From a virus: a stretch of DNA of 64,000 bases. The stretch is taken from positions 1 through 64,000 of IMG/VR virus record IMGVR_UViG_3300036863_000181; one strand, written 5' to 3'. The translations under genes and the position numbers were made by a program. Within the stretch, counting starts at the first letter, position 1; each line of letters opens with the position of its first letter. The notes under the pieces are model-generated. The model had not been told where the DNA came from. It searched no databases and was given only the letters and a program-made list of their open reading frames with translations. Below are positions 1 through 64,000 of the stretch, piece by piece.

Positions 1-27
1 ATGTTTTTCCGAAAGTGATAGTTTCAT
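1..27 (-). CDS. 5-prime fragment of a phage gene cut by the window edge
   Basis: An ATG on the minus strand at 27 opens a frame (MKLSLSEKH...) that runs off base 1. It starts only 2 nt after the TAA of the preceding leftward gene, which matches the tight packing of this operon. Too little is visible to assign a function. Confidence 0.4.
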
Positions 28-29
28 GA

Positions 30-500
30 TTATGATTTTGTGTGTAATGCCTTATAATCCGCAAAGAAATATTTCACCATGTGCTGTACCCGGTCTTCCG
101 ATTTTAAAACAAAGCGCGAGCCGACGCGCGAACCCGCGTCACCGTAGTTCGAAGCGTAGAACCGGAAACCCGCAGGCGAATTGTGATAAAACCAGGGAAA
201 CCATTTGTATTGGTCACTATCATCCCAGTTGGGAAAATTGGGATCATCATTAATAACTTCAATGGCGAATTCAAGCCGTTTGATTGCTGCAATGTGTGGC
301 TTATCGTCCGTAGAATAAATATCGAATGGATTAACCCCGCGCTCAGCGCAAACAGCTTCAAATGATGTGCAGCGTTCTAGTAGCGATTGAGAGAAGAATG
401 CTTTAGTGAAAGTAGATTCCAGGATACGCTTTAATTCTGAGGGTGCCGTACTATATATCTGGCGGGCTTCAATATCGCTAAGGGTTAAAGTCTTTGTCAT
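30..500 (-). CDS. conserved phage protein of unknown function
   Basis: 156 residues, acidic in the middle and rich in aromatic residues in the second half (WFPWFYHN, then VGSRFVLKS). The C-terminal pattern of an aromatic 'G.RF.xKS' segment followed by a short helix resembles a small protein often found beside recombination genes in Bacteroidota phages and mobile elements. That is recognition from memory, not a domain match. There is no signal peptide or membrane segment. It is the fourth gene of the leftward cassette SbcC-like / RecT / MBL hydrolase, 24 nt downstream of the hydrolase gene, so a role in DNA metabolism is possible but unproven. Confidence 0.75.
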   Translation of the reverse strand: MTKTLTLSDIEARQIYSTAPSELKRILESTFTKAFFSQSLLERCTSFEAVCAERGVNPFDIYSTDDKPHIAAIKRLEFAIEVINDDPNFPNWDDSDQYKWFPWFYHNSPAGFRFYASNYGDAGSRVGSRFVLKSEDRVQHMVKYFFADYKALHTKS

Positions 501-524
501 AAATTATTAATTATAAAAGGTTAA

Positions 525-1262
525 TTAAAATGGCGTCTTATCGAACGGCATGGTCATTCCTTTATCCGCAATCCAGACCGTTTTTCCTGTCAGTTCCTGA
601 ACCTCTTTTTGAAACCTCAGTGCATCACTGTTGGCATTTGAAAGATGGATAAGTACTATGTTATTCACCCGGCTCAGATCATTTGCTTTAAGTAATTCCT
701 TACAATTCTGTATTGAAAGATGTCCCTCCAATACATGACTACGGTGAACAGGATTTTGGCCTTTTTCAAATTGATCAGCCAGTATTTCTTCACAATAGTT
801 GGCCTCTACAATTATATTATTCAGATTCTTGAACTTAACCGGTGAATACATGGTGTCAGTCAGGAACAGGACATTACCACATTCAGGGTGATTGATCATA
901 AAACCAAATGGCTCAGCGGTGTTATGCTTAACCAGGAAAGGAATTACTTTGAAGGAGCCGATAGCATGCGGGTATTGCTCTACCAGCACATGTGCGCGAT
1001 GGTTATATTCCAGATCAAGTTCTATAAGAGTCCCGGATGAAGTATATATGTCAATACCATTGGCAATGGCTTCTTTTGCCCCTTTACAATGATCCTTATG
1101 ACTGTGGGTAATAAGACAGCCAACTACTTTGCGCATTTTGAAATTAAGTGCCCGTTTAACCAGGTCAAACCTCACACCACATTCAATGATCAGCGCTTCC
1201 TGGTCTGATTCCAGAATGTACCCGTTACCGGATGAATCGCTGCTAATTACTTTCAGTTGCAT
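525..1262 (-). CDS. metallo-beta-lactamase fold hydrolase, probable phage nuclease
   Basis: 245 residues with the MBL zinc signature HSHKDH near residues 53-58, a later LTDT segment supplying the bridging aspartate, and a C-terminal IHLSN histidine, the layout of YycJ/WalJ-type MBL proteins. Family members hydrolyse phosphodiester or ester bonds using two metal ions. The ATG overlaps the recT stop (ATGA), indicating translational coupling. In many phages an ATPase, RecT and an MBL protein occur together, and here no SbcD-type or lambda-type exonuclease is present. I infer that this protein supplies the nuclease activity for RecT-mediated annealing. It is cytosolic, with no signal peptide. Confidence 0.85.
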   Translation of the reverse strand: MQLKVISSDSSGNGYILESDQEALIIECGVRFDLVKRALNFKMRKVVGCLITHSHKDHCKGAKEAIANGIDIYTSSGTLIELDLEYNHRAHVLVEQYPHAIGSFKVIPFLVKHNTAEPFGFMINHPECGNVLFLTDTMYSPVKFKNLNNIIVEANYCEEILADQFEKGQNPVHRSHVLEGHLSIQNCKELLKANDLSRVNNIVLIHLSNANSDALRFQKEVQELTGKTVWIADKGMTMPFDKTPF

Positions 1263-2074
1263 CAGAAATTCGGGCCTCCCATTTGCGTTTGAACTCCTGC
1301 GGATTTAGGATCAGAATTACCATTTTCAGCTTGCTTAATTTCGGTAGAAGCCCCGTTATGTGTCACGCCATTTTGAGCAGGCTGTTCATCAAAACCAACA
1401 ACTGTTTTATTGGCATTTTCTTTCACCTCTTTCTTTACTTTATCGCTCACATCTTCAAAATCGATGTAATCCTCAACCTCATCTTCTGACTTAATACCCA
1501 TGGAAAGTTCAGGAGCATAAGCGCGTGTCCAGAAAGTGACAGACCTGTACTGCAACATTAGCTTTGGCATGGTAGGCCATTTGCTGCCTTTCTTTCCATA
1601 CCATCCCTCTGCTATCGCCATGGCAATATCTACGGGGATTGATTCAAGGACTTCTCCGGTGGATTTTTCTGTAGTGTATGCAATACACTGCCAGTTATCC
1701 ACCTCACTGTTATTCCATTTGATCTTGCCCAGGTTCTCTAATTTGTATTTTATGGAATTATACCTTCCGCATCCATTAACAGTAGCTGTTAAAAACTTTG
1801 CGGACCATGCAGGTTGACCATATACTATATACATGTTCTGCATGACCATGAGAGGGCTGGCTCCAATTCTTTGAGCAGTTTCTATTGCAATCATGCAATT
1901 TGCTATAGCCTTCTCTTTGGTATTAATTTCAGTTATTCTGTACATCGGAGGAACAAGCTCACTGGCAGCAAATAGCATGCATGCCCGTTGCATCGTTGCA
2001 AAATGTTCCGGATTAAAAAAGTTGAATTGTTCTGTTGGCGATGATTGCCTGACTACTGCTTTATCTTCTGACAT
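1262..2074 (-). CDS. recT: RecT-family single-strand annealing recombinase
   Basis: 270 residues. The central block (about residues 55-150: KAIANCMIAIETAQRIG, SPLMVMQNMYIVYGQPAWS, then KFLTATVN) is the typical RecT-family core, followed by the usual YRSVTFWTRAYAPE and an acidic, variable tail. RecT proteins bind ssDNA and anneal complementary strands, giving phage replication-recombination and repair of broken concatemers. It lies between an SbcC-like ATPase gene (29 nt upstream) and an MBL-fold hydrolase gene that overlaps its stop codon. The start is the only well-placed ATG. Confidence 0.92.
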   Translation of the reverse strand: MSEDKAVVRQSSPTEQFNFFNPEHFATMQRACMLFAASELVPPMYRITEINTKEKAIANCMIAIETAQRIGASPLMVMQNMYIVYGQPAWSAKFLTATVNGCGRYNSIKYKLENLGKIKWNNSEVDNWQCIAYTTEKSTGEVLESIPVDIAMAIAEGWYGKKGSKWPTMPKLMLQYRSVTFWTRAYAPELSMGIKSEDEVEDYIDFEDVSDKVKKEVKENANKTVVGFDEQPAQNGVTHNGASTEIKQAENGNSDPKSAGVQTQMGGPNF

Positions 2075-2103
2075 AAAAAATTTTTAAATATTAATGAATA
2101 AGG

Positions 2104-4143
2104 TTAAGCCACTGCCTCCATTGCCGACTGTACTCTGAGCTTTTTGGCACCTGGAAAAACCACCAGGCGAATTACCTGGGCATCAATTGGCAGAAGTTTG
2201 ATCACGCTCTCTGCATTGTCAATGAATACCGGCGCCTGGACCTTATGATATTCCTGAAGTACACGGATGATATCTAAACCTGCATTGATCCTTGCAGCAT
2301 TGTTGGCATCTGCGTATGGAACGCCATCAATCAAAGTCAGGCAGGTAGGAACTTCGCCGCCATTTATCTGAGTTTCGAACATTTTAAATTTTACATATTT
2401 GAACATGGAATTAACCCGGGTTTCCAGCTCATCCATCTTCGCTTTTTCAAACCTGAGGATCGTGAATTCAATTGCTTCGATGTCCGATATCTGCTGAGCA
2501 AATTCCTTTTCCTGTCGATCCAGCTCTTCAATACGTTCTTCCTGTTGCTTGCGCAGATCCTTTGTCGCCAGCTGCTTTTTCAGGACATCGATTTCAGCAG
2601 TGATCGCAGTTTTCTTTTCCTTCAGTTCAGTTGTAAGTTTGGTAGACGGTTTATCCATATGATCGATCTCCACCTGGATTGTAGCCATCTTGGTTTTAAG
2701 CTCATTGATCTTTTCATTGGTAGCAATGGCCGTTGATATCTGAGAAGCTTCGCTGTCATTGAGTAGAGAATGCGTTTGTTCCAACTGAGCAATGCTATTG
2801 GTAAGTGCAGCAATCTTGTTTTGATCATCGTCCGTAGTCCCCAATTCAGCAAGTTTTGTTTTCAGGTCAATGATCTTAATTTTAATATTTGAACCATTGG
2901 TATTAATGTCATTTAACCTGGTTGTCTTCGCTGAATTGAAAGTCTTTTCTTTGGCCGCTTTGCTATCGTCAAAATTCTTTTGTAGCGTAGTACGGCGATT
3001 GTCTATAGTATCCGCTGGCAAATGTTGTTTGCAGGTAGGACAAATGCTTTCATTTTCATCGAAAGTAAATTCGTCTGTGAACTCAAATACCCGAGAGTTT
3101 TCCTTATGCCATTCTGTGCGAAGGGCTGTTGCCTGATTTTCAAGCGATTCAATTTCTCCTTTGATCCTGTTCAGTTGATTGGCCCGGCTACTGGTTTCAT
3201 CCTGCAACGTTCGGAGGTCGGATTTCTTTTGCTGAATAAAAAGTTCCCGGTTCTGCCTGGCTGTATTGATCTCTTTCTGCAAATCAAAAGTGATCTGATT
3301 AATTTCAGTATGCCAGCCATGGACTTTATTAATCTTTTCAGCAACCAGTTTATTATTGTCCCTTGCGGCCTGCGCCTCATTTTCAATACCAGTTTCTACA
3401 GTAAGCAATTCGGCCTGTTTTGCAGTTAGTGCCTTTTCAAAAACCGAATATTCAATTTCTTCAGGGAAAGCACGCTTAGCCTCCTGAATACGAGTGGGAA
3501 TTTGCTCAATCTGATCCTTTAACTTTTTCTTACGTGCGGATTGCAAAGTTTTATATTCGGCGAATGTCTTTCCTGAAATATCTTTCAGCAGCTTTTCAAA
3601 ATCAGTATCGCCTTCAGCAACTTCAGTATCACTAATATTTCCGGCGATCGATTCCAGTACTTTGCGACGCTCCTGCCAGTTCAGAGAATTGAAATAGGCA
3701 GTGTTTGTAATCAACTTAAAAAGTGTTTCATCAACAAGACCCGATATCTTTCCATGGTATTCTTTCTGCTGCATCGGTACGTCATTCCAGTAATATTCGG
3801 TTTCATGGCCAGTCATTTCTGATTCGGACTTACCTCGCTGCTTTGTCCATTTTTCCCGGTACACGCGGCGAATAACAATTTCTGAACCATCAACATCTAA
3901 TACAGCCATTACCTCATGATCAAGCTTATGCATTGGCCGGTTCTTACTGTCAAGTGTCTTTATCTCAAAATCTTTACGGTCCGTGGAGTCCTTACCAAAA
4001 AGCAGCCATAAGAAAGCATCAAAAACAGTTGTCTTTCCTGTAGCATTTTCACCAAGAATATCTGTGACCGGGTTAAAATCTATTATCAGATTGCTGATGC
4101 CCTTGAAGTTGATAAGAGTCATTGCCTTTAACTGAATATTCAT
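2104..4143 (-). CDS. SbcC/Rad50-like coiled-coil ATPase
   Basis: About 679 residues from the preferred ATG at 4143. The frame extends 60 nt further upstream to 4203, but that extension has no ATPase-like sequence, and SMC-like proteins begin a few residues before the first strand, as MNIQLKAMTLINFKG does here. Walker A is GENATGKTT near residue 30. Long coiled coils flank a CPTCKQ zinc-hook-like motif in the middle, and a C-terminal VFIDNAE segment occupies the Walker B position. The family uses ATP to hold DNA ends for a partner nuclease. No SbcD follows; RecT and an MBL hydrolase do. It is shorter than cellular SbcC (about 1000 residues), as usual for phage versions. Three terminators precede it. 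Confidence 0.85.
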   Translation of the reverse strand: MNIQLKAMTLINFKGISNLIIDFNPVTDILGENATGKTTVFDAFLWLLFGKDSTDRKDFEIKTLDSKNRPMHKLDHEVMAVLDVDGSEIVIRRVYREKWTKQRGKSESEMTGHETEYYWNDVPMQQKEYHGKISGLVDETLFKLITNTAYFNSLNWQERRKVLESIAGNISDTEVAEGDTDFEKLLKDISGKTFAEYKTLQSARKKKLKDQIEQIPTRIQEAKRAFPEEIEYSVFEKALTAKQAELLTVETGIENEAQAARDNNKLVAEKINKVHGWHTEINQITFDLQKEINTARQNRELFIQQKKSDLRTLQDETSSRANQLNRIKGEIESLENQATALRTEWHKENSRVFEFTDEFTFDENESICPTCKQHLPADTIDNRRTTLQKNFDDSKAAKEKTFNSAKTTRLNDINTNGSNIKIKIIDLKTKLAELGTTDDDQNKIAALTNSIAQLEQTHSLLNDSEASQISTAIATNEKINELKTKMATIQVEIDHMDKPSTKLTTELKEKKTAITAEIDVLKKQLATKDLRKQQEERIEELDRQEKEFAQQISDIEAIEFTILRFEKAKMDELETRVNSMFKYVKFKMFETQINGGEVPTCLTLIDGVPYADANNAARINAGLDIIRVLQEYHKVQAPVFIDNAESVIKLLPIDAQVIRLVVFPGAKKLRVQSAMEAVA

Positions 4144-4221
4144 AACTTTATATTGTGTTTGTGAGTTTAAAAGGGGACCCGGCGTTAACCAGGCCCTTGT
4201 CATAATAAAAAGAACTCGTTT

Positions 4222-4253
4222 AAAAAAAAGCCGGGGCCGATCTCCCCGGCTTT
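4222..4253 (-). terminator. intrinsic terminator, leftward (third of three)
   Basis: Nine-bp perfect stem (4228-4236 with 4244-4252, GC-rich AAGCCGGGG arm) and, on the minus strand, a run of eight T. It stands directly before the SbcC-like gene. Confidence 0.8.
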
Positions 4254-4274
4254 AACCATTAAACCTTTATTCTA

Positions 4275-4299
4275 TAAAAAACCTAGGGTCTGAACCCTA
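4275..4299 (-). terminator. intrinsic terminator, leftward (second of three)
   Basis: Stem TAGGGT/ACCCTA (4284-4289 with 4294-4299), tetraloop, followed on the minus strand by GG and a run of six T. Confidence 0.65.
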
Positions 4300-4315
4300 T
4301 CCTGAAACGCTTTTT

Positions 4316-4344
4316 AAAAAGCCTTCCCGTAGAAACGGGCCGGC
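4316..4344 (-). terminator. intrinsic terminator, leftward (first of three)
   Basis: Stem CCCGT/ACGGG (4326-4330 with 4335-4339) extended by GCC/GGC across a 2x2 internal loop, then five T on the minus strand. The T-run is part of a 14-bp perfect palindrome GCTTTTTAAAAAGC at 4309-4322. Confidence 0.55.
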
Positions 4345-4433
4345 TCTAACGATTGCTTGCCATGTAAAAAAGAGCTATGAAAAAGATCACCGGAACCAAC
4401 AACCTAAAACTCACTCGGAAGTGGTCCCGGTAA

Positions 4434-4754
4434 TTATTTATGATAAAAACTTTCTGTGTCATCCATCTTCTTTTCTATCTCATCCATTGTCCTGGCAAAA
4501 AACTTTCCCCTCGAAATCCAGTTTAAGAAAACCTGCACGCTGAATAATATGGCAATCGAAAAGTCAACCAAACACCAGCCTATACCAATTGCCCTATGTG
4601 CTATTACCTGAAAACCTGATTTAATTTTATGCAACACGCCGAGAAGCTTTCCGGGTGCCCTCTTATCTATAAGCAACCAGGTGAGCAGCATACAGCCACC
4701 GACAAGGGTCAGCCATATAATGAGAAAAACAAGTATCAGGTTAAGTGCTGCCAT
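4434..4754 (-). CDS. small phage membrane protein
   Basis: 106 residues with a strong N-terminal hydrophobic segment (about 4-30) and a second around residues 60-85 (GIGWCLVDFSIAILF), then a charged C-terminal tail. Probably two transmembrane helices in the inner membrane. No family recognised. It is the last early gene before three stacked terminators. A 30-residue hydrophobic gene (4741-4833) overlaps its start by 14 nt, and both follow the hammerhead ribozyme. A superinfection-exclusion or membrane-modifying role is possible but is only a guess. Confidence 0.6.
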   Translation of the reverse strand: MAALNLILVFLIIWLTLVGGCMLLTWLLIDKRAPGKLLGVLHKIKSGFQVIAHRAIGIGWCLVDFSIAILFSVQVFLNWISRGKFFARTMDEIEKKMDDTESFYHK

Positions 4755-4833
4755 AACATTGTTTAAGTTTGATCACTGCTACAATTGCGCATAGCGCGGC
4801 TATGCAGGAGAGCACGAATAGGATGAGTATCAT
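4741..4833 (-). CDS. 30-residue hydrophobic peptide
   Basis: ATG at 4833, TAA at 4741-4743: begins MILILFVLSC and has one hydrophobic helix of about 21 residues ending in a short basic tail. It overlaps the following membrane gene by 14 nt, so the two may be translationally coupled. Its start codon lies 21 nt after the predicted cleavage site of the hammerhead ribozyme, so the cleaved transcript would carry a very short leader. It is too short for homology judgement, so it may be a leader peptide or a small membrane protein. Confidence 0.4.
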   Translation of the reverse strand: MILILFVLSCIAALCAIVAVIKLKQCYGST

Positions 4834-4848
4834 TGGTAATGGATTTTT

Positions 4849-4918
4849 GGCTAAGACAACCCCACAAGACTTTCACTTGCCGGGAGTGTTTCGGGTATTC
4901 AACCCTCATCAGTTAGCC
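4849..4918 (-). ncRNA. type I hammerhead ribozyme
   Basis: Read on the minus strand. Stem I 5-prime arm GGCUAA (4918-4913), core CUGAUGA (4912-4906), stem II GGGU/ACCC with loop UGAAU (4905-4893), core GAA (4892-4890), then A15.1 at 4889. A long stem III follows (4889-4876 with 4868-4856: ACA/UGU, one C-U mismatch, U-G, CCC/GGG, one bulge, GCAAG/CUUGU) closed by a 7-nt loop. The cleavage triplet is GUC (4857-4855), and the stem I 3-prime arm UUAGCC (4854-4849) is perfectly complementary to GGCUAA. All conserved core nucleotides of the hammerhead are present and stem I is open, hence type I. Predicted self-cleavage is between 4855 and 4854. It lies in a gene-free stretch of the early leftward transcript, between a terminator (5031-5069) and the small gene at 4833. 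Confidence 0.9.
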
Positions 4919-5030
4919 TAACACTGCTTTATTCAGCTCTCGTTCCTCTCCAATCGCCATCGCCTACTTAAAATTTGAAGACTTATTTCAAACTAAGTCT
5001 GGGTCAGACCGCTTGACTAATACACTTTCC
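4919..5030. other. gene-free stretch upstream of the ribozyme
   Basis: Together with the ribozyme this is part of a gap of about 240 bases (4834-5076). I see only a 15-codon minus-strand frame at about 4958-4911, which I do not believe. Weak pairing is possible between minus-strand bases just 5-prime of stem I and the A-rich bases 3-prime of it, which could extend stem I across an internal loop. Confidence 0.4.
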
Positions 5031-5069
5031 AAAAAATGCAGCCGCTGGTACGGATTACCTGACGGCTGC
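5031..5069 (-). terminator. intrinsic terminator after the first early genes
   Basis: Stem GCAGCCG/CGGCTGC (5038-5044 with 5063-5069), 18-nt loop, followed on the minus strand by A and a run of six T (5036-5031). It is located just after the stop of the 38-residue gene, at the end of the Cro-like unit. Confidence 0.65.
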
Positions 5070-5076
5070 CCAACCG

Positions 5077-5193
5077 TCACCTCGAAATAATTTTATTTAT
5101 ATCAGCAAGCCTTGCGGCTAAAATTTCTAATTCTGCGTTTTTAGCATCGTATCCGAATAGCATTAGATCAATAATTCTTAATAACTTTTTCAT
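5077..5193 (-). CDS. 38-residue early protein
   Basis: ATG at 5193 and TGA at 5077-5079. The product starts MKKLLRIIDLMLFGYDAKNA and continues as a probable amphipathic helix (ELEILAARLADINKII). No family recognised. It starts 9 nt after the stop of the preceding small gene and ends just before an intrinsic terminator, so it reads as the last gene of the Cro-like unit. The helix-rich composition fits a small protein-protein interaction factor. Confidence 0.55.
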   Translation of the reverse strand: MKKLLRIIDLMLFGYDAKNAELEILAARLADINKIISR

Positions 5194-5202
5194 AGGGTTG
5201 TT

Positions 5203-5346
5203 TTATGCTGATTGTTTAGATTTAGGTTTTTTACTCTCTTCCAAATCCCGTTTTATCCTGTCAGCCAGCGCCCGAACCGCCGGGGTAACTGCTTTGGCTT
5301 TTTTAATGCCTTTGCGTATATGTGATATGGATAGTGGATAGGACAT
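5203..5346 (-). CDS. 47-residue basic early protein
   Basis: ATG at 5346 and TAA at 5203-5205. The product is very basic (HIRKGIKKAKAV, ADRIKRDLEESKKPK). A short helix followed by a lysine-rich tail could bind nucleic acid. It starts 3 nt after the stop of the 50-residue gene upstream, which supports its reality. Function unknown. Confidence 0.6.
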   Translation of the reverse strand: MSYPLSISHIRKGIKKAKAVTPAVRALADRIKRDLEESKKPKSKQSA

Positions 5347-5349
5347 TGA

Positions 5350-5502
5350 TTAAAAATTGTGCTCCAGGATAAAGATGTTTGACTGTCCGTTTTCGGAACA
5401 GATCACTGAGCAGCAACCTTCCAGGAAGGCAGCGTATATTTTATTATACTGCTCTGCGGATACTTCTACCGTCAGGCCCTGGTTGTTGATCAGTTTTTTC
5501 AT
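5350..5502 (-). CDS. 50-residue early protein
   Basis: ATG at 5502 and TAA at 5350-5352. The product starts MKKLINNQGLTVEVSAEQYN and has a Cys-Cys pair in the second half (LEGCCSVICSE). It is probably a small alpha-beta protein. It is the second gene of the early unit, about 40 nt after the Cro-like gene. A longer plus-strand frame across this region (5357-5671) lacks the coding character of this series and is its shadow. Confidence 0.6.
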   Translation of the reverse strand: MKKLINNQGLTVEVSAEQYNKIYAAFLEGCCSVICSENGQSNIFILEHNF

Positions 5503-5541
5503 ATTCAAGATTTTGATTATTGCAAGAATGAATTTTGCGTA

Positions 5542-5769
5542 TTATTTTGTGGTTTCGTTGATCTGCTCTTGTTCCAATATTTCCAAATCTGTAAGTCCGG
5601 TTTCCTCACGAATTACTCTTATTGCTGCAGCCTTTGTAAGGTTGTCATCATTATCATTGATGTACCTGTAAACTGTAGGTTCGCTGACATCAATAGCAAC
5701 TGCCAGCTTATTTATAATCCCAGGACATGCTCCCCTTACTGCCAGTATCGCTATTCTTGAAAGCCTCAT
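5542..5769 (-). CDS. Cro-like helix-turn-helix early regulator
   Basis: 75 residues from the preferred ATG at 5769. The frame opens at 5832, but the extra 21 residues would run through the operator region. Residues 17-45 form a helix-turn-helix (IINKLAVAIDVSEPTVYRYI), followed by a helical segment with EETGLTDLE. It is the first gene of the leftward early transcript and diverges from the repressor gene across a 114-bp operator region, the classical Cro position. It probably binds the GAACTTTT-type repeats there. The exact subfamily is not identified. Confidence 0.75.
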   Translation of the reverse strand: MRLSRIAILAVRGACPGIINKLAVAIDVSEPTVYRYINDNDDNLTKAAAIRVIREETGLTDLEILEQEQINETTK

Positions 5770-5883
5770 AATGTGATAATTTTTATTACATTTGATAATC
5801 TGATACGAATGTATAGAACTTTTGTTGAACAAACAAGTAAATTATAGAACTTTTTATAAACTATTTTTGAACTATTGTTGCAA
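5770..5883. promoter_or_regulatory. divergent lysis-lysogeny control region with operator repeats
   Basis: Two identical 12-bp repeats TATAGAACTTTT start at 5812 and 5843, exactly 31 bp apart (about three helical turns). A third partial copy has GAACTATTG at 5869-5877. A near-palindrome TTGTTGAACAA lies between them (about 5823-5833). TATTTTTG at 5862-5869 fits the Bacteroidota -7 element TAnnTTTG for the rightward repressor gene, which would give a very short or absent leader. On the minus strand TATACATTCG is a possible -7 for the early operon. Confidence 0.55.
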
Positions 5884-6450
5884 ATGTTAACTAAAGAGTT
5901 GATTAATAAGTTTTATGAAGATGTTGACAGGCTTGGGCTTAAGCGGCCAGTAGCCTATATAGCAAAAATGACCACTTTCTCTAAAGGTCAGGTAAGCGAT
6001 TATTTGAGTAAGAAAAAAGAGCCCAGCGAGAATTTCATTAATACATTCTACGAAAAGTTCAAAGAAGGTTTACAAAATGTTCCACGCTCAACCATTTACG
6101 ATTTGGGCCAAAATATTACAGATAAACAGGCAGTTACCAAAGAAGAATTATATGAGCGCCTTTTAGCTGAGAAGGAGATAAGCCGTAAGAGGGCAGAAGA
6201 AAAGGAAGATAAATTACTGGCAATAATAAAGGATAATCTTAACCTACTAGTTGCTAATTCGAATTCAGCTCAAATAACTTTAAGGGCAATTTTAGATGGA
6301 CAGGACGCGGATGATCTTGTGATAATGGATAACCAGGATGAGCAGATGCATCATGAGAAAGGAAGTAGCGCCTTAAAATCGGGCAACATGCAAGTAAACG
6401 CTGCGAAGGCACGCCTGAAAAAGGGCAAGCAGAAAAGTGTGCACAAGTAG
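5884..6450 (+). CDS. probable phage repressor (XRE-like)
   Basis: 188 residues from the ATG at 5884; a TTG three codons upstream is possible. Residues 25-58 are helix-turn-helix-like (YIAKMTTFSKGQVSDYLSKK followed by EPSENFINTFYEKF). A coiled-coil middle follows (KEELYERLLAEKEISRKRAEE) and a basic tail ends the protein. There is no LexA-type Ser-Lys peptidase region, so induction would not be by RecA-stimulated self-cleavage in the usual way. It diverges from the Cro-like gene over shared operators, which fits the lysogeny repressor. Confidence 0.7.
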   Translation: MLTKELINKFYEDVDRLGLKRPVAYIAKMTTFSKGQVSDYLSKKKEPSENFINTFYEKFKEGLQNVPRSTIYDLGQNITDKQAVTKEELYERLLAEKEISRKRAEEKEDKLLAIIKDNLNLLVANSNSAQITLRAILDGQDADDLVIMDNQDEQMHHEKGSSALKSGNMQVNAAKARLKKGKQKSVHK

Positions 6451-6500
6451 TGCAGGGATTCGGTTCCATATGTATTATCTCCATTTAAGGGTTAAAGAAA

Positions 6501-6561
6501 GCAGGCTTTCAGTACTGAAGTACGGCCACACAAGGCGTACTTTAACAGACCTACGGCCTGC
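6501..6561 (+). other. intergenic inverted repeats, possible RNA structure
   Basis: The gap 6451-6910 has no convincing gene; a 32-codon frame at about 6595 is weak. It holds a perfect 12-bp palindrome (6508-6519) and a 7-bp stem AAGTACG/CGTACTT (6518-6524 with 6536-6542). Both are enclosed by GCAGGC/GCCTGC (6501-6506 with 6556-6561). The loop GCCACACAA is partly complementary to two later TTGTGTGTGGC copies (about 6576 and 6618). This could be a folded 3-prime UTR of the repressor mRNA or a regulator site. Confidence 0.35.
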
Positions 6562-6910
6562 CATGAGATGATATCAGAGCTTTGTGTGTGGCGAATGAAA
6601 AAAATGAACAGAAATTGTGTGTGGCTGGAAAAGGATAAAGTTAGGGCGTTAGGTTATTTTTTATTGGGATACCGAACTTACAGGTTTTTTTAATCCAACC
6701 CAAATAAATTGATAAATAATTTTATATAAGTACGTTAGAATCAATGCATTATTTTTATTTGTTATATAACTTTAATGCTTTAGCCTGGTGTATTTTATAA
6801 TATCTTTTACCAGCTAACGTTAAATATCAATCTAAACATCCTATAGTGAGGGAAGTATTTTTTATTGCGAATTATGGATAGGAAACCTGGATTTCTTTAA
6901 AAAAATATTT

Positions 6911-7444
6911 ATGAAAGGAAGCACTATCGCAATTATCATTCTTATTCTGATAACTATTGGCGTTGTGGTCTGGGTGATTTATAAGCAGAAGGAGCCCACT
7001 AAAGATTCTACCGATAAACTCATCGACTCCTTAAGGAAAGCTGAAATGGTAGATAGCCTGGTTAAAGAGAGAATGACAAAAGCCATGTTTGATACTGTTG
7101 GGCTTTCATTGGCACCAGTTAAAATAACAGAGGCGTTTCTTTTTAAAGAAGAATATTCCAGCTTCAGAAATATTCGAATGGTATGGAAGAATATTTCAAA
7201 GAAAAAAATAACAGCAATCAGGTTTAGCTGGTACGGAACGAATGCTTTCGGCGAACCTGCAGATATGGGCACATCCATAACAAAAGGATTCGGGGGAGGG
7301 TATACGGATGAATCTTTAGGCCCTGGTAAAGTCGCTAATGGTATATGGTCAATACTCAGTCGCGATGGAAAGAAAATAGTATTAGCATGGCCCTATGAAG
7401 TCGTATTTGAAGATGGGACAAAATGGAAAACAAGTAGAAATTAA
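6911..7444 (+). CDS. membrane-anchored protein, probable lysogenic cargo
   Basis: 177 residues with one N-terminal transmembrane helix (about 4-24: IAIIILILITIGVVVWVIY), a lysine/aspartate-rich linker, then a beta-rich globular domain with WKNISKKKITAIRFSWYG, NAFGEPADMG and a final FEDGTKWK. It resembles a beta-sandwich domain seen in Bacteroidota and Firmicutes accessory proteins of unknown function (DUF5780-like, from memory). It lies alone between repressor and integrase in the only region expressed in lysogens, with AT-rich flanks of its own, so I infer a moron expressed from the prophage. Confidence 0.65.
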   Translation: MKGSTIAIIILILITIGVVVWVIYKQKEPTKDSTDKLIDSLRKAEMVDSLVKERMTKAMFDTVGLSLAPVKITEAFLFKEEYSSFRNIRMVWKNISKKKITAIRFSWYGTNAFGEPADMGTSITKGFGGGYTDESLGPGKVANGIWSILSRDGKKIVLAWPYEVVFEDGTKWKTSRN

Positions 7445-7615
7445 TTTTATCCCAACCTTAGCAGAATGCCTTAATATGGTTATAAACGAATCTCCGATCA
7501 GGATCAAAAAGCCATTTTATTTAGTAATGGAAATCAATAAAGAAAAGCGGATCATATAACCAGGTTTGTTGCTTTGTTTGGATTTGTATTCAGGGCCACC
7601 AGCGGGGACAAAAAA

Positions 7616-7634
7616 GCCGTTTTTTGCCGTTTTT
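7616..7634 (+). repeat. tandem GCCGTTTTT repeats, possible integrase arm sites
   Basis: GCCGTTTTT occurs at 7616-7624 and again at 7626-7634, one helical turn apart, in the 216-base gene-free stretch 7445-7660 just left of the attachment core. Three further TTTGT-type short repeats lie at about 7564-7588. Arm-type sites of tyrosine integrases usually flank the core like this, but no binding data are visible. Confidence 0.3.
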
Positions 7635-7690
7635 GATTAAAATTAAATTATTGCCATTCAATGTCATACGATACCAAAAAAGCTGAAATC

Positions 7691-7743
7691 GGAGTTCGAA
7701 TCTCCTCTTCCGCACAGCTGAAACCCGCTACCACAGCGGGTTT
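7691..7743 (+). other. attP core: tRNA 3-prime end plus terminator hairpin
   Basis: 7691-7714 reads as the 3-prime end of a tRNA gene: T-arm GGAG-TTCGAAT-CTCC, then acceptor strand CTTCCGC and discriminator A. No tRNA 5-prime half lies upstream. A 9-bp perfect hairpin AAACCCGCT/AGCGGGTTT (7721-7743) follows, like a tRNA-gene terminator. Recombination with a host tRNA (5-prime acceptor GCGGAAG) would rebuild an intact tRNA and place the integrase just downstream, the standard arrangement. Which tRNA is not certain. Confidence 0.8.
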
Positions 7744-7780
7744 CGATGTTAACAGATATATCGGGGACAAACTCAGGGAC

Positions 7781-8935
7781 ATGAAAAATTATAAGAATAT
7801 AGAGCTTAAGACCTCGGGCAAAAAATGGTTTGTCAGCTTCTACTTTCTTATCCCGGTAAAGCTACGCCCCCTTTATAAGAATAAAATATGGCAGCGTTTT
7901 AAGATGTATAAGGACATAAACCGGATAAAGACAATGGAATATGCCTATGACCTTAAGGCAGCCGTCACCCTGGCTTTACAGGAAGGATACAACCCGTTTA
8001 AATATGTAGAACCTGAACCCGAGGAGCCCTTGCCAAAAGTCTGGACCATTCAGCAGGGCTTATTTTATTTTCTTCAGGTGTGCCGGGAGAAAGGACTTGA
8101 GCAGTCAAGTGTGGATAAATATAAATATTCAATTAATAAACTACTGAGCTGGGCCAGATCTATGGGCCTGGTTCACGCGGATATAAATATCCTGACTTCA
8201 AAACATATTCAGTCCTGTTTGTCGGAAGGAATTTCCAGCGGCTGGTCCAATCGTAATTATAACAATATAAAATCTTTCCTTTCTACCTGTTTCATATTCC
8301 TGATCAGTAAAAAGATCATGGAGGTAAACCCCTGCGAGGGAATAGAGAAGAAAAGAACGCTGACTAAAAAACACAAAGCCTATAATAAGAGGAACCTGGA
8401 ACTGATCATTTCGAAATTAAAAGAACATGATCCTTATATCTATTTCGTGAGCCGGATAATTTATTACCTCTGTATTCGAAGCAATAAAGAGTTGAAAAAT
8501 TTAAAGATAAAACACATTGATCCTGAGCGAATGCAGGTGTGGGTAATGGCCGAAAATGCAAAAACTGACAGAGACAGGACCGTTCCCATGTGCGAAGAAA
8601 TGTTACGAATCTTTGAAGAGCAGGGATTATTTAAATGCAATCCCGAACATTATGTAGTTACCGGGAAAAGTTGTCCGGGGCCAAATCGATTTGGTACAAA
8701 TTTTTTGTCCAAACGATTCGGTAAAGTAAGAGACGCGGCCGGCATTAGTGCAGACAGCACGCTATACGCTTTCAAACATACCCGTGTAATTCATTTAAAG
8801 CTGGATGGAGCACCGGATCCTGATATCATGGCACTTACTGGTCATACTTCTTTTCAGGCATATAGTGATTACCTGCGCGACCTGGGCATGGACGTAAATC
8901 CCAAAGAGATTAATAAGTATACAAGGACGATGTAG
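7781..8935 (+). CDS. int: tyrosine recombinase, phage integrase
   Basis: The reading frame opens at 7661, but its first 40 codons are the attP core, which integration would exchange. The ATG at 7781 (MKNYKNIELK) gives 384 residues and a normal integrase start. Order: short N-terminal arm domain, SAM-like core-binding domain (FYFLQVCREKG to ISKKIMEVNP), catalytic domain. Catalytic residues in the 384-residue numbering: R233 (LCIRSNKEL), K261 (NAKTDRDR), H355 (TGHTSFQ) and nucleophile Y364 (DYLRD). Box II is YAFKHT, so the usual HxxR is YxxK here, a variant known to me from other Bacteroidota integrases. Confidence 0.93.
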   Translation: MKNYKNIELKTSGKKWFVSFYFLIPVKLRPLYKNKIWQRFKMYKDINRIKTMEYAYDLKAAVTLALQEGYNPFKYVEPEPEEPLPKVWTIQQGLFYFLQVCREKGLEQSSVDKYKYSINKLLSWARSMGLVHADINILTSKHIQSCLSEGISSGWSNRNYNNIKSFLSTCFIFLISKKIMEVNPCEGIEKKRTLTKKHKAYNKRNLELIISKLKEHDPYIYFVSRIIYYLCIRSNKELKNLKIKHIDPERMQVWVMAENAKTDRDRTVPMCEEMLRIFEEQGLFKCNPEHYVVTGKSCPGPNRFGTNFLSKRFGKVRDAAGISADSTLYAFKHTRVIHLKLDGAPDPDIMALTGHTSFQAYSDYLRDLGMDVNPKEINKYTRTM

Positions 8936-9000
8936 AAATGGTTTTCCCGCTATAAAAAAAGCAAAATGCAATAAACACGCAATCCAATTGCACATAAAAA

Positions 9001-9041
9001 ATCCCGCCCCTGTGAAGTTTGGCTACCGCATTGGGCGGGAT
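9001..9041 (-). terminator. intrinsic terminator on the minus strand
   Basis: Perfect 9-bp stem ATCCCGCCC/GGGCGGGAT (9001-9009 with 9033-9041) followed on the minus strand by a run of six T. No minus-strand gene lies upstream of it. It ends the candidate RNA unit described next. On the plus strand it lacks a T-run, so it is not an obvious integrase terminator. Confidence 0.65.
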
Positions 9042-9180
9042 GGTGTGAACTACGCAATCAGAAGTCTGAACCTACCGGAGGGAGACCGGCAATAAAATGA
9101 ACCCCAGCTGTTGCCGGGGCCTTGGAGTCGCCATCGTGTTTCCTTTTCACAAATATTTTTAAAGTACTAATCAAAGTCTT
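9001..9180 (-). ncRNA. candidate small structured RNA between two terminators
   Basis: The gap 8936-9395 has no gene. On the minus strand a stretch of about 150 nt is bounded upstream by one intrinsic terminator (9191-9223) and ends in another (9001-9041). Inside are a 7-bp hairpin CCCCGGC-AACA-GCTGGGG (9119-9102), a CCGG/CCGG hairpin and TCAGA/TCTGA. A possible promoter (TTTG then AATATTTG, spacing shorter than usual) lies at about 9150-9180. No start codon opens a frame of useful length. It matches no RNA family I can name. Confidence 0.35.
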
Positions 9181-9190
9181 AACCCCCAAT

Positions 9191-9223
9191 AAAAAACCGC
9201 CCCTACCTGCGTTCACGGGGCGG
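9191..9223 (-). terminator. intrinsic terminator on the minus strand
   Basis: Stem CCGCCCC/GGGGCGG (9197-9203 with 9217-9223), 13-nt loop, six T on the minus strand. Confidence 0.65.
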
Positions 9224-9302
9224 GCTATCTAACCATATACCTAAACCACTAAACCTTATCCTATGAGAGATCAAAGTACAAAATTTACTTTATAAACCAA
9301 AA

Positions 9303-9325
9303 TATGTGTCTCATAAGTACACATA
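9303..9325. promoter_or_regulatory. possible operator, inverted repeat
   Basis: TATGTGT (9303-9309) and ACACATA (9319-9325) form a 7-bp inverted repeat with a 9-bp spacer, about 70 bp upstream of the regulator-like gene at 9396. Autoregulation is a reasonable inference. Confidence 0.35.
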
Positions 9326-9395
9326 ATGTATTAAAACTAAATACTATTCTTATTTCATTGAAACTCATAACATATCTATTGCCTATCATTGCCTG

Positions 9396-9674
9396 ATGGT
9401 AAAGGATAAACGCGCTAAAACGGTAAAGCTGTTAATAGAGCACAATGAAATAAAAATATTCTCGCAGATATTTGAGCATATTCCGATCACCATAGTAGCT
9501 ACAAAGGCGTTAGGAACAAATTATGAACGCCTGACTGACAGGATCAACAACCCAGGCAAATTCCGGATGAGTGATATAGTATTATTAGCCGCTTACTTTG
9601 AAGTTCAGGAAAGAATAATGATTGATCTGATATACCAGCAATTGCTAATGAATCGTAGTAAAAAGAAAAAATAA
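9396..9674 (+). CDS. small regulator-like protein
   Basis: 92 residues. The segment FSQIFEHIPITIVATKALGT, then NYERLTDRINNPGKFRMSDI, matches a helix-turn-helix-like pattern I know from many Bacteroidota genomes, in which '.IP.TIVA..LG.NY.R...' is followed by an 'NP..F...D' turn. The tail is very lysine-rich (SKKKK). It lies in the rightward block after the integrase, with an inverted repeat upstream and a minus-strand terminator overlapping its stop, and could regulate integration or lysogeny genes. Confidence 0.6.
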   Translation: MVKDKRAKTVKLLIEHNEIKIFSQIFEHIPITIVATKALGTNYERLTDRINNPGKFRMSDIVLLAAYFEVQERIMIDLIYQQLLMNRSKKKK

Positions 9675-9712
9675 AAAAAGCCCGTCCAGATGGTTGTCCA
9701 AATCTGCCGGGC
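9674..9712 (-). terminator. intrinsic terminator on the minus strand
   Basis: Stem GCCCG/CGGGC (9680-9684 with 9708-9712) continued by CAGAT/ATCTG (9687-9691 with 9702-9706), then seven T on the minus strand. It is oriented against the neighbouring rightward genes. Confidence 0.6.
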
Positions 9713-9807
9713 CATTCGCCAGCTCTGAAAGTCAAAGCCACATTTAAGGTACTGACAAATTCCACACTGGCTTTATTCCTACAAAATTATTTCAAAAAAA
9801 TCTCTTC

Positions 9808-9851
9808 AAACGTTTGTTATTAGCAAACATTTACCTACCTTTATGAGGTAA
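9808..9851. promoter_or_regulatory. two inverted repeats upstream of the 9905 gene
   Basis: AAACGTTTG/CAAACATTT (9808-9816 with 9824-9832, one mismatch) is followed by TTACCT/AGGTAA (9831-9836 with 9846-9851). A TTCTTTG element lies just downstream (about 9855-9861) and may be the promoter core. These are likely operators for a regulator encoded nearby. Confidence 0.35.
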
Positions 9852-9904
9852 TAGTTCTTTGAACAAAAAGCGTTGCCGGCGCAATATAAACAGGCACAAT
9901 CACA

Positions 9905-10144
9905 ATGGAAGATCTAGTCAAAAAGCTGCTATTGTTAGCAGCTCAAAACCCTGATGGGTTTACACTCGTCCTCCCCGATGGTTCACTAGCCGAAATCAGT
10001 TGGCTCTATGGGATCAAGGAGGCCAGAACGCCGAAAGGCAACAGAATTGTAAGCCGTGTGTTCGGGGTGATTTTGAAGATCGGTGAGTCGGAGGCTATCA
10101 TAGTCCTTCACGAAGAAAAGGAAGATAATAGCTCGCAGAATTAG
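9905..10144 (+). CDS. 79-residue hypothetical protein
   Basis: N-terminal helix (MEDLVKKLLLLAAQNPDG) followed by beta-strand-like segments (FTLVLPDGSLAEI, IVSRVFGVILKI, EAIIVLHEE) and an acidic tail. No family recognised. It is transcribed rightward under its own operator-rich upstream region and ends at a strong intrinsic terminator, so it is probably a single-gene unit. Confidence 0.6.
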   Translation: MEDLVKKLLLLAAQNPDGFTLVLPDGSLAEISWLYGIKEARTPKGNRIVSRVFGVILKIGESEAIIVLHEEKEDNSSQN

Positions 10145-10150
10145 AATCTA

Positions 10151-10179
10151 AAAGGGGGAGAAAATCCTCCCCCTTTTTA
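10151..10179 (+). terminator. strong intrinsic terminator
   Basis: Perfect 10-bp stem AAAGGGGGAG/CTCCCCCTTT (10151-10160 with 10167-10176), 6-nt loop, and a T-rich tail. It lies 6 nt after the stop of the 79-residue gene. It could work in both directions. Confidence 0.85.
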
Positions 10180-10227
10180 TATATGCCCTGTAATGGGGAA
10201 ATTGTTAATTGCTAAATTTTAGAGTTT

Positions 10228-10710
10228 ATGGAAAACATTATTAAAGGTCTGACCTTGCTTCCAAAAGAAGTAAGCAAAGAAACCATTCTGGAAATGGAAC
10301 AGGCGGCATTGGTACAAGCCAGGCAAGCCAATCTGGAGTTTAAGATAATTGAGGTTAAAGACAAAAATGTAGTCATTCGTGTGTCCCAGGATAAAGAAGC
10401 GGAAGAATTTTATAGCCGGGATCAATTGATCAAGGCTGTACATGAAACTTTTTTTTCTTTCTTTCCAGGGCGTCGGATATTGGTTCATCCATTTCCATAT
10501 AAACGACCACCTGTTGACGATGTGGATATCGAATGGATCAACAAAAAAATGCTCCACTTCAATATTGGTCTGAAGCAGATTGTGGCTGATACCGGTCTTA
10601 ATAAATCATCATTGTCTACGCTGATCAATGGAGGAAAGGAACTCAGCCAGTCAATGAAGGCTTTGTTCTATTATTATTTTGAATGTAAAAAAAGGATGAA
10701 GAAATCATAA
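10228..10710 (+). CDS. protein with C-terminal helix-turn-helix
   Basis: 160 residues. The first 100 residues are a mixed alpha-beta region with no recognised fold. Residues 112-150 read as an XRE-type helix-turn-helix (IGLKQIVADTGLNKSSLSTL, then INGGKELSQSMKA), with a basic end. Probably a DNA-binding regulator. It lies 50 nt after a strong terminator and 9 nt before a secreted-protein gene, so these two genes form a unit. Confidence 0.6.
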   Translation: MENIIKGLTLLPKEVSKETILEMEQAALVQARQANLEFKIIEVKDKNVVIRVSQDKEAEEFYSRDQLIKAVHETFFSFFPGRRILVHPFPYKRPPVDDVDIEWINKKMLHFNIGLKQIVADTGLNKSSLSTLINGGKELSQSMKALFYYYFECKKRMKKS

Positions 10711-10719
10711 CTTTGAGAT

Positions 10720-11052
10720 ATGAAATACTTCACATTCTTACTTCTGCTCATTGCCGTTAATTGTAATGGGCAGATAATTGATACGACAAAACATTTAAGG
10801 GATTATGGAATCTATAAAAAGCAACCGGCTTTTGATTCTATTCCAATGACTCAGGTTAATGGCTATGATCGTGATGTACCAGCAAACTGGATAAGGCCAT
10901 TTCAGGCTAAAATACAAGATTCAACAGAAAGGATTATCTATTATGATGTATGGTTAGGAGGTCATGGTAAAACTTATCCCGCTGCTTATAAAATCCGTGA
11001 TAGTGCATGGGTAATTAAAGACAGTGCAGAGGCATTTAAAATGTTGCTTTAG
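10720..11052 (+). CDS. small exported protein
   Basis: 110 residues. The N-terminus MKYFTFLLLLIAVNCNGQ is a clear Sec signal peptide with probable cleavage after the NGQ region; the cysteine is not in a good lipobox context. The mature part is acidic with aromatic residues (IIYYDVWLGGHG, YKIRDSAWVI). No family recognised. It is the last rightward gene, convergent with the late operon, and could be another gene expressed by lysogens. Confidence 0.55.
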   Translation: MKYFTFLLLLIAVNCNGQIIDTTKHLRDYGIYKKQPAFDSIPMTQVNGYDRDVPANWIRPFQAKIQDSTERIIYYDVWLGGHGKTYPAAYKIRDSAWVIKDSAEAFKMLL

Positions 11053-11092
11053 CATGTGGAACAGCAGGCTAAAACATATCGAAGGAATTAAG

Positions 11093-11122
11093 AAAAAACC
11101 CCGCCAAGACTAGCGAGGTTTA
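11093..11122 (-). terminator. late-operon terminator
   Basis: Stem 11097-11104 with 11113-11120 (AACCCCGC/GCGAGGTT, one mismatch), followed on the minus strand by a run of six T. It lies 25 nt after the stop of the last late gene. Confidence 0.75.
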
Positions 11123-11146
11123 AATCTATATTTCACAAAAACACCC

Positions 11147-13879
11147 TCAAAAAGTCATTGGTATATCAGTTGTACTCTTCGCTCCCTTATCGTCTGTCAC
11201 CGTTAATCTGAATAAATAATTTCCACTTGGCGCGTTCTGCACGCTGGCTATTTTACTACCTGCATTTAATATCGTAATTGTCGGGGCACCGTTGGCAATT
11301 TGTGTCCACTGGTATAATATTATGCCACCTTCAGGGTCTATACTTTTACCCCCGTCGAGAGTTATTGTAGCAAAGATGATCTTACTGGCCGTTGCCGTGG
11401 CTACAGGTGGCTTATTCGGAACCGTCGCGGGTACCACATTCACGTTCATATCATCGAAAGAAACAGCGCCCTGGTTATCGGTAACACTCAACCTGAAACT
11501 ATAAGAACCTTGTTTAAAGGGTCCTACGGTTGGCTGTGATGAGCTGGCACCCGTTATATTAACAACTGCCCCTGATAACTGTGTCCAGCTATAAGTAGTT
11601 ACAAACCCATCAGGATCAGAACCCGAACCGATTAATTTCGCCGTGCTATCCGGTAAGGTTATAGTCAGGTCAGGACCGGCATTTGAAATGGGAGGTTTAT
11701 TAACCGGTGGTGGAGGCGCTACAACTGTTGTGTATAGCTGACTTTGAGGTACTACCTCACCGCCCTTGTGCCATACGTCCATTTGAGGGCAGTACCAACG
11801 GAACTCCAAACCACTTACTTCTGATCCATTGCTGATAAAGTCTACACGATAATCATAAAGCTGGCCTTGCTTTAAAGCGATGGCGCCTTTAACCTGGTTA
11901 CCGTTGATGAACAGAGTTGAACTACCCCCTGCATCTGCAGGCATGCTGAAAGTATAGTTATCATTATACTGAGGTTGAAGCTGCCCGGAAAATCTGATTG
12001 AATATTTTGTTGATGTTATTAAGTGATGAACTCTACCCAGGTTCTTCCATTCACTGAAATTTATCTGTGGTTCAATTGCTTCCGCTACTTTGAGCTTAAA
12101 GCTTATGTCATTAAAATACTCACATTTAACACCATCCCCATTACCCCATGATACGGGAGCGAATAAAGGAATTGACCGTTTGCCGGCTGCTGTGAGTTCA
12201 TAAGCGATACCGTTCTGCTGAACCCTCATTTTCTCATTACCTCGGACAATCGGATTCTGGATATTACAATCCACCACATCAGCGTCATGATGTTGCTCCC
12301 CCCCGGCTAAAACTATTTCGTTCTTACAGTTGATGAATTTAATCCCCCGGTACAGTACAGGCGGCTGGCCGTCATCGATTGTTGCCACGGGAGAGCCGAC
12401 CTGAATTACACCGGCCGTAATATCTTTTGTATCTCCGTAACCAGGTCCACCGTTAATAATGGTCATGTTTTCAAAGCGAAGGCGCAAAGGTGTCAAACTA
12501 CCTGCACGGACCAGGATAGGATTATCATAATAAGTTCCGCCCTTATGCCCGTATACATTGGCGTAAGCACCTTGAAACCAACCCAACCGGCAATAGTAGG
12601 CCGTGAAATCTTCGATCGTATGGTTCTCAGCCGTGTTCTGCCACACTGAACCGCCGTTACCGTGATGGCTTAAATTGCCGATAAACTTCCAATGTCCGCG
12701 CTCGTTATTATTTCTCCATTGGTAATCTCCTGTGCCATCAATTCCGACCTGCCCGGATACGCCGAAAGAAATATTATAAGAACAGGTATTCCCGTCACCC
12801 ATACCGAGGACCACGGTACCCACTCCGAAATCTGTTGTACTTGGGTCTTCCGCGGTTACCGATTTAACAGTATAGGCAACCTTACCCAGTATATTATGGC
12901 TGTAGGTTACCCCGTTGGTCTCATCGCCGAAATCATACCACAAAGGATTCTCCATCACATCGTAAATCGAATTACCTGTAGCGGTAACCCCATCGCTCAC
13001 ATGTGGTACAATACAGTGAGAATTACATTGCCAGAAAGCGTTATTAAGAACCTGTGACCCGATACTTCCATTCATGCAGTGATGGAAGTGTATTCCGTAC
13101 CTGCCTCTTACAAACTCCTTTTCCGGTCCTCCTGATAGGTTCTTGCGCGGGCCCAGGTAACGCAGGCGAACGTTCTGTATATTTTGCGGTTGCGTGGATC
13201 TTATGAAGATGTGGCTGTAGCCGGTCGCGGTGCCTTGTATAGTGAGATTGGAAGTCAGGTTCAGCACTTCCGCGGTCCACATGCCATTGATCATCGGGTG
13301 ATCACCCAGCGCCCGGTCAACGGTTATTTTCGTTCCACTGACAGAAACGATCTTCCGCACATCATCATCTATCGCTGTTTTCGCAGTTCGGGAAATAACA
13401 ATATCATCGCCTGCTCTCCAATTCATAGCTTCTTTAACCTGGAATGAAAGGTCACCTGATTTAATCGCACTTATCGCCGGTGATCCTCTTGTTTTGTTTT
13501 CGCCTTGAAGGTCAAGAATACCCGAACCCATTACCCATAGGCCAATATCACCGCTTATCACATCTTCGCCGCCTCCTGTAAAACCCGCTTCATTGATATT
13601 GATAAAAGTAATTGAACCTCCCCGGCTGATTAGCTTGCCGGTGATTACAATGTTTTTGGAACTGGTAATATTATGAGATAAAGTAATTACATCGTTCTGT
13701 GAAGGCACTGTACCACCCCATGTGCGCGGATCATACCAGTCGCCATCCTGAACACTGGATACGACGGCGCCAAGTTTATAAATAATCTGTGGGCCACAGC
13801 TTTTTATATCCATGGCAACTTTGGTAGTGCCAAGGGATATAAACACTATAATTGCAAATACAAATTTTAGAAGTTTCAT
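11147..13879 (-). CDS. secreted G8 / beta-helix / PA14 / PKD protein
   Basis: 910 residues. Signal peptide at about 1-23. G8 domain from about residue 45 (GDWYDPRTWGG, VPSQNDVITL). A long right-handed beta-helix follows (about 190-560, with GIHFHHC, NAFWQCNSHCIV, GNSIYDV), as in CEMIP/TMEM2-type hyaluronan-binding or -degrading proteins. Then a PA14-like sandwich (about 590-715: CEYFND, YNDNYTFSMPAD, LFINGNQV) and two PKD/K319-type Ig domains (NKPPISNAGPD, SYSWTQLSG; then NKPPVATA, LYQWTQIANG). It probably binds or cleaves a polysaccharide. It is the last gene of the late operon, 1 nt after the endolysin. A signal peptide is unusual for a virion protein. Confidence 0.8.
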   Translation of the reverse strand: MKLLKFVFAIIVFISLGTTKVAMDIKSCGPQIIYKLGAVVSSVQDGDWYDPRTWGGTVPSQNDVITLSHNITSSKNIVITGKLISRGGSITFININEAGFTGGGEDVISGDIGLWVMGSGILDLQGENKTRGSPAISAIKSGDLSFQVKEAMNWRAGDDIVISRTAKTAIDDDVRKIVSVSGTKITVDRALGDHPMINGMWTAEVLNLTSNLTIQGTATGYSHIFIRSTQPQNIQNVRLRYLGPRKNLSGGPEKEFVRGRYGIHFHHCMNGSIGSQVLNNAFWQCNSHCIVPHVSDGVTATGNSIYDVMENPLWYDFGDETNGVTYSHNILGKVAYTVKSVTAEDPSTTDFGVGTVVLGMGDGNTCSYNISFGVSGQVGIDGTGDYQWRNNNERGHWKFIGNLSHHGNGGSVWQNTAENHTIEDFTAYYCRLGWFQGAYANVYGHKGGTYYDNPILVRAGSLTPLRLRFENMTIINGGPGYGDTKDITAGVIQVGSPVATIDDGQPPVLYRGIKFINCKNEIVLAGGEQHHDADVVDCNIQNPIVRGNEKMRVQQNGIAYELTAAGKRSIPLFAPVSWGNGDGVKCEYFNDISFKLKVAEAIEPQINFSEWKNLGRVHHLITSTKYSIRFSGQLQPQYNDNYTFSMPADAGGSSTLFINGNQVKGAIALKQGQLYDYRVDFISNGSEVSGLEFRWYCPQMDVWHKGGEVVPQSQLYTTVVAPPPPVNKPPISNAGPDLTITLPDSTAKLIGSGSDPDGFVTTYSWTQLSGAVVNITGASSSQPTVGPFKQGSYSFRLSVTDNQGAVSFDDMNVNVVPATVPNKPPVATATASKIIFATITLDGGKSIDPEGGIILYQWTQIANGAPTITILNAGSKIASVQNAPSGNYLFRLTVTDDKGAKSTTDIPMTF

Positions 13880-13880
13880 A

Positions 13881-14429
13881 CTATACTTTTAGAGCATTAA
13901 AGAATTTCTCGGCATAACCCTGGATCAACAATGCCCGGTCAAGACCATTAATAATCTTCCGGGCCTTTAACCAATCAGTGGTCAGATCGTTGAAATAATC
14001 AGCCAGTTTTTTACCGGTAAATGAACCGTGAAGCATACCGTAAAAAAGAATCTTTGTGGCTACTTTCATATCCATTGCCCGATCGGGATTGTTTACCAGA
14101 TCTTCGCCCGTTACCTTGCCCATGTTCAGGTAATTGTTTTTCCAGGTAAGTTGAACGAATCCCCGGCCATAATAAGTTTTACCAGTATCAGGATCAGGTA
14201 CGCCATAGGCATGGCCTTTGCCCTTACCATATTCAGCAACCGGCTGCATTGTATGACCTGTTTCATGATAGGTTGTAGCCAGCATATAAGCGAGATAACG
14301 CAAGTCAGTTAATTTCTCTGCTTCCCATTCATTGAGAATAGTATCAATCCCCTCTACCTGCTTTTCGGTTAATGTACCGCCAAATGGAGAAGGTCTAATT
14401 GAATCATAAAAACTTTTACGGTTGATCAT
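13881..14429 (-). CDS. endolysin, glycoside hydrolase family 19-like
   Basis: 182 residues, single catalytic domain. The GH19/lysozyme signature is clear: TYHETGHTMQPVAEYG holds the catalytic glutamate in HETG, and YYGRGFVQLTWKNNY forms the second motif, followed by the usual AT..LFYGM and FTGKKL. It hydrolyses the glycan strands of peptidoglycan at the end of infection. There is no signal peptide, so export depends on a holin from the membrane-protein cluster just upstream. The ATG overlaps the stop of the preceding membrane gene (ATGA). Confidence 0.9.
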   Translation of the reverse strand: MINRKSFYDSIRPSPFGGTLTEKQVEGIDTILNEWEAEKLTDLRYLAYMLATTYHETGHTMQPVAEYGKGKGHAYGVPDPDTGKTYYGRGFVQLTWKNNYLNMGKVTGEDLVNNPDRAMDMKVATKILFYGMLHGSFTGKKLADYFNDLTTDWLKARKIINGLDRALLIQGYAEKFFNALKV

Positions 14430-14881
14430 AAAAAAAATTTAATTATTAAGCACCCAATCCACAGCACGGAATAACAAAATATAGATGCCTTTCCGTTATA
14501 TCCGAATATCCGCACCTCAATTTTATCCATTAATGCCTTGGGTGGTTTATCCAGACTTACATAATCCCATTTCAGGCCACGGCGCAGGTTCAGCGGAATA
14601 TCAAATGACAATTGCCGGTTAAAGAAAGCAGAGGCACCGAATAATATTCCATCCTGCCAGCCCAGTTTGAATAACCAGATGATCAGACCAACGCATGCGG
14701 AATAGGCCGCGAAGTTGATACCATGCCGTACTGATTTCGGAACGTTTTTCTTCAGGGCCTGCTTGATCTTATAGGCATCGAGCCATATGTTCAGAAAGTT
14801 GAATGCAATTAATATCGCCTGGTTAATCAGGTAGGTGACCATGGGCATAGTTTTAAAACTGCTTTGATAAATACCCAGCAT
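14426..14881 (-). CDS. lysis-region membrane protein
   Basis: 151 residues from ATG 14881; ATG 14848 or 14842 would reduce the overlap with the preceding small gene. Hydrophobic segments lie at about residues 18-38, 68-90 and 133-150, so about three transmembrane helices. The middle is soluble and charged. It directly precedes and overlaps the endolysin, so a holin or holin-partner role is plausible, but no holin family is recognised. Confidence 0.6.
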   Translation of the reverse strand: MLGIYQSSFKTMPMVTYLINQAILIAFNFLNIWLDAYKIKQALKKNVPKSVRHGINFAAYSACVGLIIWLFKLGWQDGILFGASAFFNRQLSFDIPLNLRRGLKWDYVSLDKPPKALMDKIEVRIFGYNGKASIFCYSVLWIGCLIIKFFL

Positions 14882-14949
14882 GCTCCTGCAATTGCCAGAT
14901 ATTTCAGGAGGCGTAAAACGATCGGATGTATGGATGGAGGATTGACCAT
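14827..14949 (-). CDS. 40-residue membrane peptide in the lysis region
   Basis: The ATG at 14949 overlaps the stop of the upstream gene (TAATG), indicating coupling. The product (MVNPPSIHPIVLRLLKYLAI...) has one transmembrane helix of about 18 residues and ends in a proline/tryptophan tail. It overlaps the next gene. A frame open from 15030 also exists, but it lies inside the preceding gene. Possibly a pinholin-like or antiholin peptide; unproven. Confidence 0.4.
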   Translation of the reverse strand: MVNPPSIHPIVLRLLKYLAIAGACWVFIKAVLKLCPWSPT

Positions 14950-15299
14950 TACCAATATCCGGCTAATTGAAAGTGATAGCCGATTGTTATGAGCAAAGGC
15001 AGGATAATCATGCATCCAAACCATTTCCAATAGCCGATCGCTATATCCCTTGCAGTAGGGGCATCCGGTTCTACAGCCTTTGTAATCTGCATTTGCTTCA
15101 ACGTTGCTCTATAAGCTTTCACCCCTGGAAGTACTCCATAGGTAAAGCCGGTCATCAGCCAGCTAACACCGATCGAAATGAAATAAATAACAATCGGGAA
15201 TAAGCCATCCAATTTATTACCAAGTAATAAAAGGCTATAACCGCCAAGTGTTGCAAAAGTCAGCACAACGGCCAACCATGTCGGTAAATTCAGTTTCAT
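14949..15299 (-). CDS. lysis-region membrane protein
   Basis: 116 residues from ATG 15299; the frame extends to 15344 but that part is unconvincing. Two N-terminal transmembrane segments (about 7-24 and 30-50), a soluble loop with KAVEPDAPTARD, and a C-terminal one (MIILPLLITIGYHF). No family recognised. It is one of six consecutive membrane-protein genes between the tail genes and the endolysin. Confidence 0.6.
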   Translation of the reverse strand: MKLNLPTWLAVVLTFATLGGYSLLLLGNKLDGLFPIVIYFISIGVSWLMTGFTYGVLPGVKAYRATLKQMQITKAVEPDAPTARDIAIGYWKWFGCMIILPLLITIGYHFQLAGYW

Positions 15300-15377
15300 A
15301 TATTTATTTTTATTAGTTTTGAATCTTGGGTTTAGACCATACACAAATTGTCAGGCTGGTGATCTCACCGGCCTTCT

Positions 15378-15683
15378 TTATGATCCAACGAGTTCATCTG
15401 TTCCTTTCCATACAAACTCACCAACCGGAAGATGCTTCATACAGTGACAACAATAAGTAGCACCGTAGAATTTTGGATCACGGGCATATGTTTCTGCTAT
15501 GGCTAATGCCATTGTTGTTTCAGTGCCACAGGTAACATGGACGTAGGATTGCCGAACAGGCCGAATGAAACCTTTCGCTCGTTCCTCTTCTGATAAAATA
15601 AGGTAGGTTTTATTTTGTGGGACAGGTTGATCATCAACCCCACGTCCTAATGCTGGATCATTCCTATCTGTAGTTAAACTCAT
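15378..15683 (-). CDS. conserved phage zinc-binding-like protein
   Basis: 101 residues. The motif HVTCG, then ETYARDPKFYGATYCCHCMK, then HLPVGEFVW is a distinctive pattern I know from a widespread small phage/prophage protein found near lysis genes. The C..CxxC cysteines suggest metal binding. Its function is not established. No signal peptide. Confidence 0.75.
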   Translation of the reverse strand: MSLTTDRNDPALGRGVDDQPVPQNKTYLILSEEERAKGFIRPVRQSYVHVTCGTETTMALAIAETYARDPKFYGATYCCHCMKHLPVGEFVWKGTDELVGS

Positions 15684-15727
15684 ATAATTTGTTTTTATTT
15701 AGCAATTAAAATCTAATATCGCCGCTA

Positions 15728-16330
15728 CTATTTTCGAAAGGATAGTTTAAATCGAGTTCCCAATCGGAAATAATATACACCGGTTGTCAGTATTGAACCC
15801 CCGATATAATACTGCTGATCCTTTTTATTCTTCAATGTCAGATCAGCTTCAAATCCGGTTATCAATTCTTTTGTACTTCCCAGTAATCCACCGCCGATAT
15901 AAAGCTGATTACGTTTTGGCTCAGCTGCAATCGTAGAGTCATGAATGACCGGTATTTTAAAATCAGTCAGCAGCCGGCGATCAATGATCCTGTTTTCCCT
16001 TACGCTGTCCTGGATAGTGATATCCCCGTACTGTGTTTGCCTGGTATCACTATAATACCTGGTAGCGAAATAATCTTTCAACACCTCTTGCGTATCAATT
16101 GGCTGAATGATGTATAGACTGTCAGTCCGGTAAATGGTTATAGGGCGGCTCACTGTCGTTATTTTAGGAACGTAGTGATCAACTGTATCCTGGTGGTGAA
16201 CGATCACCGTATCGCGAAAGTGTTTAACTATCTCCTGCGCTGGCGGGCATTTGGCACCGCTACACATACGGAGGTATAGTACAATACCTGCCAGAATGAG
16301 AATAGCTATATGTTCAATCCTGAATTTCAT
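15728..16330 (-). CDS. membrane-anchored periplasmic protein, possible spanin-like
   Basis: 200 residues: N-terminal transmembrane anchor (IAILILAGIVLYLRMCSG, 8-25), a stretch of beta/coil repeats with many T, D and Y residues, and a C-terminal beta-rich part (LYIGGGLLG, YYIGGSILTTGVYYF). Proteins of this shape, with a single anchor plus a periplasmic beta domain, occur in Bacteroidota phage lysis regions. By position and topology it may join inner to outer membrane, but there is no sequence match to a known spanin. Its start overlaps the upstream gene stop by 4 nt. Confidence 0.5.
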   Translation of the reverse strand: MKFRIEHIAILILAGIVLYLRMCSGAKCPPAQEIVKHFRDTVIVHHQDTVDHYVPKITTVSRPITIYRTDSLYIIQPIDTQEVLKDYFATRYYSDTRQTQYGDITIQDSVRENRIIDRRLLTDFKIPVIHDSTIAAEPKRNQLYIGGGLLGSTKELITGFEADLTLKNKKDQQYYIGGSILTTGVYYFRLGTRFKLSFRK

Positions 16331-16608
16331 TCTTCATCCTCCTTTTTTTGGTCCCCTTTATATTTTTTGTATTCTTGCTGCTGTTTCTGACGTTCAATCC
16401 TTTTTATTATTCGCTCATCATTTGATTGTACAAGCTTTACAATAGCGTATGCTATCCCGATTACCCCCATAGTCACGGTGACGATATGGTTAAGGTTAAC
16501 CAGGATGCCGCCGATGTATATTAAGATTGCAGATACGCCAAGGATATTGAACATAATTTTCCATACTTTTTTATGATCGACTATAATCATCATGTGTTGA
16601 ACCGCCAA
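16327..16608 (-). CDS. small membrane protein, lysis region
   Basis: 93 residues with two hydrophobic segments (about 19-37 and 42-60) and a highly charged, glutamine- and lysine-rich C-terminal tail (RIERQKQQQEYKKYKGDQKK). This is the topology of small class II holins, but no holin family is recognised. It overlaps the following gene by 4 nt. Confidence 0.5.
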   Translation of the reverse strand: MAVQHMMIIVDHKKVWKIMFNILGVSAILIYIGGILVNLNHIVTVTMGVIGIAYAIVKLVQSNDERIIKRIERQKQQQEYKKYKGDQKKEDEE

Positions 16609-16676
16609 ACCAGGTTTGATTACTTAATTAAAATTCTATGTATTGGCATAGGATGGATAGTGTGGCGGGAAAAGGT

Positions 16677-17057
16677 CTAAACTTTATTGGGCGCTGCTGT
16701 CCCATCACTTATAGTTGTCTTTACATCTATAGCGGTATTTATCTTGTTGCTGATTACCCCGAAAAGTTTGCTGGCAATATCACTACCTGTGTAACCAACA
16801 AAAGCAAAAAACAACTTAATGTAATCAACTACAGCTGGCTTCCATTTTAGTATACTATCAACGAAAAACAGGAATAGTACGATAGTAAGCAAAGACGCAG
16901 TTACAGAAAGCCAATCATTTTTAAAGTAGGTAGCTGCATTGAATTTAACATTGGCAACCCTTGCTTTGTCTTGAAGGGATTTGATTTTCAGAACAGTTTG
17001 CAGCATCATTCCAATGAGTGCTACTATAAAACAGGTTATATACAGAGTTATGGTCAT
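16677..17057 (-). CDS. putative holin
   Basis: 126 residues: N-terminal helix (TLYITCFIVALIGMMLQTVL), amphipathic middle (about 30-50), second helix (LSVTASLLTIVLFLFFVDSI) and a third (YIKLFFAFVGYTGSDI). The overall architecture, with a 'G.tGSD...K' motif near the third segment, resembles holin-like proteins of Bacteroidota phages. It would form inner-membrane lesions letting the endolysin reach the wall. The assignment rests on topology and position. Confidence 0.5.
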   Translation of the reverse strand: MTITLYITCFIVALIGMMLQTVLKIKSLQDKARVANVKFNAATYFKNDWLSVTASLLTIVLFLFFVDSILKWKPAVVDYIKLFFAFVGYTGSDIASKLFGVISNKINTAIDVKTTISDGTAAPNKV

Positions 17058-17072
17058 ATGTGTGGCTGGTTT

Positions 17073-17345
17073 TTATCGTTGTTGATTTAATGGTTTAGAT
17101 CCTGTCCCACCTATTAGACTATGATTTGTTCGAACGAAATACATGCTAACTATAAGAAAAAATGCATTGCTTAATATCTGACTTTCAATTTTTGTGACAG
17201 CGCAATATATTGTCGCTCCAGTTATCGTTATTGCAATAACGCCCTGTGTAAATTCCCATATAAGATTTACGCTTCGTTGCCCTTTTTTAGTTAAGGCATT
17301 TTGCAGGTTTGCAGATTCTTCTGATATATTTTGTTCGTCTGTCAT
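17073..17345 (-). CDS. small two-helix membrane protein
   Basis: 90 residues: charged N-terminus (MTDEQNISEESANLQNALTK), two transmembrane helices (about 32-50 and 58-74) and a short tail. Compatible with a holin or antiholin partner of the neighbouring protein. No family recognised. Confidence 0.5.
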   Translation of the reverse strand: MTDEQNISEESANLQNALTKKGQRSVNLIWEFTQGVIAITITGATIYCAVTKIESQILSNAFFLIVSMYFVRTNHSLIGGTGSKPLNQQR

Positions 17346-17370
17346 AATTTAATACCGGGTATTAGCTGGT

Positions 17371-17688
17371 TTATTTTGGTATATCTTCTCCGGATGATAT
17401 TCCCAACTCCGTTGCCTGCTGAACAATTGCCTGAACAACCCGAACAGTCAACCTTTTCTGTTCAACCAAATTCTCATCCATTAACAGAATGGTAGATTCA
17501 CCAAGCGCAGTTGCTTCACCATCTGCATTGGTACCTGAATCCTTTATCGACAATACCGGATCATTGTCCGAAAACCATTTCAACTTTTCTGTTGAATCAG
17601 ATTGTAATGAAAACTTCTGTCCCAGTACTACATCGAATTTTTCAATGTCATAGACCTTGGCGAAATCAAAACTTATGTCTATTTGCAT
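17371..17688 (-). CDS. small beta-rich protein, possible Ig-like decoration protein
   Basis: 105 residues with beta-strand alternation and a bacterial Ig-like look (VLGQKFSLQSD, KLKWFSDNDPVLSIKD, AEATALGES-type turn, LTVRVV). It lies between tail fibre genes and the membrane cluster. Possibly a virion decoration or adhesion domain encoded separately. It is followed by membrane genes on the same strand. Confidence 0.5.
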   Translation of the reverse strand: MQIDISFDFAKVYDIEKFDVVLGQKFSLQSDSTEKLKWFSDNDPVLSIKDSGTNADGEATALGESTILLMDENLVEQKRLTVRVVQAIVQQATELGISSGEDIPK

Positions 17689-17730
17689 AGTAATAATTTT
17701 AGGAGAGCGGGGTTACCGCCCTCCCGTTAA

Positions 17731-18096
17731 TTAATTTTTTGGCACTTCATCATCATCTGAACTGAGGCCAAGATTTTCAGCAAGCGGGTCACTGTAAGTG
17801 TAAGTGCCGCCGTCTTTAATCGTTTTGACGCCTGAACCCAGGTCAACGTCGGCCTCAACTTCATAAGTACTTACTCCAGCAATGTCCTCTGAAATTACAA
17901 ACCCCTGAAGGCCTGGTTTTCCTGCCGCTTCATCAGCTGCAATTTCTTCCGGTGTAGCAACTGCTGAAGTTGCGCCGCCGGTAAGAATGGTGATCTTGGC
18001 AAGGCCATCGATCTTAGCATCCTTTTTTGAATGAGTTTTTGGTGCCAATCGGATTGGCTTCTTTCCTTCTGTTGTTCCAACTAAATCTAAAGGCAT
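17731..18096 (-). CDS. small structural-type protein
   Basis: 121 residues. The N-terminus MPLDLVGTTEGKKPIRLAPK, then HSKKDAKIDG, is followed by an Ala-rich loop and a beta-rich half ending in an acidic tail (SSDDDEVPKN). Composition and place suggest a virion decoration or Ig-like spacer. No family recognised. Confidence 0.5.
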   Translation of the reverse strand: MPLDLVGTTEGKKPIRLAPKTHSKKDAKIDGLAKITILTGGATSAVATPEEIAADEAAGKPGLQGFVISEDIAGVSTYEVEADVDLGSGVKTIKDGGTYTYSDPLAENLGLSSDDDEVPKN

Positions 18097-18133
18097 AAAA
18101 AATTGTTTTTGATATTAATGATTGAAATTCTGC

Positions 18134-20287
18134 TTAATAATTATGGACTTTTATCCAGTCCATTGTACCCTTAAAGCAATAGGCCTGCGTCGGATGTTTT
18201 GATCCGATCATGTTTATTGCATAAACGCCAGTCACTGTTTTATCAGAGACAAACGAACCGTCGATATATAACTTAACAGTATGTGTTGCAACAGAGACTC
18301 CACCAACTGTTAATGTTGCGCCCGTTCCATTGTATATTAATTTGTAAGTATGAAAATTTGTATACGTTAGTCCCAGGCTGGTCAGGTCCCAAAATACCGA
18401 GGATGTCTGTGTTCCAAAATAAAAAGTAGGAGGTTCAACCCCTATACCACCGCTAAATCCTCCGAGTGTGGGCGTTGGATTATTACCGGTAAAAAAGTCA
18501 ACACCGGATGCATCTGATGCAAGCTTTGCCCTGAACTCCACAGTACATTGGGTCATGGTTCGCCTGGCGCCCAGGCGCAGGTATTCATTTTCGTTAAATA
18601 CTTTACCATCAGCGTCAAATGTATTTGTAGTAGATGCCCCGGCAAAGGTGTATGGTGTCGCACTCAGATCGTTTTCCGCTTCAGCTACCGAGCCGTTAAA
18701 TTCGAAATCCCAGTCAATGACCGGTGCAGGTAAATTTCTGCTTCTATACAATTCCCAAAGCAGCAATGCTTTTTTTACCACACGGATCTGTTCTATTACT
18801 CCGGTGAACGCATTAGTTGCATCAGGTGATGTCCCGGTTGACCGGATAAAGGCCTGTGCTTTGAATGAGGTGAAGGACCAATCTGTTATTGTTGCGACAA
18901 GCCCCTGGTTCCAATACACACGAAGAGTATTATTTGAAGTGGTATAGATCAGCGCCAGGTTACCCAGGTTACCAAAATCAACGCCAGGGAGAGTGCCGAT
19001 ATTTTTTATAACACCGTTTCCTTTTATTTCAAGACTGTTACTACTGGTGATCTTCAGGTAATCATCTGTCCAATCTCCTGATGATCGGCCGTTAAGAAGT
19101 GTGGCTGTGAAATCACTGGCCGTGCATTTGAAAGTAAATTCTACTGACCAGTCAAAAGCATTTGTAAGATCGCGGGCAGTTGCCGGCGTTAATTCGTTTG
19201 GTGTGCCATCGGATGTAACTCCTGATGCACTTTTTGTTAATCCACCGCCACTATTGTCTGTAAGATTATTTCGTCCATATATTTCTGCAAAACCTGTTGC
19301 TGATACAGTATTGGACATTTGATATACATCATCAAAATATCCTCCTGCAGGCTGCAGGTTGGTAACCGGTTCAGATGTATGTAACACTTTTAAATGCTGC
19401 GTCCTGAAGCTATCGATTGCCTGCGCATAATCATTTCCTATTTGATTCAGCCCGGTAACAGTATAATGCACCAGGTCGGAAGTCATTTTTCCATTGCCGG
19501 TTGTGAATGTACTCGCAGCGCGTGAAGAAAGGACCATCCTTGTATTGCTCAGGTTCAACCGGTTCTGAGCATCCATTATTTTTTCTGAATTCGTGGAGCT
19601 GGTGAAATTGGGATCATACCCGATCCTGGAAACAAAGACTTCGCTAACGCCAAAACTGTCAATAAACAGGTTAACCATGTCATTGAGCTTTTCAACATAG
19701 CCATCTGTCTCATAGAAACCTGCATCATTTTCACCCTGTAGCCAGCATATGTATTTTTCTACAGTTAATCCATGGGCAGTACAATATGCAGTCAGCTGTC
19801 GCCACCAGGTGAGCATATTGGTGAATTCGGTACTTGTCTTATCTAACCATAGATCTATACCGGTATTCCCCTTGGCACCTACAGTTATATACACAGGCTT
19901 ACCGGAAATCTCAAATAGCCGTTTACCGAGATTTGGGTTTAATGATCTTACCGTTGCTACTGTATAACTTCCGCCACCAGACGGCTGTCCGGTTGGGTCC
20001 GATAATGTACCTGCCTTCAGATCATTTAAATCAGGCCTGAATTCTCTTACTCCTGAAGGAACGGTTACTTCATTAGGCGCGTCGGCCGCAGCTCTGCCAA
20101 CAGGATTTGATTGTCCTTCATCACCAATTATAATGACATCTGTGGGACCTGCAGGTGGAGTAGTTGATCCATCTTTAAAGAAAAACTTTATCCGGCCTGT
20201 ACGTGATAATCTGCCAGCTGGTAGTATCTGGGCAGTTGTATTCTGGACAAGAAGAATTAAGAACAGTATAATGATTTTAAACCTCAT
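18134..20287 (-). CDS. exported SGNH esterase with two LamG-like domains
   Basis: 717 residues. Signal peptide 1-20 (ending NTTAQ). Residues about 48-300 are an SGNH/SASA-type carbohydrate esterase: GDEGQSN (Ser60), WLQGENDAG (182-190) and DLVHYT (Asp271, His274), the conserved nucleophile block, WxQGExD block and catalytic Asp-His. Two concanavalin/LamG-like domains follow (about 350-520 and 545-717; WSVEFTFKC, VEFRAKLASD, VKLYIDGSFV). It probably deacetylates a surface polysaccharide while bound to it. Its start overlaps the stop of the preceding fibre gene by 4 nt, so it is part of the fibre block. Confidence 0.82.
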   Translation of the reverse strand: MRFKIIILFLILLVQNTTAQILPAGRLSRTGRIKFFFKDGSTTPPAGPTDVIIIGDEGQSNPVGRAAADAPNEVTVPSGVREFRPDLNDLKAGTLSDPTGQPSGGGSYTVATVRSLNPNLGKRLFEISGKPVYITVGAKGNTGIDLWLDKTSTEFTNMLTWWRQLTAYCTAHGLTVEKYICWLQGENDAGFYETDGYVEKLNDMVNLFIDSFGVSEVFVSRIGYDPNFTSSTNSEKIMDAQNRLNLSNTRMVLSSRAASTFTTGNGKMTSDLVHYTVTGLNQIGNDYAQAIDSFRTQHLKVLHTSEPVTNLQPAGGYFDDVYQMSNTVSATGFAEIYGRNNLTDNSGGGLTKSASGVTSDGTPNELTPATARDLTNAFDWSVEFTFKCTASDFTATLLNGRSSGDWTDDYLKITSSNSLEIKGNGVIKNIGTLPGVDFGNLGNLALIYTTSNNTLRVYWNQGLVATITDWSFTSFKAQAFIRSTGTSPDATNAFTGVIEQIRVVKKALLLWELYRSRNLPAPVIDWDFEFNGSVAEAENDLSATPYTFAGASTTNTFDADGKVFNENEYLRLGARRTMTQCTVEFRAKLASDASGVDFFTGNNPTPTLGGFSGGIGVEPPTFYFGTQTSSVFWDLTSLGLTYTNFHTYKLIYNGTGATLTVGGVSVATHTVKLYIDGSFVSDKTVTGVYAINMIGSKHPTQAYCFKGTMDWIKVHNY

Positions 20288-22863
20288 TTTCTGAATATTT
20301 CCAATGAATTACCATTTGAAACGATAGTGTTATCCGGATCAGCAGTCGCCCATTGAACGGTAACGGATGATGTCAGCGTACCGCTTGAAGTCATAGTGCT
20401 TTTGCCGTTTGCACTAAATCGTTTAATAGTGTTACCGCTTCCATCAAGAATATCCAACGTACCCCGATAAAAAGCAGGCTGATTTACCCCTATAGAATAG
20501 GTTGTAACTTCAAATTCATACTGGTAAGGCATATTGCTGAAACCAGTAGTAATACCAGAGACAATAAGACCAAGCGAGGAGTTAGAAATAGTAAAATCAA
20601 ATTCGCAGTTAGCAGCTACCGCATCAGTGCTGATTACTCCATATCCCTTCAGAATGAAAGTCGTCCCCGCTGTTATAGTGCTTCCATCAATTGAGGAGGA
20701 TCCTATAACATTTCCTATGATTGATGTTGCAGATGCCGTATTGGTTACGGTTGTTTGCGACGTATCTGAGTAGGCTCTATAATAAAGCGGGTACACCTGT
20801 CTTGTGATACTATCGGGGTCTTTTACCAGCACAGGTGAGGATGAGGAGCCAAAAAGCATTCCATCTAACCTGACTGTTCCGTTAACATGAAATTTTGCGG
20901 AAGGTGCAGAACTTAATCCAATACCTGTATTTCCGGATGTGGAGTTAAGTAATATATTCCCTTTTGTAACCTGCAATACTCTAAAATCTGCTGCTGCGGT
21001 TATTGTAGGATCGATAAGTAGGCCACCTGTTATTCCAGATGCTCCCCCTGTTTGATTAATTGTTGGTTTAAGTTGAAGCGTCCAATGTGTTGCCGTATTT
21101 GAAGTGGGCGCGAAGGTTGGTTGAAGTAATATCGTATAAACATCGGCTGCTGCTGTTGTACTTGTTTGATTCGGATTAGCCAGTAAAGACCACCAGGTAT
21201 TATCCCCTCCCCATGACCATATTGGAGTAGTGCTTCCATAATCTCTTATTTGCATCGTACCCGCATTATTGGAGGAAAGAAATATGGTTCCCAAAACCGA
21301 ATTTGAATGTATACCCAGTAGGTTAGTGGCTTGCCCGGGATTCACCCCGTCATCACCGGTTACTAGACTGCCTGCTGCTGAACTGCTGACATAAACGCCG
21401 CCCCCTTCTACAAATAGTTTAGTATTGGTTCCGGGAACAGTAGATCCACCTATATTCCATTTTCCGCCATTTGCAAAAACTTTCCCTATGGTAGTATTAT
21501 TCGCTATCCAAAGCCAGTTGTTGTTATCCGTAGTTCCGAATTTCCCGGTGGCAGCTCCTAATGCGTTTCCGCTCACTAAATCCCAATAAGGGGATACAAA
21601 GTTGTGCCATTTGCTATCTGAGGTTTGATATTTCAAAAGATCACCACTGGCCAGTGAAGTAAGAGCAACATCTGTAAGTCCGGCGAATGTCGTACTACCG
21701 CCGCCCGATACTGTTAATTCAGCAGTACTGTCAGTGGCATTTGTTGCTATCGTACAACCTGAAATACATTTCAAAGTTTTAAAAAATAAACTATCATTTC
21801 GAACGAAGCCCATTCTAAGACCAGTACCAGCATTTGAAACAACTACCGGAGATATTTTATACCATCCTTTTGTCCCGATCTTACCATAAAATGCACTGTC
21901 AACTGGTGTCAACTGATCTCCGTCGAGCTGCATGGCTACATCGTTGGTATTTGAAGTACCGAGTATAGATGCCGGGAAAGTGACAGACTTAAACTGCAGG
22001 TCGAATGTTGATTTTGTTTTGAACCAGCCGAGTCCTGATCCAACATTTGAAGCAGTATTTGCTTCACCGGATATTGTTTTCCAGGTACCATCACCTGCCC
22101 AAAAACTTGAACCGGATGCACCTGTTCCACTATTCAGATTATTCACCGATAGATTACCGGTTACTTCCGTAGCCAGGTTAACAGCACCGAAAGAAAGATT
22201 GCCTGATGCATTGCCATGTAATAGTGTTGTGGTTGTTCCCTGGTTCTGAAACATTGCCCCTGTTAATGAAGGCGTGAAATAAGATGGAGCTGCAGAGGAT
22301 CCAGTGTTGTTACCCCAAATTGTATATGCTGAGGGATTACTTAGGGTAAATGATAATGCCGGCGTTGTTGTTGCGGTGGCTACTGAAGTGGTGAATAAAG
22401 GAGAAAGGTTTCCTGAACTGAATGAGAATACAGTGCCTGAGCCAGCCGTTGGTGCAGTTAATTTCCATTTATGATTTGTAGAATCAAACGTTAATAAATA
22501 ATTATTTCTGTTTGTAGAAGTATCAACAAACAAGTGCTTCAATGAATCGGAACTACCACCTCCTCCACTTCCTGTACCTACTTCAGCCCATGTAATAAAT
22601 GAAGGATCGTATCTGTATAACTTATGCCCGCATGAATCAAAATAAAAAGCTGACATGTGTTGGTCGCTACTGCGAAGGCCTGTTATTCCAATTGGTACAC
22701 CGCAGCCGGTCGGGTAAAATAAAGTTGAATCCGGTCGTAACCTGTTGACTATACCACCGTAAGAATTATTTGGCTTAATAAAAATTTGAGCTTTTGTTGT
22801 CGTAATTACTAATATATTTAGCAATACAAAACCCAAGATTTTTAGCAAAAATTTCATACTCAT
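20284..22863 (-). CDS. tail fibre with signal peptide
   Basis: 859 residues. Signal peptide at 1-26 (FLLKILGFVLLNILV, cleavage after TTKAQ). Then a Gly/Ser/Thr-rich fibre: a GSGGGGSSDS linker near 100, many repeated T/S/A/N beta segments (LTAPTAGSGTVFSF, NLSVNNLNSGTG, GNTGIGLSS) and a C-terminal head domain (about 700-859) without an S74 chaperone signature. The 'T.NTGIG....P...LHV.GT' type segment (TGIGLSSAPSAKFHVNGTVR) is typical of fibre shafts. It lies between the collar fibre and the SGNH esterase. Confidence 0.75.
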   Translation of the reverse strand: MSMKFLLKILGFVLLNILVITTTKAQIFIKPNNSYGGIVNRLRPDSTLFYPTGCGVPIGITGLRSSDQHMSAFYFDSCGHKLYRYDPSFITWAEVGTGSGGGGSSDSLKHLFVDTSTNRNNYLLTFDSTNHKWKLTAPTAGSGTVFSFSSGNLSPLFTTSVATATTTPALSFTLSNPSAYTIWGNNTGSSAAPSYFTPSLTGAMFQNQGTTTTLLHGNASGNLSFGAVNLATEVTGNLSVNNLNSGTGASGSSFWAGDGTWKTISGEANTASNVGSGLGWFKTKSTFDLQFKSVTFPASILGTSNTNDVAMQLDGDQLTPVDSAFYGKIGTKGWYKISPVVVSNAGTGLRMGFVRNDSLFFKTLKCISGCTIATNATDSTAELTVSGGGSTTFAGLTDVALTSLASGDLLKYQTSDSKWHNFVSPYWDLVSGNALGAATGKFGTTDNNNWLWIANNTTIGKVFANGGKWNIGGSTVPGTNTKLFVEGGGVYVSSSAAGSLVTGDDGVNPGQATNLLGIHSNSVLGTIFLSSNNAGTMQIRDYGSTTPIWSWGGDNTWWSLLANPNQTSTTAAADVYTILLQPTFAPTSNTATHWTLQLKPTINQTGGASGITGGLLIDPTITAAADFRVLQVTKGNILLNSTSGNTGIGLSSAPSAKFHVNGTVRLDGMLFGSSSSPVLVKDPDSITRQVYPLYYRAYSDTSQTTVTNTASATSIIGNVIGSSSIDGSTITAGTTFILKGYGVISTDAVAANCEFDFTISNSSLGLIVSGITTGFSNMPYQYEFEVTTYSIGVNQPAFYRGTLDILDGSGNTIKRFSANGKSTMTSSGTLTSSVTVQWATADPDNTIVSNGNSLEIFRK

Positions 22864-22876
22864 AAAAGTAATCTTT

Positions 22877-24238
22877 TTATATTCTAATTAGTGCGTATAT
22901 GCCGGTGTTTTTTGGACGCGTTTCTGTTCCTGTATTATTATCGGTAGTAACAGGACTCATCGGAATGGGTTCATTGCTATCAGATCCTCCGACAAATCTT
23001 CCCTGACCTGCCTGAGTGGACGAGGTTTTATTAGCTGGTACCGTTAGGTCATGAACGTGCGGTTTAACATCATCGGCCTCAAAACTTCCGGGCAGTCTGA
23101 CACTATCAACTGCTTTTCTGAATCCATGTGTAAAAAGTGTGGGTATCCTGAAAGTGGTTGTTCCATTGCCTGTTGTATATTTCCCTCTGTTAATAAAATT
23201 ACTGCCCGATACATCATTGTAAGTACTATCTGCAATAACCAGTCCCGCTTCCAGTGTCTGAACATAAGCCCATAATCTGGGGTAATCAGCTCTGCTGAGT
23301 GCGGTGCCGCTGGCAAAAATCGTGTTGATCTGCTGTTTTGAATACTGATCGATAACCTCTCCCACCATTCTTATTGTATCACTGGACATAAGAACATTCC
23401 ATTTGCTATTTGATTTTATAAGGATCAGCTGCTCACTTTGCCCAAGGACCAGATTGACAGTCGGCGTTACCTGATTTGTATACAACTTATATTCAATCGC
23501 ATCTGATCCCGCACATTGAATTATGGCATTTATATGACTTCCCCCTGCGGAAAGAAAGAAAAGCGTTTTGTTATTTCCGACCAGCGAAAGAGCAGGCAGA
23601 ATTATAGTTATGCTTGATCCTGCGCCCTGGATCAAAAACCCCTTACCTACATCTGCATTAGTTAATGTCCGGCTGGCTGTAATAATCTCAGTGGTACTGA
23701 TCAATGCCGGTACAGTTGGTAACGGGATTTGTGCAACCAACGGTAAAAAGTGAAGTATAAATTTTTCTTCAACCTCAAATTGGTCGCCTGCCACTAACAA
23801 ATGAAAGCCATTTACATCTTTAGCATAATTTACGCCCGGCTCCATAGTCCCAAATCCGCGTCGTTCTAAATCATAGGCCCATCCCGTTAAATCATTCGGA
23901 GAGTCAGCAGTATATGATGTTGCCCCGGCATTAAAATTAACAGAAGTACCAGCCGTCAGATAAAGATCATCCCTAACAGTTATGCTCTCATTAGTAGGCT
24001 CGAATGAAAAGCTGGACCTGACTGTTCCTGCTGGGGAAGTTGTTGCCGATTCAAATAACTTGAAATCGTACAAAATAGGATCAATCCCTGTAAAAATAAT
24101 ATGTATGGTACTCGCGTAAGGCTTTGGTGGAGCAATGACCTGCACCGGAACACCTGGTGCACTGTGATCATAAATCGCAGCTACCAGGTTATTGGCCGGG
24201 TTTGAAAGTGTCGCCTGTATAAATACATTCCAGTTCAT
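22877..24238 (-). CDS. tail-collar-type fibre protein
   Basis: 453 residues. The C-terminal 130 residues are a tail-collar module: TTFRIPTLFTHGF, HVHDLT-type histidines (KPHVHDLTVP) and final GTETRPKNTGIYALIRI. Residues 88-173 form a beta domain (RDDLYL, GWAYDLERRGFGT, NGFHLL, EKFILHFLP) that is clearly repeated in the head-tail adaptor protein at 41116-42330 (residues 221-307 there), about half the positions being identical. No signal peptide. It probably forms part of the distal tail fibre or baseplate rim. Confidence 0.8.
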   Translation of the reverse strand: MNWNVFIQATLSNPANNLVAAIYDHSAPGVPVQVIAPPKPYASTIHIIFTGIDPILYDFKLFESATTSPAGTVRSSFSFEPTNESITVRDDLYLTAGTSVNFNAGATSYTADSPNDLTGWAYDLERRGFGTMEPGVNYAKDVNGFHLLVAGDQFEVEEKFILHFLPLVAQIPLPTVPALISTTEIITASRTLTNADVGKGFLIQGAGSSITIILPALSLVGNNKTLFFLSAGGSHINAIIQCAGSDAIEYKLYTNQVTPTVNLVLGQSEQLILIKSNSKWNVLMSSDTIRMVGEVIDQYSKQQINTIFASGTALSRADYPRLWAYVQTLEAGLVIADSTYNDVSGSNFINRGKYTTGNGTTTFRIPTLFTHGFRKAVDSVRLPGSFEADDVKPHVHDLTVPANKTSSTQAGQGRFVGGSDSNEPIPMSPVTTDNNTGTETRPKNTGIYALIRI

Positions 24239-24239
24239 A

Positions 24240-27200
24240 TTAATCTTCTTGCGTTATTTGAATAATGTTAAGCCCTGGATCATCACCAAAAGCATTACCA
24301 TCTATATTGTAGACAACGGTAACATTCTGGTCAAGCCCATCAGCTGTCTGAGTAATTCCATCCCTGTTGGTTGCTGGTCTAATGCTCAAACTCCAATATC
24401 TTTTCGGCCAGCCTTCAGATTTCTTAACCTCCCATTTTACATCGCCATCCCGGGTAAATGCCAGGCCATCGAAAATCGTGTTGTTCAAAAACATGATCCG
24501 GTTCATCTTATCTGTTACCCAATCAGGAACTCCGACGCCCTGCACACCGGTTGTGAGTGCGATATTTAATTTGTGGGACCTGTAAGGAATACCATTTAAC
24601 ATTTCAAGATCGGCCGGCTGGTCCTCGTATACCGCGAATTTTCCTTCAGGATTAAACTGATCAATCCACCCATGAATTCTTATGTTTGGACTGTAGCCTT
24701 CACTGAAGATCATAGACTGTTTATTCGTTTTATGCTTATAATTCACAAGCAAGGTCATGGGCCAGTCGGCTTTAATATATTGGCCTTCGCTGATATATTT
24801 TTTGGTACCAATAGTATAAACAATGTAATACACGCCTTCTGTAAGTCCGATAGAAGTGCTGTTTAAAGAAAGATCGTAAAGCACGGACGTTCCCTGCAGG
24901 GCAGAGGTCGGGACTACTGCCATGTTCGTAGTGTAAACTAATTTCGCATTGCAGTCATATATATCAACCTGTACCGGACCAATACCACCGGTAATTACCT
25001 GTAAAGGAATAGTATCATTTATCTGCCATGGCTGGAAATAATTTGATTTATGTATCCAGAATTTCACCTGGTTAATAAACCAGGCATCATCCATATGGAC
25101 AAAATGATATTTCGGGTTGAGCGTTGTGTCCATTGGCACAAACTTAACCGGGCAGAGATGTGATATAAAGCTATCGTTTCCCATAAGTGTTAAATAATTA
25201 AGTCCATCAATATCAAGATCAACCAGGTCATTCAGATTAGTAAGCGGACTGCAGAGTAATTTCCATGTCTGCGATTCTTCAATAGCCGGTTTCTGAGTTA
25301 CTTCAAAAGGAAAGCCATAGAAAGTCTTTCCATTATACCTGAATTTAATATGCCCATTGGCAGCAAAACTTAAGAGCTTTGAAAAGTTTAATGGCACTTT
25401 GGTTTTGAACTCAAAAAACAGGGGATAAAAAAGCGGGTCGCCAAGTTCATCCAAAGACACATCTGCGTTTTCAGTTATCAGCCTACCATCTGCTAACGTG
25501 CTTAGGTATTGGTTTTTATCAAGTGTCAGGAACGTGAGTTTATCGGGCGCCAGGTTAAAAAGCATAGATTTTAAAAACCGGCCATTATTCAGCAGCATCC
25601 TTTTGGGAGTAAGATCCTCGATATTAAAGGCTGACTCAGGATTTGGAATGCCGGTAATAGAATCATAAACCCGTCTTTTCAGATCATAGACCAAAATCTG
25701 GGTGCTGGCAAGAAACAATGTGCAGGTCTGCAATGTGACATTGCATCCTGAAGTTGTGCTGGCTGTGAAGAAAACTATATCTCCTAATGCAAAATCACGG
25801 TTGAAATCAAAGAATGTAGAAAAGTTGGAAGTCACGGTTGTGGCCGGGAACGTGTTGAATGAAAATATTGCTCCATTTATGTAACATTTAATTGTCAATG
25901 TATCTGCCCCGCCTCCTTGTATCTGCCCCCCATAGCCAATAGTTCCATTGAAATTTGGCATCGCAAGCTGATCATTGAATATCAGGATAGGCAATGCCGA
26001 AGAAAGAGGTAAGTATGGACCAGGTGAAGGTCGCAGGTCACTTACATTGATCAGGGTGGTTGGTTGCTCAAAAGAACCGGGAACTACATTTATTAAACCG
26101 CCATTAATAGCAGCAAAATAAAGAGGGATGTTTAATGATACGACCGTAAGCTGCCCTTCACCATTCGCAGAGGTCTGAGTACTTATGTAAATAGTATCCC
26201 CTTCTGCAAAGGCTTGAGTAAAGACAATTGTTTCAGATGTAAAATTAACCTGACTTGAAACTACAGTATAGGTTTTTGATCCCTTGATCACGCCATTCAC
26301 CCGAACGTTGATTATTAGTGTATCTCCTGGAAGACCGTTTAAAAATCCAGTCAGGGTTGTTGTTACAGTAAATGACCCGGGAGCGGCTTGATTGAATACA
26401 AACATGCACGGATCGCTAAACGGCGAAAAGTAATTGCCTGTTATCCTTGCCTGCGATATGCCTTGTTCATTTCTATTGGTAAGCAGGATCAGGTTCGCGT
26501 TCACATCAGCAATAAAAGTGTCAAATGCCGAAATCTCCCGATCTACATTGGCCAGAAAAACACTATTGTCCGAATTGTTAAAGGTCGTAGACTTGCCCCC
26601 AGCCGTATTATAACGCGTATAGTCAAAGCCATAACTATCGGTACGGGCATGGCAAATAAGGTCCAGGATCTTAGCTATTGTCTTTATAGGTGCCTGCCAT
26701 TGAGCTGTGGTATTATATTCATACTTACCAGCCTTTTCATCGTACTGTTGAGGCACGTACCCGATTTTGAGGATATTGAAAAAGAAATCCAGCGCTACTG
26801 AAGTCTCCAATCCCTGTACCTCTCCAAGATCAAAAGTTACTACCGATGTATCAAAAACATATTCTTTTTTCTCCAGGAATACAGATTCACTTTCACCTGG
26901 TAAAGTCTGGTTGCTCAACGCTGTTCCTTCAATAGGATTGATCATATCAAAAAACTCGGATAGCGAAATTTTGATATTTGGGCCGAACGAATTGAAAAAG
27001 TTTATTAACTGCCCTCCACTCTGCAGGGTCTGTACCTGGTTAAAAAATTTCTTATAAGATAAATCGGTAGACGCCCGTAGAGCATCGCCGGAAGTAAATA
27101 CAAAATTCAATCGCTGCTGAAGAAGTTGGCTATCTGCAAGGAAATTAAAAGTCTGCACCGAGGTAGAGGCTAACTGGCAAATGTTTCTGATCAATACTTT

Positions 27201-28226
27201 ATAAAGATCGTAACCTGTTATACCCCATGCATTAGATGGCTTATATTTTGAATTGAATGAAATTTCAAAATTAGAAATGCTTAATTTTTTCGGGCTGAAA
27301 AAGAATAGGAATAGTTTTTCATTGGCTGCGAGATTAATTGTCTTATCAAAATAATAAATCACAGTATGATCAACGTCCGCTGATTGCGGAGGAATAAGTA
27401 CTATGTTTTGATGCAGACTTGTTTTGGCCTCAAACAATAAATTATCATTAGCTATGACATTATTGGGAGAAACAACCAGATTGCCCTTTATTCTTACGGA
27501 GACCGCTTCTTCAGATGAAAATATCCAGTTACCGCTTGTTTCTAAAAATGAGAACTCGCTTAATGCCGGCACAACTTCATAAGTAGGATCACCGTGTTGA
27601 ATACCTATATTATCTCCATCATTGGAAATAAATATAGCTGGCAGAATGGCGCCTATGAAGAATGCTCCCGAATGATCCTGTGCATCAATATCAACAACCT
27701 GGTAATGAAACACATCCTGAAAAAGTATACCATCATATTTAACTTTGATATTCTCAGGTATCGACCCATCACAAGGAATTTCAAACTTTGTATTCTCATA
27801 GGCCTTTAGCAGCTGAACTATTCCTCCCTCCATCACATTCACCTGGATACCTTCTGCGTGAAGGTCCTTCATCTTGCTTAAATCAATGAGCCCTTTGTAG
27901 TACAGTTCATACACGTCATTATCTGGGTTCCATTTAAGAATAACCAGCATAACGAGTTGTTCAATACCTCTTTTTTTATAAAACAGTTCACGAAGTATTG
28001 CTGCCCCATCACCAACAAATTTTAAAGGAATTCCAAAGGTCCGGTTAAGTCCGAAATATTTTGCGCTGCGCACAAACTTAAGCTCAGTATTAAACCATCC
28101 TTCAGCAGATTTCTGTAATGGTGTTGGGATATTTGTAGTCTGAAGTACCCCGTTGATATCAACATAGAACGTCCCTGAATTTGTAGGATCGCATAAGAAT
28201 TGTAAAAAAGTTTTGCGAGGCCTCAT
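24240..28226 (-). CDS. large tail-tip / baseplate protein
   Basis: 1328 residues, directly downstream of the tape measure with a 4-nt overlap, the position of tail-tip hub proteins. It is beta-rich throughout, with several Ig-like stretches (TLIINVRVNGVIKGSKTYTV, DTLTIKCYINGAIFSF) and no transmembrane segments. The N-terminus (PRKTFLQFLCDPTNSGTFYV) resembles large structural proteins of Bacteroidota siphophages, from memory. No enzymatic motif seen. Probably the adsorption-apparatus core that carries the fibres encoded next. Confidence 0.65.
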   Translation of the reverse strand: MRPRKTFLQFLCDPTNSGTFYVDINGVLQTTNIPTPLQKSAEGWFNTELKFVRSAKYFGLNRTFGIPLKFVGDGAAILRELFYKKRGIEQLVMLVILKWNPDNDVYELYYKGLIDLSKMKDLHAEGIQVNVMEGGIVQLLKAYENTKFEIPCDGSIPENIKVKYDGILFQDVFHYQVVDIDAQDHSGAFFIGAILPAIFISNDGDNIGIQHGDPTYEVVPALSEFSFLETSGNWIFSSEEAVSVRIKGNLVVSPNNVIANDNLLFEAKTSLHQNIVLIPPQSADVDHTVIYYFDKTINLAANEKLFLFFFSPKKLSISNFEISFNSKYKPSNAWGITGYDLYKVLIRNICQLASTSVQTFNFLADSQLLQQRLNFVFTSGDALRASTDLSYKKFFNQVQTLQSGGQLINFFNSFGPNIKISLSEFFDMINPIEGTALSNQTLPGESESVFLEKKEYVFDTSVVTFDLGEVQGLETSVALDFFFNILKIGYVPQQYDEKAGKYEYNTTAQWQAPIKTIAKILDLICHARTDSYGFDYTRYNTAGGKSTTFNNSDNSVFLANVDREISAFDTFIADVNANLILLTNRNEQGISQARITGNYFSPFSDPCMFVFNQAAPGSFTVTTTLTGFLNGLPGDTLIINVRVNGVIKGSKTYTVVSSQVNFTSETIVFTQAFAEGDTIYISTQTSANGEGQLTVVSLNIPLYFAAINGGLINVVPGSFEQPTTLINVSDLRPSPGPYLPLSSALPILIFNDQLAMPNFNGTIGYGGQIQGGGADTLTIKCYINGAIFSFNTFPATTVTSNFSTFFDFNRDFALGDIVFFTASTTSGCNVTLQTCTLFLASTQILVYDLKRRVYDSITGIPNPESAFNIEDLTPKRMLLNNGRFLKSMLFNLAPDKLTFLTLDKNQYLSTLADGRLITENADVSLDELGDPLFYPLFFEFKTKVPLNFSKLLSFAANGHIKFRYNGKTFYGFPFEVTQKPAIEESQTWKLLCSPLTNLNDLVDLDIDGLNYLTLMGNDSFISHLCPVKFVPMDTTLNPKYHFVHMDDAWFINQVKFWIHKSNYFQPWQINDTIPLQVITGGIGPVQVDIYDCNAKLVYTTNMAVVPTSALQGTSVLYDLSLNSTSIGLTEGVYYIVYTIGTKKYISEGQYIKADWPMTLLVNYKHKTNKQSMIFSEGYSPNIRIHGWIDQFNPEGKFAVYEDQPADLEMLNGIPYRSHKLNIALTTGVQGVGVPDWVTDKMNRIMFLNNTIFDGLAFTRDGDVKWEVKKSEGWPKRYWSLSIRPATNRDGITQTADGLDQNVTVVYNIDGNAFGDDPGLNIIQITQED

Positions 28227-31200
28227 GGTATATAGTCCTTTCCAAAGTTTTTATCCTGTATAATTATTGTCGGGTATTTAATCTTTCCATAAGCGCGGAT
28301 CAATTCATCATGCTGCCATTTAATAACCTGTTTCAGGCTTTTAATCTCGGTAGCCGCCTCATCCTTTTTCTGTGGTAACACGGTGACCGTGTTTTGCATC
28401 ATCATCGCTAGCAGGGCTTTATTCACCTCGTCGTGAGGGATGATCTTGCTACCAGTTTCCGGGACATAGCCGATAGTTGCTGTATCAGGTGAGGCACTGA
28501 CTTTGCCCGAAGGGGTGATCATTAACTCTTTTCCCCTTTCCCCCCATATCATTAACCCTTTTTGAGCATAGTCAGAACCATCAGCATATTTCGGAATCGG
28601 CTTAGCCAGAAGTGCTGCTATTTCCAATGCACCTATAGCTTCTATAATAATCGCTTCAGGAGTAATCCAGCCGGCTTTAGAGGCCTGGTAAAGAGTTTCC
28701 CCGAATATTTTTAAAGCCTGAGCATCCCGATCAAACTTAGCCTGGCGCGTCTGCTCCTGTCTGCGTTTTTGTTCTAACTGGTCCTGTTTGATCTGCGCAG
28801 CTGCATTGATCTGGGCAATACGTGCAGCTTTATCTTGTTCACTTAGAGTAGAACTATTTACCCTGGCTAATTCCTGATCTTTAAGTTTGGTACTGGCATC
28901 AATCTGTTCCTGAATAGCGTTTAAATTTTTCTGCGAACCTGCACCTATAAAAGCAATTGCAGTCTCATAAGCCTTTTCCGCTAATTCCTTTTTTAAATCT
29001 TCCAGCCTCCTATGTTCATCAAACGCCTTTTTATTGCTATCAATTTTGGCTTTATCTTTCTTGCGCTCAATATCCAGTTCAATACTGGAAATCTGGTTTT
29101 CTAGCAACACGGTATCCTGGCCAGCAGCTTTTTTGATCGCGATCTGCTGGCGAATCATATCCTCCTGCGCCTTTAGAATATATACATCTGCCTCATCTTC
29201 CAGCCGCTGACGTTCTTTTTGATACTGTTCTTCAGCAGAAATCAATCGACCGGTTTTGTCTATAGTAGGCTTGAATCCACCTGATGCGTATTTCTGTTCA
29301 AGCGCTTTCAAATTAATATCCCGGTCTTCCGAAAGAAAAGCCTTTCGCTTATTGAACTGCTCGGATATCATGTCATCTACCCGCTTACTATGGCGCTGGT
29401 CAATGGCTTCTATCTCTTCAACAGATAGCCTATAATCCTCGGTCAACTGGTCAATAGAATCCTTCCTGATCTTACCTAATTCAATATTGCGCGTAACCTG
29501 AAGTCTGAATAATTCATTTTCAGACTGAATGACAATTGCTTTGCGCTGATCCTGGGCCGCCTGCTCATTGACCGCAGCTTGTGATCTAAGCGCCTGCTTT
29601 TCTGATTCTATGAGTTTGGTATTCTTTAATTGTTCGGACAGATCATGAGCCGCTTTCTTACTTTCCAGTTCGCTTAAAAGGAGCGTTGTTTTTTTGCGGT
29701 CTTCAATAATTTGTTTTTCAATTTCGTAGGAAGATTGTAGTGCTTTGATCCGCGAATTTTCGGTACCAGCACCAGAAAAGGCCTTTAGCTCTTCTACCCG
29801 CTGCTGTTTAATTAATTCGATAAGTTTGGTCCGGGCTTCGATCAGTTTAGTAATGTCAGTGAACTCCTCTTTCATTACATGATCGGTTACGCCGCCACCA
29901 AGTTTTTTAACTTCATCTTCCGACTTCAATGCAATTCCGAATAATGCATCGATCTGTTTATTAAGTTTGCCAACCTCTTTCTCAGAATTTTTGGCCGCAT
30001 CCGCTATGCCAGAAATCATTACATCAGTACCGCCACCCGTAGCACCGAAACCTATCTTGAACTTTTCCCACAAACCAGCACCTTCTTCTATTGCATTATT
30101 CTGTATTTCAAGAACCTTCTTAAATTTTTCCCCGGCAAGTTCCCGGGCTGCTGTAGCCATTGCCTGCGCTCTTAATGCAGGTATGAGTTTAAGATTTATC
30201 GCATCGGCCAAATCACTGGTTAATTCACCTTCATTCTTTATATTACCCAATATCTCAGGATACTGATGCTGCATGTCATCGATCAAATTCTTTTTATCTT
30301 TCCTTGTCAGGTTCTCATCCTTCAGTTCTTTGACCACAAATTGAATATGTGAAACCTCGGTAGCATACCCTTCGATAGATTTTTTATTTACTTCATTGAG
30401 CGCCTCTTGACCTATTCTGGCGTTTTCCTCAGCTTCCGCTATTTTGGAAAAAGCCATAGCCGCTAAAGGGAGTAATAATAATAAACCACCAGTTAAAGTG
30501 ATTAAAGCGGTCCTGAATCCTATAGTAGCAAGTGTGCTTTGTAACATTGTAGAGGCCCATACACGTTGTGCGGCGGCGGCTATTTTAGAGGCTGTTGTTT
30601 CCAATGCTATGGCCACGGCATTACGCTGGTGCAATAATTCAGAAACTTCGTTTAATCCCTGCAGGATAGTCATTACGGCGATCAACTTCTGTGTTTCCTT
30701 TTCTATTTTCCCCTCTTCATCACCGAACAGGGCAACCGCTCCGGCACTAAGAGCATAAGCCCCGGCCATACCTTTAGCTGCAATGGTCAGGGCTTTAACT
30801 GTTGGAGCATGGTTTTCCAGTATCTTTTGTGCATTCTGAAATTCATTGAATTCACGATGAGCACTGGCAACACTTAATCTTAACTGCTTGAAAGCATCGG
30901 TTTCTTCCAGGCCCGCAGCTCTCATGGTTTGTAAAGCTTTCTCGCCATTCCTAATCTGCATGGTAAGCGATGTAAAACCAGCGGCATTTTGGCTTACAAT
31001 AGCTGATATTGCTTCATACTCCTGTTTGAGATTTTCAAATTCAGACCCATTGGCCATTCCAGCCCCAGTCATTTGATCCATCTTATTTTTAATCTCATTC
31101 AGGACCGGGGTCAGGGTGTTCAGGGCGCCGATATAATCACCTACTTTTCTTCGGTGTTCGCCCATAGATCCATCAATAATTTTCAATTTATTATTTAGAT

Positions 31201-31720
31201 CATTGGCCTCTTTTGCTGCAGCATCGGCCTGACCTTTAAGAACATTATCGGTAGGATTTTTTAAAGACTGGGCAGCCAGGTCTTTTGCCTTGGCTGCAGC
31301 TTTTTCTTTCTCCAGGGACAGTTGTTTATATGCTGATTCTTCAGCCTTAATGCCGTCCAAACGTTCCTTGGCCAGCTGCTTTGATTTAACGGAATCCCGG
31401 AGTTCATCATCGGTCATTTGTTTGGCAGCGATCTTTTTAGCTGCTATGGCTTTAGCCAGCTGATCCTCAAGCGTTACTCTTTTCTTCGCCTCTTCATCTA
31501 ACTGCTTTTGGATATTTAATAAATCCTGGTTGGCTTTGGCCAGTTCCTCAGTATTCTTTTTCAATTCAGCTGAACCAGAAGATCCTTTGTATAAGGTAGT
31601 GACCTGACCAACGTTCTTTACCGCAGCATCTACATCTTTGATAATAGCAATAACCCTGTCAGCCTCTGCCTGCAGGGCGGCGATATCAGCAATACTATTT
31701 AGTGGGTCACGTCCTGGCAT
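28223..31720 (-). CDS. tape measure protein
   Basis: 1165 residues, mostly alpha-helical coiled coil rich in A, K, E and Q (QLDEEAKKRVTLEDQLAKAI, QDELARVNSS-type heptads), with one hydrophobic stretch around residues 400-430 (TLTGGLLLLLPLAAMAF) as in tape-measure proteins that enter the membrane. It sets tail length; at about 0.15 nm per residue it predicts a tail near 170-180 nm. It is preceded by the likely chaperone genes and followed by the tip protein. Confidence 0.88.
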   Translation of the reverse strand: MPGRDPLNSIADIAALQAEADRVIAIIKDVDAAVKNVGQVTTLYKGSSGSAELKKNTEELAKANQDLLNIQKQLDEEAKKRVTLEDQLAKAIAAKKIAAKQMTDDELRDSVKSKQLAKERLDGIKAEESAYKQLSLEKEKAAAKAKDLAAQSLKNPTDNVLKGQADAAAKEANDLNNKLKIIDGSMGEHRRKVGDYIGALNTLTPVLNEIKNKMDQMTGAGMANGSEFENLKQEYEAISAIVSQNAAGFTSLTMQIRNGEKALQTMRAAGLEETDAFKQLRLSVASAHREFNEFQNAQKILENHAPTVKALTIAAKGMAGAYALSAGAVALFGDEEGKIEKETQKLIAVMTILQGLNEVSELLHQRNAVAIALETTASKIAAAAQRVWASTMLQSTLATIGFRTALITLTGGLLLLLPLAAMAFSKIAEAEENARIGQEALNEVNKKSIEGYATEVSHIQFVVKELKDENLTRKDKKNLIDDMQHQYPEILGNIKNEGELTSDLADAINLKLIPALRAQAMATAARELAGEKFKKVLEIQNNAIEEGAGLWEKFKIGFGATGGGTDVMISGIADAAKNSEKEVGKLNKQIDALFGIALKSEDEVKKLGGGVTDHVMKEEFTDITKLIEARTKLIELIKQQRVEELKAFSGAGTENSRIKALQSSYEIEKQIIEDRKKTTLLLSELESKKAAHDLSEQLKNTKLIESEKQALRSQAAVNEQAAQDQRKAIVIQSENELFRLQVTRNIELGKIRKDSIDQLTEDYRLSVEEIEAIDQRHSKRVDDMISEQFNKRKAFLSEDRDINLKALEQKYASGGFKPTIDKTGRLISAEEQYQKERQRLEDEADVYILKAQEDMIRQQIAIKKAAGQDTVLLENQISSIELDIERKKDKAKIDSNKKAFDEHRRLEDLKKELAEKAYETAIAFIGAGSQKNLNAIQEQIDASTKLKDQELARVNSSTLSEQDKAARIAQINAAAQIKQDQLEQKRRQEQTRQAKFDRDAQALKIFGETLYQASKAGWITPEAIIIEAIGALEIAALLAKPIPKYADGSDYAQKGLMIWGERGKELMITPSGKVSASPDTATIGYVPETGSKIIPHDEVNKALLAMMMQNTVTVLPQKKDEAATEIKSLKQVIKWQHDELIRAYGKIKYPTIIIQDKNFGKDYIP

Positions 31721-31923
31721 TACTTAATAATTGATTTACGTACTATTCTTTTTACAAACCAGTTGGTCAACTTCTCAATAATGATAACTGAATACCGATG
31801 ATTGAATATTTTGTATCCTGATAAAAAGATCAATGCATTTTTCAAGATGCATATTTGCCTTTCCATTTTATCGATGTTAATAACATCTCGCACATGACCT
31901 TCATAATTTCCTATTCTACTCAT
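31720..31923 (-). CDS. small protein upstream of the tape measure
   Basis: 67 residues; ATG 2 nt after the stop of the 230-residue gene, and its end overlaps the tape-measure start. Basic, hydrophobic C-terminal half (LIFLSGYKIFNHRYSVIIIE). By position it may be the second part of a tail-assembly chaperone pair (the gpG/gpGT or gp13/gp14 place), but I see no slippery sequence joining the two frames. Confidence 0.5.
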   Translation of the reverse strand: MSRIGNYEGHVRDVINIDKMERQICILKNALIFLSGYKIFNHRYSVIIIEKLTNWFVKRIVRKSIIK

Positions 31924-31925
31924 GG

Positions 31926-32615
31926 CTAGTTTTTAGAAAATGATTCAATCTGTTTTGCAGCTGATCTCATATCCTGGATCATGATAATAAATTCGCTTAC
32001 CGTAGTTTCTTTCTTATTTACATGATACTTATTGAACCGGGATATAGAGACGATAATTGTATCAAAATATTCCCGGGTAATTTCCCCTACGGAAGCATCA
32101 GGAATAAGCTTTTCCATTTCATTTTTCAAACTGAGGCCATCACCCAACCACTTGTTTTTACGCGCTTCGATCACCGATAACTGTCTTGTAAATCCTTCGT
32201 CATCTTTTGGATCAAGATTAACAGGCATGCCATACCACTTAATTAATTCATCGGCCCATTCCTTTCTGTACATGAACCTTAAAGATTTGATCAGGGCTGA
32301 AATAGTATTACATTTTGACTGAAGAATATTATAGTCCATGGCCAGTTTCTGAACATAGACCTGATCATCATCCCTCATTTTTTCCATGAACTGATCATCA
32401 ATAATTTCCCAGGCACGGGCTAGTTCATCGGCCTCTGGCTGACCATCAATTATCAGGGCTGTTAAATCCTTATCTACCTTACAGGAAATAAATCTATCCA
32501 ACGGGAGTTGGTGAATATTGCGATATAATTTGGGTAATGGGGTAGCCGGCGGCAATGGCAAGTCTGATGAACTGGTACTGACCTTGTTCGTCTTTGTAAA
32601 TTCCGACAGCTTCAT
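31926..32615 (-). CDS. tail-assembly protein, possible chaperone
   Basis: About 230 residues from ATG 32615; ATG 32630 is five codons earlier. The segment LPKLYRNIHQLPLDRFISC, then ALIIDGQPEADELARAWE, matches a conserved protein I associate with the tail region of Bacteroidota siphophages. The rest is helical. It lies immediately before the tape measure unit. Its first 40 codons overlap the 71-residue gene 32494-32709 in another frame. Confidence 0.65.
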   Translation of the reverse strand: MKLSEFTKTNKVSTSSSDLPLPPATPLPKLYRNIHQLPLDRFISCKVDKDLTALIIDGQPEADELARAWEIIDDQFMEKMRDDDQVYVQKLAMDYNILQSKCNTISALIKSLRFMYRKEWADELIKWYGMPVNLDPKDDEGFTRQLSVIEARKNKWLGDGLSLKNEMEKLIPDASVGEITREYFDTIIVSISRFNKYHVNKKETTVSEFIIMIQDMRSAAKQIESFSKN

Positions 32616-32709
32616 TTTTTTCTTTCGCATATTCAGCTGCTTTATTGATCGCAGTTTTTAACTGCTCGTTATCTGATATCTGCTGCGCTTCGCATCCATG
32701 GCATGCCAT
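32494..32709 (-). CDS. 71-residue protein with CxxC start
   Basis: Begins MACHGCEAQQ, followed by a helix (LKTAINKAAEYAKEKNEAVG) and a beta segment (GIYKDEQGQYQFIRLAI). It starts 1 nt after the neck gene stop. Its last third overlaps the next gene for about 120 nt in a different frame, and both frames have sensible composition. Function unknown; it is part of the tail block. Confidence 0.55.
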   Translation of the reverse strand: MACHGCEAQQISDNEQLKTAINKAAEYAKEKNEAVGIYKDEQGQYQFIRLAIAAGYPITQIISQYSPTPVG

Positions 32710-32710
32710 A

Positions 32711-33151
32711 TTACCTTGTCATTAATCCGGTTTCGTTACTGATCAGCTGCTTAAGGACCGGTCCCATATCCTCATTCACATATATCTCATGGTTTTCATC
32801 ATCCAACCCCCATATCTTATCGGAGTACTTTTGTTCGAGGTATGTGGCATACGACACATCACTATCTTCAACCAGGTCGGGGCCAATAACCTGCAATCTG
32901 TAAGCATCATGAAAACGATGTGTATCTCTGAGAGTCACCCTATCAGTTGGTTGCCCTTTTCTTCTTTTAATTGCTACAGTGCTCGCTGCATAAGGAGGTG
33001 TTATTTCTTGCCCGGTACTCAGTCTTCCGGCATACATCTGATCAGTATTCAACTTACCAAACTGTGCAGCCGTATCCTCGATCGCTATAGTCACAAGCGT
33101 TTCAATATCCAGGCTTTCAAATCTTTCTATTATATCAACTGGTGTAGCCAT
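32711..33151 (-). CDS. neck / tail-connector type protein
   Basis: 146 residues. The motif MYAGRLSTGQEITPPYAAST, then KRRKGQPTDRVTLRDT, is typical of a conserved connector/neck protein of Bacteroidota phages (a gp10-like minor protein that needs a product 'G..i.P.Y...T...K..KGQP.drVTL.DTG.F'). Helical N-terminus, beta C-terminal half. It lies between the probable major tail protein and the chaperone/tape-measure genes. Confidence 0.6.
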   Translation of the reverse strand: MATPVDIIERFESLDIETLVTIAIEDTAAQFGKLNTDQMYAGRLSTGQEITPPYAASTVAIKRRKGQPTDRVTLRDTHRFHDAYRLQVIGPDLVEDSDVSYATYLEQKYSDKIWGLDDENHEIYVNEDMGPVLKQLISNETGLMTR

Positions 33152-33187
33152 AATAAAAAAAGGCAGGATATACCTGCCCCTGATATT

Positions 33188-33391
33188 TTAATCCTGCTTT
33201 GCAGGGGATGGGTCTGATTTGTCCGGGTCTTTAGTTCCGGTAATTAGATCATAAACAAGTCCTAACGCCTTCTCTTTCTCGCCTTCAGGAATATGAAGCA
33301 AAAGACTATTAGCCCCGGCATCTGAAACAAACTTTTTTTTGCTCATCGCCTTTACTACCTCATCATTCCATCCTATTCCGTCAATAGTCAT
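33188..33391 (-). CDS. 67-residue tail-region protein
   Basis: Starts MTIDGIGWNDEVVKAMSKKK, then FVSDAGANSLLLHIPEGEKE and an acidic, proline-rich tail. It begins 2 nt after the major tail protein stop, so it is coupled to it. Function unknown. Confidence 0.6.
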   Translation of the reverse strand: MTIDGIGWNDEVVKAMSKKKFVSDAGANSLLLHIPEGEKEKALGLVYDLITGTKDPDKSDPSPAKQD

Positions 33392-33393
33392 AG

Positions 33394-34359
33394 TTAGTTT
33401 TTAGCTATTGATACAGGAGCGAGTGTTTCATATCCAACAATCGGCGTAGCAAGGGCCGCCAATGCAGTAGGTCCAACCAGGCTAAAGCTGATATGCTGAC
33501 CAACCGCAGGATAAGGTGGTGACGTAACGGTACATGCGATATTAACAGCCAGTCCGCTCGTTGCCAGCGTTACGCCTGTAATCGGAACTGTGAGCCCTGT
33601 TTCTGTATTGAATGCTCTCCATGCAGCAGTCTGTAAGATTGGAACAGGTAACAGAGAAGCAAGATTTGTCTTATCATCGCCTGCAACAGGAGTAATGATA
33701 TACGTTCCAGGAGTAGCTGAGCCAACGCCGGTAAGAACAACATCTTTCAACCCGGTAACAGAAAGAATATCAAATCCCGGGTCAGTGATATAAGCAATCT
33801 GCTCATTTACATATTGAGGCAGAAACCTGAATTTAATCCAGTATTCAGAAGTTTTCTTTCCATCGTTGGGCATGAAAGGATCTGTGTACAGGTTTACTGG
33901 TGGAATGGCACCAATTGAAGGAGCACCAGTAAGATCGTTTGCTGTAGTGCCAATTAATTGGCCTTTTGAATCAACGAATAAGAACCAGTTTGAAGCACCA
34001 TTGAAAGAACGCAGACGGTTACTCAGATTCAACCCGCCCAAACGGAAACGAAACTGCCAGTCATACACACCATCACGAACAGTTTCTACCTGTCCGTATC
34101 CAAACTTTTCTTCTACCGCACCTTCTGAATTTGATTTGAAATCAAAGAAATTGGCTACCGGGAAAATTCTTGTTGCCTTTGAATCGCTTTCAGAATCGGC
34201 AATAAGCTTTGCCTGAAGTGTTGCGAGACTTGCTGCTGGTATAACGTAATTAGGCGGGCAAAGGAAGGAGCCTGTAAAATTCTTAGGATCAAAATAACAA
34301 GATCCTATGCCCGTATTCCTGGCACCGGTCACGCACTGTAAAGTATTAAGAGTAGCCAT
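33394..34359 (-). CDS. probable major tail protein
   Basis: 321 residues, beta-rich, no signal peptide. The N-terminus MATLNTLQCVTGARNTGIGS, then CYFDPKNFTGSFLCPPNY, leads to a central region with KFGYGQVETVRDGVYDWQFR, as expected for a tube-forming subunit. The C-terminal 100 residues look like an Ig-type decoration (PGTYIITPVAGD, GLTVPITGVTLAT, AVGQHISFSLVG). The order tail completion, this gene, neck-type gene, chaperone, tape measure supports the role. Confidence 0.65.
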   Translation of the reverse strand: MATLNTLQCVTGARNTGIGSCYFDPKNFTGSFLCPPNYVIPAASLATLQAKLIADSESDSKATRIFPVANFFDFKSNSEGAVEEKFGYGQVETVRDGVYDWQFRFRLGGLNLSNRLRSFNGASNWFLFVDSKGQLIGTTANDLTGAPSIGAIPPVNLYTDPFMPNDGKKTSEYWIKFRFLPQYVNEQIAYITDPGFDILSVTGLKDVVLTGVGSATPGTYIITPVAGDDKTNLASLLPVPILQTAAWRAFNTETGLTVPITGVTLATSGLAVNIACTVTSPPYPAVGQHISFSLVGPTALAALATPIVGYETLAPVSIAKN

Positions 34360-34373
34360 AATATTTTTTTATT

Positions 34374-34937
34374 TTAACAATCATTCAAATCAAAAAGCAG
34401 GTCCATGTTAATCCTGAAACAATGAAGCGGGTGTATATCCCCGAACGTGATCATACCGGGTCTTAGCCAACCATCAAACTCAGCAAAAACATTTTTGAAG
34501 CCTGTTACTATTTCAGTCATTTCGAAACTGAACTTTCCCAACTGCAAAAGGAGTTCAACATCTTTTCTTACTTCTGCATCGGCTCGATGCTGAATATTTG
34601 GTTTCAGTTTCTGAATATTAACAATGAACAACAGACAAACCCGGGCCCTGGAATTTCCTTTATCGTACTTAGTATTATCATGGTGGAAAAAACCAATAGC
34701 CTTATTAACTGTCTCATCAAAGAACGCTTCTTTGTAAGCCGTTTGACCATTGGCAGAATCACCGACAAATACTTCAGGTATATATCCTTTATCAACACTA
34801 TTTCTGTAGCAACGGCCATACATGTCAAAGTCCGTATCACTCACTCCCCATGTGGTTTTTAAGCCACTGTATAAGAACTGCTGTAATTTCTGGATCGGAA
34901 TATCGATCTCTACAGGGCTGGTTTTAAGCGGTATCAT
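34374..34937 (-). CDS. tail-completion type protein
   Basis: 187 residues, mixed alpha-beta. Motifs: QFLYSGLKTTWGVSD, YGRCYRNSVDKGYIPEVF and IGFFHHDNTKYDKG. Conserved, to my knowledge, in Bacteroidota phages near the major tail protein. Its place suggests tail terminator or head-tail joining; no named family is recognised with certainty. Confidence 0.55.
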   Translation of the reverse strand: MIPLKTSPVEIDIPIQKLQQFLYSGLKTTWGVSDTDFDMYGRCYRNSVDKGYIPEVFVGDSANGQTAYKEAFFDETVNKAIGFFHHDNTKYDKGNSRARVCLLFIVNIQKLKPNIQHRADAEVRKDVELLLQLGKFSFEMTEIVTGFKNVFAEFDGWLRPGMITFGDIHPLHCFRINMDLLFDLNDC

Positions 34938-34942
34938 CTACC

Positions 34943-35242
34943 TTATTTTCCAGTTAGCTGCCTAATTCTTGCAGCACCTGCTTCCAAAACATCTTTTCGT
35001 TGTTCACCAACCAAAAGTTTTTCAACCTCTGCCTGGGTTTTACTGGCATTGATCGCGACAATGGCCTGGTTTTTTGCCACAGTTGCCTTTTGATCGGTAT
35101 TATCATCATCCTTCATCACATTTTCTCTTTTCACTTCCTTTCCACCATTATGTGGATGCAGATGATGATTGCCGTCAGCTGTAATCCATATAGTATCTAC
35201 ATGTGGTAATGCTGTAAATACTTCTTTCGGATTTGATGCCAT
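34943..35242 (-). CDS. small head-region protein
   Basis: 99 residues. The first half has a histidine-rich loop (WITADGNHHLHPHNGGKEV), the second half is a helix (QAIVAINASKTQAEVEKLLV). It lies between the decoration-like gene and the tail-completion gene. The similar 'W.t.dG..h.....G' start suggests a small head-completion or capsid-associated protein; unproven. Confidence 0.5.
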   Translation of the reverse strand: MASNPKEVFTALPHVDTIWITADGNHHLHPHNGGKEVKRENVMKDDDNTDQKATVAKNQAIVAINASKTQAEVEKLLVGEQRKDVLEAGAARIRQLTGK

Positions 35243-35268
35243 ATATAAAATTTTACGTTGTTAAAAAA

Positions 35269-35661
35269 TTATGCTGTTACTGTCCGACCTCTTTCTACCC
35301 ATGCAGTTCCGTTGAACATGAAACTTGCATTGGCTGTTTTAGCCGTTGTCACAGACAATGTACCATTGGGTAAAAAGCCGGTACCGAATGTTACCACGCG
35401 GGTAGTACCATCGGGTGTGAAAAGGAAGTCCAGAATATCACCTATAAAAGGTGGATTGCCTGCTGATCCAACGCCAGCTGTTACTGTCAAAGCGCCTGTT
35501 AATGTCCCCGGTTTTACCAGGGTATATGCCGCATATGGTGCAAGCGCTATAGTAGCGGCATAAGCCGGTTCCAGGTACTGGTTATTCCTGGTCCTGTCGG
35601 TATTGTCAGTACCAGAATTAATAGCACCAATATTATTTGTAAATCTTGCTGTAGTAGCCAT
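35269..35661 (-). CDS. probable capsid decoration protein
   Basis: 130 residues, almost entirely beta: NNQYLEPAYAATIALAPYAA, TLTGALTVTAGVG, GDILDFLFTPDGT, SVTTAKTANASFMFNGTAWV. This is the pattern of trimeric head-stabilising or fibre-head proteins, and it is the first gene after the major capsid gene. There are no cysteines. Inference from fold type and position. Confidence 0.6.
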   Translation of the reverse strand: MATTARFTNNIGAINSGTDNTDRTRNNQYLEPAYAATIALAPYAAYTLVKPGTLTGALTVTAGVGSAGNPPFIGDILDFLFTPDGTTRVVTFGTGFLPNGTLSVTTAKTANASFMFNGTAWVERGRTVTA

Positions 35662-35693
35662 GATAAAATATTTTGATCGTTATAAGATCGTTT

Positions 35694-36704
35694 TTATGCA
35701 GTGAATGAACCAGCAGTCAGCGTGGTGAACAAAAATGCCTGTTCGCTGAACCCGTACTGTACGTCATATTTCATCAACCCTTTTAAGAAAAAGATTTCTG
35801 AATTATTCTGGAGTCTCATCAACTGCAGGTTATTATCTTCAGTCGAGTTCATACCTACGTAGAGGTTAGAACTGGTATCATCCAATGCCTCGCAGAACAG
35901 GATTGTATCATCTGCAATACCAGCCAGTGGCACGATTTCGTATCCCTTGAATTTGTTAATACCCTGTTCTGTAGTATTAACACCCTTGAATGTCAGGGTA
36001 GTGGTCAGGAAAGTCTGGTAAATCTGTTCGGAGTTTACCGACATTATAAATTTGAGACGCTGATACCTGGCAGGTCTGCTCAGTAAAGCCTTTTTGTTTA
36101 TCGCAGCCAGTGAAAGAAGTGAATTCATTGCATCCACTATATTGGTGTGCGATCCATCGGTTACTCCGGCCGTCAATGGCAATGGGCTTGCTACTTTGAG
36201 AACAGCAGCATCAGCCACCATCTTTTTCAGGAAGCCATCGAAGAATACTAGCTGACCGTTACCGGCTGAACCTGGTGCGGCGGTATAGGTTGTTGATCCC
36301 ATCCATATACCATTTTCCAGTTGTTCCATTGCCCTTCCCAAGCCAATCTGCATCATGTAATTCTCAGCAGTTACCGGAACTTCACGTGCCAGCAACGTTG
36401 GGCTTAGTTGTTCGGCTAACCAGTGCTGTTCGAAGTCACGTGGGTTAAATTCCGTATACAACATCATGTCAGCTGGCGTGAGTACGCGGCCATCTACGGT
36501 AAATGAGCCACTCGATGTTGGGGTAGCGGTGCGCCTCTGTAAAGGGTTGGCGAAGTCCACCCGTCCAATGGTGTGCGCCTTTTTAATTCCATCCTGTACA
36601 TATACTGCACCTTTTTGGATAGTATCCATTGCAAAGGTTGCAGGAAGCCAGAAGTAGGAAGCAAAGGTTCCGGCGTAGGCGGTATCATTGATAACTAAAG
36701 CCAT
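35694..36704 (-). CDS. major capsid protein (HK97-like)
   Basis: 336 residues directly after the protease/scaffold gene. N-terminal MALVINDTAYAGTFASYFWL, then a helical arm, a long E-loop-like region (FTVDGRVLTPADMMLYTEFN), and repeated helix/strand segments (VDAMNSLLSLAAINKKALLS, LKFIMSVNSEQIYQTFL). This is the size and position of HK97-fold capsid proteins without a delta-domain extension. It forms the icosahedral shell. Confidence 0.8.
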   Translation of the reverse strand: MALVINDTAYAGTFASYFWLPATFAMDTIQKGAVYVQDGIKKAHTIGRVDFANPLQRRTATPTSSGSFTVDGRVLTPADMMLYTEFNPRDFEQHWLAEQLSPTLLAREVPVTAENYMMQIGLGRAMEQLENGIWMGSTTYTAAPGSAGNGQLVFFDGFLKKMVADAAVLKVASPLPLTAGVTDGSHTNIVDAMNSLLSLAAINKKALLSRPARYQRLKFIMSVNSEQIYQTFLTTTLTFKGVNTTEQGINKFKGYEIVPLAGIADDTILFCEALDDTSSNLYVGMNSTEDNNLQLMRLQNNSEIFFLKGLMKYDVQYGFSEQAFLFTTLTAGSFTA

Positions 36705-36754
36705 AGTATGTTATTTTAATTGCTAAGTTTTTTAGCAAGTGTTTACAAAAAAAA

Positions 36755-37963
36755 TCAGGCGAGTTTCCCTTCCCTACGCAGCTTGTTTTTAACCGCGAGT
36801 CCCATTGCGTTGGTCGGTATTTCTTTATCTCCCAGCTTATTTTCAATCGGAATCACAGGAGCCTTTACATTGAGTGGCAGGGCTTCAATCATTTCCTTGG
36901 TACCTGCGAGATCGGCTTTTGCCAGGGCAACCCACTTTTCAATTACCGGTGCTTCATTTTTGATCCGGCCTATCTTGGCGAAATTTTCAACCATTGCTTT
37001 TGCGGCAACATTCTTTGCTTCTTCTTCAGCAGCTTTCTTTTCATTGGTCATCGCATCGAGTGCTGCTTTGCAATCATCATAAGCCTTTTGCTTGGCGGCA
37101 AGTTCAGCCTTCATCTTATCCATGTCCTCTTTTGCCTTATCGGTTGCGGCTTTTGCTGCATCAACTTCAGCCTTTGTGGCATTGGTCAATTCTTTCAGTG
37201 CTTTATCGCTACTGATCTGCAAGGCCAGAAGATCTGTTTCAGCTTTGTAAGCTTTGTCTTCAATGGATTTGATTGCAGTAACAATATTGTCTTCACTGGC
37301 TGCTTCATTCAGACCCAGTTTCATTGTTATCTTAGTAAGTGCCATATTTGAATTATTTGGATGAAATAAACTATTTAAGATTTCGTTTCCGGCCATCCAC
37401 ATCGCTTTTGCCGTTGATGGCATGTGCCTCTGGTTTGTTTCACTCGTCACTTCAATGTCTGTACAAAACCCCTTTTCAAAACATTCAGCCGATGTTAACC
37501 AGGTTGTGCGGTCCATTAAATACCTGACATCTTTCTCACTGAGGTTTGATTTTGCCGAAAGCAAGGTCACAATCGAATTTCCAAGAGCGTCGAGTGCTTT
37601 CTTGTCTTCTCCCCCAGCTGGCGGATGGATCATAAGTGTTGAGTAGTCGGCCATTACTCTTTTTCGCCCGGTCATAAACAACACTCCTGCTATACTTGCA
37701 CAAACGCCGGCATTGTAAGTATCTACCGGAGTTTTGGATTTCAGCACTGCATTACACATTGCGAAACCGTCAAGAACACTACCACCAGGTGAATTAATCC
37801 AAACCTGAATACGCTTTTTCCCCATTGAATCAAGAAGTAAGAGCTCAGCCTGAAATTCTGCCCCGTCTACTCCTTTTCCGGAACACGGGTCCCGGCCAAT
37901 AAAATCACTGACCAGCATAATTGGCTCATCAGCACTCGGATCAACGGTGTATAGGAATTCCAT
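36755..37963 (-). CDS. head maturation protease (ClpP-like) fused to scaffold
   Basis: 402 residues. Residues 1-190 are a ClpP/S14-type protease: IQVWINSPGGSVLDGFAMCN, GVCASIAGVLFMTG (Ser of the ASIA motif) and LMIHPPAGG (His). Residues about 207-402 are a scaffold-like coiled coil very rich in K, A and E (KATDKAKEDMDKMKAELA), ending with a basic NKLRREGKLA. An in-frame ATG at 37345 (residue 207, MALTKITMKL) stands exactly at the domain border and could allow separate synthesis of the scaffold, as with lambda C/Nu3. It is followed by the capsid gene. Confidence 0.88.
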   Translation of the reverse strand: MEFLYTVDPSADEPIMLVSDFIGRDPCSGKGVDGAEFQAELLLLDSMGKKRIQVWINSPGGSVLDGFAMCNAVLKSKTPVDTYNAGVCASIAGVLFMTGRKRVMADYSTLMIHPPAGGEDKKALDALGNSIVTLLSAKSNLSEKDVRYLMDRTTWLTSAECFEKGFCTDIEVTSETNQRHMPSTAKAMWMAGNEILNSLFHPNNSNMALTKITMKLGLNEAASEDNIVTAIKSIEDKAYKAETDLLALQISSDKALKELTNATKAEVDAAKAATDKAKEDMDKMKAELAAKQKAYDDCKAALDAMTNEKKAAEEEAKNVAAKAMVENFAKIGRIKNEAPVIEKWVALAKADLAGTKEMIEALPLNVKAPVIPIENKLGDKEIPTNAMGLAVKNKLRREGKLA

Positions 37964-38019
37964 GCTACCGTAAAAGTAGAAAGCTGAAAAATGAAGTGGG
38001 GAAAAGTGTTACACCTTTT

Positions 38020-38214
38020 TTAGTAGTTGTTCTTACTGACCTCTTTGAGAAGGCGCTTTTTTTCATCAGCCGGTAGGCTGTCTATAAAGCATTTTATTGC
38101 CTGAACACCGGCTTTTGATTCGCTGGTTTCGTTTATTTTGGCATAGGCCTTTATAAGCCCTGCATATTTAGTAGGTGGAAAACAGGTAACGCGTCTGTCT
38201 TTAGCTACACTCAT
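38020..38214 (-). CDS. small ribbon-helix-helix-like protein
   Basis: 64 residues from ATG 38214, which overlaps the stop of the upstream gene (ATGA); the frame extends to 38286, but overlap and composition favour 38214. The pattern RRVTCFPPTKYAGLIKAYAK, then NETSESKAGVQAIKCFID, fits a ribbon-helix-helix DNA-binding fold (beta strand, helix, turn, helix). It could regulate late genes or be a small anti-toxin-like regulator. Confidence 0.55.
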   Translation of the reverse strand: MSVAKDRRVTCFPPTKYAGLIKAYAKINETSESKAGVQAIKCFIDSLPADEKKRLLKEVSKNNY

Positions 38215-38396
38215 AATTTGACTCTTTGAAAAAACAATCTCTTCTGCCTGGCAGCTTCGGTTATCAATCTCAGGTGAAAAAGACAATAACTATGCTTTTC
38301 CTCTATCACCAGTTCAACAATAAGCTTAACATGTCCCGGGGTTTCTGCCCAGCGGAGTTGTTCGATGATTTCGGGGAAGGTATAGGTTGGGTTCAT
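38211..38396 (-). CDS. 61-residue hypothetical protein
   Basis: Starts MNPTYTFPEIIEQLRWAETP and continues with a hydrophobic, histidine-containing helix (VKLIVELVIEEKHSYCLFHL) and a basic end. Coupled at both ends: its ATG overlaps the upstream gene stop and its stop overlaps the ATG of the ribbon-helix-helix-like gene. Function unknown. Confidence 0.6.
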   Translation of the reverse strand: MNPTYTFPEIIEQLRWAETPGHVKLIVELVIEEKHSYCLFHLRLITEAARQKRLFFQRVKL

Positions 38397-38776
38397 TATA
38401 TCTTATCGATTATAATATTTTTATCACCGAGCCAAATACTATCATAAATATCTGAATGCTCATCAAATATTCCGACCCATTCAATAGTCGATTCTAATTT
38501 AGTTATCAAGAATACTTCCGCCGTCTCAATCCATGCTAAATAGTAAGATTTATTCAAAGGGTCCTGCATCGTTTCTTTTTCAAACTCCTGATCAGTTAAG
38601 TTGTATAGCAGGGTCTTTCGCTCCTGTAAGCAATTTAAAAATACTTGATACGTCTGCTCGCCTTCCGGAAGCTCATTGCCTTTAATATCTTCATTAAATA
38701 CATAATACCGGTCTAAAGACCTGCCTTTATAATTTCCGGTTTTGAGTTTTGCTATTATCGCGCAGTCGGTGCCCAT
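38396..38776 (-). CDS. hypothetical protein in the head block
   Basis: 126 residues from ATG 38776 (MGTDCAIIAKLKTGNYKGRS), one base after the stop of the upstream gene; the frame opens 11 codons earlier inside that gene. Alternating strands and helices with ILYNLTDQEFEKE- and TIEWVGIFDEHSDIYDSI-type segments. Not recognised. It is not an obvious structural protein. Confidence 0.6.
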   Translation of the reverse strand: MGTDCAIIAKLKTGNYKGRSLDRYYVFNEDIKGNELPEGEQTYQVFLNCLQERKTLLYNLTDQEFEKETMQDPLNKSYYLAWIETAEVFLITKLESTIEWVGIFDEHSDIYDSIWLGDKNIIIDKI

Positions 38777-38777
38777 G

Positions 38778-39053
38778 CTAATTCTGTTTTTGCACTGGTG
38801 TAAATTCAACCCTAAATTTACTATTTTCCTCCACGTACCTTACTACACCGATCTTAATTCCATTATAAAGTAACTGATAACTTCCATCCCAGGGATCGCT
38901 TAATATCTGGCCACAAGCTTTTGCATCATCCATAGTCGGCTCACGATCCAGCAAATTGCGTAATACCCCCTTAATGCATTCTTCTTCACACCTGATCTTT
39001 TGACGGGTTAATGCATCCTGCAGCCGGCGTTCTATTTCTGTAGTGGTGGTCAT
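38778..39053 (-). CDS. hypothetical protein
   Basis: 91 residues. N-terminal helix (TEIERRLQDALTRQKIRCEE), then a short alpha-beta region (DPWDGSYQLLYNGIKIGVVR). Four-nt overlap with the preceding gene at its start. Function unknown. Confidence 0.6.
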   Translation of the reverse strand: MTTTTEIERRLQDALTRQKIRCEEECIKGVLRNLLDREPTMDDAKACGQILSDPWDGSYQLLYNGIKIGVVRYVEENSKFRVEFTPVQKQN

Positions 39054-39334
39054 TTATATTGAATATTATTTAGCCTTCTCCATCGGCGTTCATTATGAAA
39101 TTGTATCTTCCAAAACCTAATATACATAAACCAATAACAATGTTGTTTCTGATAATCACCATTAGCTAGATAAATATGAAATGGTCTAATTTTTAAGATG
39201 AACCAAAACCCTTTAATTCGGAAATGGATAATACAAATTGGCTTAACCTCTTTTTCAATTTTTGGGTAATTTCCAAACTGAGTAACTATTGATTCAATAG
39301 TAATTCTTTGTGGTATTGGTAATTTATCGCTCAT
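39050..39334 (-). CDS. hypothetical protein, aromatic-rich
   Basis: 94 residues, strongly basic and aromatic (FRIKGFWFILKIRPFHIYLA, CYWFMYIRFWKIQF). It is either a small membrane-associated protein or a beta-barrel-like fold. The ATG is preceded by a 145-bp gap after the portal gene. In that gap I see only frames of 22-23 codons (for example 39399-39331), which overlap this start and could be leader peptides. Confidence 0.5.
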   Translation of the reverse strand: MSDKLPIPQRITIESIVTQFGNYPKIEKEVKPICIIHFRIKGFWFILKIRPFHIYLANGDYQKQHCYWFMYIRFWKIQFHNERRWRRLNNIQYK

Positions 39335-39479
39335 CGCATAATTATTTTAACCATATTGAAACAATGAACTATTCTGGCAACAAAAGAAGCTTTATTCATC
39401 AGCCTATACTACACCATGATGAATGCTGGCAAGCGCCTCAACCTTGCCCAACGACTTCTAATTTTTATATACACTTCCA

Positions 39480-40877
39480 TTATTCAACAATAACCTCATC
39501 TTTTTTTGGCTTGCCGTTCCCGTTCTTCCCTGGTACCGGCAAATTCGGATCATTCAGCGGATTAAAAACAGGCGCTGGCGCTTCGGCCTTCACTACATTG
39601 ATACCCGTTCTTTCCGAGAAGTATTTCCAATCAGGTTCGCCGCCAGCATCTTTGATCGTCTTCATAATATCAGCCGTCTTTTTATTACTATCGTCTTCCC
39701 TTGCCCGGAATTCTTCTTCCTCACCGCTATTCAAAAATTCAAAATGATAACCTACCGGTATATTGAACCCCTGCTTTATCATCCTGGGTAGAAGTTCACT
39801 ATTGGTAATTCCTTGTGCAAAAATGCCGTCTTTAGTCTGTATATCTTCCAATGCTGAGGCGACGGGGCCTTTATCGCCCTGGCCTGCACCAAGTTTACCA
39901 GGTGTGCTATCAAGAGCATCGGCATGACCGAGAAGCACTTTTGAGATTTTAGCCTCTAGCCGTTTTTCAAAATCTTCAAAAGTCATAAACCCACGTCCTG
40001 CTGAATTGTGTTCAAGCAGCGTTACTTCATCCCCCTGCAGGTCCATGAGCATGTAAGCATTTTGGCCGAGATCACGTAACCCGGCTTCGAATGCATCTTG
40101 CTCTTCACCAATTTTATTTGTCTTACCAACCCTTATTGGCTGACCATAAAGCTCAACGTAATCAGCATTGTAAGCTGTATTGTTACGGAGATATATTTCG
40201 GTCTTCGCTATCTTATAAAGAAGGCCATAGCCGCAGTTGCTGACCCCGAGTTCTGTTGGTGTAGGCACCCATATATTCCAGTCTTTCAACGGATCTTCCA
40301 GGAACGGTTGACCCGATAATGAGTAAACGAGAGCTGCTACATTTAATCTGTCAGGAGATATATTGTGCCTGCGTATTATTGTAAGATCAGGAAAGGCATC
40401 ATTGACCACATCACCCAGATAAATGAGCGAGTACCCATAAAACTGGGCATCCAAAACATAAGTGAGGTAATTGTCAAACCATGCTGTGTTTTTTCCTGTC
40501 TCACTATCGCGGAATATTTTCTTTGCATTTTTATCCTCATTACCGTCTGCATCACATATTTTAAAATCTCTTAGCAAAGTAAGATTACGACGGCGATCCA
40601 TACACGAGAAAACATGCTCATTGAGCACAGTATTCATGAACATTCGTTGCTGTCGTACACGGTGAGGATACCAGGCATTTTCCGCTTCAATCACTGCTTC
40701 AAACCACATCTGGATATCATGACGCAGCCGTTGTAATTGAACCTTGGCTATATGTCTGTTAGGGTTATTTGGATTGGTGGTTTCGATCCGGGACTGCAGC
40801 GAGGTAGACTGGGTACCTGCCTGAGTAACTTTTGGCGGGAAGAAATAATTTTTTATTTTACTTAGTGGATTTGGCAT
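39480..40877 (-). CDS. portal protein (DUF935/Mu gp29-like)
   Basis: 465 residues. The core has the Mu-type portal look: RRRNLTLLRDFKI (strand after the crown), a central YGYSLIYLGDVVNDAFPDL, RRHNISPD, KIAKTEIYLRNNTAYNADYV, then a long helix with LEAKISKVLLGHADALDSTP and MIKQGFNIPVGYHFEFLNS. It forms the dodecameric ring through which DNA is packaged. The C-terminal tail is proline- and glycine-rich. It lies between the terminase/adaptor genes and the protease-capsid genes. Confidence 0.85.
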   Translation of the reverse strand: MPNPLSKIKNYFFPPKVTQAGTQSTSLQSRIETTNPNNPNRHIAKVQLQRLRHDIQMWFEAVIEAENAWYPHRVRQQRMFMNTVLNEHVFSCMDRRRNLTLLRDFKICDADGNEDKNAKKIFRDSETGKNTAWFDNYLTYVLDAQFYGYSLIYLGDVVNDAFPDLTIIRRHNISPDRLNVAALVYSLSGQPFLEDPLKDWNIWVPTPTELGVSNCGYGLLYKIAKTEIYLRNNTAYNADYVELYGQPIRVGKTNKIGEEQDAFEAGLRDLGQNAYMLMDLQGDEVTLLEHNSAGRGFMTFEDFEKRLEAKISKVLLGHADALDSTPGKLGAGQGDKGPVASALEDIQTKDGIFAQGITNSELLPRMIKQGFNIPVGYHFEFLNSGEEEEFRAREDDSNKKTADIMKTIKDAGGEPDWKYFSERTGINVVKAEAPAPVFNPLNDPNLPVPGKNGNGKPKKDEVIVE

Positions 40878-40879
40878 TC

Positions 40880-41116
40880 TTAATTCAGTTGGATGGTTTC
40901 ATAATCAACTTGGTTCTTCCAATCAGGCTCATACGCTCCTATCTCACAAGGAATTTCCGCAATCAGTTCACCAATGACTTTTAAGTGCCCGGCATTTTTG
41001 TCACACCATTGCTGCGCAAGTTCTGCTGTTGGTGCAGAAATATTTTCCCCTGCCCATGTTTTCATCAGGCCAGTAGACGCTTCAAATGCCCGGAACTCTG
41101 TTACCCATTGTCTCAT
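40880..41116 (-). CDS. 78-residue hypothetical protein
   Basis: Starts MRQWVTEFRAFEASTGLMKT, has a helix with AELAQQWCDKNAGHLKVIGE and ends acidic. Its start touches the adaptor gene stop (1-nt overlap) and it ends 2 nt before the portal start. The helix-strand pattern is compatible with a small phage protein of the head-joining group; function unknown. Confidence 0.55.
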   Translation of the reverse strand: MRQWVTEFRAFEASTGLMKTWAGENISAPTAELAQQWCDKNAGHLKVIGELIAEIPCEIGAYEPDWKNQVDYETIQLN

Positions 41117-42330
41117 CAGTATGAATTTATTTGCTTGACATTGCTTCCTGATCTGAACCTGGCGCCAGCTTTGGGCTGAATTACTGTCAGGTCCGCTGTT
41201 ATATCGCCTTTGGCCGCTCTCTGCAGCCAGATGATTGCCGCGTTGTACCTGTCAACACGTAGCTCGGGTATAGATTTGGGCGCTATCCTGCTGTACAAAT
41301 GATACAGCACAATATCAACCATATACATCAGCATCTGTTGATTTCGGTTATCCCCCTTAGTGAAATAAGTCATTATGATTTGGAAAGCATTCAGGCCCGT
41401 TGTGTCCACTGGTACCGGTTCATCAGTGATCGGAACAAAGTGAATGACAAACTTTTCCCCCGGATTAAATACAATGCCATTTAACAGTGTAAACCCATTT
41501 GCGTTTTTCGTATAGTCAGTCCCGGCCGTGAGTGTGCCGGCGCCAGGTCTTTCTATTCCATAATGCCAACCGACGAGTGAACCTGGTTGACCCTGCGCCG
41601 GCGCTGTGTAGGTACTGGCACCAGCTATAAGATTGGGTGTTGTTCCAGTTATTAAATTCAGATCATCCCTTGCCTGAAATAATGTTATGGTCTGCGATGG
41701 TGTAGTAGTAAGCAGGTTACCTGCAGGTATAACGAATAGCCCATTGTCGGTCCAATTGGCTGGCCCATTTACCACATCATCAGGAAACACATTGCGAAAG
41801 GGGATATTATTGGTATTGACCAGTTGAATAACTGTTTCGTGATCAAATTGAATCGAGGCGATTTTACAGGTATAGCTATGATTGTTCCACGATATGTGAT
41901 CACCTACTTTATACTGACCATAAAGATTAAAAACAGGGTAAGGATAGTTTCCATAGAAAATGTCAAATTGGTTTCCCAGTAGAACCCAGTGTAAGACATT
42001 AAATGCCTCTGGCACGCTAATGGTTGTTGTACACTGGTATATCTTTCCTCCTTGTAGAGTTAGCTGACCTTGTACATAAGTGGCTGCAGCATTATAAGCT
42101 GTTGCATCCAAATATACCCGGTCCGCTGCTGAATATGTTGCTTGTGGATTGTAAAGACTAGTGTTGGTAAACTCCTTGGCCACGTCATACTTCTGCCTGA
42201 GATAAGATGATATTTCGGCCTGGGCCGCGACTTCAGCCAATGGCTGGTAAGCTGCATTGCCAGAAACAACCTGGCTAATTGATACATCCTGAATAAACCG
42301 GTTATAGTCGGAAGGGATTAAATAGCCCAT
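41116..42330 (-). CDS. head-tail adaptor (Mu gp36/DUF1320-like) with inserted domains
   Basis: 404 residues from ATG 42330 (MGYLIPSDYN); a frame ATG lies at 42348. The N-terminal about 55 residues (IPSDYNRFIQD, AEISSYLRQKYDV) and C-terminal about 85 (VDIVLYHLYSRIAPKSIPEL, RYNAAIIWLQRAAKGDI) together form the DUF1320-type connector. Between them about 260 residues are inserted: two carbohydrate-binding-like repeats with YxxG...YxC (QGGKIYQCTT; YKVGDHISWNNHSYTC) and the beta domain RDDLNL...EKFVIHFVP (residues 221-300) also found in the tail-collar fibre at 22877. It probably projects from the neck. It unusually sits between terminase and portal. Confidence 0.75.
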   Translation of the reverse strand: MGYLIPSDYNRFIQDVSISQVVSGNAAYQPLAEVAAQAEISSYLRQKYDVAKEFTNTSLYNPQATYSAADRVYLDATAYNAAATYVQGQLTLQGGKIYQCTTTISVPEAFNVLHWVLLGNQFDIFYGNYPYPVFNLYGQYKVGDHISWNNHSYTCKIASIQFDHETVIQLVNTNNIPFRNVFPDDVVNGPANWTDNGLFVIPAGNLLTTTPSQTITLFQARDDLNLITGTTPNLIAGASTYTAPAQGQPGSLVGWHYGIERPGAGTLTAGTDYTKNANGFTLLNGIVFNPGEKFVIHFVPITDEPVPVDTTGLNAFQIIMTYFTKGDNRNQQMLMYMVDIVLYHLYSRIAPKSIPELRVDRYNAAIIWLQRAAKGDITADLTVIQPKAGARFRSGSNVKQINSY

Positions 42331-42417
42331 GACCAAAGTTAAAAACAATTACCGGTAAATTGCTAAAGAATTTGGGAATGCTAATAGTTCAAGCAGGTTC
42401 TTTCGTTTAATATAAAT

Positions 42418-43779
42418 TTAATAATTATTCTTCGATGGCGCCGGCTTTCCGGTAGATACTTTTCCTGATCCATACCCCTTGTAATCCATTATAACGTAAC
42501 GGGCAGGATCTATTAAGTGATTGAATTCATCAATCGGCTCATTGGTATAATTCCCGTTCTTATCCTGGGCATACACGTAATTATATATCTCATGCCATAG
42601 ATCGGCACTTTCTTCAACCGCATGCAGGACCATGCTGTCCATTAACCCCAACCCATACTCAACGCTCCCCTGCCCTTTCACACATGGAATAATGTAAAAT
42701 CCATTAGCCAGGCGCGGATGCTTTACAAACACATCGTCCGGTAATTCCGTGGTCCGGTACCCGACCTTCAATTTATCAATGGACAATGGATCTGCGCTGT
42801 CCGCTACAATTTTGTCAGTGCTACCAAAACCCAGCGTACAATACATTTTTGCAATATCCAATGTGCTTTTGGGTAAGTAGTTCAATTGCCTGATGTAGCA
42901 ATTGTTTTTATCAAACTTCAGGCCGACAAGACCTGCAGGTGAAGCGGTTCCAAAATCCTGACCATATATTTCTTTAAACGGTAGAGCGAGGTAATCAGCA
43001 AGTTTAATGGCCTTGACCTTGGTTAATATCTGGCCTTTGCGACCAGTAGAGGCGTAACCCTGAATGGCAGTAAGGAAGTGATGCAGGTTGTACATATGAT
43101 GATTAGGATCACCATATCCTTTATACCGATCTATAATGTGCTGTGGCAGGAAAGGATTATCCTGGTACCCAGTCTGAATGCAAACAACTCCTGGTATATT
43201 CTTAGGACTGAGTTTAAAATATCCATTATGCTCCGTGGTTTCTAAAATGAAATATCTCTTAATTAAGAAATGACCAATATCAGGTACATTCATCATAACA
43301 ATAACCAGGCAGCCCTCTTTTCTTAGCCCATCAATAAATGTATCAAACTCTTCTTCACTTCTAAGATCCTCGCACTCTTCAATAGCAGCAATATCGATAT
43401 CTGAGACCCCTTTCATGTTCGCTTTCTTTTCTAATGCACTTGCCCTGAACCCTTTAGTATATACCAACTCTTTTCCTGTCTTCCTCTCAGAAATGCCGCT
43501 TTTTAAACGCTCAAAATATCTATCAAGCTGATTATTTGAATTGGCTGTATCATATCGCAAAAGAATTTCATTGAGGATGGTGTCCTTTATTAAACTCTTT
43601 TCATCACGCAGGATAACACATCTCTTTTTTTTGATCGTAGCCTGGAAAGCTATAAACTTACTGACTTCATATGTTTTAGCACCGCCACGACCACCAATAC
43701 AGATTATAGTATTTGTGTCAGTAGGAAGATTATAAAGAATTTTAAACTGCTCAATTGGAAGTTCTACCTCTATTTCCAC
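42418..43779 (-). CDS. terL: terminase large subunit
   Basis: 453 residues, Terminase_3/PBSX-like. Walker A GGRGGAKT near 30-37, Walker B IAAIEECED (aspartate/glutamate), and a C-terminal RuvC-like nuclease with metal-ligand aspartates in IYGQDFGTASPAGLVGL, KIVADSADPLS and EFNHLIDPARY. It drives ATP-dependent packaging and cuts the concatemer. The ATPase motor and nuclease are complete. It is preceded by the small subunit gene (6 nt gap). Confidence 0.93.
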   Translation of the reverse strand: MEIEVELPIEQFKILYNLPTDTNTIICIGGRGGAKTYEVSKFIAFQATIKKKRCVILRDEKSLIKDTILNEILLRYDTANSNNQLDRYFERLKSGISERKTGKELVYTKGFRASALEKKANMKGVSDIDIAAIEECEDLRSEEEFDTFIDGLRKEGCLVIVMMNVPDIGHFLIKRYFILETTEHNGYFKLSPKNIPGVVCIQTGYQDNPFLPQHIIDRYKGYGDPNHHMYNLHHFLTAIQGYASTGRKGQILTKVKAIKLADYLALPFKEIYGQDFGTASPAGLVGLKFDKNNCYIRQLNYLPKSTLDIAKMYCTLGFGSTDKIVADSADPLSIDKLKVGYRTTELPDDVFVKHPRLANGFYIIPCVKGQGSVEYGLGLMDSMVLHAVEESADLWHEIYNYVYAQDKNGNYTNEPIDEFNHLIDPARYVIMDYKGYGSGKVSTGKPAPSKNNY

Positions 43780-43785
43780 TTTGTA

Positions 43786-44229
43786 CTATTTGAAAACTAT
43801 CGGTAAGCCTGCAAGATCATCGCCGTTTTTATCAGTAAACCGGTTTTCGTTTTTATCAGCCAACCCCAATTCGCGGGCAATTATTACAGGATTCAAAAGA
43901 TCAGCGGCCGCGCCTTCCAGCTTTTGTGTATATATAATCTCTTTAATCTTAGCGCAGACGTCGGAATACTCTTTCTCCTTCTCATATTGATTAAAGGTGT
44001 CTCGGGAAATATGGGCAAATATGCAAAACCCGGCAATAGTCATAGCCCTCATTTTGTTTACTTTTACTCTTTTCCCGTTAGAAAATACTTTTTCTTCCTT
44101 CAAAGGGTTAAGATAAACCCACTTTACATATTCAATTGCTCTATTCCATAGGGCATTTGGCAGGTAACTTTTCGGCTTTTTAAAACCTTTAGCCAGTAAA
44201 TAATATGCATTTGCTTTAGGGGCAGCCAT
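43786..44229 (-). CDS. terS: terminase small subunit
   Basis: 147 residues from ATG 44229 (MAAPKANAYYLLAKGFKKPK); the frame extends 10 codons further, but 44229 gives the family-typical start. N-terminal winged-helix part, then MRAMTIAGFCIFAHISRDTF, typical of the DNA-recognition helix region of small terminases in Bacteroidota phages, then a helical C-terminal half. It recognises the packaging site and recruits TerL. Confidence 0.82.
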   Translation of the reverse strand: MAAPKANAYYLLAKGFKKPKSYLPNALWNRAIEYVKWVYLNPLKEEKVFSNGKRVKVNKMRAMTIAGFCIFAHISRDTFNQYEKEKEYSDVCAKIKEIIYTQKLEGAAADLLNPVIIARELGLADKNENRFTDKNGDDLAGLPIVFK

Positions 44230-44259
44230 ATATAACAAATTTACTAAATTATTTAGCAA

Positions 44260-44571
44260 TTATATTCTCATTATCAAATCAATGATCTGCTTTTCCTTTC
44301 CCGATAGTTCAGAATAACGCTGATCCAGTACCGAGCTTATATTTGTAATAGTACCAGGCCTGTACTTAGGGTCGGTCATGAATGATACCACATCCTTGAT
44401 CCCGTAGAGCTTAATAATTTCAGCCAAATCTTTAATCCCTGGTTCGGCTCTTCCTTCTTCCCATGAGGCAAGCCGCCTTTGTGGAATACTTAGCATGTTT
44501 GCTACCTTTGACTGATACCATGACCGGCTATTGCGCTCTTTTTTAAGGTTATTGGAAAATATTGGATTCAT
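44260..44571 (-). CDS. XRE-family transcriptional regulator
   Basis: 103 residues. Residues 18-60 are a canonical helix-turn-helix (WYQSKVANMLSIPQRRLASW, EEGRAEPGIKDLAEIIKLYG). The C-terminal part is helical (SELSGKEKQIIDLI). It lies 31 nt upstream of the small terminase start, so it is well placed to control the switch to packaging genes. Confidence 0.8.
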   Translation of the reverse strand: MNPIFSNNLKKERNSRSWYQSKVANMLSIPQRRLASWEEGRAEPGIKDLAEIIKLYGIKDVVSFMTDPKYRPGTITNISSVLDQRYSELSGKEKQIIDLIMRI

Positions 44572-44852
44572 TTCTCTGCGGTTTTCAAAGCATTTATTTC
44601 ATCAATACGTTGCTGCCATTTAGATTTTTCATTGAGCTTTTGCTTTCTTTTTTTCTTAATTCTATTCAATTGAACTAAATACCATACGCCCATTGCCGCC
44701 AATATTATTAATAGAATACTTGCCCCGATCCATATAGGGCTAAGTACCCACCACCATGACCAATTTATTACTTTGCAAAGCTTTAACACTATGAAAGCCA
44801 GTAGCAGCAAGCTGCTGAATGAAACTCCGGTTGATGTTGTTTTGTTTTCCAT
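44568..44852 (-). CDS. two-helix membrane protein
   Basis: 94 residues with hydrophobic segments at about 10-30 (SFSSLLLLAFIVLKLCKVI) and 33-62 (WSWWWVLSPIWIGASILLII), then a basic coiled tail (RIKKKRKQKLNEKSKWQQRI). The WSWWWVLSPIWI motif recurs in small prophage membrane proteins of unknown function. It overlaps the following regulator gene start by 4 nt. No known role. Confidence 0.6.
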   Translation of the reverse strand: MENKTTSTGVSFSSLLLLAFIVLKLCKVINWSWWWVLSPIWIGASILLIILAAMGVWYLVQLNRIKKKRKQKLNEKSKWQQRIDEINALKTAEK

Positions 44853-45170
44853 TTACCTGTGCCGTTTTGATTTGAAAATAATAATATCGGGCAACGGATG
44901 CCTGTATTCATTCAGCGGATCCTTTACGTATCTACCTTTGTCATCTTTCAACTGCACCCAGTATCTGCCTTCAGCAGGGCGCCAGTCAATTGTATCGTCG
45001 AGTTCTGCCAGGCAGATGGCCATTCTCTTTTGCCATTCAACGGGCATTGCCTGCATTACCGATCGCGGAACAGTCAGATATCTAGCATAACTCAATTCAA
45101 ACCAAAGGCTAATTGGTTCAGGTGATTGACCGTAGAATTCTTCGTTGGTATGTTCGTTAATATTCTCCAT
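44853..45170 (-). CDS. conserved phage protein
   Basis: 105 residues. The core (ISLWFELSYARYLTVPRSVM, AMPVEWQKRMAICLAELDDT, IDWRPAEGRYWVQLKDDKGR) is a pattern I know from many phages, of unknown function. It is small, soluble and probably conserved in replication-to-packaging transition regions. One base separates it from the next gene. Confidence 0.75.
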   Translation of the reverse strand: MENINEHTNEEFYGQSPEPISLWFELSYARYLTVPRSVMQAMPVEWQKRMAICLAELDDTIDWRPAEGRYWVQLKDDKGRYVKDPLNEYRHPLPDIIIFKSKRHR

Positions 45171-45196
45171 AAGTTGAGCCCATCACAGGCCAGCTT

Positions 45197-45424
45197 TTAA
45201 TTTGGGTCAATCCAATGTTTTTCCTGTAATTGCACTGCACACATGTCACGCATTTGCTGAAACGTTAACATGAGATTATTATAATCATCATGCGTCATTT
45301 CGCCGAAATACCTATTCACAATGTCTTTACCGCCTTCGTACAGGTCACCCAGTTTCTTCAAATGGGCTTTCATATCATCTTTATTGGCTATTTCTCTGGG
45401 CATATATTTAAGTTTTAGTTTCAA
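45197..45424 (-). CDS. 75-residue hypothetical protein
   Basis: Basic start (MKLKLKYMPREIANKDDMKA), then helices (HLKKLGDLYEGGKDIVNRYF, YNNLMLTFQQMRDMCAVQL). Four-nt overlap with the preceding gene. Helical, possibly a DNA-metabolism accessory protein; unknown. Confidence 0.6.
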   Translation of the reverse strand: MKLKLKYMPREIANKDDMKAHLKKLGDLYEGGKDIVNRYFGEMTHDDYNNLMLTFQQMRDMCAVQLQEKHWIDPN

Positions 45425-45618
45425 TCAACAAATCCCCTGAACCTGACTTTTGTCCTATCGACAAGCAACTTCTTTGGATTCCCTTTATCATCAGGAATTG
45501 GAAGACCTTCATCGTCTTCCAACCAGACAACGAGCTTACCATTTACCAGGTGGTCGCTGTTATAGGTCCGGCCTTTTAGACCGGATGAGGTAGTTACCAG
45601 TTTGCCGGGTGATTTCAT
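45421..45618 (-). CDS. 65-residue hypothetical protein
   Basis: Begins MKSPGKLVTTSSGLKGRTYN and is beta-rich with DHLVNGKLVVWLEDDEGLPI and KLLVDRTKVRFRGF. This resembles a small single-domain OB- or SH3-like phage protein. Overlaps both neighbours by 4 nt. Unknown function. Confidence 0.6.
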   Translation of the reverse strand: MKSPGKLVTTSSGLKGRTYNSDHLVNGKLVVWLEDDEGLPIPDDKGNPKKLLVDRTKVRFRGFVD

Positions 45619-45851
45619 GTAAATGGTTTTATTAATTGTTCAGCAATCAAATCCCAGCCTAAGCAATCGGCTGCTCTTAAAAAAGTTCCAGGGTAATAAT
45701 CAACTTTTGGCCGGTATTCATATACCCTTTTATACTTTTCCAGCCAGATAACTTTGTCCTCTACCGTTTTTGGAAACCAGGCAAAGCGCCTGATTATTTT
45801 GAAGTCGCCTACTTCAGGGATCGGTTTGGTAGGTATTGTTTTTAGTTTCAT
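45615..45851 (-). CDS. 78-residue hypothetical protein
   Basis: Contains IRRFAWFPKTVEDKVIWLEK, YKRVYEYRPKVDYYPG and a tryptophan-containing helix. This 'RRFAWFP..V.....W.E.Y...Y.' pattern recurs in phage operons, to my knowledge. It follows the HerA-like ATPase by 5 nt. Function unknown. Confidence 0.6.
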   Translation of the reverse strand: MKLKTIPTKPIPEVGDFKIIRRFAWFPKTVEDKVIWLEKYKRVYEYRPKVDYYPGTFLRAADCLGWDLIAEQLIKPFT

Positions 45852-45856
45852 ATCCT

Positions 45857-47500
45857 TCAGTTAAAAAGATTATCAGATGCCTTTACCATTCCCCTTTCTG
45901 TTATATTCACAAGTTCCTTTGCCACTAACCTTTGCAAAAAGGCATCACGGCTCGATCTCTTGTATTCAGTACGATTGGTGATTTCTTCCCGGTCAACAGA
46001 TTTTGGATATGCATTCATCAGTATTTCCAGAATTGGCTTCTCCCCACCAGGTAAATTGTTAAGCCAATATTCTCGTAGTGCTTTCCCTTTTGGCAGTGGC
46101 TTATAAGAGTCGCCTAATGTTTGGATAGCAAATCCTGTTGCTGTTATTCGATCATCACTTATTGTGATAAGATCCTTGGCTGAAAGGCGCTGAATGAAAG
46201 CGTCTCTGCTGGAGCGTTTATAGCCAGTCAATACAGTGAGCTGAATCCGCGTTACTCCTTTCTGATGTTGGGCAATTGCCGATAATACTGTTATTTCTCC
46301 TTTGCCCAATGTGCCGTTTGAGGCCTTCAATTCACCTTGGTTTTTGAATGCAGGAATTTTCTGTATTTTCTCTTTTGTTGGAATGACAATGTTGTGATCA
46401 GGATATGGACGCCCGTGATAATTAATTTCTTCTGTTTGATATCCACCAGGTAACCGCAGGTCAGCAGGTTTTACGCCTTCTTCCAAAAACACTTTTGCAG
46501 CGTCAGCCGCCAGTTGGAAACCATGCACAACTTCAAGCAATGCCCGGTATTGTGATTGCTGTTCCTCATTATGCTTTTTAAGAGCAGCAATCTCATCCTT
46601 ATACTCTTTCACTAGGATATCAGGCTTAGAGCAGCTCTCCGCTTTTGGCTCGGTTTTTATCAATTCATCATTCAATTTTGCAAGAATGGATATCAATTTA
46701 CCGGTTGGTGCCTTAGCCGTAATATTCATATTGGTTCCGGCCTGTGGCATTTTACTCTGTGGGGTTTTGATCTTAACCTCATGAACCTCATGAGGTTCTA
46801 TACTGGTACCAAAGGCATAGAAATAACCTGGTTTCAGATCGCGTAATTTCATTCTGTCATTCATCTTACTGAAACCCAATTCTTTTGCCGCACGATCCAT
46901 GTCAATATCCAGGTAAGTGCGACCTATGAATTTATTATTGCACTCAGCTGCCACATCTTTGTGAAGCTTACTAATTCGCTGGGTAATAGGAATACCACAG
47001 TAACCACGTTTACGGCCTCGGCTGAGAAGATCTTTCACCGCTGGCCCGCTTTCATATTTATCCTGTTCGCCCGCCAACTTGTGACATTCTTCCAGGAATA
47101 CGAGTAACGCTGTCCAGTACTGTTGGGGCAATTGCATAAGACTTTCCAGGAAAAGGCGTGCGAACCTTATACGCTCTCCCATATCCATGTCACTGATATC
47201 GAGCACAGCACTAAGCTGGTTTTCTATAATAAATTTGGGTAACTGTTTTGCCAACTCCATTGATATGGGAACATCCGCATGCTGGCCGCCAATGACAATT
47301 ATATCGCCATGCACTTCTTTAAGCGTGTAGTATTCACCGTCAATATCCATGACCACCCAGGGTATTTTACCATAAGACTCTTCCATGATCACCCGGGCGA
47401 TGGCAGATTTACCGCCGCCGCTATTTGCCTGGATAAGTAGCCGGCTTTTAACCAGGTCCGGTAGATTAATTGTTGTTCCGATGTTGATTGTCTGATCCAT
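45857..47500 (-). CDS. HerA/DUF87-type P-loop ATPase with tandem winged helices
   Basis: 547 residues. Walker A ANSGGGKSAIAR near 28-35, Walker B LLVFLEECHKLA near 129-140, then SRGRKRGYCGIPITQRIS and YLDIDMDRAAKELGF, typical of HerA/FtsK-like DUF87 ATPases, which pump or remodel DNA. A coiled coil lies at about 290-330. The C-terminal 140 residues are two similar winged-helix units (TGYKRSSRDAFIQRLSAKDL and TEYKRSSRDAFLQRLVAKEL). Perhaps it acts in DNA translocation or packaging. No partner nuclease (NurA) is recognised nearby. Confidence 0.82.
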   Translation of the reverse strand: MDQTINIGTTINLPDLVKSRLLIQANSGGGKSAIARVIMEESYGKIPWVVMDIDGEYYTLKEVHGDIIVIGGQHADVPISMELAKQLPKFIIENQLSAVLDISDMDMGERIRFARLFLESLMQLPQQYWTALLVFLEECHKLAGEQDKYESGPAVKDLLSRGRKRGYCGIPITQRISKLHKDVAAECNNKFIGRTYLDIDMDRAAKELGFSKMNDRMKLRDLKPGYFYAFGTSIEPHEVHEVKIKTPQSKMPQAGTNMNITAKAPTGKLISILAKLNDELIKTEPKAESCSKPDILVKEYKDEIAALKKHNEEQQSQYRALLEVVHGFQLAADAAKVFLEEGVKPADLRLPGGYQTEEINYHGRPYPDHNIVIPTKEKIQKIPAFKNQGELKASNGTLGKGEITVLSAIAQHQKGVTRIQLTVLTGYKRSSRDAFIQRLSAKDLITISDDRITATGFAIQTLGDSYKPLPKGKALREYWLNNLPGGEKPILEILMNAYPKSVDREEITNRTEYKRSSRDAFLQRLVAKELVNITERGMVKASDNLFN

Positions 47501-47529
47501 GGAATATTTTTATGCAGTTTTGTGGAATA

Positions 47530-47931
47530 TTATTTAAATGCTGGTTTGAAAACAACTTTTGAAGAATCGAATGCCGCCTTATAAAGTAACCAACACCAGT
47601 AGGAACTATCATAATACAGGTTCCCTAGCTTGCGGTATTTATCTTTGTGCGTCCGCAGGTATAGGATTTCGTAATCCTGGGCTTTCCGCTTTAGCATCAC
47701 CTGATGCATAGTGTTATTCAGGTCTTTAAGTAAAGTATCCATTGCCAGGCGCTGACGCTTTTGTGAAAGGATCTGATTATTATGATTGATCTTTGCCAGG
47801 CTGTCGCCGCTATTATAAGGCTTGACTTGCCTTTGCCCGCAGCCCGCGAGCAGCGCGATTACCGCCAGCAGCATGATCGCGGCCAGAATGCTGGTATAAA
47901 GGTTTTGGGTGTGAGTGTTATGTGGTGTCAT
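47530..47931 (-). CDS. phage-encoded lipoprotein
   Basis: 133 residues: N-terminal hydrophobic stretch LYTSILAAIMLLAVIALLAG with lipobox LLAGC (Cys around 31), then a helical, charged mature part with DSLAKINHNNQILSQKRQRL and an aromatic C-terminus. It would be a lipid-anchored envelope protein. It lies among replication genes, which is odd for a lysis protein; superinfection exclusion is a possible role. Confidence 0.65.
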   Translation of the reverse strand: MTPHNTHTQNLYTSILAAIMLLAVIALLAGCGQRQVKPYNSGDSLAKINHNNQILSQKRQRLAMDTLLKDLNNTMHQVMLKRKAQDYEILYLRTHKDKYRKLGNLYYDSSYWCWLLYKAAFDSSKVVFKPAFK

Positions 47932-48260
47932 AAATTAAGTGTTGATTGTTGTGCAGTAGTATCTTTTTCAGATGGCCCCTCGTTAATTGCAGTTACAATA
48001 TCATTCATCACCTTACAATTCTGGTGAAGGGTAACCATGCTGGTTTTCCACTTTTGTAAATCGGCAATTAGTTCATCAAGACCTCGTTCCGTAACCATAA
48101 ACCGGGATTCTTTCAAAATTGGAATTGTAACAATTTTTTCACTCTTTGCTATGTACTGCATACCATCCGTATGAATGATTATTACTTCAAGCTTTGGCTT
48201 CAATTTTCCCACGTCTGTGGTGTAGATGGTATTGGCCCGGACTTCAATTACCTCTTTCAT
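47928..48260 (-). CDS. hypothetical protein
   Basis: 110 residues: beta-rich N-terminal half (IYTTDVGKLKPKLEVIIIHT, YIAKSEKIVTIPI), helical C-terminal half with ISLQKW-like WKTSMVTLHQNCKVMNDIV. Overlaps the lipoprotein gene start by 4 nt. Function unknown. Confidence 0.6.
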   Translation of the reverse strand: MKEVIEVRANTIYTTDVGKLKPKLEVIIIHTDGMQYIAKSEKIVTIPILKESRFMVTERGLDELIADLQKWKTSMVTLHQNCKVMNDIVTAINEGPSEKDTTAQQSTLNL

Positions 48261-48267
48261 GTTGTTA

Positions 48268-48447
48268 CTATTTAAGATTTAGAATCACTTTTTTCGATAC
48301 GTTATCTCTGATTGTAACCCTTTTAACCTCGTTCATGCTAAAGTATAACCGTGCATATTTTTCTGCATTTGATTGGCGGCTATACTGAAATTCTTCAGGT
48401 TTCCCGGTATTGTAATAAACCTTTACCGTGTATCTTTTTTGGCTCAT
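48268..48447 (-). CDS. 59-residue protein
   Basis: ATG 48447, stop 48268-48270. Sequence begins MSQKRYTVKVYYNTGKPEEF and continues QYSRQSNAEKYARLYFSMN, ending in the basic VSKKVILNLK. It is beta-alpha-beta-like and similar in style to small phage proteins. It ends 7 nt before the following gene, in good operon position. Unknown function. Confidence 0.55.
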   Translation of the reverse strand: MSQKRYTVKVYYNTGKPEEFQYSRQSNAEKYARLYFSMNEVKRVTIRDNVSKKVILNLK

Positions 48448-48485
48448 GGTTGCTTATTTACTGGTTATTGTTGTGTTATGCAATT

Positions 48486-48695
48486 TTATTTCTCCCAATG
48501 CCATACCCATTTTGTTTCTCTGTATTGGGTTATAGTTATTGTTTTAATTTCATAGCCCTGCCTCGCATAATCGCCAAGTTTTTTACGCTTAAAGCATTCT
48601 GGTTTGCCAGCCTCAATAAGCTTACCATCCTTAGTTGTTACGACTAATACCGGTTCTAAATTGGCGGCATTGATAGGCTGCTCTGTCTGTATCAT
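48486..48695 (-). CDS. 69-residue hypothetical protein
   Basis: Beta-strand-rich protein (LEPVLVVTTKDGKLIEAG), then KPECFKRKKLGDYARQGYEI and ITITQYRETKWVWHWEK. Four-nt overlap with the DUF1643 gene. Unknown function. Confidence 0.6.
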   Translation of the reverse strand: MIQTEQPINAANLEPVLVVTTKDGKLIEAGKPECFKRKKLGDYARQGYEIKTITITQYRETKWVWHWEK

Positions 48696-49195
48696 TTTTG
48701 ATAATTTTGTAGTTTAGGATTCTTAACAGTTCCTTTATACATTAATGCAAGCGGATGCATGGGGGTTCCGTTTTTGTTTTTACCCAAACATTTTGCATTG
48801 GGAAAATTTGGAAGCACCTGCCTTATTCTATCTTCTGCTTGCTTGAAAGTACCCCAACATACAATTACATCACTGCATTGATCCCCAACTTCTTTAAGTT
48901 TGAAATCGTTATCGCCTACCGGGTTTTCGCAGGTAAGTAACTCTTCTGGCTTTGATGAAATCCATGCAAATAAGTTCATCATGTAGAAACCACCATATCC
49001 AAGTGTTGTTAGCATGCTTCTTAGATTATTGATAGTCGGGTCATCCTGATCGGCATTCGCGGTTGATGGGTTCAATCCAATGCACATAGCCAATGGCAGG
49101 CAGCTATCCCATATTCGCCACAGCTTGTAACGATACTTTCCGCACTGCGAAAATTCTGCCCCCTTTCCACTATCAAATAAGCTTTCCTGTTTCAT
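48692..49195 (-). CDS. DUF1643 family protein
   Basis: 167 residues with the characteristic DUF1643 core: KYRYKLWRIWDSCLPLAMCI, GLNPSTANADQDDPTINNLR, FYMMNLFAWISSKPEELL and VIVCWGTF. This family occurs widely in phages and bacteria and its activity is unknown. It overlaps the upstream nuclease-like gene by 23 nt. Confidence 0.82.
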   Translation of the reverse strand: MKQESLFDSGKGAEFSQCGKYRYKLWRIWDSCLPLAMCIGLNPSTANADQDDPTINNLRSMLTTLGYGGFYMMNLFAWISSKPEELLTCENPVGDNDFKLKEVGDQCSDVIVCWGTFKQAEDRIRQVLPNFPNAKCLGKNKNGTPMHPLALMYKGTVKNPKLQNYQK

Positions 49196-49682
49196 TGATC
49201 TGTTTTACATTACTTAACTCTGAAATTATCTTCCCATCCCGGTATTGCTCGGCCGTTATCTTATTAGCCAGATACATTTCTATCCATAGCTGGCGCCATC
49301 TATAATACATTTTAACCGCCAACATTCTCCAGTCTGTAAACCTGTTGTTATTCAACCTGCTGGCGCGCTTGACAATGAAAGCATTGTGCTTAGATACATA
49401 GATCAGCCCATACTTTTTATCAACCTCACTTGGCTTAATTAAATCTTTAGGGCACACGTAATAGAAAAAGTTCGCGCCCTCTGCCTTATGCTTGTCCTTT
49501 TTCAAATCCTTAAAATAGTCGCCGCGGCTGATCTTAATCTCAAATTCTTTGGTCACACCTTCCTTATCCATGATCCAGTAATCGCACTCCCAGTTGTAGA
49601 TGAATGCGTTGGGAATCTGGAAGATGAATTTCTGATCATCCAGGCTCTTAGATAACAGCTTTATTATATTGAGTTCAGTCAT
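49173..49682 (-). CDS. MmcB-like PD-(D/E)xK nuclease-type protein
   Basis: 170 residues from ATG 49682, which overlaps the stop of the upstream gene (ATGA); eight extra codons upstream are unlikely. Motif WECDYWIMDKEGVTKEFEIK, followed by ISRGDYFKDLKKDKH, has the D..ExK catalytic pattern of MmcB-type restriction-like folds. After that come KYGLIYVSKHNAF and a long basic helix. It could repair or process phage DNA. Confidence 0.65.
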   Translation of the reverse strand: MTELNIIKLLSKSLDDQKFIFQIPNAFIYNWECDYWIMDKEGVTKEFEIKISRGDYFKDLKKDKHKAEGANFFYYVCPKDLIKPSEVDKKYGLIYVSKHNAFIVKRASRLNNNRFTDWRMLAVKMYYRWRQLWIEMYLANKITAEQYRDGKIISELSNVKQINETGKLI

Positions 49683-49888
49683 CCCTGTCGTTTTACAGCC
49701 ATCCAATCATTTATGCCTTTGATCGCGGCTTTGGTTTCATCAATCTGTTTTTGTATTTCCGGGATCATATCCATTGTATAATGATTTTTACCTGACCATG
49801 CTTTGTTGTTTTTAACATATCGCGGAATCATCATTTTGCGATTCTCCAGTTGCGTTAACCTGTTTTCCAGCTCTTTCTTCAGATTCAT
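49679..49888 (-). CDS. 69-residue helical protein
   Basis: MNLKKELENRLTQLENRKMM (coiled coil), then YVKNNKAWSGKNHYTMDMIP and another helix. Probably a small dimeric protein. Ends with ATGA overlap to the nuclease-like gene. Unknown function. Confidence 0.6.
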   Translation of the reverse strand: MNLKKELENRLTQLENRKMMIPRYVKNNKAWSGKNHYTMDMIPEIQKQIDETKAAIKGINDWMAVKRQG

Positions 49889-49893
49889 GGCTC

Positions 49894-50070
49894 CTATTTA
49901 ATTTTCCTTAATAGCCTAGCAATCACTACTACCGGTCCGTTCTCAAACTTTACCAGCATATTTCCATTCCTGCCCCTGATACATTTACCATCAGGCCGCC
50001 GCACAGCTGAGCACGGTTGGCCCTTGTATTTCGGATCCGTGTGTTTATCGCCCAGGTATATGTATTCCAC
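49894..50070 (-). CDS. 58-residue conserved phage protein, GTG start
   Basis: GTG 50070 to TAG 49894-49896. Reads MEYIYLGDKHTDPKYKGQPC, then AVRRPDGKCIRGRNGNMLVK and a basic VIARLLRKIK end. The pattern 'YIYLGDK.TDP..KGQPC.AVRR.DGKCIRG.NGNMLV.F' is one I recognise from phage operons. No ATG lies in the frame after the in-frame stop of the upstream gene, so GTG is the only good start (9 nt after that stop). Unknown function; probably a small SH3- or OB-fold protein. Confidence 0.75.
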   Translation of the reverse strand: MEYIYLGDKHTDPKYKGQPCSAVRRPDGKCIRGRNGNMLVKFENGPVVVIARLLRKIK

Positions 50071-50079
50071 AGACTTATT

Positions 50080-50493
50080 TTAAAATGGTAAATCATCTTC
50101 ATCGGTAATAATAATGTGCATGTCCTTGTTTTGCCGATCCTCAGGTTCATCTTCACCACATGTACATGTTGAATAATCATTCGCAATTTCACCGCCGCAC
50201 GTAGAGCATTTATAAGAATAGCTATCGTCATCGTCCTCAAAATCATTGATCATGCTATCATAGAACCCATTTGCCCAGCGTGCCCTTTCCTCGTCCACCT
50301 CCTCATAATGGTATATCTCCTGCTTTGTTTCAGGATCAATATGCATACGTATTTTAACCTCAGAATTACATTTGCTGCAAAAGGGAATTTTTCCCCATTC
50401 GTCATCGGATAATTGAACATTTATATATTCAACCTCATCTGACAACCGTTTTCCACATTTTGGACAATCATATATATTAAGTAGGTTGTACAT
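50080..50493 (-). CDS. zinc-ribbon protein with SSB-type C-terminal tip
   Basis: 137 residues with three metal-binding pairs: YDCPKCGKR near 9-17, PFCSKCNS in the middle, and YKCSTCGGEIANDYSTCTCG near 94-113. The last residues are DEDDLPF, the acidic tip that ends bacterial single-strand-binding proteins and recruits SSB partners. No gene with a clear SSB OB-fold is visible in the window, so the protein may recruit or mimic host SSB partners. It lies between two small phage genes in the replication block. Confidence 0.65.
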   Translation of the reverse strand: MYNLLNIYDCPKCGKRLSDEVEYINVQLSDDEWGKIPFCSKCNSEVKIRMHIDPETKQEIYHYEEVDEERARWANGFYDSMINDFEDDDDSYSYKCSTCGGEIANDYSTCTCGEDEPEDRQNKDMHIIITDEDDLPF

Positions 50494-50494
50494 C

Positions 50495-51157
50495 TTAAAA
50501 TAGTTTGCCCTGACCCGTCTGCTCAGGAATTAAAGCGATATTCTTATTCTGTGCTGATTCAAACAGGAATTTGGTTTCTGCATGTGCTTTTGCCGCGTTC
50601 CGGCCTTTGCCACTATTATCAGGCGCTGGTATGTAAACCACTTTCTCCTTTAGCGCATTTCTCTGGCAACCCAGTTGAACTGCGTATTTGCTGATAATAT
50701 CCAGATCATCCTGTTTCTCGAACAGTATTTCATTCAGGTACTCATAGAGATTGGTTTTCATGTTTACAGGAAGAGGGACGATCTTTTTGACATTATCCGG
50801 ATGATTATAATTCGGCTTGAAATGGTCTTCACCATAGTCCTGCTCATCATACCACACTGTTTTATAACTGCCTTCCAGATTCTGGTAACCGCTGAATACG
50901 CCCATATGGCAGGGAACAACCGTAACCTGCGCCTTCATCGTTAGCGTACCGGTTCGCAGTGTATTAGATAGATTTATTTCATGCTCTATAAAGAAATGGC
51001 AGATATCATCAGTCTTTACACCGCGGGGAATCCGGAATATTATTCCTGGCTGATGAGTATATCTGTATACATTAAAATGAGGTAGCGCCTGGATCAATTC
51101 AGTATGCTTAATCAGCTGAGCCGGGAACTTTAGTGTGACATAATTAATTGTTGCCAT
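50495..51157 (-). CDS. hypothetical protein in the replication block
   Basis: 220 residues from ATG 51157, 2 nt after the upstream stop; the frame extends 18 codons further inside that gene. N-terminal MATINYVTLKFPAQLIKHTE, a beta-rich middle (GTLTMKAQVTVVPCHMG) and a helical C-terminal half with YVIPAPDNSGKGRNAAKAHA-like residues, ending GQGKLF. No family recognised. Confidence 0.55.
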   Translation of the reverse strand: MATINYVTLKFPAQLIKHTELIQALPHFNVYRYTHQPGIIFRIPRGVKTDDICHFFIEHEINLSNTLRTGTLTMKAQVTVVPCHMGVFSGYQNLEGSYKTVWYDEQDYGEDHFKPNYNHPDNVKKIVPLPVNMKTNLYEYLNEILFEKQDDLDIISKYAVQLGCQRNALKEKVVYIPAPDNSGKGRNAAKAHAETKFLFESAQNKNIALIPEQTGQGKLF

Positions 51158-51159
51158 GG

Positions 51160-51573
51160 TTAAAAAAGTTTTGTTGTGTATCTGAATCCCTGGAATCCTT
51201 TCTGCGGACACTCATAAGGAGGGCGAATAGCGGGTCCTGACAGAATCACCCAATTGGCATTTGGAAAATTCCTACACTTCCTATCCGGTCCATCATTGAA
51301 CGACTTCGACACATTTCGTTCATACATAACCATATTAGTCCTGAACTGCACATGCTTATCAAACACAAGGTATATCCATAGAACTTCATGCAGCGGGAGA
51401 TTGGTTAACCGGAAATTCCTTAGGCTGTCTTCCCTGGCCATGTACCGCTCAAACATCTTAATAAACCCTTTGTAGTCCCATTTCCGATCTTCAAAAAACT
51501 GGACCGGTAAAGTCAGCATAATACCTTCTGGTATAATCGACCGATCCTTTGAATATCCTGTTGCCGTAATCAT
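51160..51573 (-). CDS. hypothetical protein
   Basis: 137 residues, helical in the middle (FIKMFERYMAREDSLRNFRL) with aromatic C-terminal half (FPNANWVILSGPAIRPPYEC). Overlaps the preceding HTH-like gene by 4 nt. Unknown function. Confidence 0.6.
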   Translation of the reverse strand: MITATGYSKDRSIIPEGIMLTLPVQFFEDRKWDYKGFIKMFERYMAREDSLRNFRLTNLPLHEVLWIYLVFDKHVQFRTNMVMYERNVSKSFNDGPDRKCRNFPNANWVILSGPAIRPPYECPQKGFQGFRYTTKLF

Positions 51574-51848
51574 GAGTTCAAATATTTAGCTACGTGCTGT
51601 TCCCGGGAAACATTGCTATAGATCGCAGGCGGTCGGTTAATTTTCTCCCTTTCCGGTACCATGCCTTTGATTTGCTCTATTCTTTCTTTGGTCCCGGCTT
51701 TCGGCACAAGGCCTTGTTCCTTGCAATGAGCTTCTACCGCGGTAGTCGGCGCCTTTAAATAAGCTGCCATCTGGAAAATGGTCAGAGTATCATGATTATG
51801 ATCAATGAACCTGATTTCAACCTCTGATAATTTGTATTTGTAACTCAT
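51570..51848 (-). CDS. small HTH-like protein
   Basis: 92 residues. N-terminal YKLSEVEIRFIDHNHDTLTI, then FQMAAYLKAPTTAVEAHCKE, looks like a homeodomain-like/HTH repeat ('..E..fI..n....t...mA..L....taVe'). The tail has a PPAIYSNVSREQH basic segment. Possibly a DNA-binding accessory of the replication operon. Confidence 0.6.
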   Translation of the reverse strand: MSYKYKLSEVEIRFIDHNHDTLTIFQMAAYLKAPTTAVEAHCKEQGLVPKAGTKERIEQIKGMVPEREKINRPPAIYSNVSREQHVAKYLNS

Positions 51849-52231
51849 ACTTCAAGTTTTTTAATTTCTGCAGTATATGTTTGAATGATGGCATGGAGTT
51901 CGGCTCTACTCCACTTCTTTGCCGTGCGCCTGGCAGCACTGTCCAGCATCAACACTTTTTGTTCACCATACCTTTTAATCAGACCATTGCGGTAATGCAG
52001 CAGGTTACCATGTAGAAAACAATTGCACCTGGTACACTGGCCGTTGGTATTCATTTCATTAAACCTCAGCGCCGAATGATGACCAGCGCTATGATAATGC
52101 CCCGCCTGCGTAACCGGGGCAATACATGATATGCAACCTTTATCCAGGTCCCGTAGCCGAATGAATTTGTTGAACACATCCTGGGCTTTCAACAACAGCA
52201 CGGGTAATGATATTTGCCTTGCAGTCTTCAT
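51845..52231 (-). CDS. ninG: NinG/Rap-type recombination endonuclease
   Basis: 128 residues with the classical NinG core: GCISCIAPVTQAGHYHSAGH, HSALRFNEMNTNGQCTRCNC and NLLHYRNGLIKRYGE. It is an HNH-type zinc-bound fold; the family (lambda Rap) cuts branched recombination intermediates. It is part of the replication/recombination block, one gene downstream of the DnaB unit. Overlaps the following gene by 4 nt. Confidence 0.88.
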   Translation of the reverse strand: MKTARQISLPVLLLKAQDVFNKFIRLRDLDKGCISCIAPVTQAGHYHSAGHHSALRFNEMNTNGQCTRCNCFLHGNLLHYRNGLIKRYGEQKVLMLDSAARRTAKKWSRAELHAIIQTYTAEIKKLEV

Positions 52232-52446
52232 TTAATTTCCTCAGTTAAAAATTTCCGGTAATCTTTAAATCCACAATTCTCAAGTATCCTGACCAGTGTT
52301 TCAAGAGGCGGACTGCTATAGCCATCTTCATACCCGTAATAAGTCATTGTCTTTACCTGAACCTTCTTTGCAAAATGAGCTGGCGATAACCCACTTTTTT
52401 TTCTCAGCCTGAGCAAATTCACACGGATGTTTTGTCTTATATTCAT
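52228..52446 (-). CDS. XRE-type small regulator
   Basis: 72 residues. Residues 10-55 read as helix-turn-helix (LRLRKKSGLSPAHFAKKVQV, KTMTYYGYEDGYSSPPLETL). Compact single-domain repressor-like protein. Its start touches the DnaB stop and its stop overlaps ninG. It may regulate expression of the replication genes. Confidence 0.7.
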   Translation of the reverse strand: MNIRQNIRVNLLRLRKKSGLSPAHFAKKVQVKTMTYYGYEDGYSSPPLETLVRILENCGFKDYRKFLTEEIK

Positions 52447-53963
52447 TAGAATAAGTCTTTATCAGTATCAGTAAAATTCTTAACCGGTCTCCAGGTATTT
52501 GGACTTGGTAAACTTGTAGCTGTTGGTGCTTCGCCATCCCATGGCATAAACTTTTGAATATGAAGCATGGCTCTTAGTTTGATCAGGCCCAAGGATCCGT
52601 TGCGGTGTTTGGCAATCCGGATATGGGTCTCTCCCTTATTGCTATCGCCCATTTCATTGGCCGTTATATCGTAATACTCCGGCCGGTACATAAATAGCAC
52701 CATATCAGCATCTTGCTCAATGGCGCCGCTATCACGCAGATCACTGAGCATTGGCATTTTGTTTCCATCCTTCCTGCTCTCTACCGCGCGACTTAATTGC
52801 GATAATGCGATGACCGGTAGCTGTTCTTCTTTAGCAATCCGCTTCAGTCCCCGGCTGATCTTTGAAATCTCCTGTTCCCGGTTTCCTTTTTCTTCATTTC
52901 CACTCATCAACTGCAGGTAGTCAAGAATAATCAATCCTCGATCGCTGCTATATAACTTCATCCATAAACGCTTTAATCTTCTAACCGCGGCATGCAATTC
53001 ATATATCGATATCGCTGCAGTATCATCGATAAATATCGGGGCCTTGGCCAACTTCATTATCCCTTTTTGATAAAGTACTTTCATTTGCTCATCATCAAGC
53101 CGGCCATTGCGGATATTTTCAAGCCATATCTCGCTTTCGGCCGACCAGTTACGCTCTGTAATTTGCTGTGTGCTCATCTCCAGGCTGAATAGTCCAACAG
53201 GGACCGGTTTAAAAACGTCCATTGCCGCGCTCCTGGAGAATTGTATCGCGAGTGCTGTTTTACCGACAGAAGGCCTTGCCGCCAGTATAATCAAATCCGT
53301 ATCCTGCCAGCCATTAGTGATGTGATCAAGTTCCTTGATTCCGCTTGGAACCCCGGTCATGTGGTCAGTTCTTTGCCTCAATAGCTCAAGACGCTGAAGT
53401 CCTGTAACACACGCTACATCCATGGCCGTGAACCCTTTTTTTACCCTACCCAAAACCAGGTCGGTGAATTTTTTTTCATGCTTTTCCATCATTTCAAAGA
53501 CATCAGTACTATCCTCATATCCTTCGCTAATGGTTTCCATCGACAGCCTGATCATTTCCCGGGCAAGAAACTTTTGCTGTATAATTCTGCTATGATCTTC
53601 GATATTGGCAGATGAGACAATTGCATTGGTCAATTGGGTTACGTAATACGGACCGCCAACCATTTCAAGTTCTTCAGCCTTTTTCAGTTCTTCAACAACC
53701 GTGAGAATATCTATAGGCCTGCCTGTAATATTCAGATTGAGCATCGTTTTAAAAATCCGCTGGTGTGCTTCAACGTAAAAACTTTCGGGTTTAAGAATCT
53801 CAGATGCACGATCAAATGCCGTTTTTTCAATCATGATCGCCCCAAGAATAGCGGCTTCTAAATCCCTAGCCTGTGGTGGAACTTTGCCGTAGACCATGGT
53901 CGATAGATCTATTGTTCTGCCTTTCTTCGCTTTCCGGTCTTTATTTAGTTTGCTGAGATCCAT
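52446..53963 (-). CDS. dnaB: replicative DNA helicase, DnaB family
   Basis: 505 residues: N-terminal DnaB domain (PQARDLEAAILGAIMIEKTA), linker, and RecA-like helicase domain with Walker A ARPSVGKTALAIQ, Walker B LIILDYLQLMSG, then SRGLKRIAKEEQLPVIALSQ, LSRAVESRK and a final RIAKHRNGSLGLIKL. It unwinds DNA at the phage fork. It follows the DnaD-like initiator with a one-base overlap, the standard loader-helicase pair. Confidence 0.95.
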   Translation of the reverse strand: MDLSKLNKDRKAKKGRTIDLSTMVYGKVPPQARDLEAAILGAIMIEKTAFDRASEILKPESFYVEAHQRIFKTMLNLNITGRPIDILTVVEELKKAEELEMVGGPYYVTQLTNAIVSSANIEDHSRIIQQKFLAREMIRLSMETISEGYEDSTDVFEMMEKHEKKFTDLVLGRVKKGFTAMDVACVTGLQRLELLRQRTDHMTGVPSGIKELDHITNGWQDTDLIILAARPSVGKTALAIQFSRSAAMDVFKPVPVGLFSLEMSTQQITERNWSAESEIWLENIRNGRLDDEQMKVLYQKGIMKLAKAPIFIDDTAAISIYELHAAVRRLKRLWMKLYSSDRGLIILDYLQLMSGNEEKGNREQEISKISRGLKRIAKEEQLPVIALSQLSRAVESRKDGNKMPMLSDLRDSGAIEQDADMVLFMYRPEYYDITANEMGDSNKGETHIRIAKHRNGSLGLIKLRAMLHIQKFMPWDGEAPTATSLPSPNTWRPVKNFTDTDKDLF

Positions 53964-54862
53964 CAGTTTTCTCTGTATTTTTCAAGGAGTTTTGTATAAT
54001 TATTTTCCGATTCTATGATGTGGTTGAATGTAACGACCCATCGATTTTGATTTTCGCCCTGATAGAATTTGTTCTGGCGGATTGAACTTAAAATTTTGAA
54101 AAAATCAAATCCGGGTTCCCTTACCCTAATTTTCAGTTTATCGCGCCGAAATTTGGTGACGCTGATTACCGGATCCAAGTTATTGTTAGGCGCAAAAATA
54201 TTCCAGGCGTCAACAAATGGTTCAGCAAACGATGGCTTTCGTTCAGATACAAAATCTCGTATTGTCTTAAAAACCTCACGGGCATCCTTCCCGGTAAGTT
54301 GTGTTTTTAATTTTTCATAATCCCCCTTCAGCTGAGTTTGCCTGTCAGCCTCTTCAGAGGCGGCAAGTGCGGTAGCACTTGGTTGCTTTCCTTTACTTTC
54401 CTCTTCTTTACTTTCCTTTACTTTACTTTCCTTTACTTTACTTTGTGTACTTTTTGCTGTAGAAACCCCCGTTTGTCCGGTGTTTTCAGTACAGAAACTC
54501 GGCTTAACTGGTATTTTCTGTTTCCTATTCACGTATACATCGGATATTCTGTCCACAAACCCTTGCGACCAAACCATCTTTTGCTCCCATAAATCTTGAT
54601 CAATCGCGTCCAAACTGGCCAATAAATCCAAAATTTTAATAACGCCGGCATCATCCACCCGGGTTTTAGCTTGTAGAAATTCCATGTCGGCTACATTACT
54701 ACAATCTAAAAAATGGCCTTCTTTTGATCCTAAAAATTCCAGCAGCTTAAACCAGAAAGCATAACCATCATTACCATGCTTCTGTTCCAGGATAAAAAGG
54801 GTTTTTCCGGATATACAATCGTGGGGGAAATAATCCACCCCTTTTTTTAAAGGCCTTGCCAT
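53963..54862 (-). CDS. replication initiator (DUF4373/DnaD-like), contains iterons
   Basis: 299 residues. The N-terminal 100 residues (FPHDCISGKTLFILEQKHGN, YAFWFKLLEFLG) match the Lin1244/Lin1753-type domain of phage replication proteins. The middle is a low-complexity SKVKESKVKESKEEESKGK segment encoded by 15-bp DNA repeats (54386-54440). The C-terminal domain is helical (TIRDFVSERKPSFAEPFVDA, FFKILSSIRQNKFYQGENQ). It likely opens the origin and loads the DnaB encoded next, as lambda O and its analogues do. Confidence 0.85.
   Translation of the reverse strand: MARPLKKGVDYFPHDCISGKTLFILEQKHGNDGYAFWFKLLEFLGSKEGHFLDCSNVADMEFLQAKTRVDDAGVIKILDLLASLDAIDQDLWEQKMVWSQGFVDRISDVYVNRKQKIPVKPSFCTENTGQTGVSTAKSTQSKVKESKVKESKEEESKGKQPSATALAASEEADRQTQLKGDYEKLKTQLTGKDAREVFKTIRDFVSERKPSFAEPFVDAWNIFAPNNNLDPVISVTKFRRDKLKIRVREPGFDFFKILSSIRQNKFYQGENQNRWVVTFNHIIESENNYTKLLEKYREN
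54386..54440. repeat. 15-bp iterons inside the initiator gene, candidate origin
   Basis: The unit CTTTCCTTTACTTTA occurs in tandem at 54411-54425 and 54426-54440, with a third copy (one base different) at 54386-54400 and a degenerate 10-bp spacer between. Repeats of multiples of three bases lie in frame with KVKES codons. Origins inside an initiator gene are known from lambda O and DnaD-type genes. Confidence 0.55.
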
Positions 54863-54904
54863 TACGAATCAGGGTTTTTATAGGTTAATTTCAATGGGTT
54901 ATTT

Positions 54905-55090
54905 TTATTCTGGTATAATTCCCGGTTCTACATCCTCAATCTTAAATTTGTCTTCTTCCGGAATATTAACTTTCTTCTTCTGCTCTTCGACCAGTATCCT
55001 GAAATAATGCTCCTCTGACAAAGCCCGGTGCCAAATTCCCGGCCTGGTCGGTAATGTCAGTTTTCCATTAAACATTATATATCCAGTCAC
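54905..55090 (-). CDS. 61-residue hypothetical protein
   Basis: Starts MTGYIMFNGKLTLPTRPGIW, helix HRALSEEHYFRILVEEQKKK and acidic tail. Overlaps the preceding gene by 4 nt at its start. Unknown function; likely part of the replication operon. Confidence 0.55.
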   Translation of the reverse strand: MTGYIMFNGKLTLPTRPGIWHRALSEEHYFRILVEEQKKKVNIPEEDKFKIEDVEPGIIPE

Positions 55091-55323
55091 ATTAGCCAGT
55101 TTACGCGGTCATCAGGATTAAAAAATCCCTCAGCCACTTTTGTACGATTGCATTTTTTTATTCTTGAACCATCCCTGGGAACATGCTTATTACTGCTTAA
55201 TGTCCTCTGTATGGTTGCCCGGCCAAGATTAAGTTCTTTGGCAATTTTTAATTGAGAATGACCATCTGCTTTCATCAGTTTTATTTTAAGTTCTATTTCG
55301 GGTTTGACTTTATATCGTTTCAT
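55087..55323 (-). CDS. small helix-turn-helix protein
   Basis: 78 residues. MKRYKVKPEIELKIKLMKAD, then GHSQLKIAKELNLGRATIQR, is a homeodomain-like/HTH_23-type fold, followed by a basic tail. Possibly a DNA-binding accessory. Overlaps its neighbours by 4 nt on both sides. Confidence 0.65.
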   Translation of the reverse strand: MKRYKVKPEIELKIKLMKADGHSQLKIAKELNLGRATIQRTLSSNKHVPRDGSRIKKCNRTKVAEGFFNPDDRVNWLM

Positions 55324-55550
55324 TTTTGCTGCGTTGTAAGCAACTCTTCCAAATTAAGTTGCAGGTTTTTCTTATGAGCCTTCAACATCTTAGCCAGCCG
55401 CTCGTATACCGCGATCTCATGCTTTGCTACTGTATCTTTCTTCTTTCCGATAAAGACCATGGATGGATAATTACGCTTCATCCAGGACAAGCGATCATCA
55501 ACCGTTTTTATCAGGTCAGCATAGGTAATATGATACGGGTCACGGGCCAT
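55320..55550 (-). CDS. 76-residue helical protein
   Basis: Starts MARDPYHITYADLIKTVDDR, then helices with EIAVYERLAKMLKAHKKNL. Fully helical and coiled. Stop overlaps the HTH gene and start touches the helicase stop. Unknown function. Confidence 0.6.
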   Translation of the reverse strand: MARDPYHITYADLIKTVDDRLSWMKRNYPSMVFIGKKKDTVAKHEIAVYERLAKMLKAHKKNLQLNLEELLTTQQK

Positions 55551-57793
55551 TAACTTCGCTTGAATGTTACGTTTGTAAGATGCCGGCCATTGTTCATGAT
55601 CGAGAACAGACCTTTATCGTTCTCTACAATCCGCATGGTTTCGATCTTGCCAAAGAATTTTATATTTCCCCCAAGATCAACAACCCATCCTGATTTCTTT
55701 GATCCATCTTCATAGGTATATGGTCGCATTACCCGGCCAACAATCTGATAATAAAGGGCCAACGACATAGTAGACCGGGCTATGAGCACGCATTCCAGTT
55801 CAGGGTAATCAAAACCTGTAGTGAGCACACCAACGTTGATCACGCATTTTATCTTGCCACACTTGAACTTTTTGAGAATATCATCCCGAACATCTGCAGG
55901 TGTTTCACCAGTCAGAACAACTGAACCTGGGACTTTCTTTGCCGTAGAATTAGCCTCTTCAATCAGCGAACAAAAGACCAGCAGATTATTGCGTTTGGCC
56001 AGTAACCGGTTCGCATACTTTGCAGTCAGCGCCGGCATATCAATGGACCGGTAATAACTGCGGAGACTACTTTCTGTAAAGTCTGTACCCGTTGAATTCA
56101 TTTCCAACATCTGCCTGTTGATCGTGTCAAAGCTGAAATATTCGAGCGGCGCCAGGTGACCGGCATTGAACAGCACATCATTCTGAACATAGTAAAGAAC
56201 CTTATTGAATATCTTAGGTCGTGTACGGGTCAGGAATTTGAGCATGGCACCATCAGCATCAGATGTTAAACGGTAAGGCGTAGCAGTAAGTCCCAATACT
56301 TTTGCATGCCCCAGTGTTTTGATAAATGAATGATACATGCCTTCACGCGCGTTCACCAAATGGCAATTGTGAACAATAATGCCGGCAGTAGGTTGTTTTT
56401 TGCTTTTATCATATTTGCCAGGACTGACAGTATATGTTTCATTGTCCTCTACCTGAATATTATACACAGGCTCCTTTCCTGCAGACTCTTTGCCAATTAA
56501 AACACATGCTCCCCTTTGATTGAAATCAGAATTCCATTTATAGCTCCCGGCAAGGTGTTTAACTGAATCAATGATTTTATAAGACATTGATGGATGCACA
56601 TAAGGAGCAATCATCCTGCACAGATTTTCTACGGCAACCTTTTTGAACTTAATATAATAGTGAGTTCTTTTGCTGATTTTGCTAATGCCAGAACAGACCC
56701 TGCCTGGCACGCCATATGAAGTTAGCATTGCGCGAAGCTTTTCTGTAAGTTCCTTTGATGTAGCCGTTGAATAAAGGGAGCCCCAATTCTGAAGCTTAGC
56801 CAAATGACCGTCATCCATCCATGCAATAGCCAACATCCGCAGGTTAAGGTTTTCGATTATACTGCCAATAGCACATTTATCATCTTCCATAAAAACAACC
56901 TTGGAAGAAAACGCATATGCGTTCTTGCCTGCAAAGCCATTTTTTAAAACCAACCGTGGCTTTTGCTTCAGCATGTCGGCCTTCCACATAAGATATTCCT
57001 TCTGATCTGTTCCCTGGATAAACCTAAACCGATTAATATTCTTTATCAACCTTGTTTTATCCAATGAACCGTCACCCAGGAGGCTGCCTAAGAGCAGACT
57101 TCTTTGGTCGCTGCTTGGAATAGGCGCATAGGTGCCGGTTGGGCACGATGACAAAATGCAATCTCCAATTTGCAGGTCATGGGCAGTTTTCCAGCCATTA
57201 CTGGTTAAGAATGGATGGCCAGATGTGCAGCAGACAGATACATTTTTGCTAAAATGTAGCCTCAGTATTTCCTTTTCTCCGGTGCATTTTCCGGTGATAA
57301 CACGCTTCAACTCCATAGCATTCGTTTCCGAATTATAGCTCAACACCCGGGGAACTGATTTGCCGGCATTTATCAATTTCACCAGGTAACCTATTCTAAG
57401 CTTGCCTTTCTCTGTACTAATGAAGGTGTCATAAGGGAAGCACTCATCGACAATAATGTTCTGAAACTCCTTGAACAAATGCGGCTTCTTTGCTACACTA
57501 CCAATGGTACAAAAGGTGATGTCATCGATATACTTCATGCCGGCTGAAGCACTATATATGCCTGCACGGTAGCCGTAAGAAAGGAACTTGGCAAAGTTCT
57601 GTGCCAGTATTTCTTTCGAAGGTTGGAAAACCACCGTCTTTCCTTTCAGGTTCATGGCCGTATTGGCAATGACCACGCTCTTACCGCTTCCGGTTGGAAG
57701 GATCTCTATTCCATTTATCTTTTTCTTATTCTGGAAAAAGTCGATATTGGCGCTTATCGCATCTACCTGATATGGTCGCGGTGTGAAATTCAT
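55550..57793 (-). CDS. SF2 DEAD/DEAH-type helicase with intein in the DECH box
   Basis: 747 residues as encoded, 388 after splicing. Motif I LPTGSGKS (32-39), motif Ia VVFQPSKEILAQN, motif II VDE/CH split by the intein (the spliced DECH), motif III LTATPYRL, and motif VI YYQIVGRVMRPYTYEDG. The C-terminal exteins complete a RecA-type helicase core. Phage UvsW/RecG-like helicases of this size remodel forks. It precedes the 57790-58458 gene product and overlaps it by 4 nt. Confidence 0.9.
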   Translation of the reverse strand: MNFTPRPYQVDAISANIDFFQNKKKINGIEILPTGSGKSVVIANTAMNLKGKTVVFQPSKEILAQNFAKFLSYGYRAGIYSASAGMKYIDDITFCTIGSVAKKPHLFKEFQNIIVDECFPYDTFISTEKGKLRIGYLVKLINAGKSVPRVLSYNSETNAMELKRVITGKCTGEKEILRLHFSKNVSVCCTSGHPFLTSNGWKTAHDLQIGDCILSSCPTGTYAPIPSSDQRSLLLGSLLGDGSLDKTRLIKNINRFRFIQGTDQKEYLMWKADMLKQKPRLVLKNGFAGKNAYAFSSKVVFMEDDKCAIGSIIENLNLRMLAIAWMDDGHLAKLQNWGSLYSTATSKELTEKLRAMLTSYGVPGRVCSGISKISKRTHYYIKFKKVAVENLCRMIAPYVHPSMSYKIIDSVKHLAGSYKWNSDFNQRGACVLIGKESAGKEPVYNIQVEDNETYTVSPGKYDKSKKQPTAGIIVHNCHLVNAREGMYHSFIKTLGHAKVLGLTATPYRLTSDADGAMLKFLTRTRPKIFNKVLYYVQNDVLFNAGHLAPLEYFSFDTINRQMLEMNSTGTDFTESSLRSYYRSIDMPALTAKYANRLLAKRNNLLVFCSLIEEANSTAKKVPGSVVLTGETPADVRDDILKKFKCGKIKCVINVGVLTTGFDYPELECVLIARSTMSLALYYQIVGRVMRPYTYEDGSKKSGWVVDLGGNIKFFGKIETMRIVENDKGLFSIMNNGRHLTNVTFKRS
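56366..57442 (-). other. intein with LAGLIDADG homing endonuclease domain
   Basis: 359 residues (118-476 of the encoded helicase). Begins with Cys (CFPYDTFISTEKG) after VDE and ends GIIVHN followed by Cys+1 (CHL). Block B is CTSGHPFLTSNGW with the conserved His. Two LAGLIDADG-type helices are LLLGSLLGDGS and LAIAWMDDG. Block F is VYNIQVEDNETYTV. All splicing blocks look intact, so both protein splicing and homing are likely functional. Confidence 0.92.
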
Positions 57794-58458
57794 ACTTTGG
57801 ACCCTTCAAAATCCAGATCATCTTCATCAGCACCCGCGGATACAGTTACGTCGGTTATCTTTAACTGCCTGGCATCTTCTTCTGGTTCCTCTTCAGCAAC
57901 AGGTGTATAATTACCTTCTTTATACATGGCTACTTCATTGGCAGCATCCATGGCCGCAGTCTTCAACTCATTCTTCCATTTATAAGAAGACAGCTCATCG
58001 ATCGCTATATCATCGGTCTTCAATTCCATTCTACCGCCCATGCTCACATATCGATTACCGATTAACGAAACAGTCAGATTATCTTCATCCCCCTTTAGCG
58101 TGAAAGCTGTGACCGTGTATAACATTGTTAATGGATGACCGGCCATTGATTCCAGGTCATCAAACTCAATGCCCGCATTCTTGAAAATATCATCGACAAT
58201 AGCCAGGTGAATATTCATTGCAGCAAAAGCCGTTTTTAGGCTATCTCTGACATAACCGGCTTTTCCTTTCACACCATGGATATCATGAATACCTACGCCT
58301 TCAGTTATTTCATACCGGTAGTCACAGAAATCGTCTTTAACCTTAGCTTCTATGATTTTATATTCACGTTTTACAAGGTTTTTAATTGCGGCTGTAGCCT
58401 TTTTAAGATCAGTAATCGTGACAGGGTTTTCTTTGGTCCCTTTTTTTGCTTTGGTCAT
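57790..58458 (-). CDS. conserved phage protein, possible ssDNA-binding
   Basis: 222 residues: N-terminal helices (ITDLKKATAAIKNLVKREYK), beta-rich middle (DFCDYRYEITEGVG, AIVDDIFKNAGIEFDD, LTMLYTVTAFTLKGDEDNL) and an acidic C-terminal tail (EEEPEEDARQ, ADEDDLDFEG). The combination of a soluble beta core and an acidic tail resembles phage single-strand-binding proteins, and it lies next to the helicase, but I see no definite OB signature. Overlaps the helicase start by 4 nt. Confidence 0.6.
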   Translation of the reverse strand: MTKAKKGTKENPVTITDLKKATAAIKNLVKREYKIIEAKVKDDFCDYRYEITEGVGIHDIHGVKGKAGYVRDSLKTAFAAMNIHLAIVDDIFKNAGIEFDDLESMAGHPLTMLYTVTAFTLKGDEDNLTVSLIGNRYVSMGGRMELKTDDIAIDELSSYKWKNELKTAAMDAANEVAMYKEGNYTPVAEEEPEEDARQLKITDVTVSAGADEDDLDFEGSKV

Positions 58459-58464
58459 TGTGTT

Positions 58465-59544
58465 TTATTTTGATTGATTAATAGGCATTTCGTTGTATTC
58501 CAAACCATCCAGATCGCGACCGGCTTTCTTTTTGCCTACGCGTACAATTGGTAAGGAATTATCGCCAGCAGTATTTTTAAAGCAATGCACTGTGCCATTT
58601 GTTGCTAAAAGGAAGGCAGGAGGATAACCCGAATTGCCTTTGCTGGTGTCGTATTCTTCCGATGCCAGTGGTGGCCTCCATTCACCCCATTGCTTAAAAA
58701 AGAAAGCAGTCCCGGCATCTTTACACTGATTGCGCAATGACCTCACCCATTCAGGATGCATTGGCCTGGCGCCGGGCCCTGATTCGCCGCCGACAATTAC
58801 CCAGTCAATATATCCGCTACCATCATTGCTGTCAGCAGGAAGTTGAAGCGGTCCCAATAAAGGTTCACATGAAAGGAAATGAACAGCAGCAGGAGTTTTT
58901 ATTAAATCTTCAAATCGATCTTCCAGTGCTTTTTGATTCTCTACAGACACTCCAACCCATACATTGGGCAGCGGATCATATTGCTCAAAAATTAGAGTAG
59001 AGTCTTTACTTCCATCATGGTCATAACTTTTATCCCAGAGCCAACCAGCCTTTTTTAAATGTGGCAAAAGCTGTTGGTCATTACCATGCATATAATCGAA
59101 ATAAGGGGAGGCAAGGTCTTCAAAATCATCGCCCAGACCATTTTCATATTCCTCATAATACTGTAGCATTATATCAGGACGTTTGGTAAGAACCTGGAAA
59201 GTATGTTGCGGGCATAAAGCCATAATCAGGAATATCTTTTGTATAAACTCAAATGGTATTTCCTTATGAAAAAGATCGCTCATGCTGTCCACGAAATACA
59301 CTGTTGGCTTTTTGTTCAGGAGAGGTTCTATTAACCGGCTTTCGATAAGGTTAATTTTATCATCCCAAACTATTTTACCATTGGCAAGCTTTTTGGTGAG
59401 CCCTTCATATTCTCGGGACATTGCCGGATTAAATGAAAGCCGGTAAGCCATACGCGCTGCGTAACAATTAGTACAGCCTGGAGAGACTTCTGTACAGCCC
59501 AAAGTTGGGTTCCATGTCTTTTCGGTCCATTCGATTTTACTCAT
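58465..59544 (-). CDS. phage Gp37/Gp68 family protein (DUF5131)
   Basis: 359 residues. Starts with KIEWTEKTWNPTLGCTEVSP, followed by GCTNCYAARMA; these cysteines recall an iron-sulphur site of radical-SAM-like proteins. Further family blocks are VYFVDSMSDLFHKEIPFEF, FQVLTKRPD, NVWVGVSVENQ, LSCEPLLGPL, IVGGESGPGARPM and FFFKQWGEW. A well-known phage family of unknown activity. Four-nt overlap with the methyltransferase. Confidence 0.9.
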   Translation of the reverse strand: MSKIEWTEKTWNPTLGCTEVSPGCTNCYAARMAYRLSFNPAMSREYEGLTKKLANGKIVWDDKINLIESRLIEPLLNKKPTVYFVDSMSDLFHKEIPFEFIQKIFLIMALCPQHTFQVLTKRPDIMLQYYEEYENGLGDDFEDLASPYFDYMHGNDQQLLPHLKKAGWLWDKSYDHDGSKDSTLIFEQYDPLPNVWVGVSVENQKALEDRFEDLIKTPAAVHFLSCEPLLGPLQLPADSNDGSGYIDWVIVGGESGPGARPMHPEWVRSLRNQCKDAGTAFFFKQWGEWRPPLASEEYDTSKGNSGYPPAFLLATNGTVHCFKNTAGDNSLPIVRVGKKKAGRDLDGLEYNEMPINQSK

Positions 59545-61367
59545 GCCACGTTAGTTTTATAGTCAATAATTTTCATTGCCAGTGATTCAATCCACTTCTT
59601 TACTACCAATGGCACCACGCTATTACCGATGAACTTTTTCTGATCAGTCTGGTTGCCTTCCAGTTTGTAGCCTGCAGGGAAACCCTGGATAGATAGCAGT
59701 TCATGCACACGTAGCATTCGCATTTTTATATCTACCAATTCATATACAGCCATGAACTGTTTTATCTTGATCATAATATCGCTGTCCCCTTCGTAAACTT
59801 CTATTGCAACACGGCCAGATTCAACCTGAACAAAGTATAATGGTGCTTTGTCCTGTCGCGCTACGATCACACAACAGGGCTCTTCGACGCTACCAGGGTT
59901 GCCATACCATGATGGATTTACCAGGTAATGATGTTTCCGATTGGCTGTAATCGTAGGAGCTGGCTGATCCACAGACACAGGCTTATTATCAAAGTTGGTA
60001 GGCATAATAAATGGATCGCACTGCACCAGGTTCATTTTTGGATATGGAAGGATGGCGCCAGCCGGCTGCTCAACTGACTGATGATTATGATCTCCGCTAT
60101 TATGCTGTTTATCGATAAAGAATTGCGGTTGAACAAGCCCAAGCCTGTCATTACAAGGAACCACAGGCGCCGGTTCATCTACTCCTCGGTTAAGGCTTTT
60201 GCCATTATAAATCGTAAGGAATTCAGGACTAACTAAAGCTGTCCTTGCCTTTGTCGGAATGGTTGGAGCCGGGCTTTCTATCGAAGAAAGCTGTCCACCA
60301 GTACCGTAATAATGAGTAAGGAATTTTGCCTGCGCTAAATACAATCTGTTCTGTGTTGAAATAACGGGTGATGGATCATCGACCGAAGGAGGATTATAAT
60401 TACCTGCTTTGTCGCGTGAATTGTATTTGACAAGAAATTCTGCCTGTACCAGAGATTGATTACCGGCCGTCGCTATGGTACCAGCAGGTCCGTCAACCGG
60501 AATTACTTTTCCATCAGGTTTGCCACTGAAATATTTTGCAATGAAAGCCTTATCACCTTTGGCTACATATTTTATTAGGCCGGCATAGATCCTTTCCAAT
60601 GTTTTATCGGAAAGTGCTTTATCACGGGTGAAAATGCTTTGCCCCTCATCCTTGAAATCAAGAACCTCTTTGACCGGCATCCACTTTTTAAGATCGCCGT
60701 ACATTGAAAATGATGAAGGTTTTTTGGCATGCGTAGGCTGTGGAAAACAGATAGGAAGCCATGGCCTGGCAAATATTCCGAATAACCGGTTACGGCTGGT
60801 ATATGCACCGTAATTTGCGCTGTTGAGTTCCGTCCATTCATCGACATATCCATGACCGCAGATTAATTTTCTCCACCTCATCCAGTCCTGCCCATTCTTT
60901 TTGCTCACCGGTTTCCCGTTCTCATCGAGAGGCCCCCAGCTCATAAACTCAACAACGTTTTCAATCTTTACATAATCACAATTCAATGCTACTATATACC
61001 TGTCAAGATGATCAGCCAGCGTCCTGCTATCAGCATCGCGTGGTAACCCACCCTTAGCCTTAGAAAAATTTGTACATTCCAAACTAGCCCATAATATGAC
61101 CTTCGCATTGGGATATTTGGTCCTGTAAAAGTCTACCAGCTTCACCAGTTCGGTTAAATCTAGTGTCCTTATATCCTCTTCAAAATGTTTTACCTCCGGA
61201 TGATTAGCCCAATGGCTTTTTATTGCAATAGGATCATGATTAACACAGGCAATGACTTTTACGATAGCGTTGCCATCAAGTTCCGCCTGAACAAATCCGC
61301 AGGTGGTGCCACCAGCGCCGCAAAAAAGGTCAATTACAAGGAATAAAGGGTCTTTCATCTTATACAT
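59541..61367 (-). CDS. DNA cytosine-5 methyltransferase with tandem repeats in the target region
   Basis: 608 residues. Motif I DLFCGAGGTT, motif IV ASLECTNFS (Cys99 nucleophile, preceding P replaced by E), motif VI KIENVVEF, motif VIII NYGAYTSRNRLFG, and motifs IX/X RMLRVHELLSIQGFP and KFIGNSVVP. Between VIII and IX, residues about 275-530 are seven repeats of the pattern V-D-x-P-A-P-x-I-x-T....R..LV (VDGPAGTIAT, VDDPSPVIST, IESPAPTIPT, VDEPAPVVPC, VEQPAGAILP, VDQPAPTITA, VEEPCCVIVA). The usual target-recognition zone is thus expanded. It methylates phage DNA, probably to resist restriction. Overlaps its neighbours by 4 to 8 nt. Confidence 0.9.
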   Translation of the reverse strand: MYKMKDPLFLVIDLFCGAGGTTCGFVQAELDGNAIVKVIACVNHDPIAIKSHWANHPEVKHFEEDIRTLDLTELVKLVDFYRTKYPNAKVILWASLECTNFSKAKGGLPRDADSRTLADHLDRYIVALNCDYVKIENVVEFMSWGPLDENGKPVSKKNGQDWMRWRKLICGHGYVDEWTELNSANYGAYTSRNRLFGIFARPWLPICFPQPTHAKKPSSFSMYGDLKKWMPVKEVLDFKDEGQSIFTRDKALSDKTLERIYAGLIKYVAKGDKAFIAKYFSGKPDGKVIPVDGPAGTIATAGNQSLVQAEFLVKYNSRDKAGNYNPPSVDDPSPVISTQNRLYLAQAKFLTHYYGTGGQLSSIESPAPTIPTKARTALVSPEFLTIYNGKSLNRGVDEPAPVVPCNDRLGLVQPQFFIDKQHNSGDHNHQSVEQPAGAILPYPKMNLVQCDPFIMPTNFDNKPVSVDQPAPTITANRKHHYLVNPSWYGNPGSVEEPCCVIVARQDKAPLYFVQVESGRVAIEVYEGDSDIMIKIKQFMAVYELVDIKMRMLRVHELLSIQGFPAGYKLEGNQTDQKKFIGNSVVPLVVKKWIESLAMKIIDYKTNVA

Positions 61368-63903
61368 TTACCAGGTCAAATAATGTTGGTAGCTTTTTGT
61401 TATGTTCAGCTGCTTTACAATAAGCTGCTCCGTCCAAAAAATATTGATGATTAAGTTCTATGCCTATACCATATCTGCCCTGAAGAATCGCCTCTACCGG
61501 GACGGTCATCAACCCTCCAAATGGATCAAGCACCCTATCACCGGGATTTGACATCTGTTTAATAACCCGCTGCGCCAATTCTATCTGCATAGGGCACAAA
61601 TGAAGTTCCTTACCTTTTGCATGTTGTGAACCATTAAGCGTTCGCATGCGAGTTATATCGGTCCATACCTCATCGGACCAGCTCTGTGGTTGCAGTAGCA
61701 TGAAGGTTGTTGGAAGCTTACCCATGGCCATGAGTGTATCACCGATCTCAACATGATACTCGAAATCATAAATACAGTTCAGCGAGTAATCACGGAAGAA
61801 TTTGAATATTTGATTGTGATCCAGCTTCGCAATCTCTTCCGGCATCAAAGGCCTATTGCCAGATGCCCTGGTAAATCCATGAGCATCTACCTGCCATTTT
61901 GAAAGGGAGTAATCTTCTTTAGATTTTGTGACAGGAACATCTGCATAACCATTTGACGGATCAGTAACTGGCTTGCGGAATAACAAAAGATATTCTGGCA
62001 TACCCACTCCCATTTTGCTACCGTCTTTACATTGTTCAGTCCAACCTAACCGATATGTTTGGTTATTCTCCCGCACTACATCAGTCACAATTGTTTTCAT
62101 ACCGATATAGGCGAACCCATGTTTAATGTAGTGATCCATTACATGCTTATGGAATGGATATACTGTTTGAAAGCCGAGACCCGTCATTCCTCCAGGTACA
62201 ATCCTGTCCTTTACATGAATGGCTGCAATCCTGCCAGGCATGAGCGATCGGTAAAGCTCAGGGGTGAGGTAATCCATTTGCCCAAAAAACTCATCGTTAT
62301 TTTCGGAGTGACCAAAATCAGAATAATTTGGTGAGTATTCATACTGCGTAGAAAATGGAATGGAAGTAAGTATTAGCCCAACACTATTATCTTGTAAGTT
62401 CCGGCTTTCAATTACGGAATCATTATTGATAAGGTGATAGTTATTGCCGACAATGGTTATTCGATCAACGCCAAAACCGCGCGTCAGGGCCTTCGCCATT
62501 TCTCCATGGCTTAAACCAAACTCTTTAATTAGGTCGGTCATTATTTTAACTTTTTTATTGTGCTGTGACCATTTTCTTTCCAAATTTTTTCTTACCTGTC
62601 GCTCTGCTTCTGTGTAAATAAGATCAACCCGTACACGATTTTGTTGGAGAAAACGTTGCAAACGCATTACGCTTTGTATGAAGTCATTGAACTTAAAACC
62701 AATGCCTAGGTATATTGCCCAGGAACAGTATCGTTGCAAGTTGGTACCTGAACCGATCATTACAGGCTTACCGCCCAGTTCCGGAATTCGGCCATAAGAG
62801 AAATCGGCAATAATCTTTTCCCGTTCCTCTAAATCCATGGTACCATAAACAGTTGCGCAATCAGGGAGCGCCTTTTCAATAGCATGCCTTTCCGCTTCGA
62901 GGTCATGCCAGATTATCCGGTGAGCAGAAGGATCTTCCTTCCGGAGTTCAAGCATCTTCGCTATTCGCGAAGGAAGGCTTTCACGTTTTTCCCTGGCAGC
63001 ATCAACCAGGCCGACGGCCGTATTTTTGAATAACCTTTTTTGACCGTTCTTTTCAAAGCCGGCTGACGAGTGATCGCTCGGCAATTCGTGCCAGTGGATA
63101 TCTAATTCGGGAAGAACATAACCTTCATCGTCTGAAGGATCACCGGTAATATCAGAAGGGAGGGAAATAAATAATGCCCATGAACTAACCCACATCCAAA
63201 ATTCTTCTTCCTTGTGTTTATGCAAAGTGAGTTTGTCAGCCTGTGTACTATCACGTTTGAAGAATCGGGTTTTAGCTTGGCTAACGTCCATTATCCCAAG
63301 AAAGTCGGCGTAAGCCAGCAGCTCAATATGATCATTGGGATCAGGCGTAGCAGTGGCTATAAAACGATATGGAACACACTGAGTACTGCGCCGGTTTCCA
63401 TTGGGACCACCATCCCCTGTAAATAGCCGCATGAATTCGCGGAATGTTTTGCTACTTCCAAATCCACGTAGAACAGATGCCTCATCCAAAGATGCTGCCT
63501 GGAATAATCGCGGGTCCAGTTTAAGATCACGTACGGTTTCATAATTTGTAAGATAAATACCCGTTTCACCAGCTTCTTCAATTGAGCGAATGAATTTTGG
63601 TGCAGTATCCCAGCCAAGAACGTTTTTCGAATCGTTTATAAATTCCTGACGCACACCCAGAGGACAGATGATCAATCCCCGGCCTCCCGTTTTTGTAAGA
63701 ATAATGCGAAGTGTTTCAAGTTGACAAACGGTTTTATGAAGGCCAAAAGCGGCAAAACATGCTCTCCTGCCTCCTTCAACCATCCATTTTACCATCAGCT
63801 TATTGTGCGGTTTCAATGCAGGATTGACCTCTGAAATATTCAGGCTAAAACCGGTTGAGCCGGCTATGCGTATTTTAGATTTTAAAAAGTCCTGGTATTC
63901 CAT
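61360..63903 (-). CDS. Snf2-like helicase fused to DNA methyltransferase
   Basis: 847 residues. The N-terminal 500 residues are a Snf2/SF2 helicase: motif I FAAFGLHKTVCQLE (degenerate Walker A with GLHKT), motif II SLDEASVLRG, motif III ATATPDPN, motif VI QSVMRLQRFLQQ. The C-terminal 350 residues are an N4/N6-type methyltransferase: TSIPFSTQYEY (motif IV region, SIPF instead of NPPY/SPPY), VDAHGFTRASGNR, and motif I LDPFGGLMTVPVEAI ending GIGIELN. The arrangement IV...I is circularly permuted. I recognise this helicase-methyltransferase arrangement from many phages. Possibly modifies DNA during replication. Confidence 0.85.
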   Translation of the reverse strand: MEYQDFLKSKIRIAGSTGFSLNISEVNPALKPHNKLMVKWMVEGGRRACFAAFGLHKTVCQLETLRIILTKTGGRGLIICPLGVRQEFINDSKNVLGWDTAPKFIRSIEEAGETGIYLTNYETVRDLKLDPRLFQAASLDEASVLRGFGSSKTFREFMRLFTGDGGPNGNRRSTQCVPYRFIATATPDPNDHIELLAYADFLGIMDVSQAKTRFFKRDSTQADKLTLHKHKEEEFWMWVSSWALFISLPSDITGDPSDDEGYVLPELDIHWHELPSDHSSAGFEKNGQKRLFKNTAVGLVDAAREKRESLPSRIAKMLELRKEDPSAHRIIWHDLEAERHAIEKALPDCATVYGTMDLEEREKIIADFSYGRIPELGGKPVMIGSGTNLQRYCSWAIYLGIGFKFNDFIQSVMRLQRFLQQNRVRVDLIYTEAERQVRKNLERKWSQHNKKVKIMTDLIKEFGLSHGEMAKALTRGFGVDRITIVGNNYHLINNDSVIESRNLQDNSVGLILTSIPFSTQYEYSPNYSDFGHSENNDEFFGQMDYLTPELYRSLMPGRIAAIHVKDRIVPGGMTGLGFQTVYPFHKHVMDHYIKHGFAYIGMKTIVTDVVRENNQTYRLGWTEQCKDGSKMGVGMPEYLLLFRKPVTDPSNGYADVPVTKSKEDYSLSKWQVDAHGFTRASGNRPLMPEEIAKLDHNQIFKFFRDYSLNCIYDFEYHVEIGDTLMAMGKLPTTFMLLQPQSWSDEVWTDITRMRTLNGSQHAKGKELHLCPMQIELAQRVIKQMSNPGDRVLDPFGGLMTVPVEAILQGRYGIGIELNHQYFLDGAAYCKAAEHNKKLPTLFDLVNV

Positions 63904-64000
63904 TAGCTAAAAAGGTATTGATCGCTTTGTTTAATAATCGTCGTCTTAAAAGGAAAATCCGTTTTCGGTACCTGCTCTATCATTTCTCTCAGCACTTTTG
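63903..64000 (-). CDS. 3-prime fragment of an early gene cut by the window edge
   Basis: Minus-strand frame open from 63998 to its TAA at 63903-63905; the last residues read KVLREMIEQVPKTDFPFKTT, then IIKQSDQYLFS. Its TAA overlaps the ATG of the helicase-methyltransferase (TAATG), so it is a translated gene upstream. Too short to identify. Confidence 0.65.
   Translation of the reverse strand, partial: KVLREMIEQVPKTDFPFKTTIIKQSDQYLFS

Follow-up and report, generated by a model that had tools for sequence, protein, structure and literature searches.

The window, the 64,000-nucleotide stretch of virus record IMGVR_UViG_3300036863_000181 analysed here, holds in one of its intergenic gaps a short segment that reads as a self-cleaving RNA. 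This locus raises two questions: whether the segment is a hammerhead ribozyme, and what such an RNA would do in front of a small phage gene. An initial sequence-only reading had proposed a type I hammerhead with its core elements in order, and all of the parts it named are present on the minus strand (Table 1).

Sequence and surroundings of the window element

Read from 4918 to 4849, the minus strand gives GGCUAA CUGAUGA GGGU UGAAU ACCC GAA A-CACUCCC...GGGGUU-GUC UUAGCC. The hammerhead core is complete (C3 U4 G5 A6 N7 G8 A9 and G12 A13 A14), and A15.1-U16.1 and C15.2-G16.2 are both intact. GGCUAA (4918-4913) pairs with UUAGCC (4854-4849) at six of six positions, which bears out the perfect complementarity claimed for stem I, while stem II is formed by GGGU (4905-4902) and ACCC (4896-4893). 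With stem I open and stems II and III closed by loops, the topology is that of type I. The cleavage triplet is GUC, of the NUH type (position 17 not G), with C17 at 4855. In free folding, the centroid structure contains stem I, stem II, and the distal portion of stem III, and the full hammerhead lies 2.0 kcal/mol above the minimum free energy.

Table 1. Features of the ribozyme locus (window coordinates).
Feature	Position	Strand	Basis or remark
Type I hammerhead ribozyme (predicted)	4849..4918	minus	letter-by-letter reading; 60.8 bits, E 2.6e-15 (window copy is a training sequence of the model)
Stem I 5' strand, GGCUAA	4913..4918	minus	UAA at 4915-4913, as in many relatives
Catalytic core C3-A9, CUGAUGA	4906..4912	minus	sequence reading; core of relatives
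Stem II (4 bp) and loop UGAAU	4893..4905	minus	matches family loop UNARU
Catalytic core G12-A13-A14 (GAA)	4890..4892	minus	sequence reading; core of relatives
Stem III hairpin	4856..4889	minus	12 pairs, one C/U mismatch, one bulged G, 7-nt loop
Predicted cleavage site 4855/4854, after C17 of GUC	4854..4855	minus	inferred from hammerhead mechanism
Stem I 3' strand, UUAGCC	4849..4854	minus	predicted 5' end of released downstream mRNA
21-nt leader on downstream mRNA after predicted cut	4834..4854	minus	sequence reading
Hydrophobic 30-aa ORF directly downstream of ribozyme	4741..4833	minus	ORF reading
106-aa ORF, hydrophobic N-terminal region, overlapping end of 30-aa ORF	4434..4754	minus	
Terminator-like hairpin past 106-aa ORF, closing the 30-aa/106-aa unit	4227..4253	minus	
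Possible 15-codon ORF (MAIGEERELNKAVLG) ending at stem I UAA	4913..4960	minus	may be chance
Terminator-like hairpin and U tract upstream of unit	5031..5069	minus	hairpin 5069-5038

The element had also been placed between a terminator and a small gene starting 21 nt past the cut, and both neighbors were found: upstream is a terminator-like hairpin at 5069-5038 (-19.0 kcal/mol, then AUUUUUU), and the ATG at 4833-4831 lies 21 nt past the predicted cut and 15 nt past stem I, a spacing typical of the family described below. The upstream side of the ribozyme is either non-coding or taken up by the doubtful 15-codon ORF. A family search with the 106-aa ORF gave no match, and the hairpin at 4253-4227 is followed by SbcC-like, RecT-like, and hydrolase genes. 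With a terminator-like hairpin upstream and no identified promoter, we assume that transcription runs through the element. The whole 65,950-base record contains one ribozyme copy. A synteny search for conservation at the same locus found no close relative of the window phage; it returned a single contig that encodes a related SbcC-like protein (34 per cent identity) and a single short stretch matching the 106-aa ORF, neither with a ribozyme.

Other features of the window were recorded along the way. The minus strand carries four consecutive hairpins (4429-4227), each followed by T-rich sequence, in the stretch that separates the 106-aa ORF from the SbcC-like gene. A DNA helicase ORF at 55550-57793 has an internal match to the LAGLIDADG homing endonuclease family, possibly an intein, and an 847-aa ORF at 61360-63903 contains a DNA methylase domain and weakly matches a helicase C-terminal domain.

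A descriptor covering all three hammerhead types matched this element alone in the window. In 100 Markov-simulated windows the same descriptor gave a single type II match and none of type I, and the expected count of the pattern CTGATGAGGN{5,16}CCGAAAC was 0.00. A second covariance model match in the window (44194-44106, 11.8 bits, E about 1) was rejected, as it does not have the CUGAUGA core. Rfam 15 at the gathering score gave no match to the window element; its best sub-threshold hammerhead was RAGATH-1-hammerhead (15.8 bits, cutoff 56.3), and it was under the gathering cutoff in all other Rfam hammerhead families. A score below cutoff together with a mispaired stem I had been named beforehand as grounds for abandoning the call: the score is indeed below cutoff, but stem I is not mispaired. 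Those grounds thus apply only by half: all six stem I pairs form, and the whole family goes unrecognised by Rfam. At the gathering score there were no Rfam matches in 20 loci holding relatives, and at E 0.1 the sole match in eight such loci was an unrelated SymR-like hit. A widespread phage ribozyme family escapes the standard Rfam models. (A sub-threshold SymR antitoxin-like RNA, 41.0 bits against a cutoff of 61, was seen in virus contig L030 at 5685-5614.)

Relatives and conservation of the core

BLAST against phages returned a 36-nt match in Flavobacterium phages of the genus Elemovirus, which is part of a complete type I hammerhead; these cultured phages carry members of the family. The strict pattern AACTGATGAGGN{5,14}CCGAAACN{15,45}GTCTT identified 84 stretches in virus contigs. 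Against 84,980 species genomes, it picked out six contigs, of which two (L091 and L094) look real from their alignments and scores, so the family is found mostly in virus contigs. A covariance model (R1) was built on an alignment of 55 copies, the window copy among them, and in the first set it found 187 copies at 86 loci. A second, looser pattern, with N7 free and A, C, or T allowed at position 17, gave at least 120 stretches, and the model found at least 79 and at least 80 copies in the loci of this pattern. In total, at least 289 unique elements were analysed (139 from the first set and at least 150 from the second), with up to 11 copies per whole record. Copies within and between loci share descent, so family counts are not counts of independent events.

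Lower-scoring members (32-50 bits) occur in Pelagibacter phages before a MarR-like gene, without the family spacing to an annotated gene. These same-family hammerheads in cultured Pelagibacter phages (L096 2497-2557, L097 2948-3008, L098 2658-2700, and L099 2431-2473) lie upstream of the MarR-like gene and an integrase, with an ATG directly after stem I where no gene is annotated.

In the 55-copy alignment, 98.7 per cent of cells are paired, compared to 71.7 per cent after shuffling and 26-44 per cent after sliding, and there are 247 double changes compared to 74 in the shuffles. All three stems covary. Stem I is 100 per cent paired in the 55 relatives, even though the pattern had set only its two core-proximal pairs. 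Across the extracted elements (strict-pattern stretches and reference loci), stem I has at least six continuous pairs in every case but one, which has five.

Because the pattern itself fixed the core, the test for catalysis was limited to copies that it did not require. Among 60 unique copies found by the model only, C3, U4, G5, A6, G8, A9, G12, A13, A14, A15.1, and U16.1 were each present in 60 of 60, a result that is not wholly independent since the model itself favours consensus letters. The informative contrast is between N7 and its neighbors: N7, a known free position of the core, was T in 42 copies, C in 11, A in 6, and G in 1. Catalysis requires a position 17 other than G, and this position was C in 48 copies and A in 12, never G or T. 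Among the matches listed for the second set, 149 of 150 copies have CTGAnGA, with N7 as T in 75, C in 54, A in 18, and G in 3, and position 17 as C in 119 and A in 31. Judged by these letters, catalysis appears to be a selected property of the family. The relatives therefore make the prediction that the window element is a canonical type I hammerhead strongly supported, through the model E-value, the covariation, the invariant core with its free N7, and the lack of G at position 17. An A stands directly before stem I in about 96 per cent of copies and directly after it in about 91 per cent (for the second set, among the matches listed). Together with the conserved loop UNARU, these flanking As suggest a possible tertiary contact between the stem I and loop II regions.

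Placement between genes and proposed role

The relatives form a large family in which stop and start codons are phased, and the sequence-only reading had not noticed that the element belongs to it. A start codon lies 10-40 nt past stem I in 251 of 282 copies, with a median distance of 17 nt (second set among the matches listed). Counting only ATGs that begin an ORF of 40 aa or more, this was the case for 124 of 136 copies in the first set, compared to 16 per cent at random same-strand positions, and for 127 of 146 among the matches listed in the second. The median of 17 nt holds in both sets and corresponds to 23 nt past the predicted cut. On the other side, 91 of 135 copies of the first set (random 9 per cent) and, among the matches listed, 102 of 145 of the second have an upstream stop codon in the interval from -30 to +13 relative to stem I. 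The commonest such stop is the UAA in stem I (positions 4-6), followed by the UGA of CUGA. Leaders are 84 per cent A+T, compared to 62 per cent overall, and a Shine-Dalgarno-like string is present in 19 of 126. At multi-copy loci, all copies are on one strand in 59 of 59 cases (among the matches listed). The downstream proteins fall into about 200 unrelated clusters (second set among the matches listed); three of ten tested match PHROG families, each of unknown function. The clearest layout comes from a contig binned as Aliivibrio, where 5.8 kb contain nine ribozymes; an ORF begins 14-28 nt after each of them, and some ORFs end at or beside the following ribozyme.

Hundreds of relatives between a stop codon and the next start codon suggest that phages cut long messages into single-gene pieces without a protein. 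We consider it likely that the element is an intercistronic self-cleaving module, a cis-acting type I hammerhead that splits phage polycistronic RNA. In the window, the ribozyme would work in cis within the leftward transcript: stems II, III, and I would fold behind the passing RNA polymerase, and the RNA would cut itself after the C at 4855. In the family as a whole, where the module lies between two reading frames, the upstream gene stops in or beside stem I, and its RNA would keep a hairpin 3' end with a cyclic phosphate. The downstream RNA would begin with a 5'-OH and an A/U-rich leader of about 23 nt, then AUG. Decay that depends on a 5'-monophosphate acts poorly on 5'-OH ends, and 3' exonucleases are hindered by a terminal hairpin; both features would stabilise the RNA pieces. 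The sequence, structure, conservation, covariation, and position rest on the data above, and self-cleavage itself, its rate and timing, and its effects on mRNA stability or translation are what we infer here. In the window, the outcome would be removal of the leader ahead of the 30-aa/106-aa hydrophobic-protein unit. The position beside a start codon, which recurs throughout the family, supports the mRNA processing that had been proposed for this locus; the timing implied by the word 'early' is conjectural. The full stop-ribozyme-start layout is clear in the relatives but not in the window, which has a single copy, a 30-aa downstream ORF, and no convincing upstream gene.

Two further ideas about the start codon were tried. 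A distal stem I helix hiding it (in the window, AGUGUUA with UGAUACU) was dropped because pairing between the true flanks did not exceed that between swapped ones (10.85 vs 10.95 swapped, sd 0.18, in 139 copies). The calculated accessibility of the start codon rises slightly after cleavage, from 0.61 to 0.66, so a role in releasing a masked start codon is weakly supported.

The least unlikely alternative to simple splitting is a regulated switch, in which a ribosome terminating in stem I blocks or permits folding and so couples upstream translation to release of the downstream mRNA. The stop codon is within the element in 49 of 135 copies of the first set and 62 of 145 of the second (among the matches listed), which speaks for a switch, but the window has no convincing upstream gene, and stop placement may reflect compact packing only, since UAA and UGA belong to the motif anyway. 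It is also unlikely that the family is a selfish or hitch-hiking RNA element, tolerated in intercistronic gaps and cleaving without benefit to the phage. Several copies per genome with differing stem III and the unrelated genes downstream would suit such an element, but no mobilising protein or repeat boundary was seen; the precise stop and start phasing, the single strand, and a core kept in nearly every copy argue for use rather than mere tolerance.

Circularisation or end-joining, where the fragment between two ribozymes would pair its 5' stem I strand with its own 3' ribozyme to give closed or ligated circles, is quite improbable. In the first set, full stem I cross-pairing is possible for 69 per cent of neighbors compared to 31 per cent between loci, with no such excess for stem II (29 vs 27 per cent), but in the second set, among the matches listed, the stem I excess is small (74 vs 63 per cent) and four pairs are fixed by the pattern. 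The window element, as a single copy, cannot circularise alone. Finally, the window element might resemble a ribozyme by chance or be the fossil of a dead one, a reading that the Rfam score under cutoff would favour. Against it are the near-zero expected count in simulated windows, the covariance model E of 2.6e-15 (for a training sequence), the intact core, the perfect stem I, and the family-typical ATG distance, and this explanation is scarcely credible.

Returning to the splitting of polycistronic RNA, we lean towards a broader version for many phages, with one hammerhead per gene serving as a portable punctuation mark that would turn polycistronic into monocistronic mRNAs without a nuclease. 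The mark would read, in order, stop codon, self-cut, hairpin-protected 3' end, short A/U-rich leader with a 5'-OH, and start codon. A uniform family at fixed stop and start spacing makes the role of phage hammerheads directly testable, and the cultured Elemovirus phages carry members.

Comparison with known systems

Hammerheads in prophages and bacteria, sometimes clustered and flanking genes, are described in the available part of Perreault et al. (2011; PMC3088659), which already suggested that long phage RNA is processed into mRNAs the length of a gene or an operon, and where three clusters cleaved in vitro. The window family has the same core and helices and is likewise found in phage genomes. 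Compared to the description in that part of the paper, it is uniformly type I: stem I is almost always 6 bp long and flanked by an A at both ends, the loop is UNARU, and no distal stem I helix is apparent. A fixed stop and start distance is not described in the same part of the text, and the supplementary alignments may list some members. A 2017 review (PMC6155905) counted the role of bacterial and phage hammerheads among the open questions of the field. A search of the open-access literature for phage hammerheads other than those of the 2011 work returned no report of the window family. As far as this literature and Rfam show, the uncatalogued type I family and its stop and start phasing appear new.

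Two Rfam families come close in different ways. RF03152 (RAGATH-1-hammerhead) shares the type I topology, a short stem I, and a similar core string with the window element, but the score is 15.8 bits (cutoff 56.3), and its upstream hairpin is only weakly matched. RF00008 (Hammerhead_3) has the same catalytic core but a different open stem, and gave no match at the window locus. Flavobacterium phage elemoC carries both a window-family member and a type III-like element (36.3 bits; RF00008 cutoff 48.5) whose end lies 13 nt ahead of a gene; in elemoC_14-1A a window-family member is at record positions 16952-17009. Such second, type III-like hammerheads lie about 13 nt before the next annotated gene in the Flavobacterium elemo phages (L002 916-972, L003 1196-1252), so that a single phage has hammerheads of two types in the intercistronic position.

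The early genes of T7 offer a protein-dependent counterpart, in which RNase III sites between genes split polycistronic phage RNA. Both systems would divide RNA between genes, but T7 needs the RNase III of its host, whereas here the RNA would cut itself.
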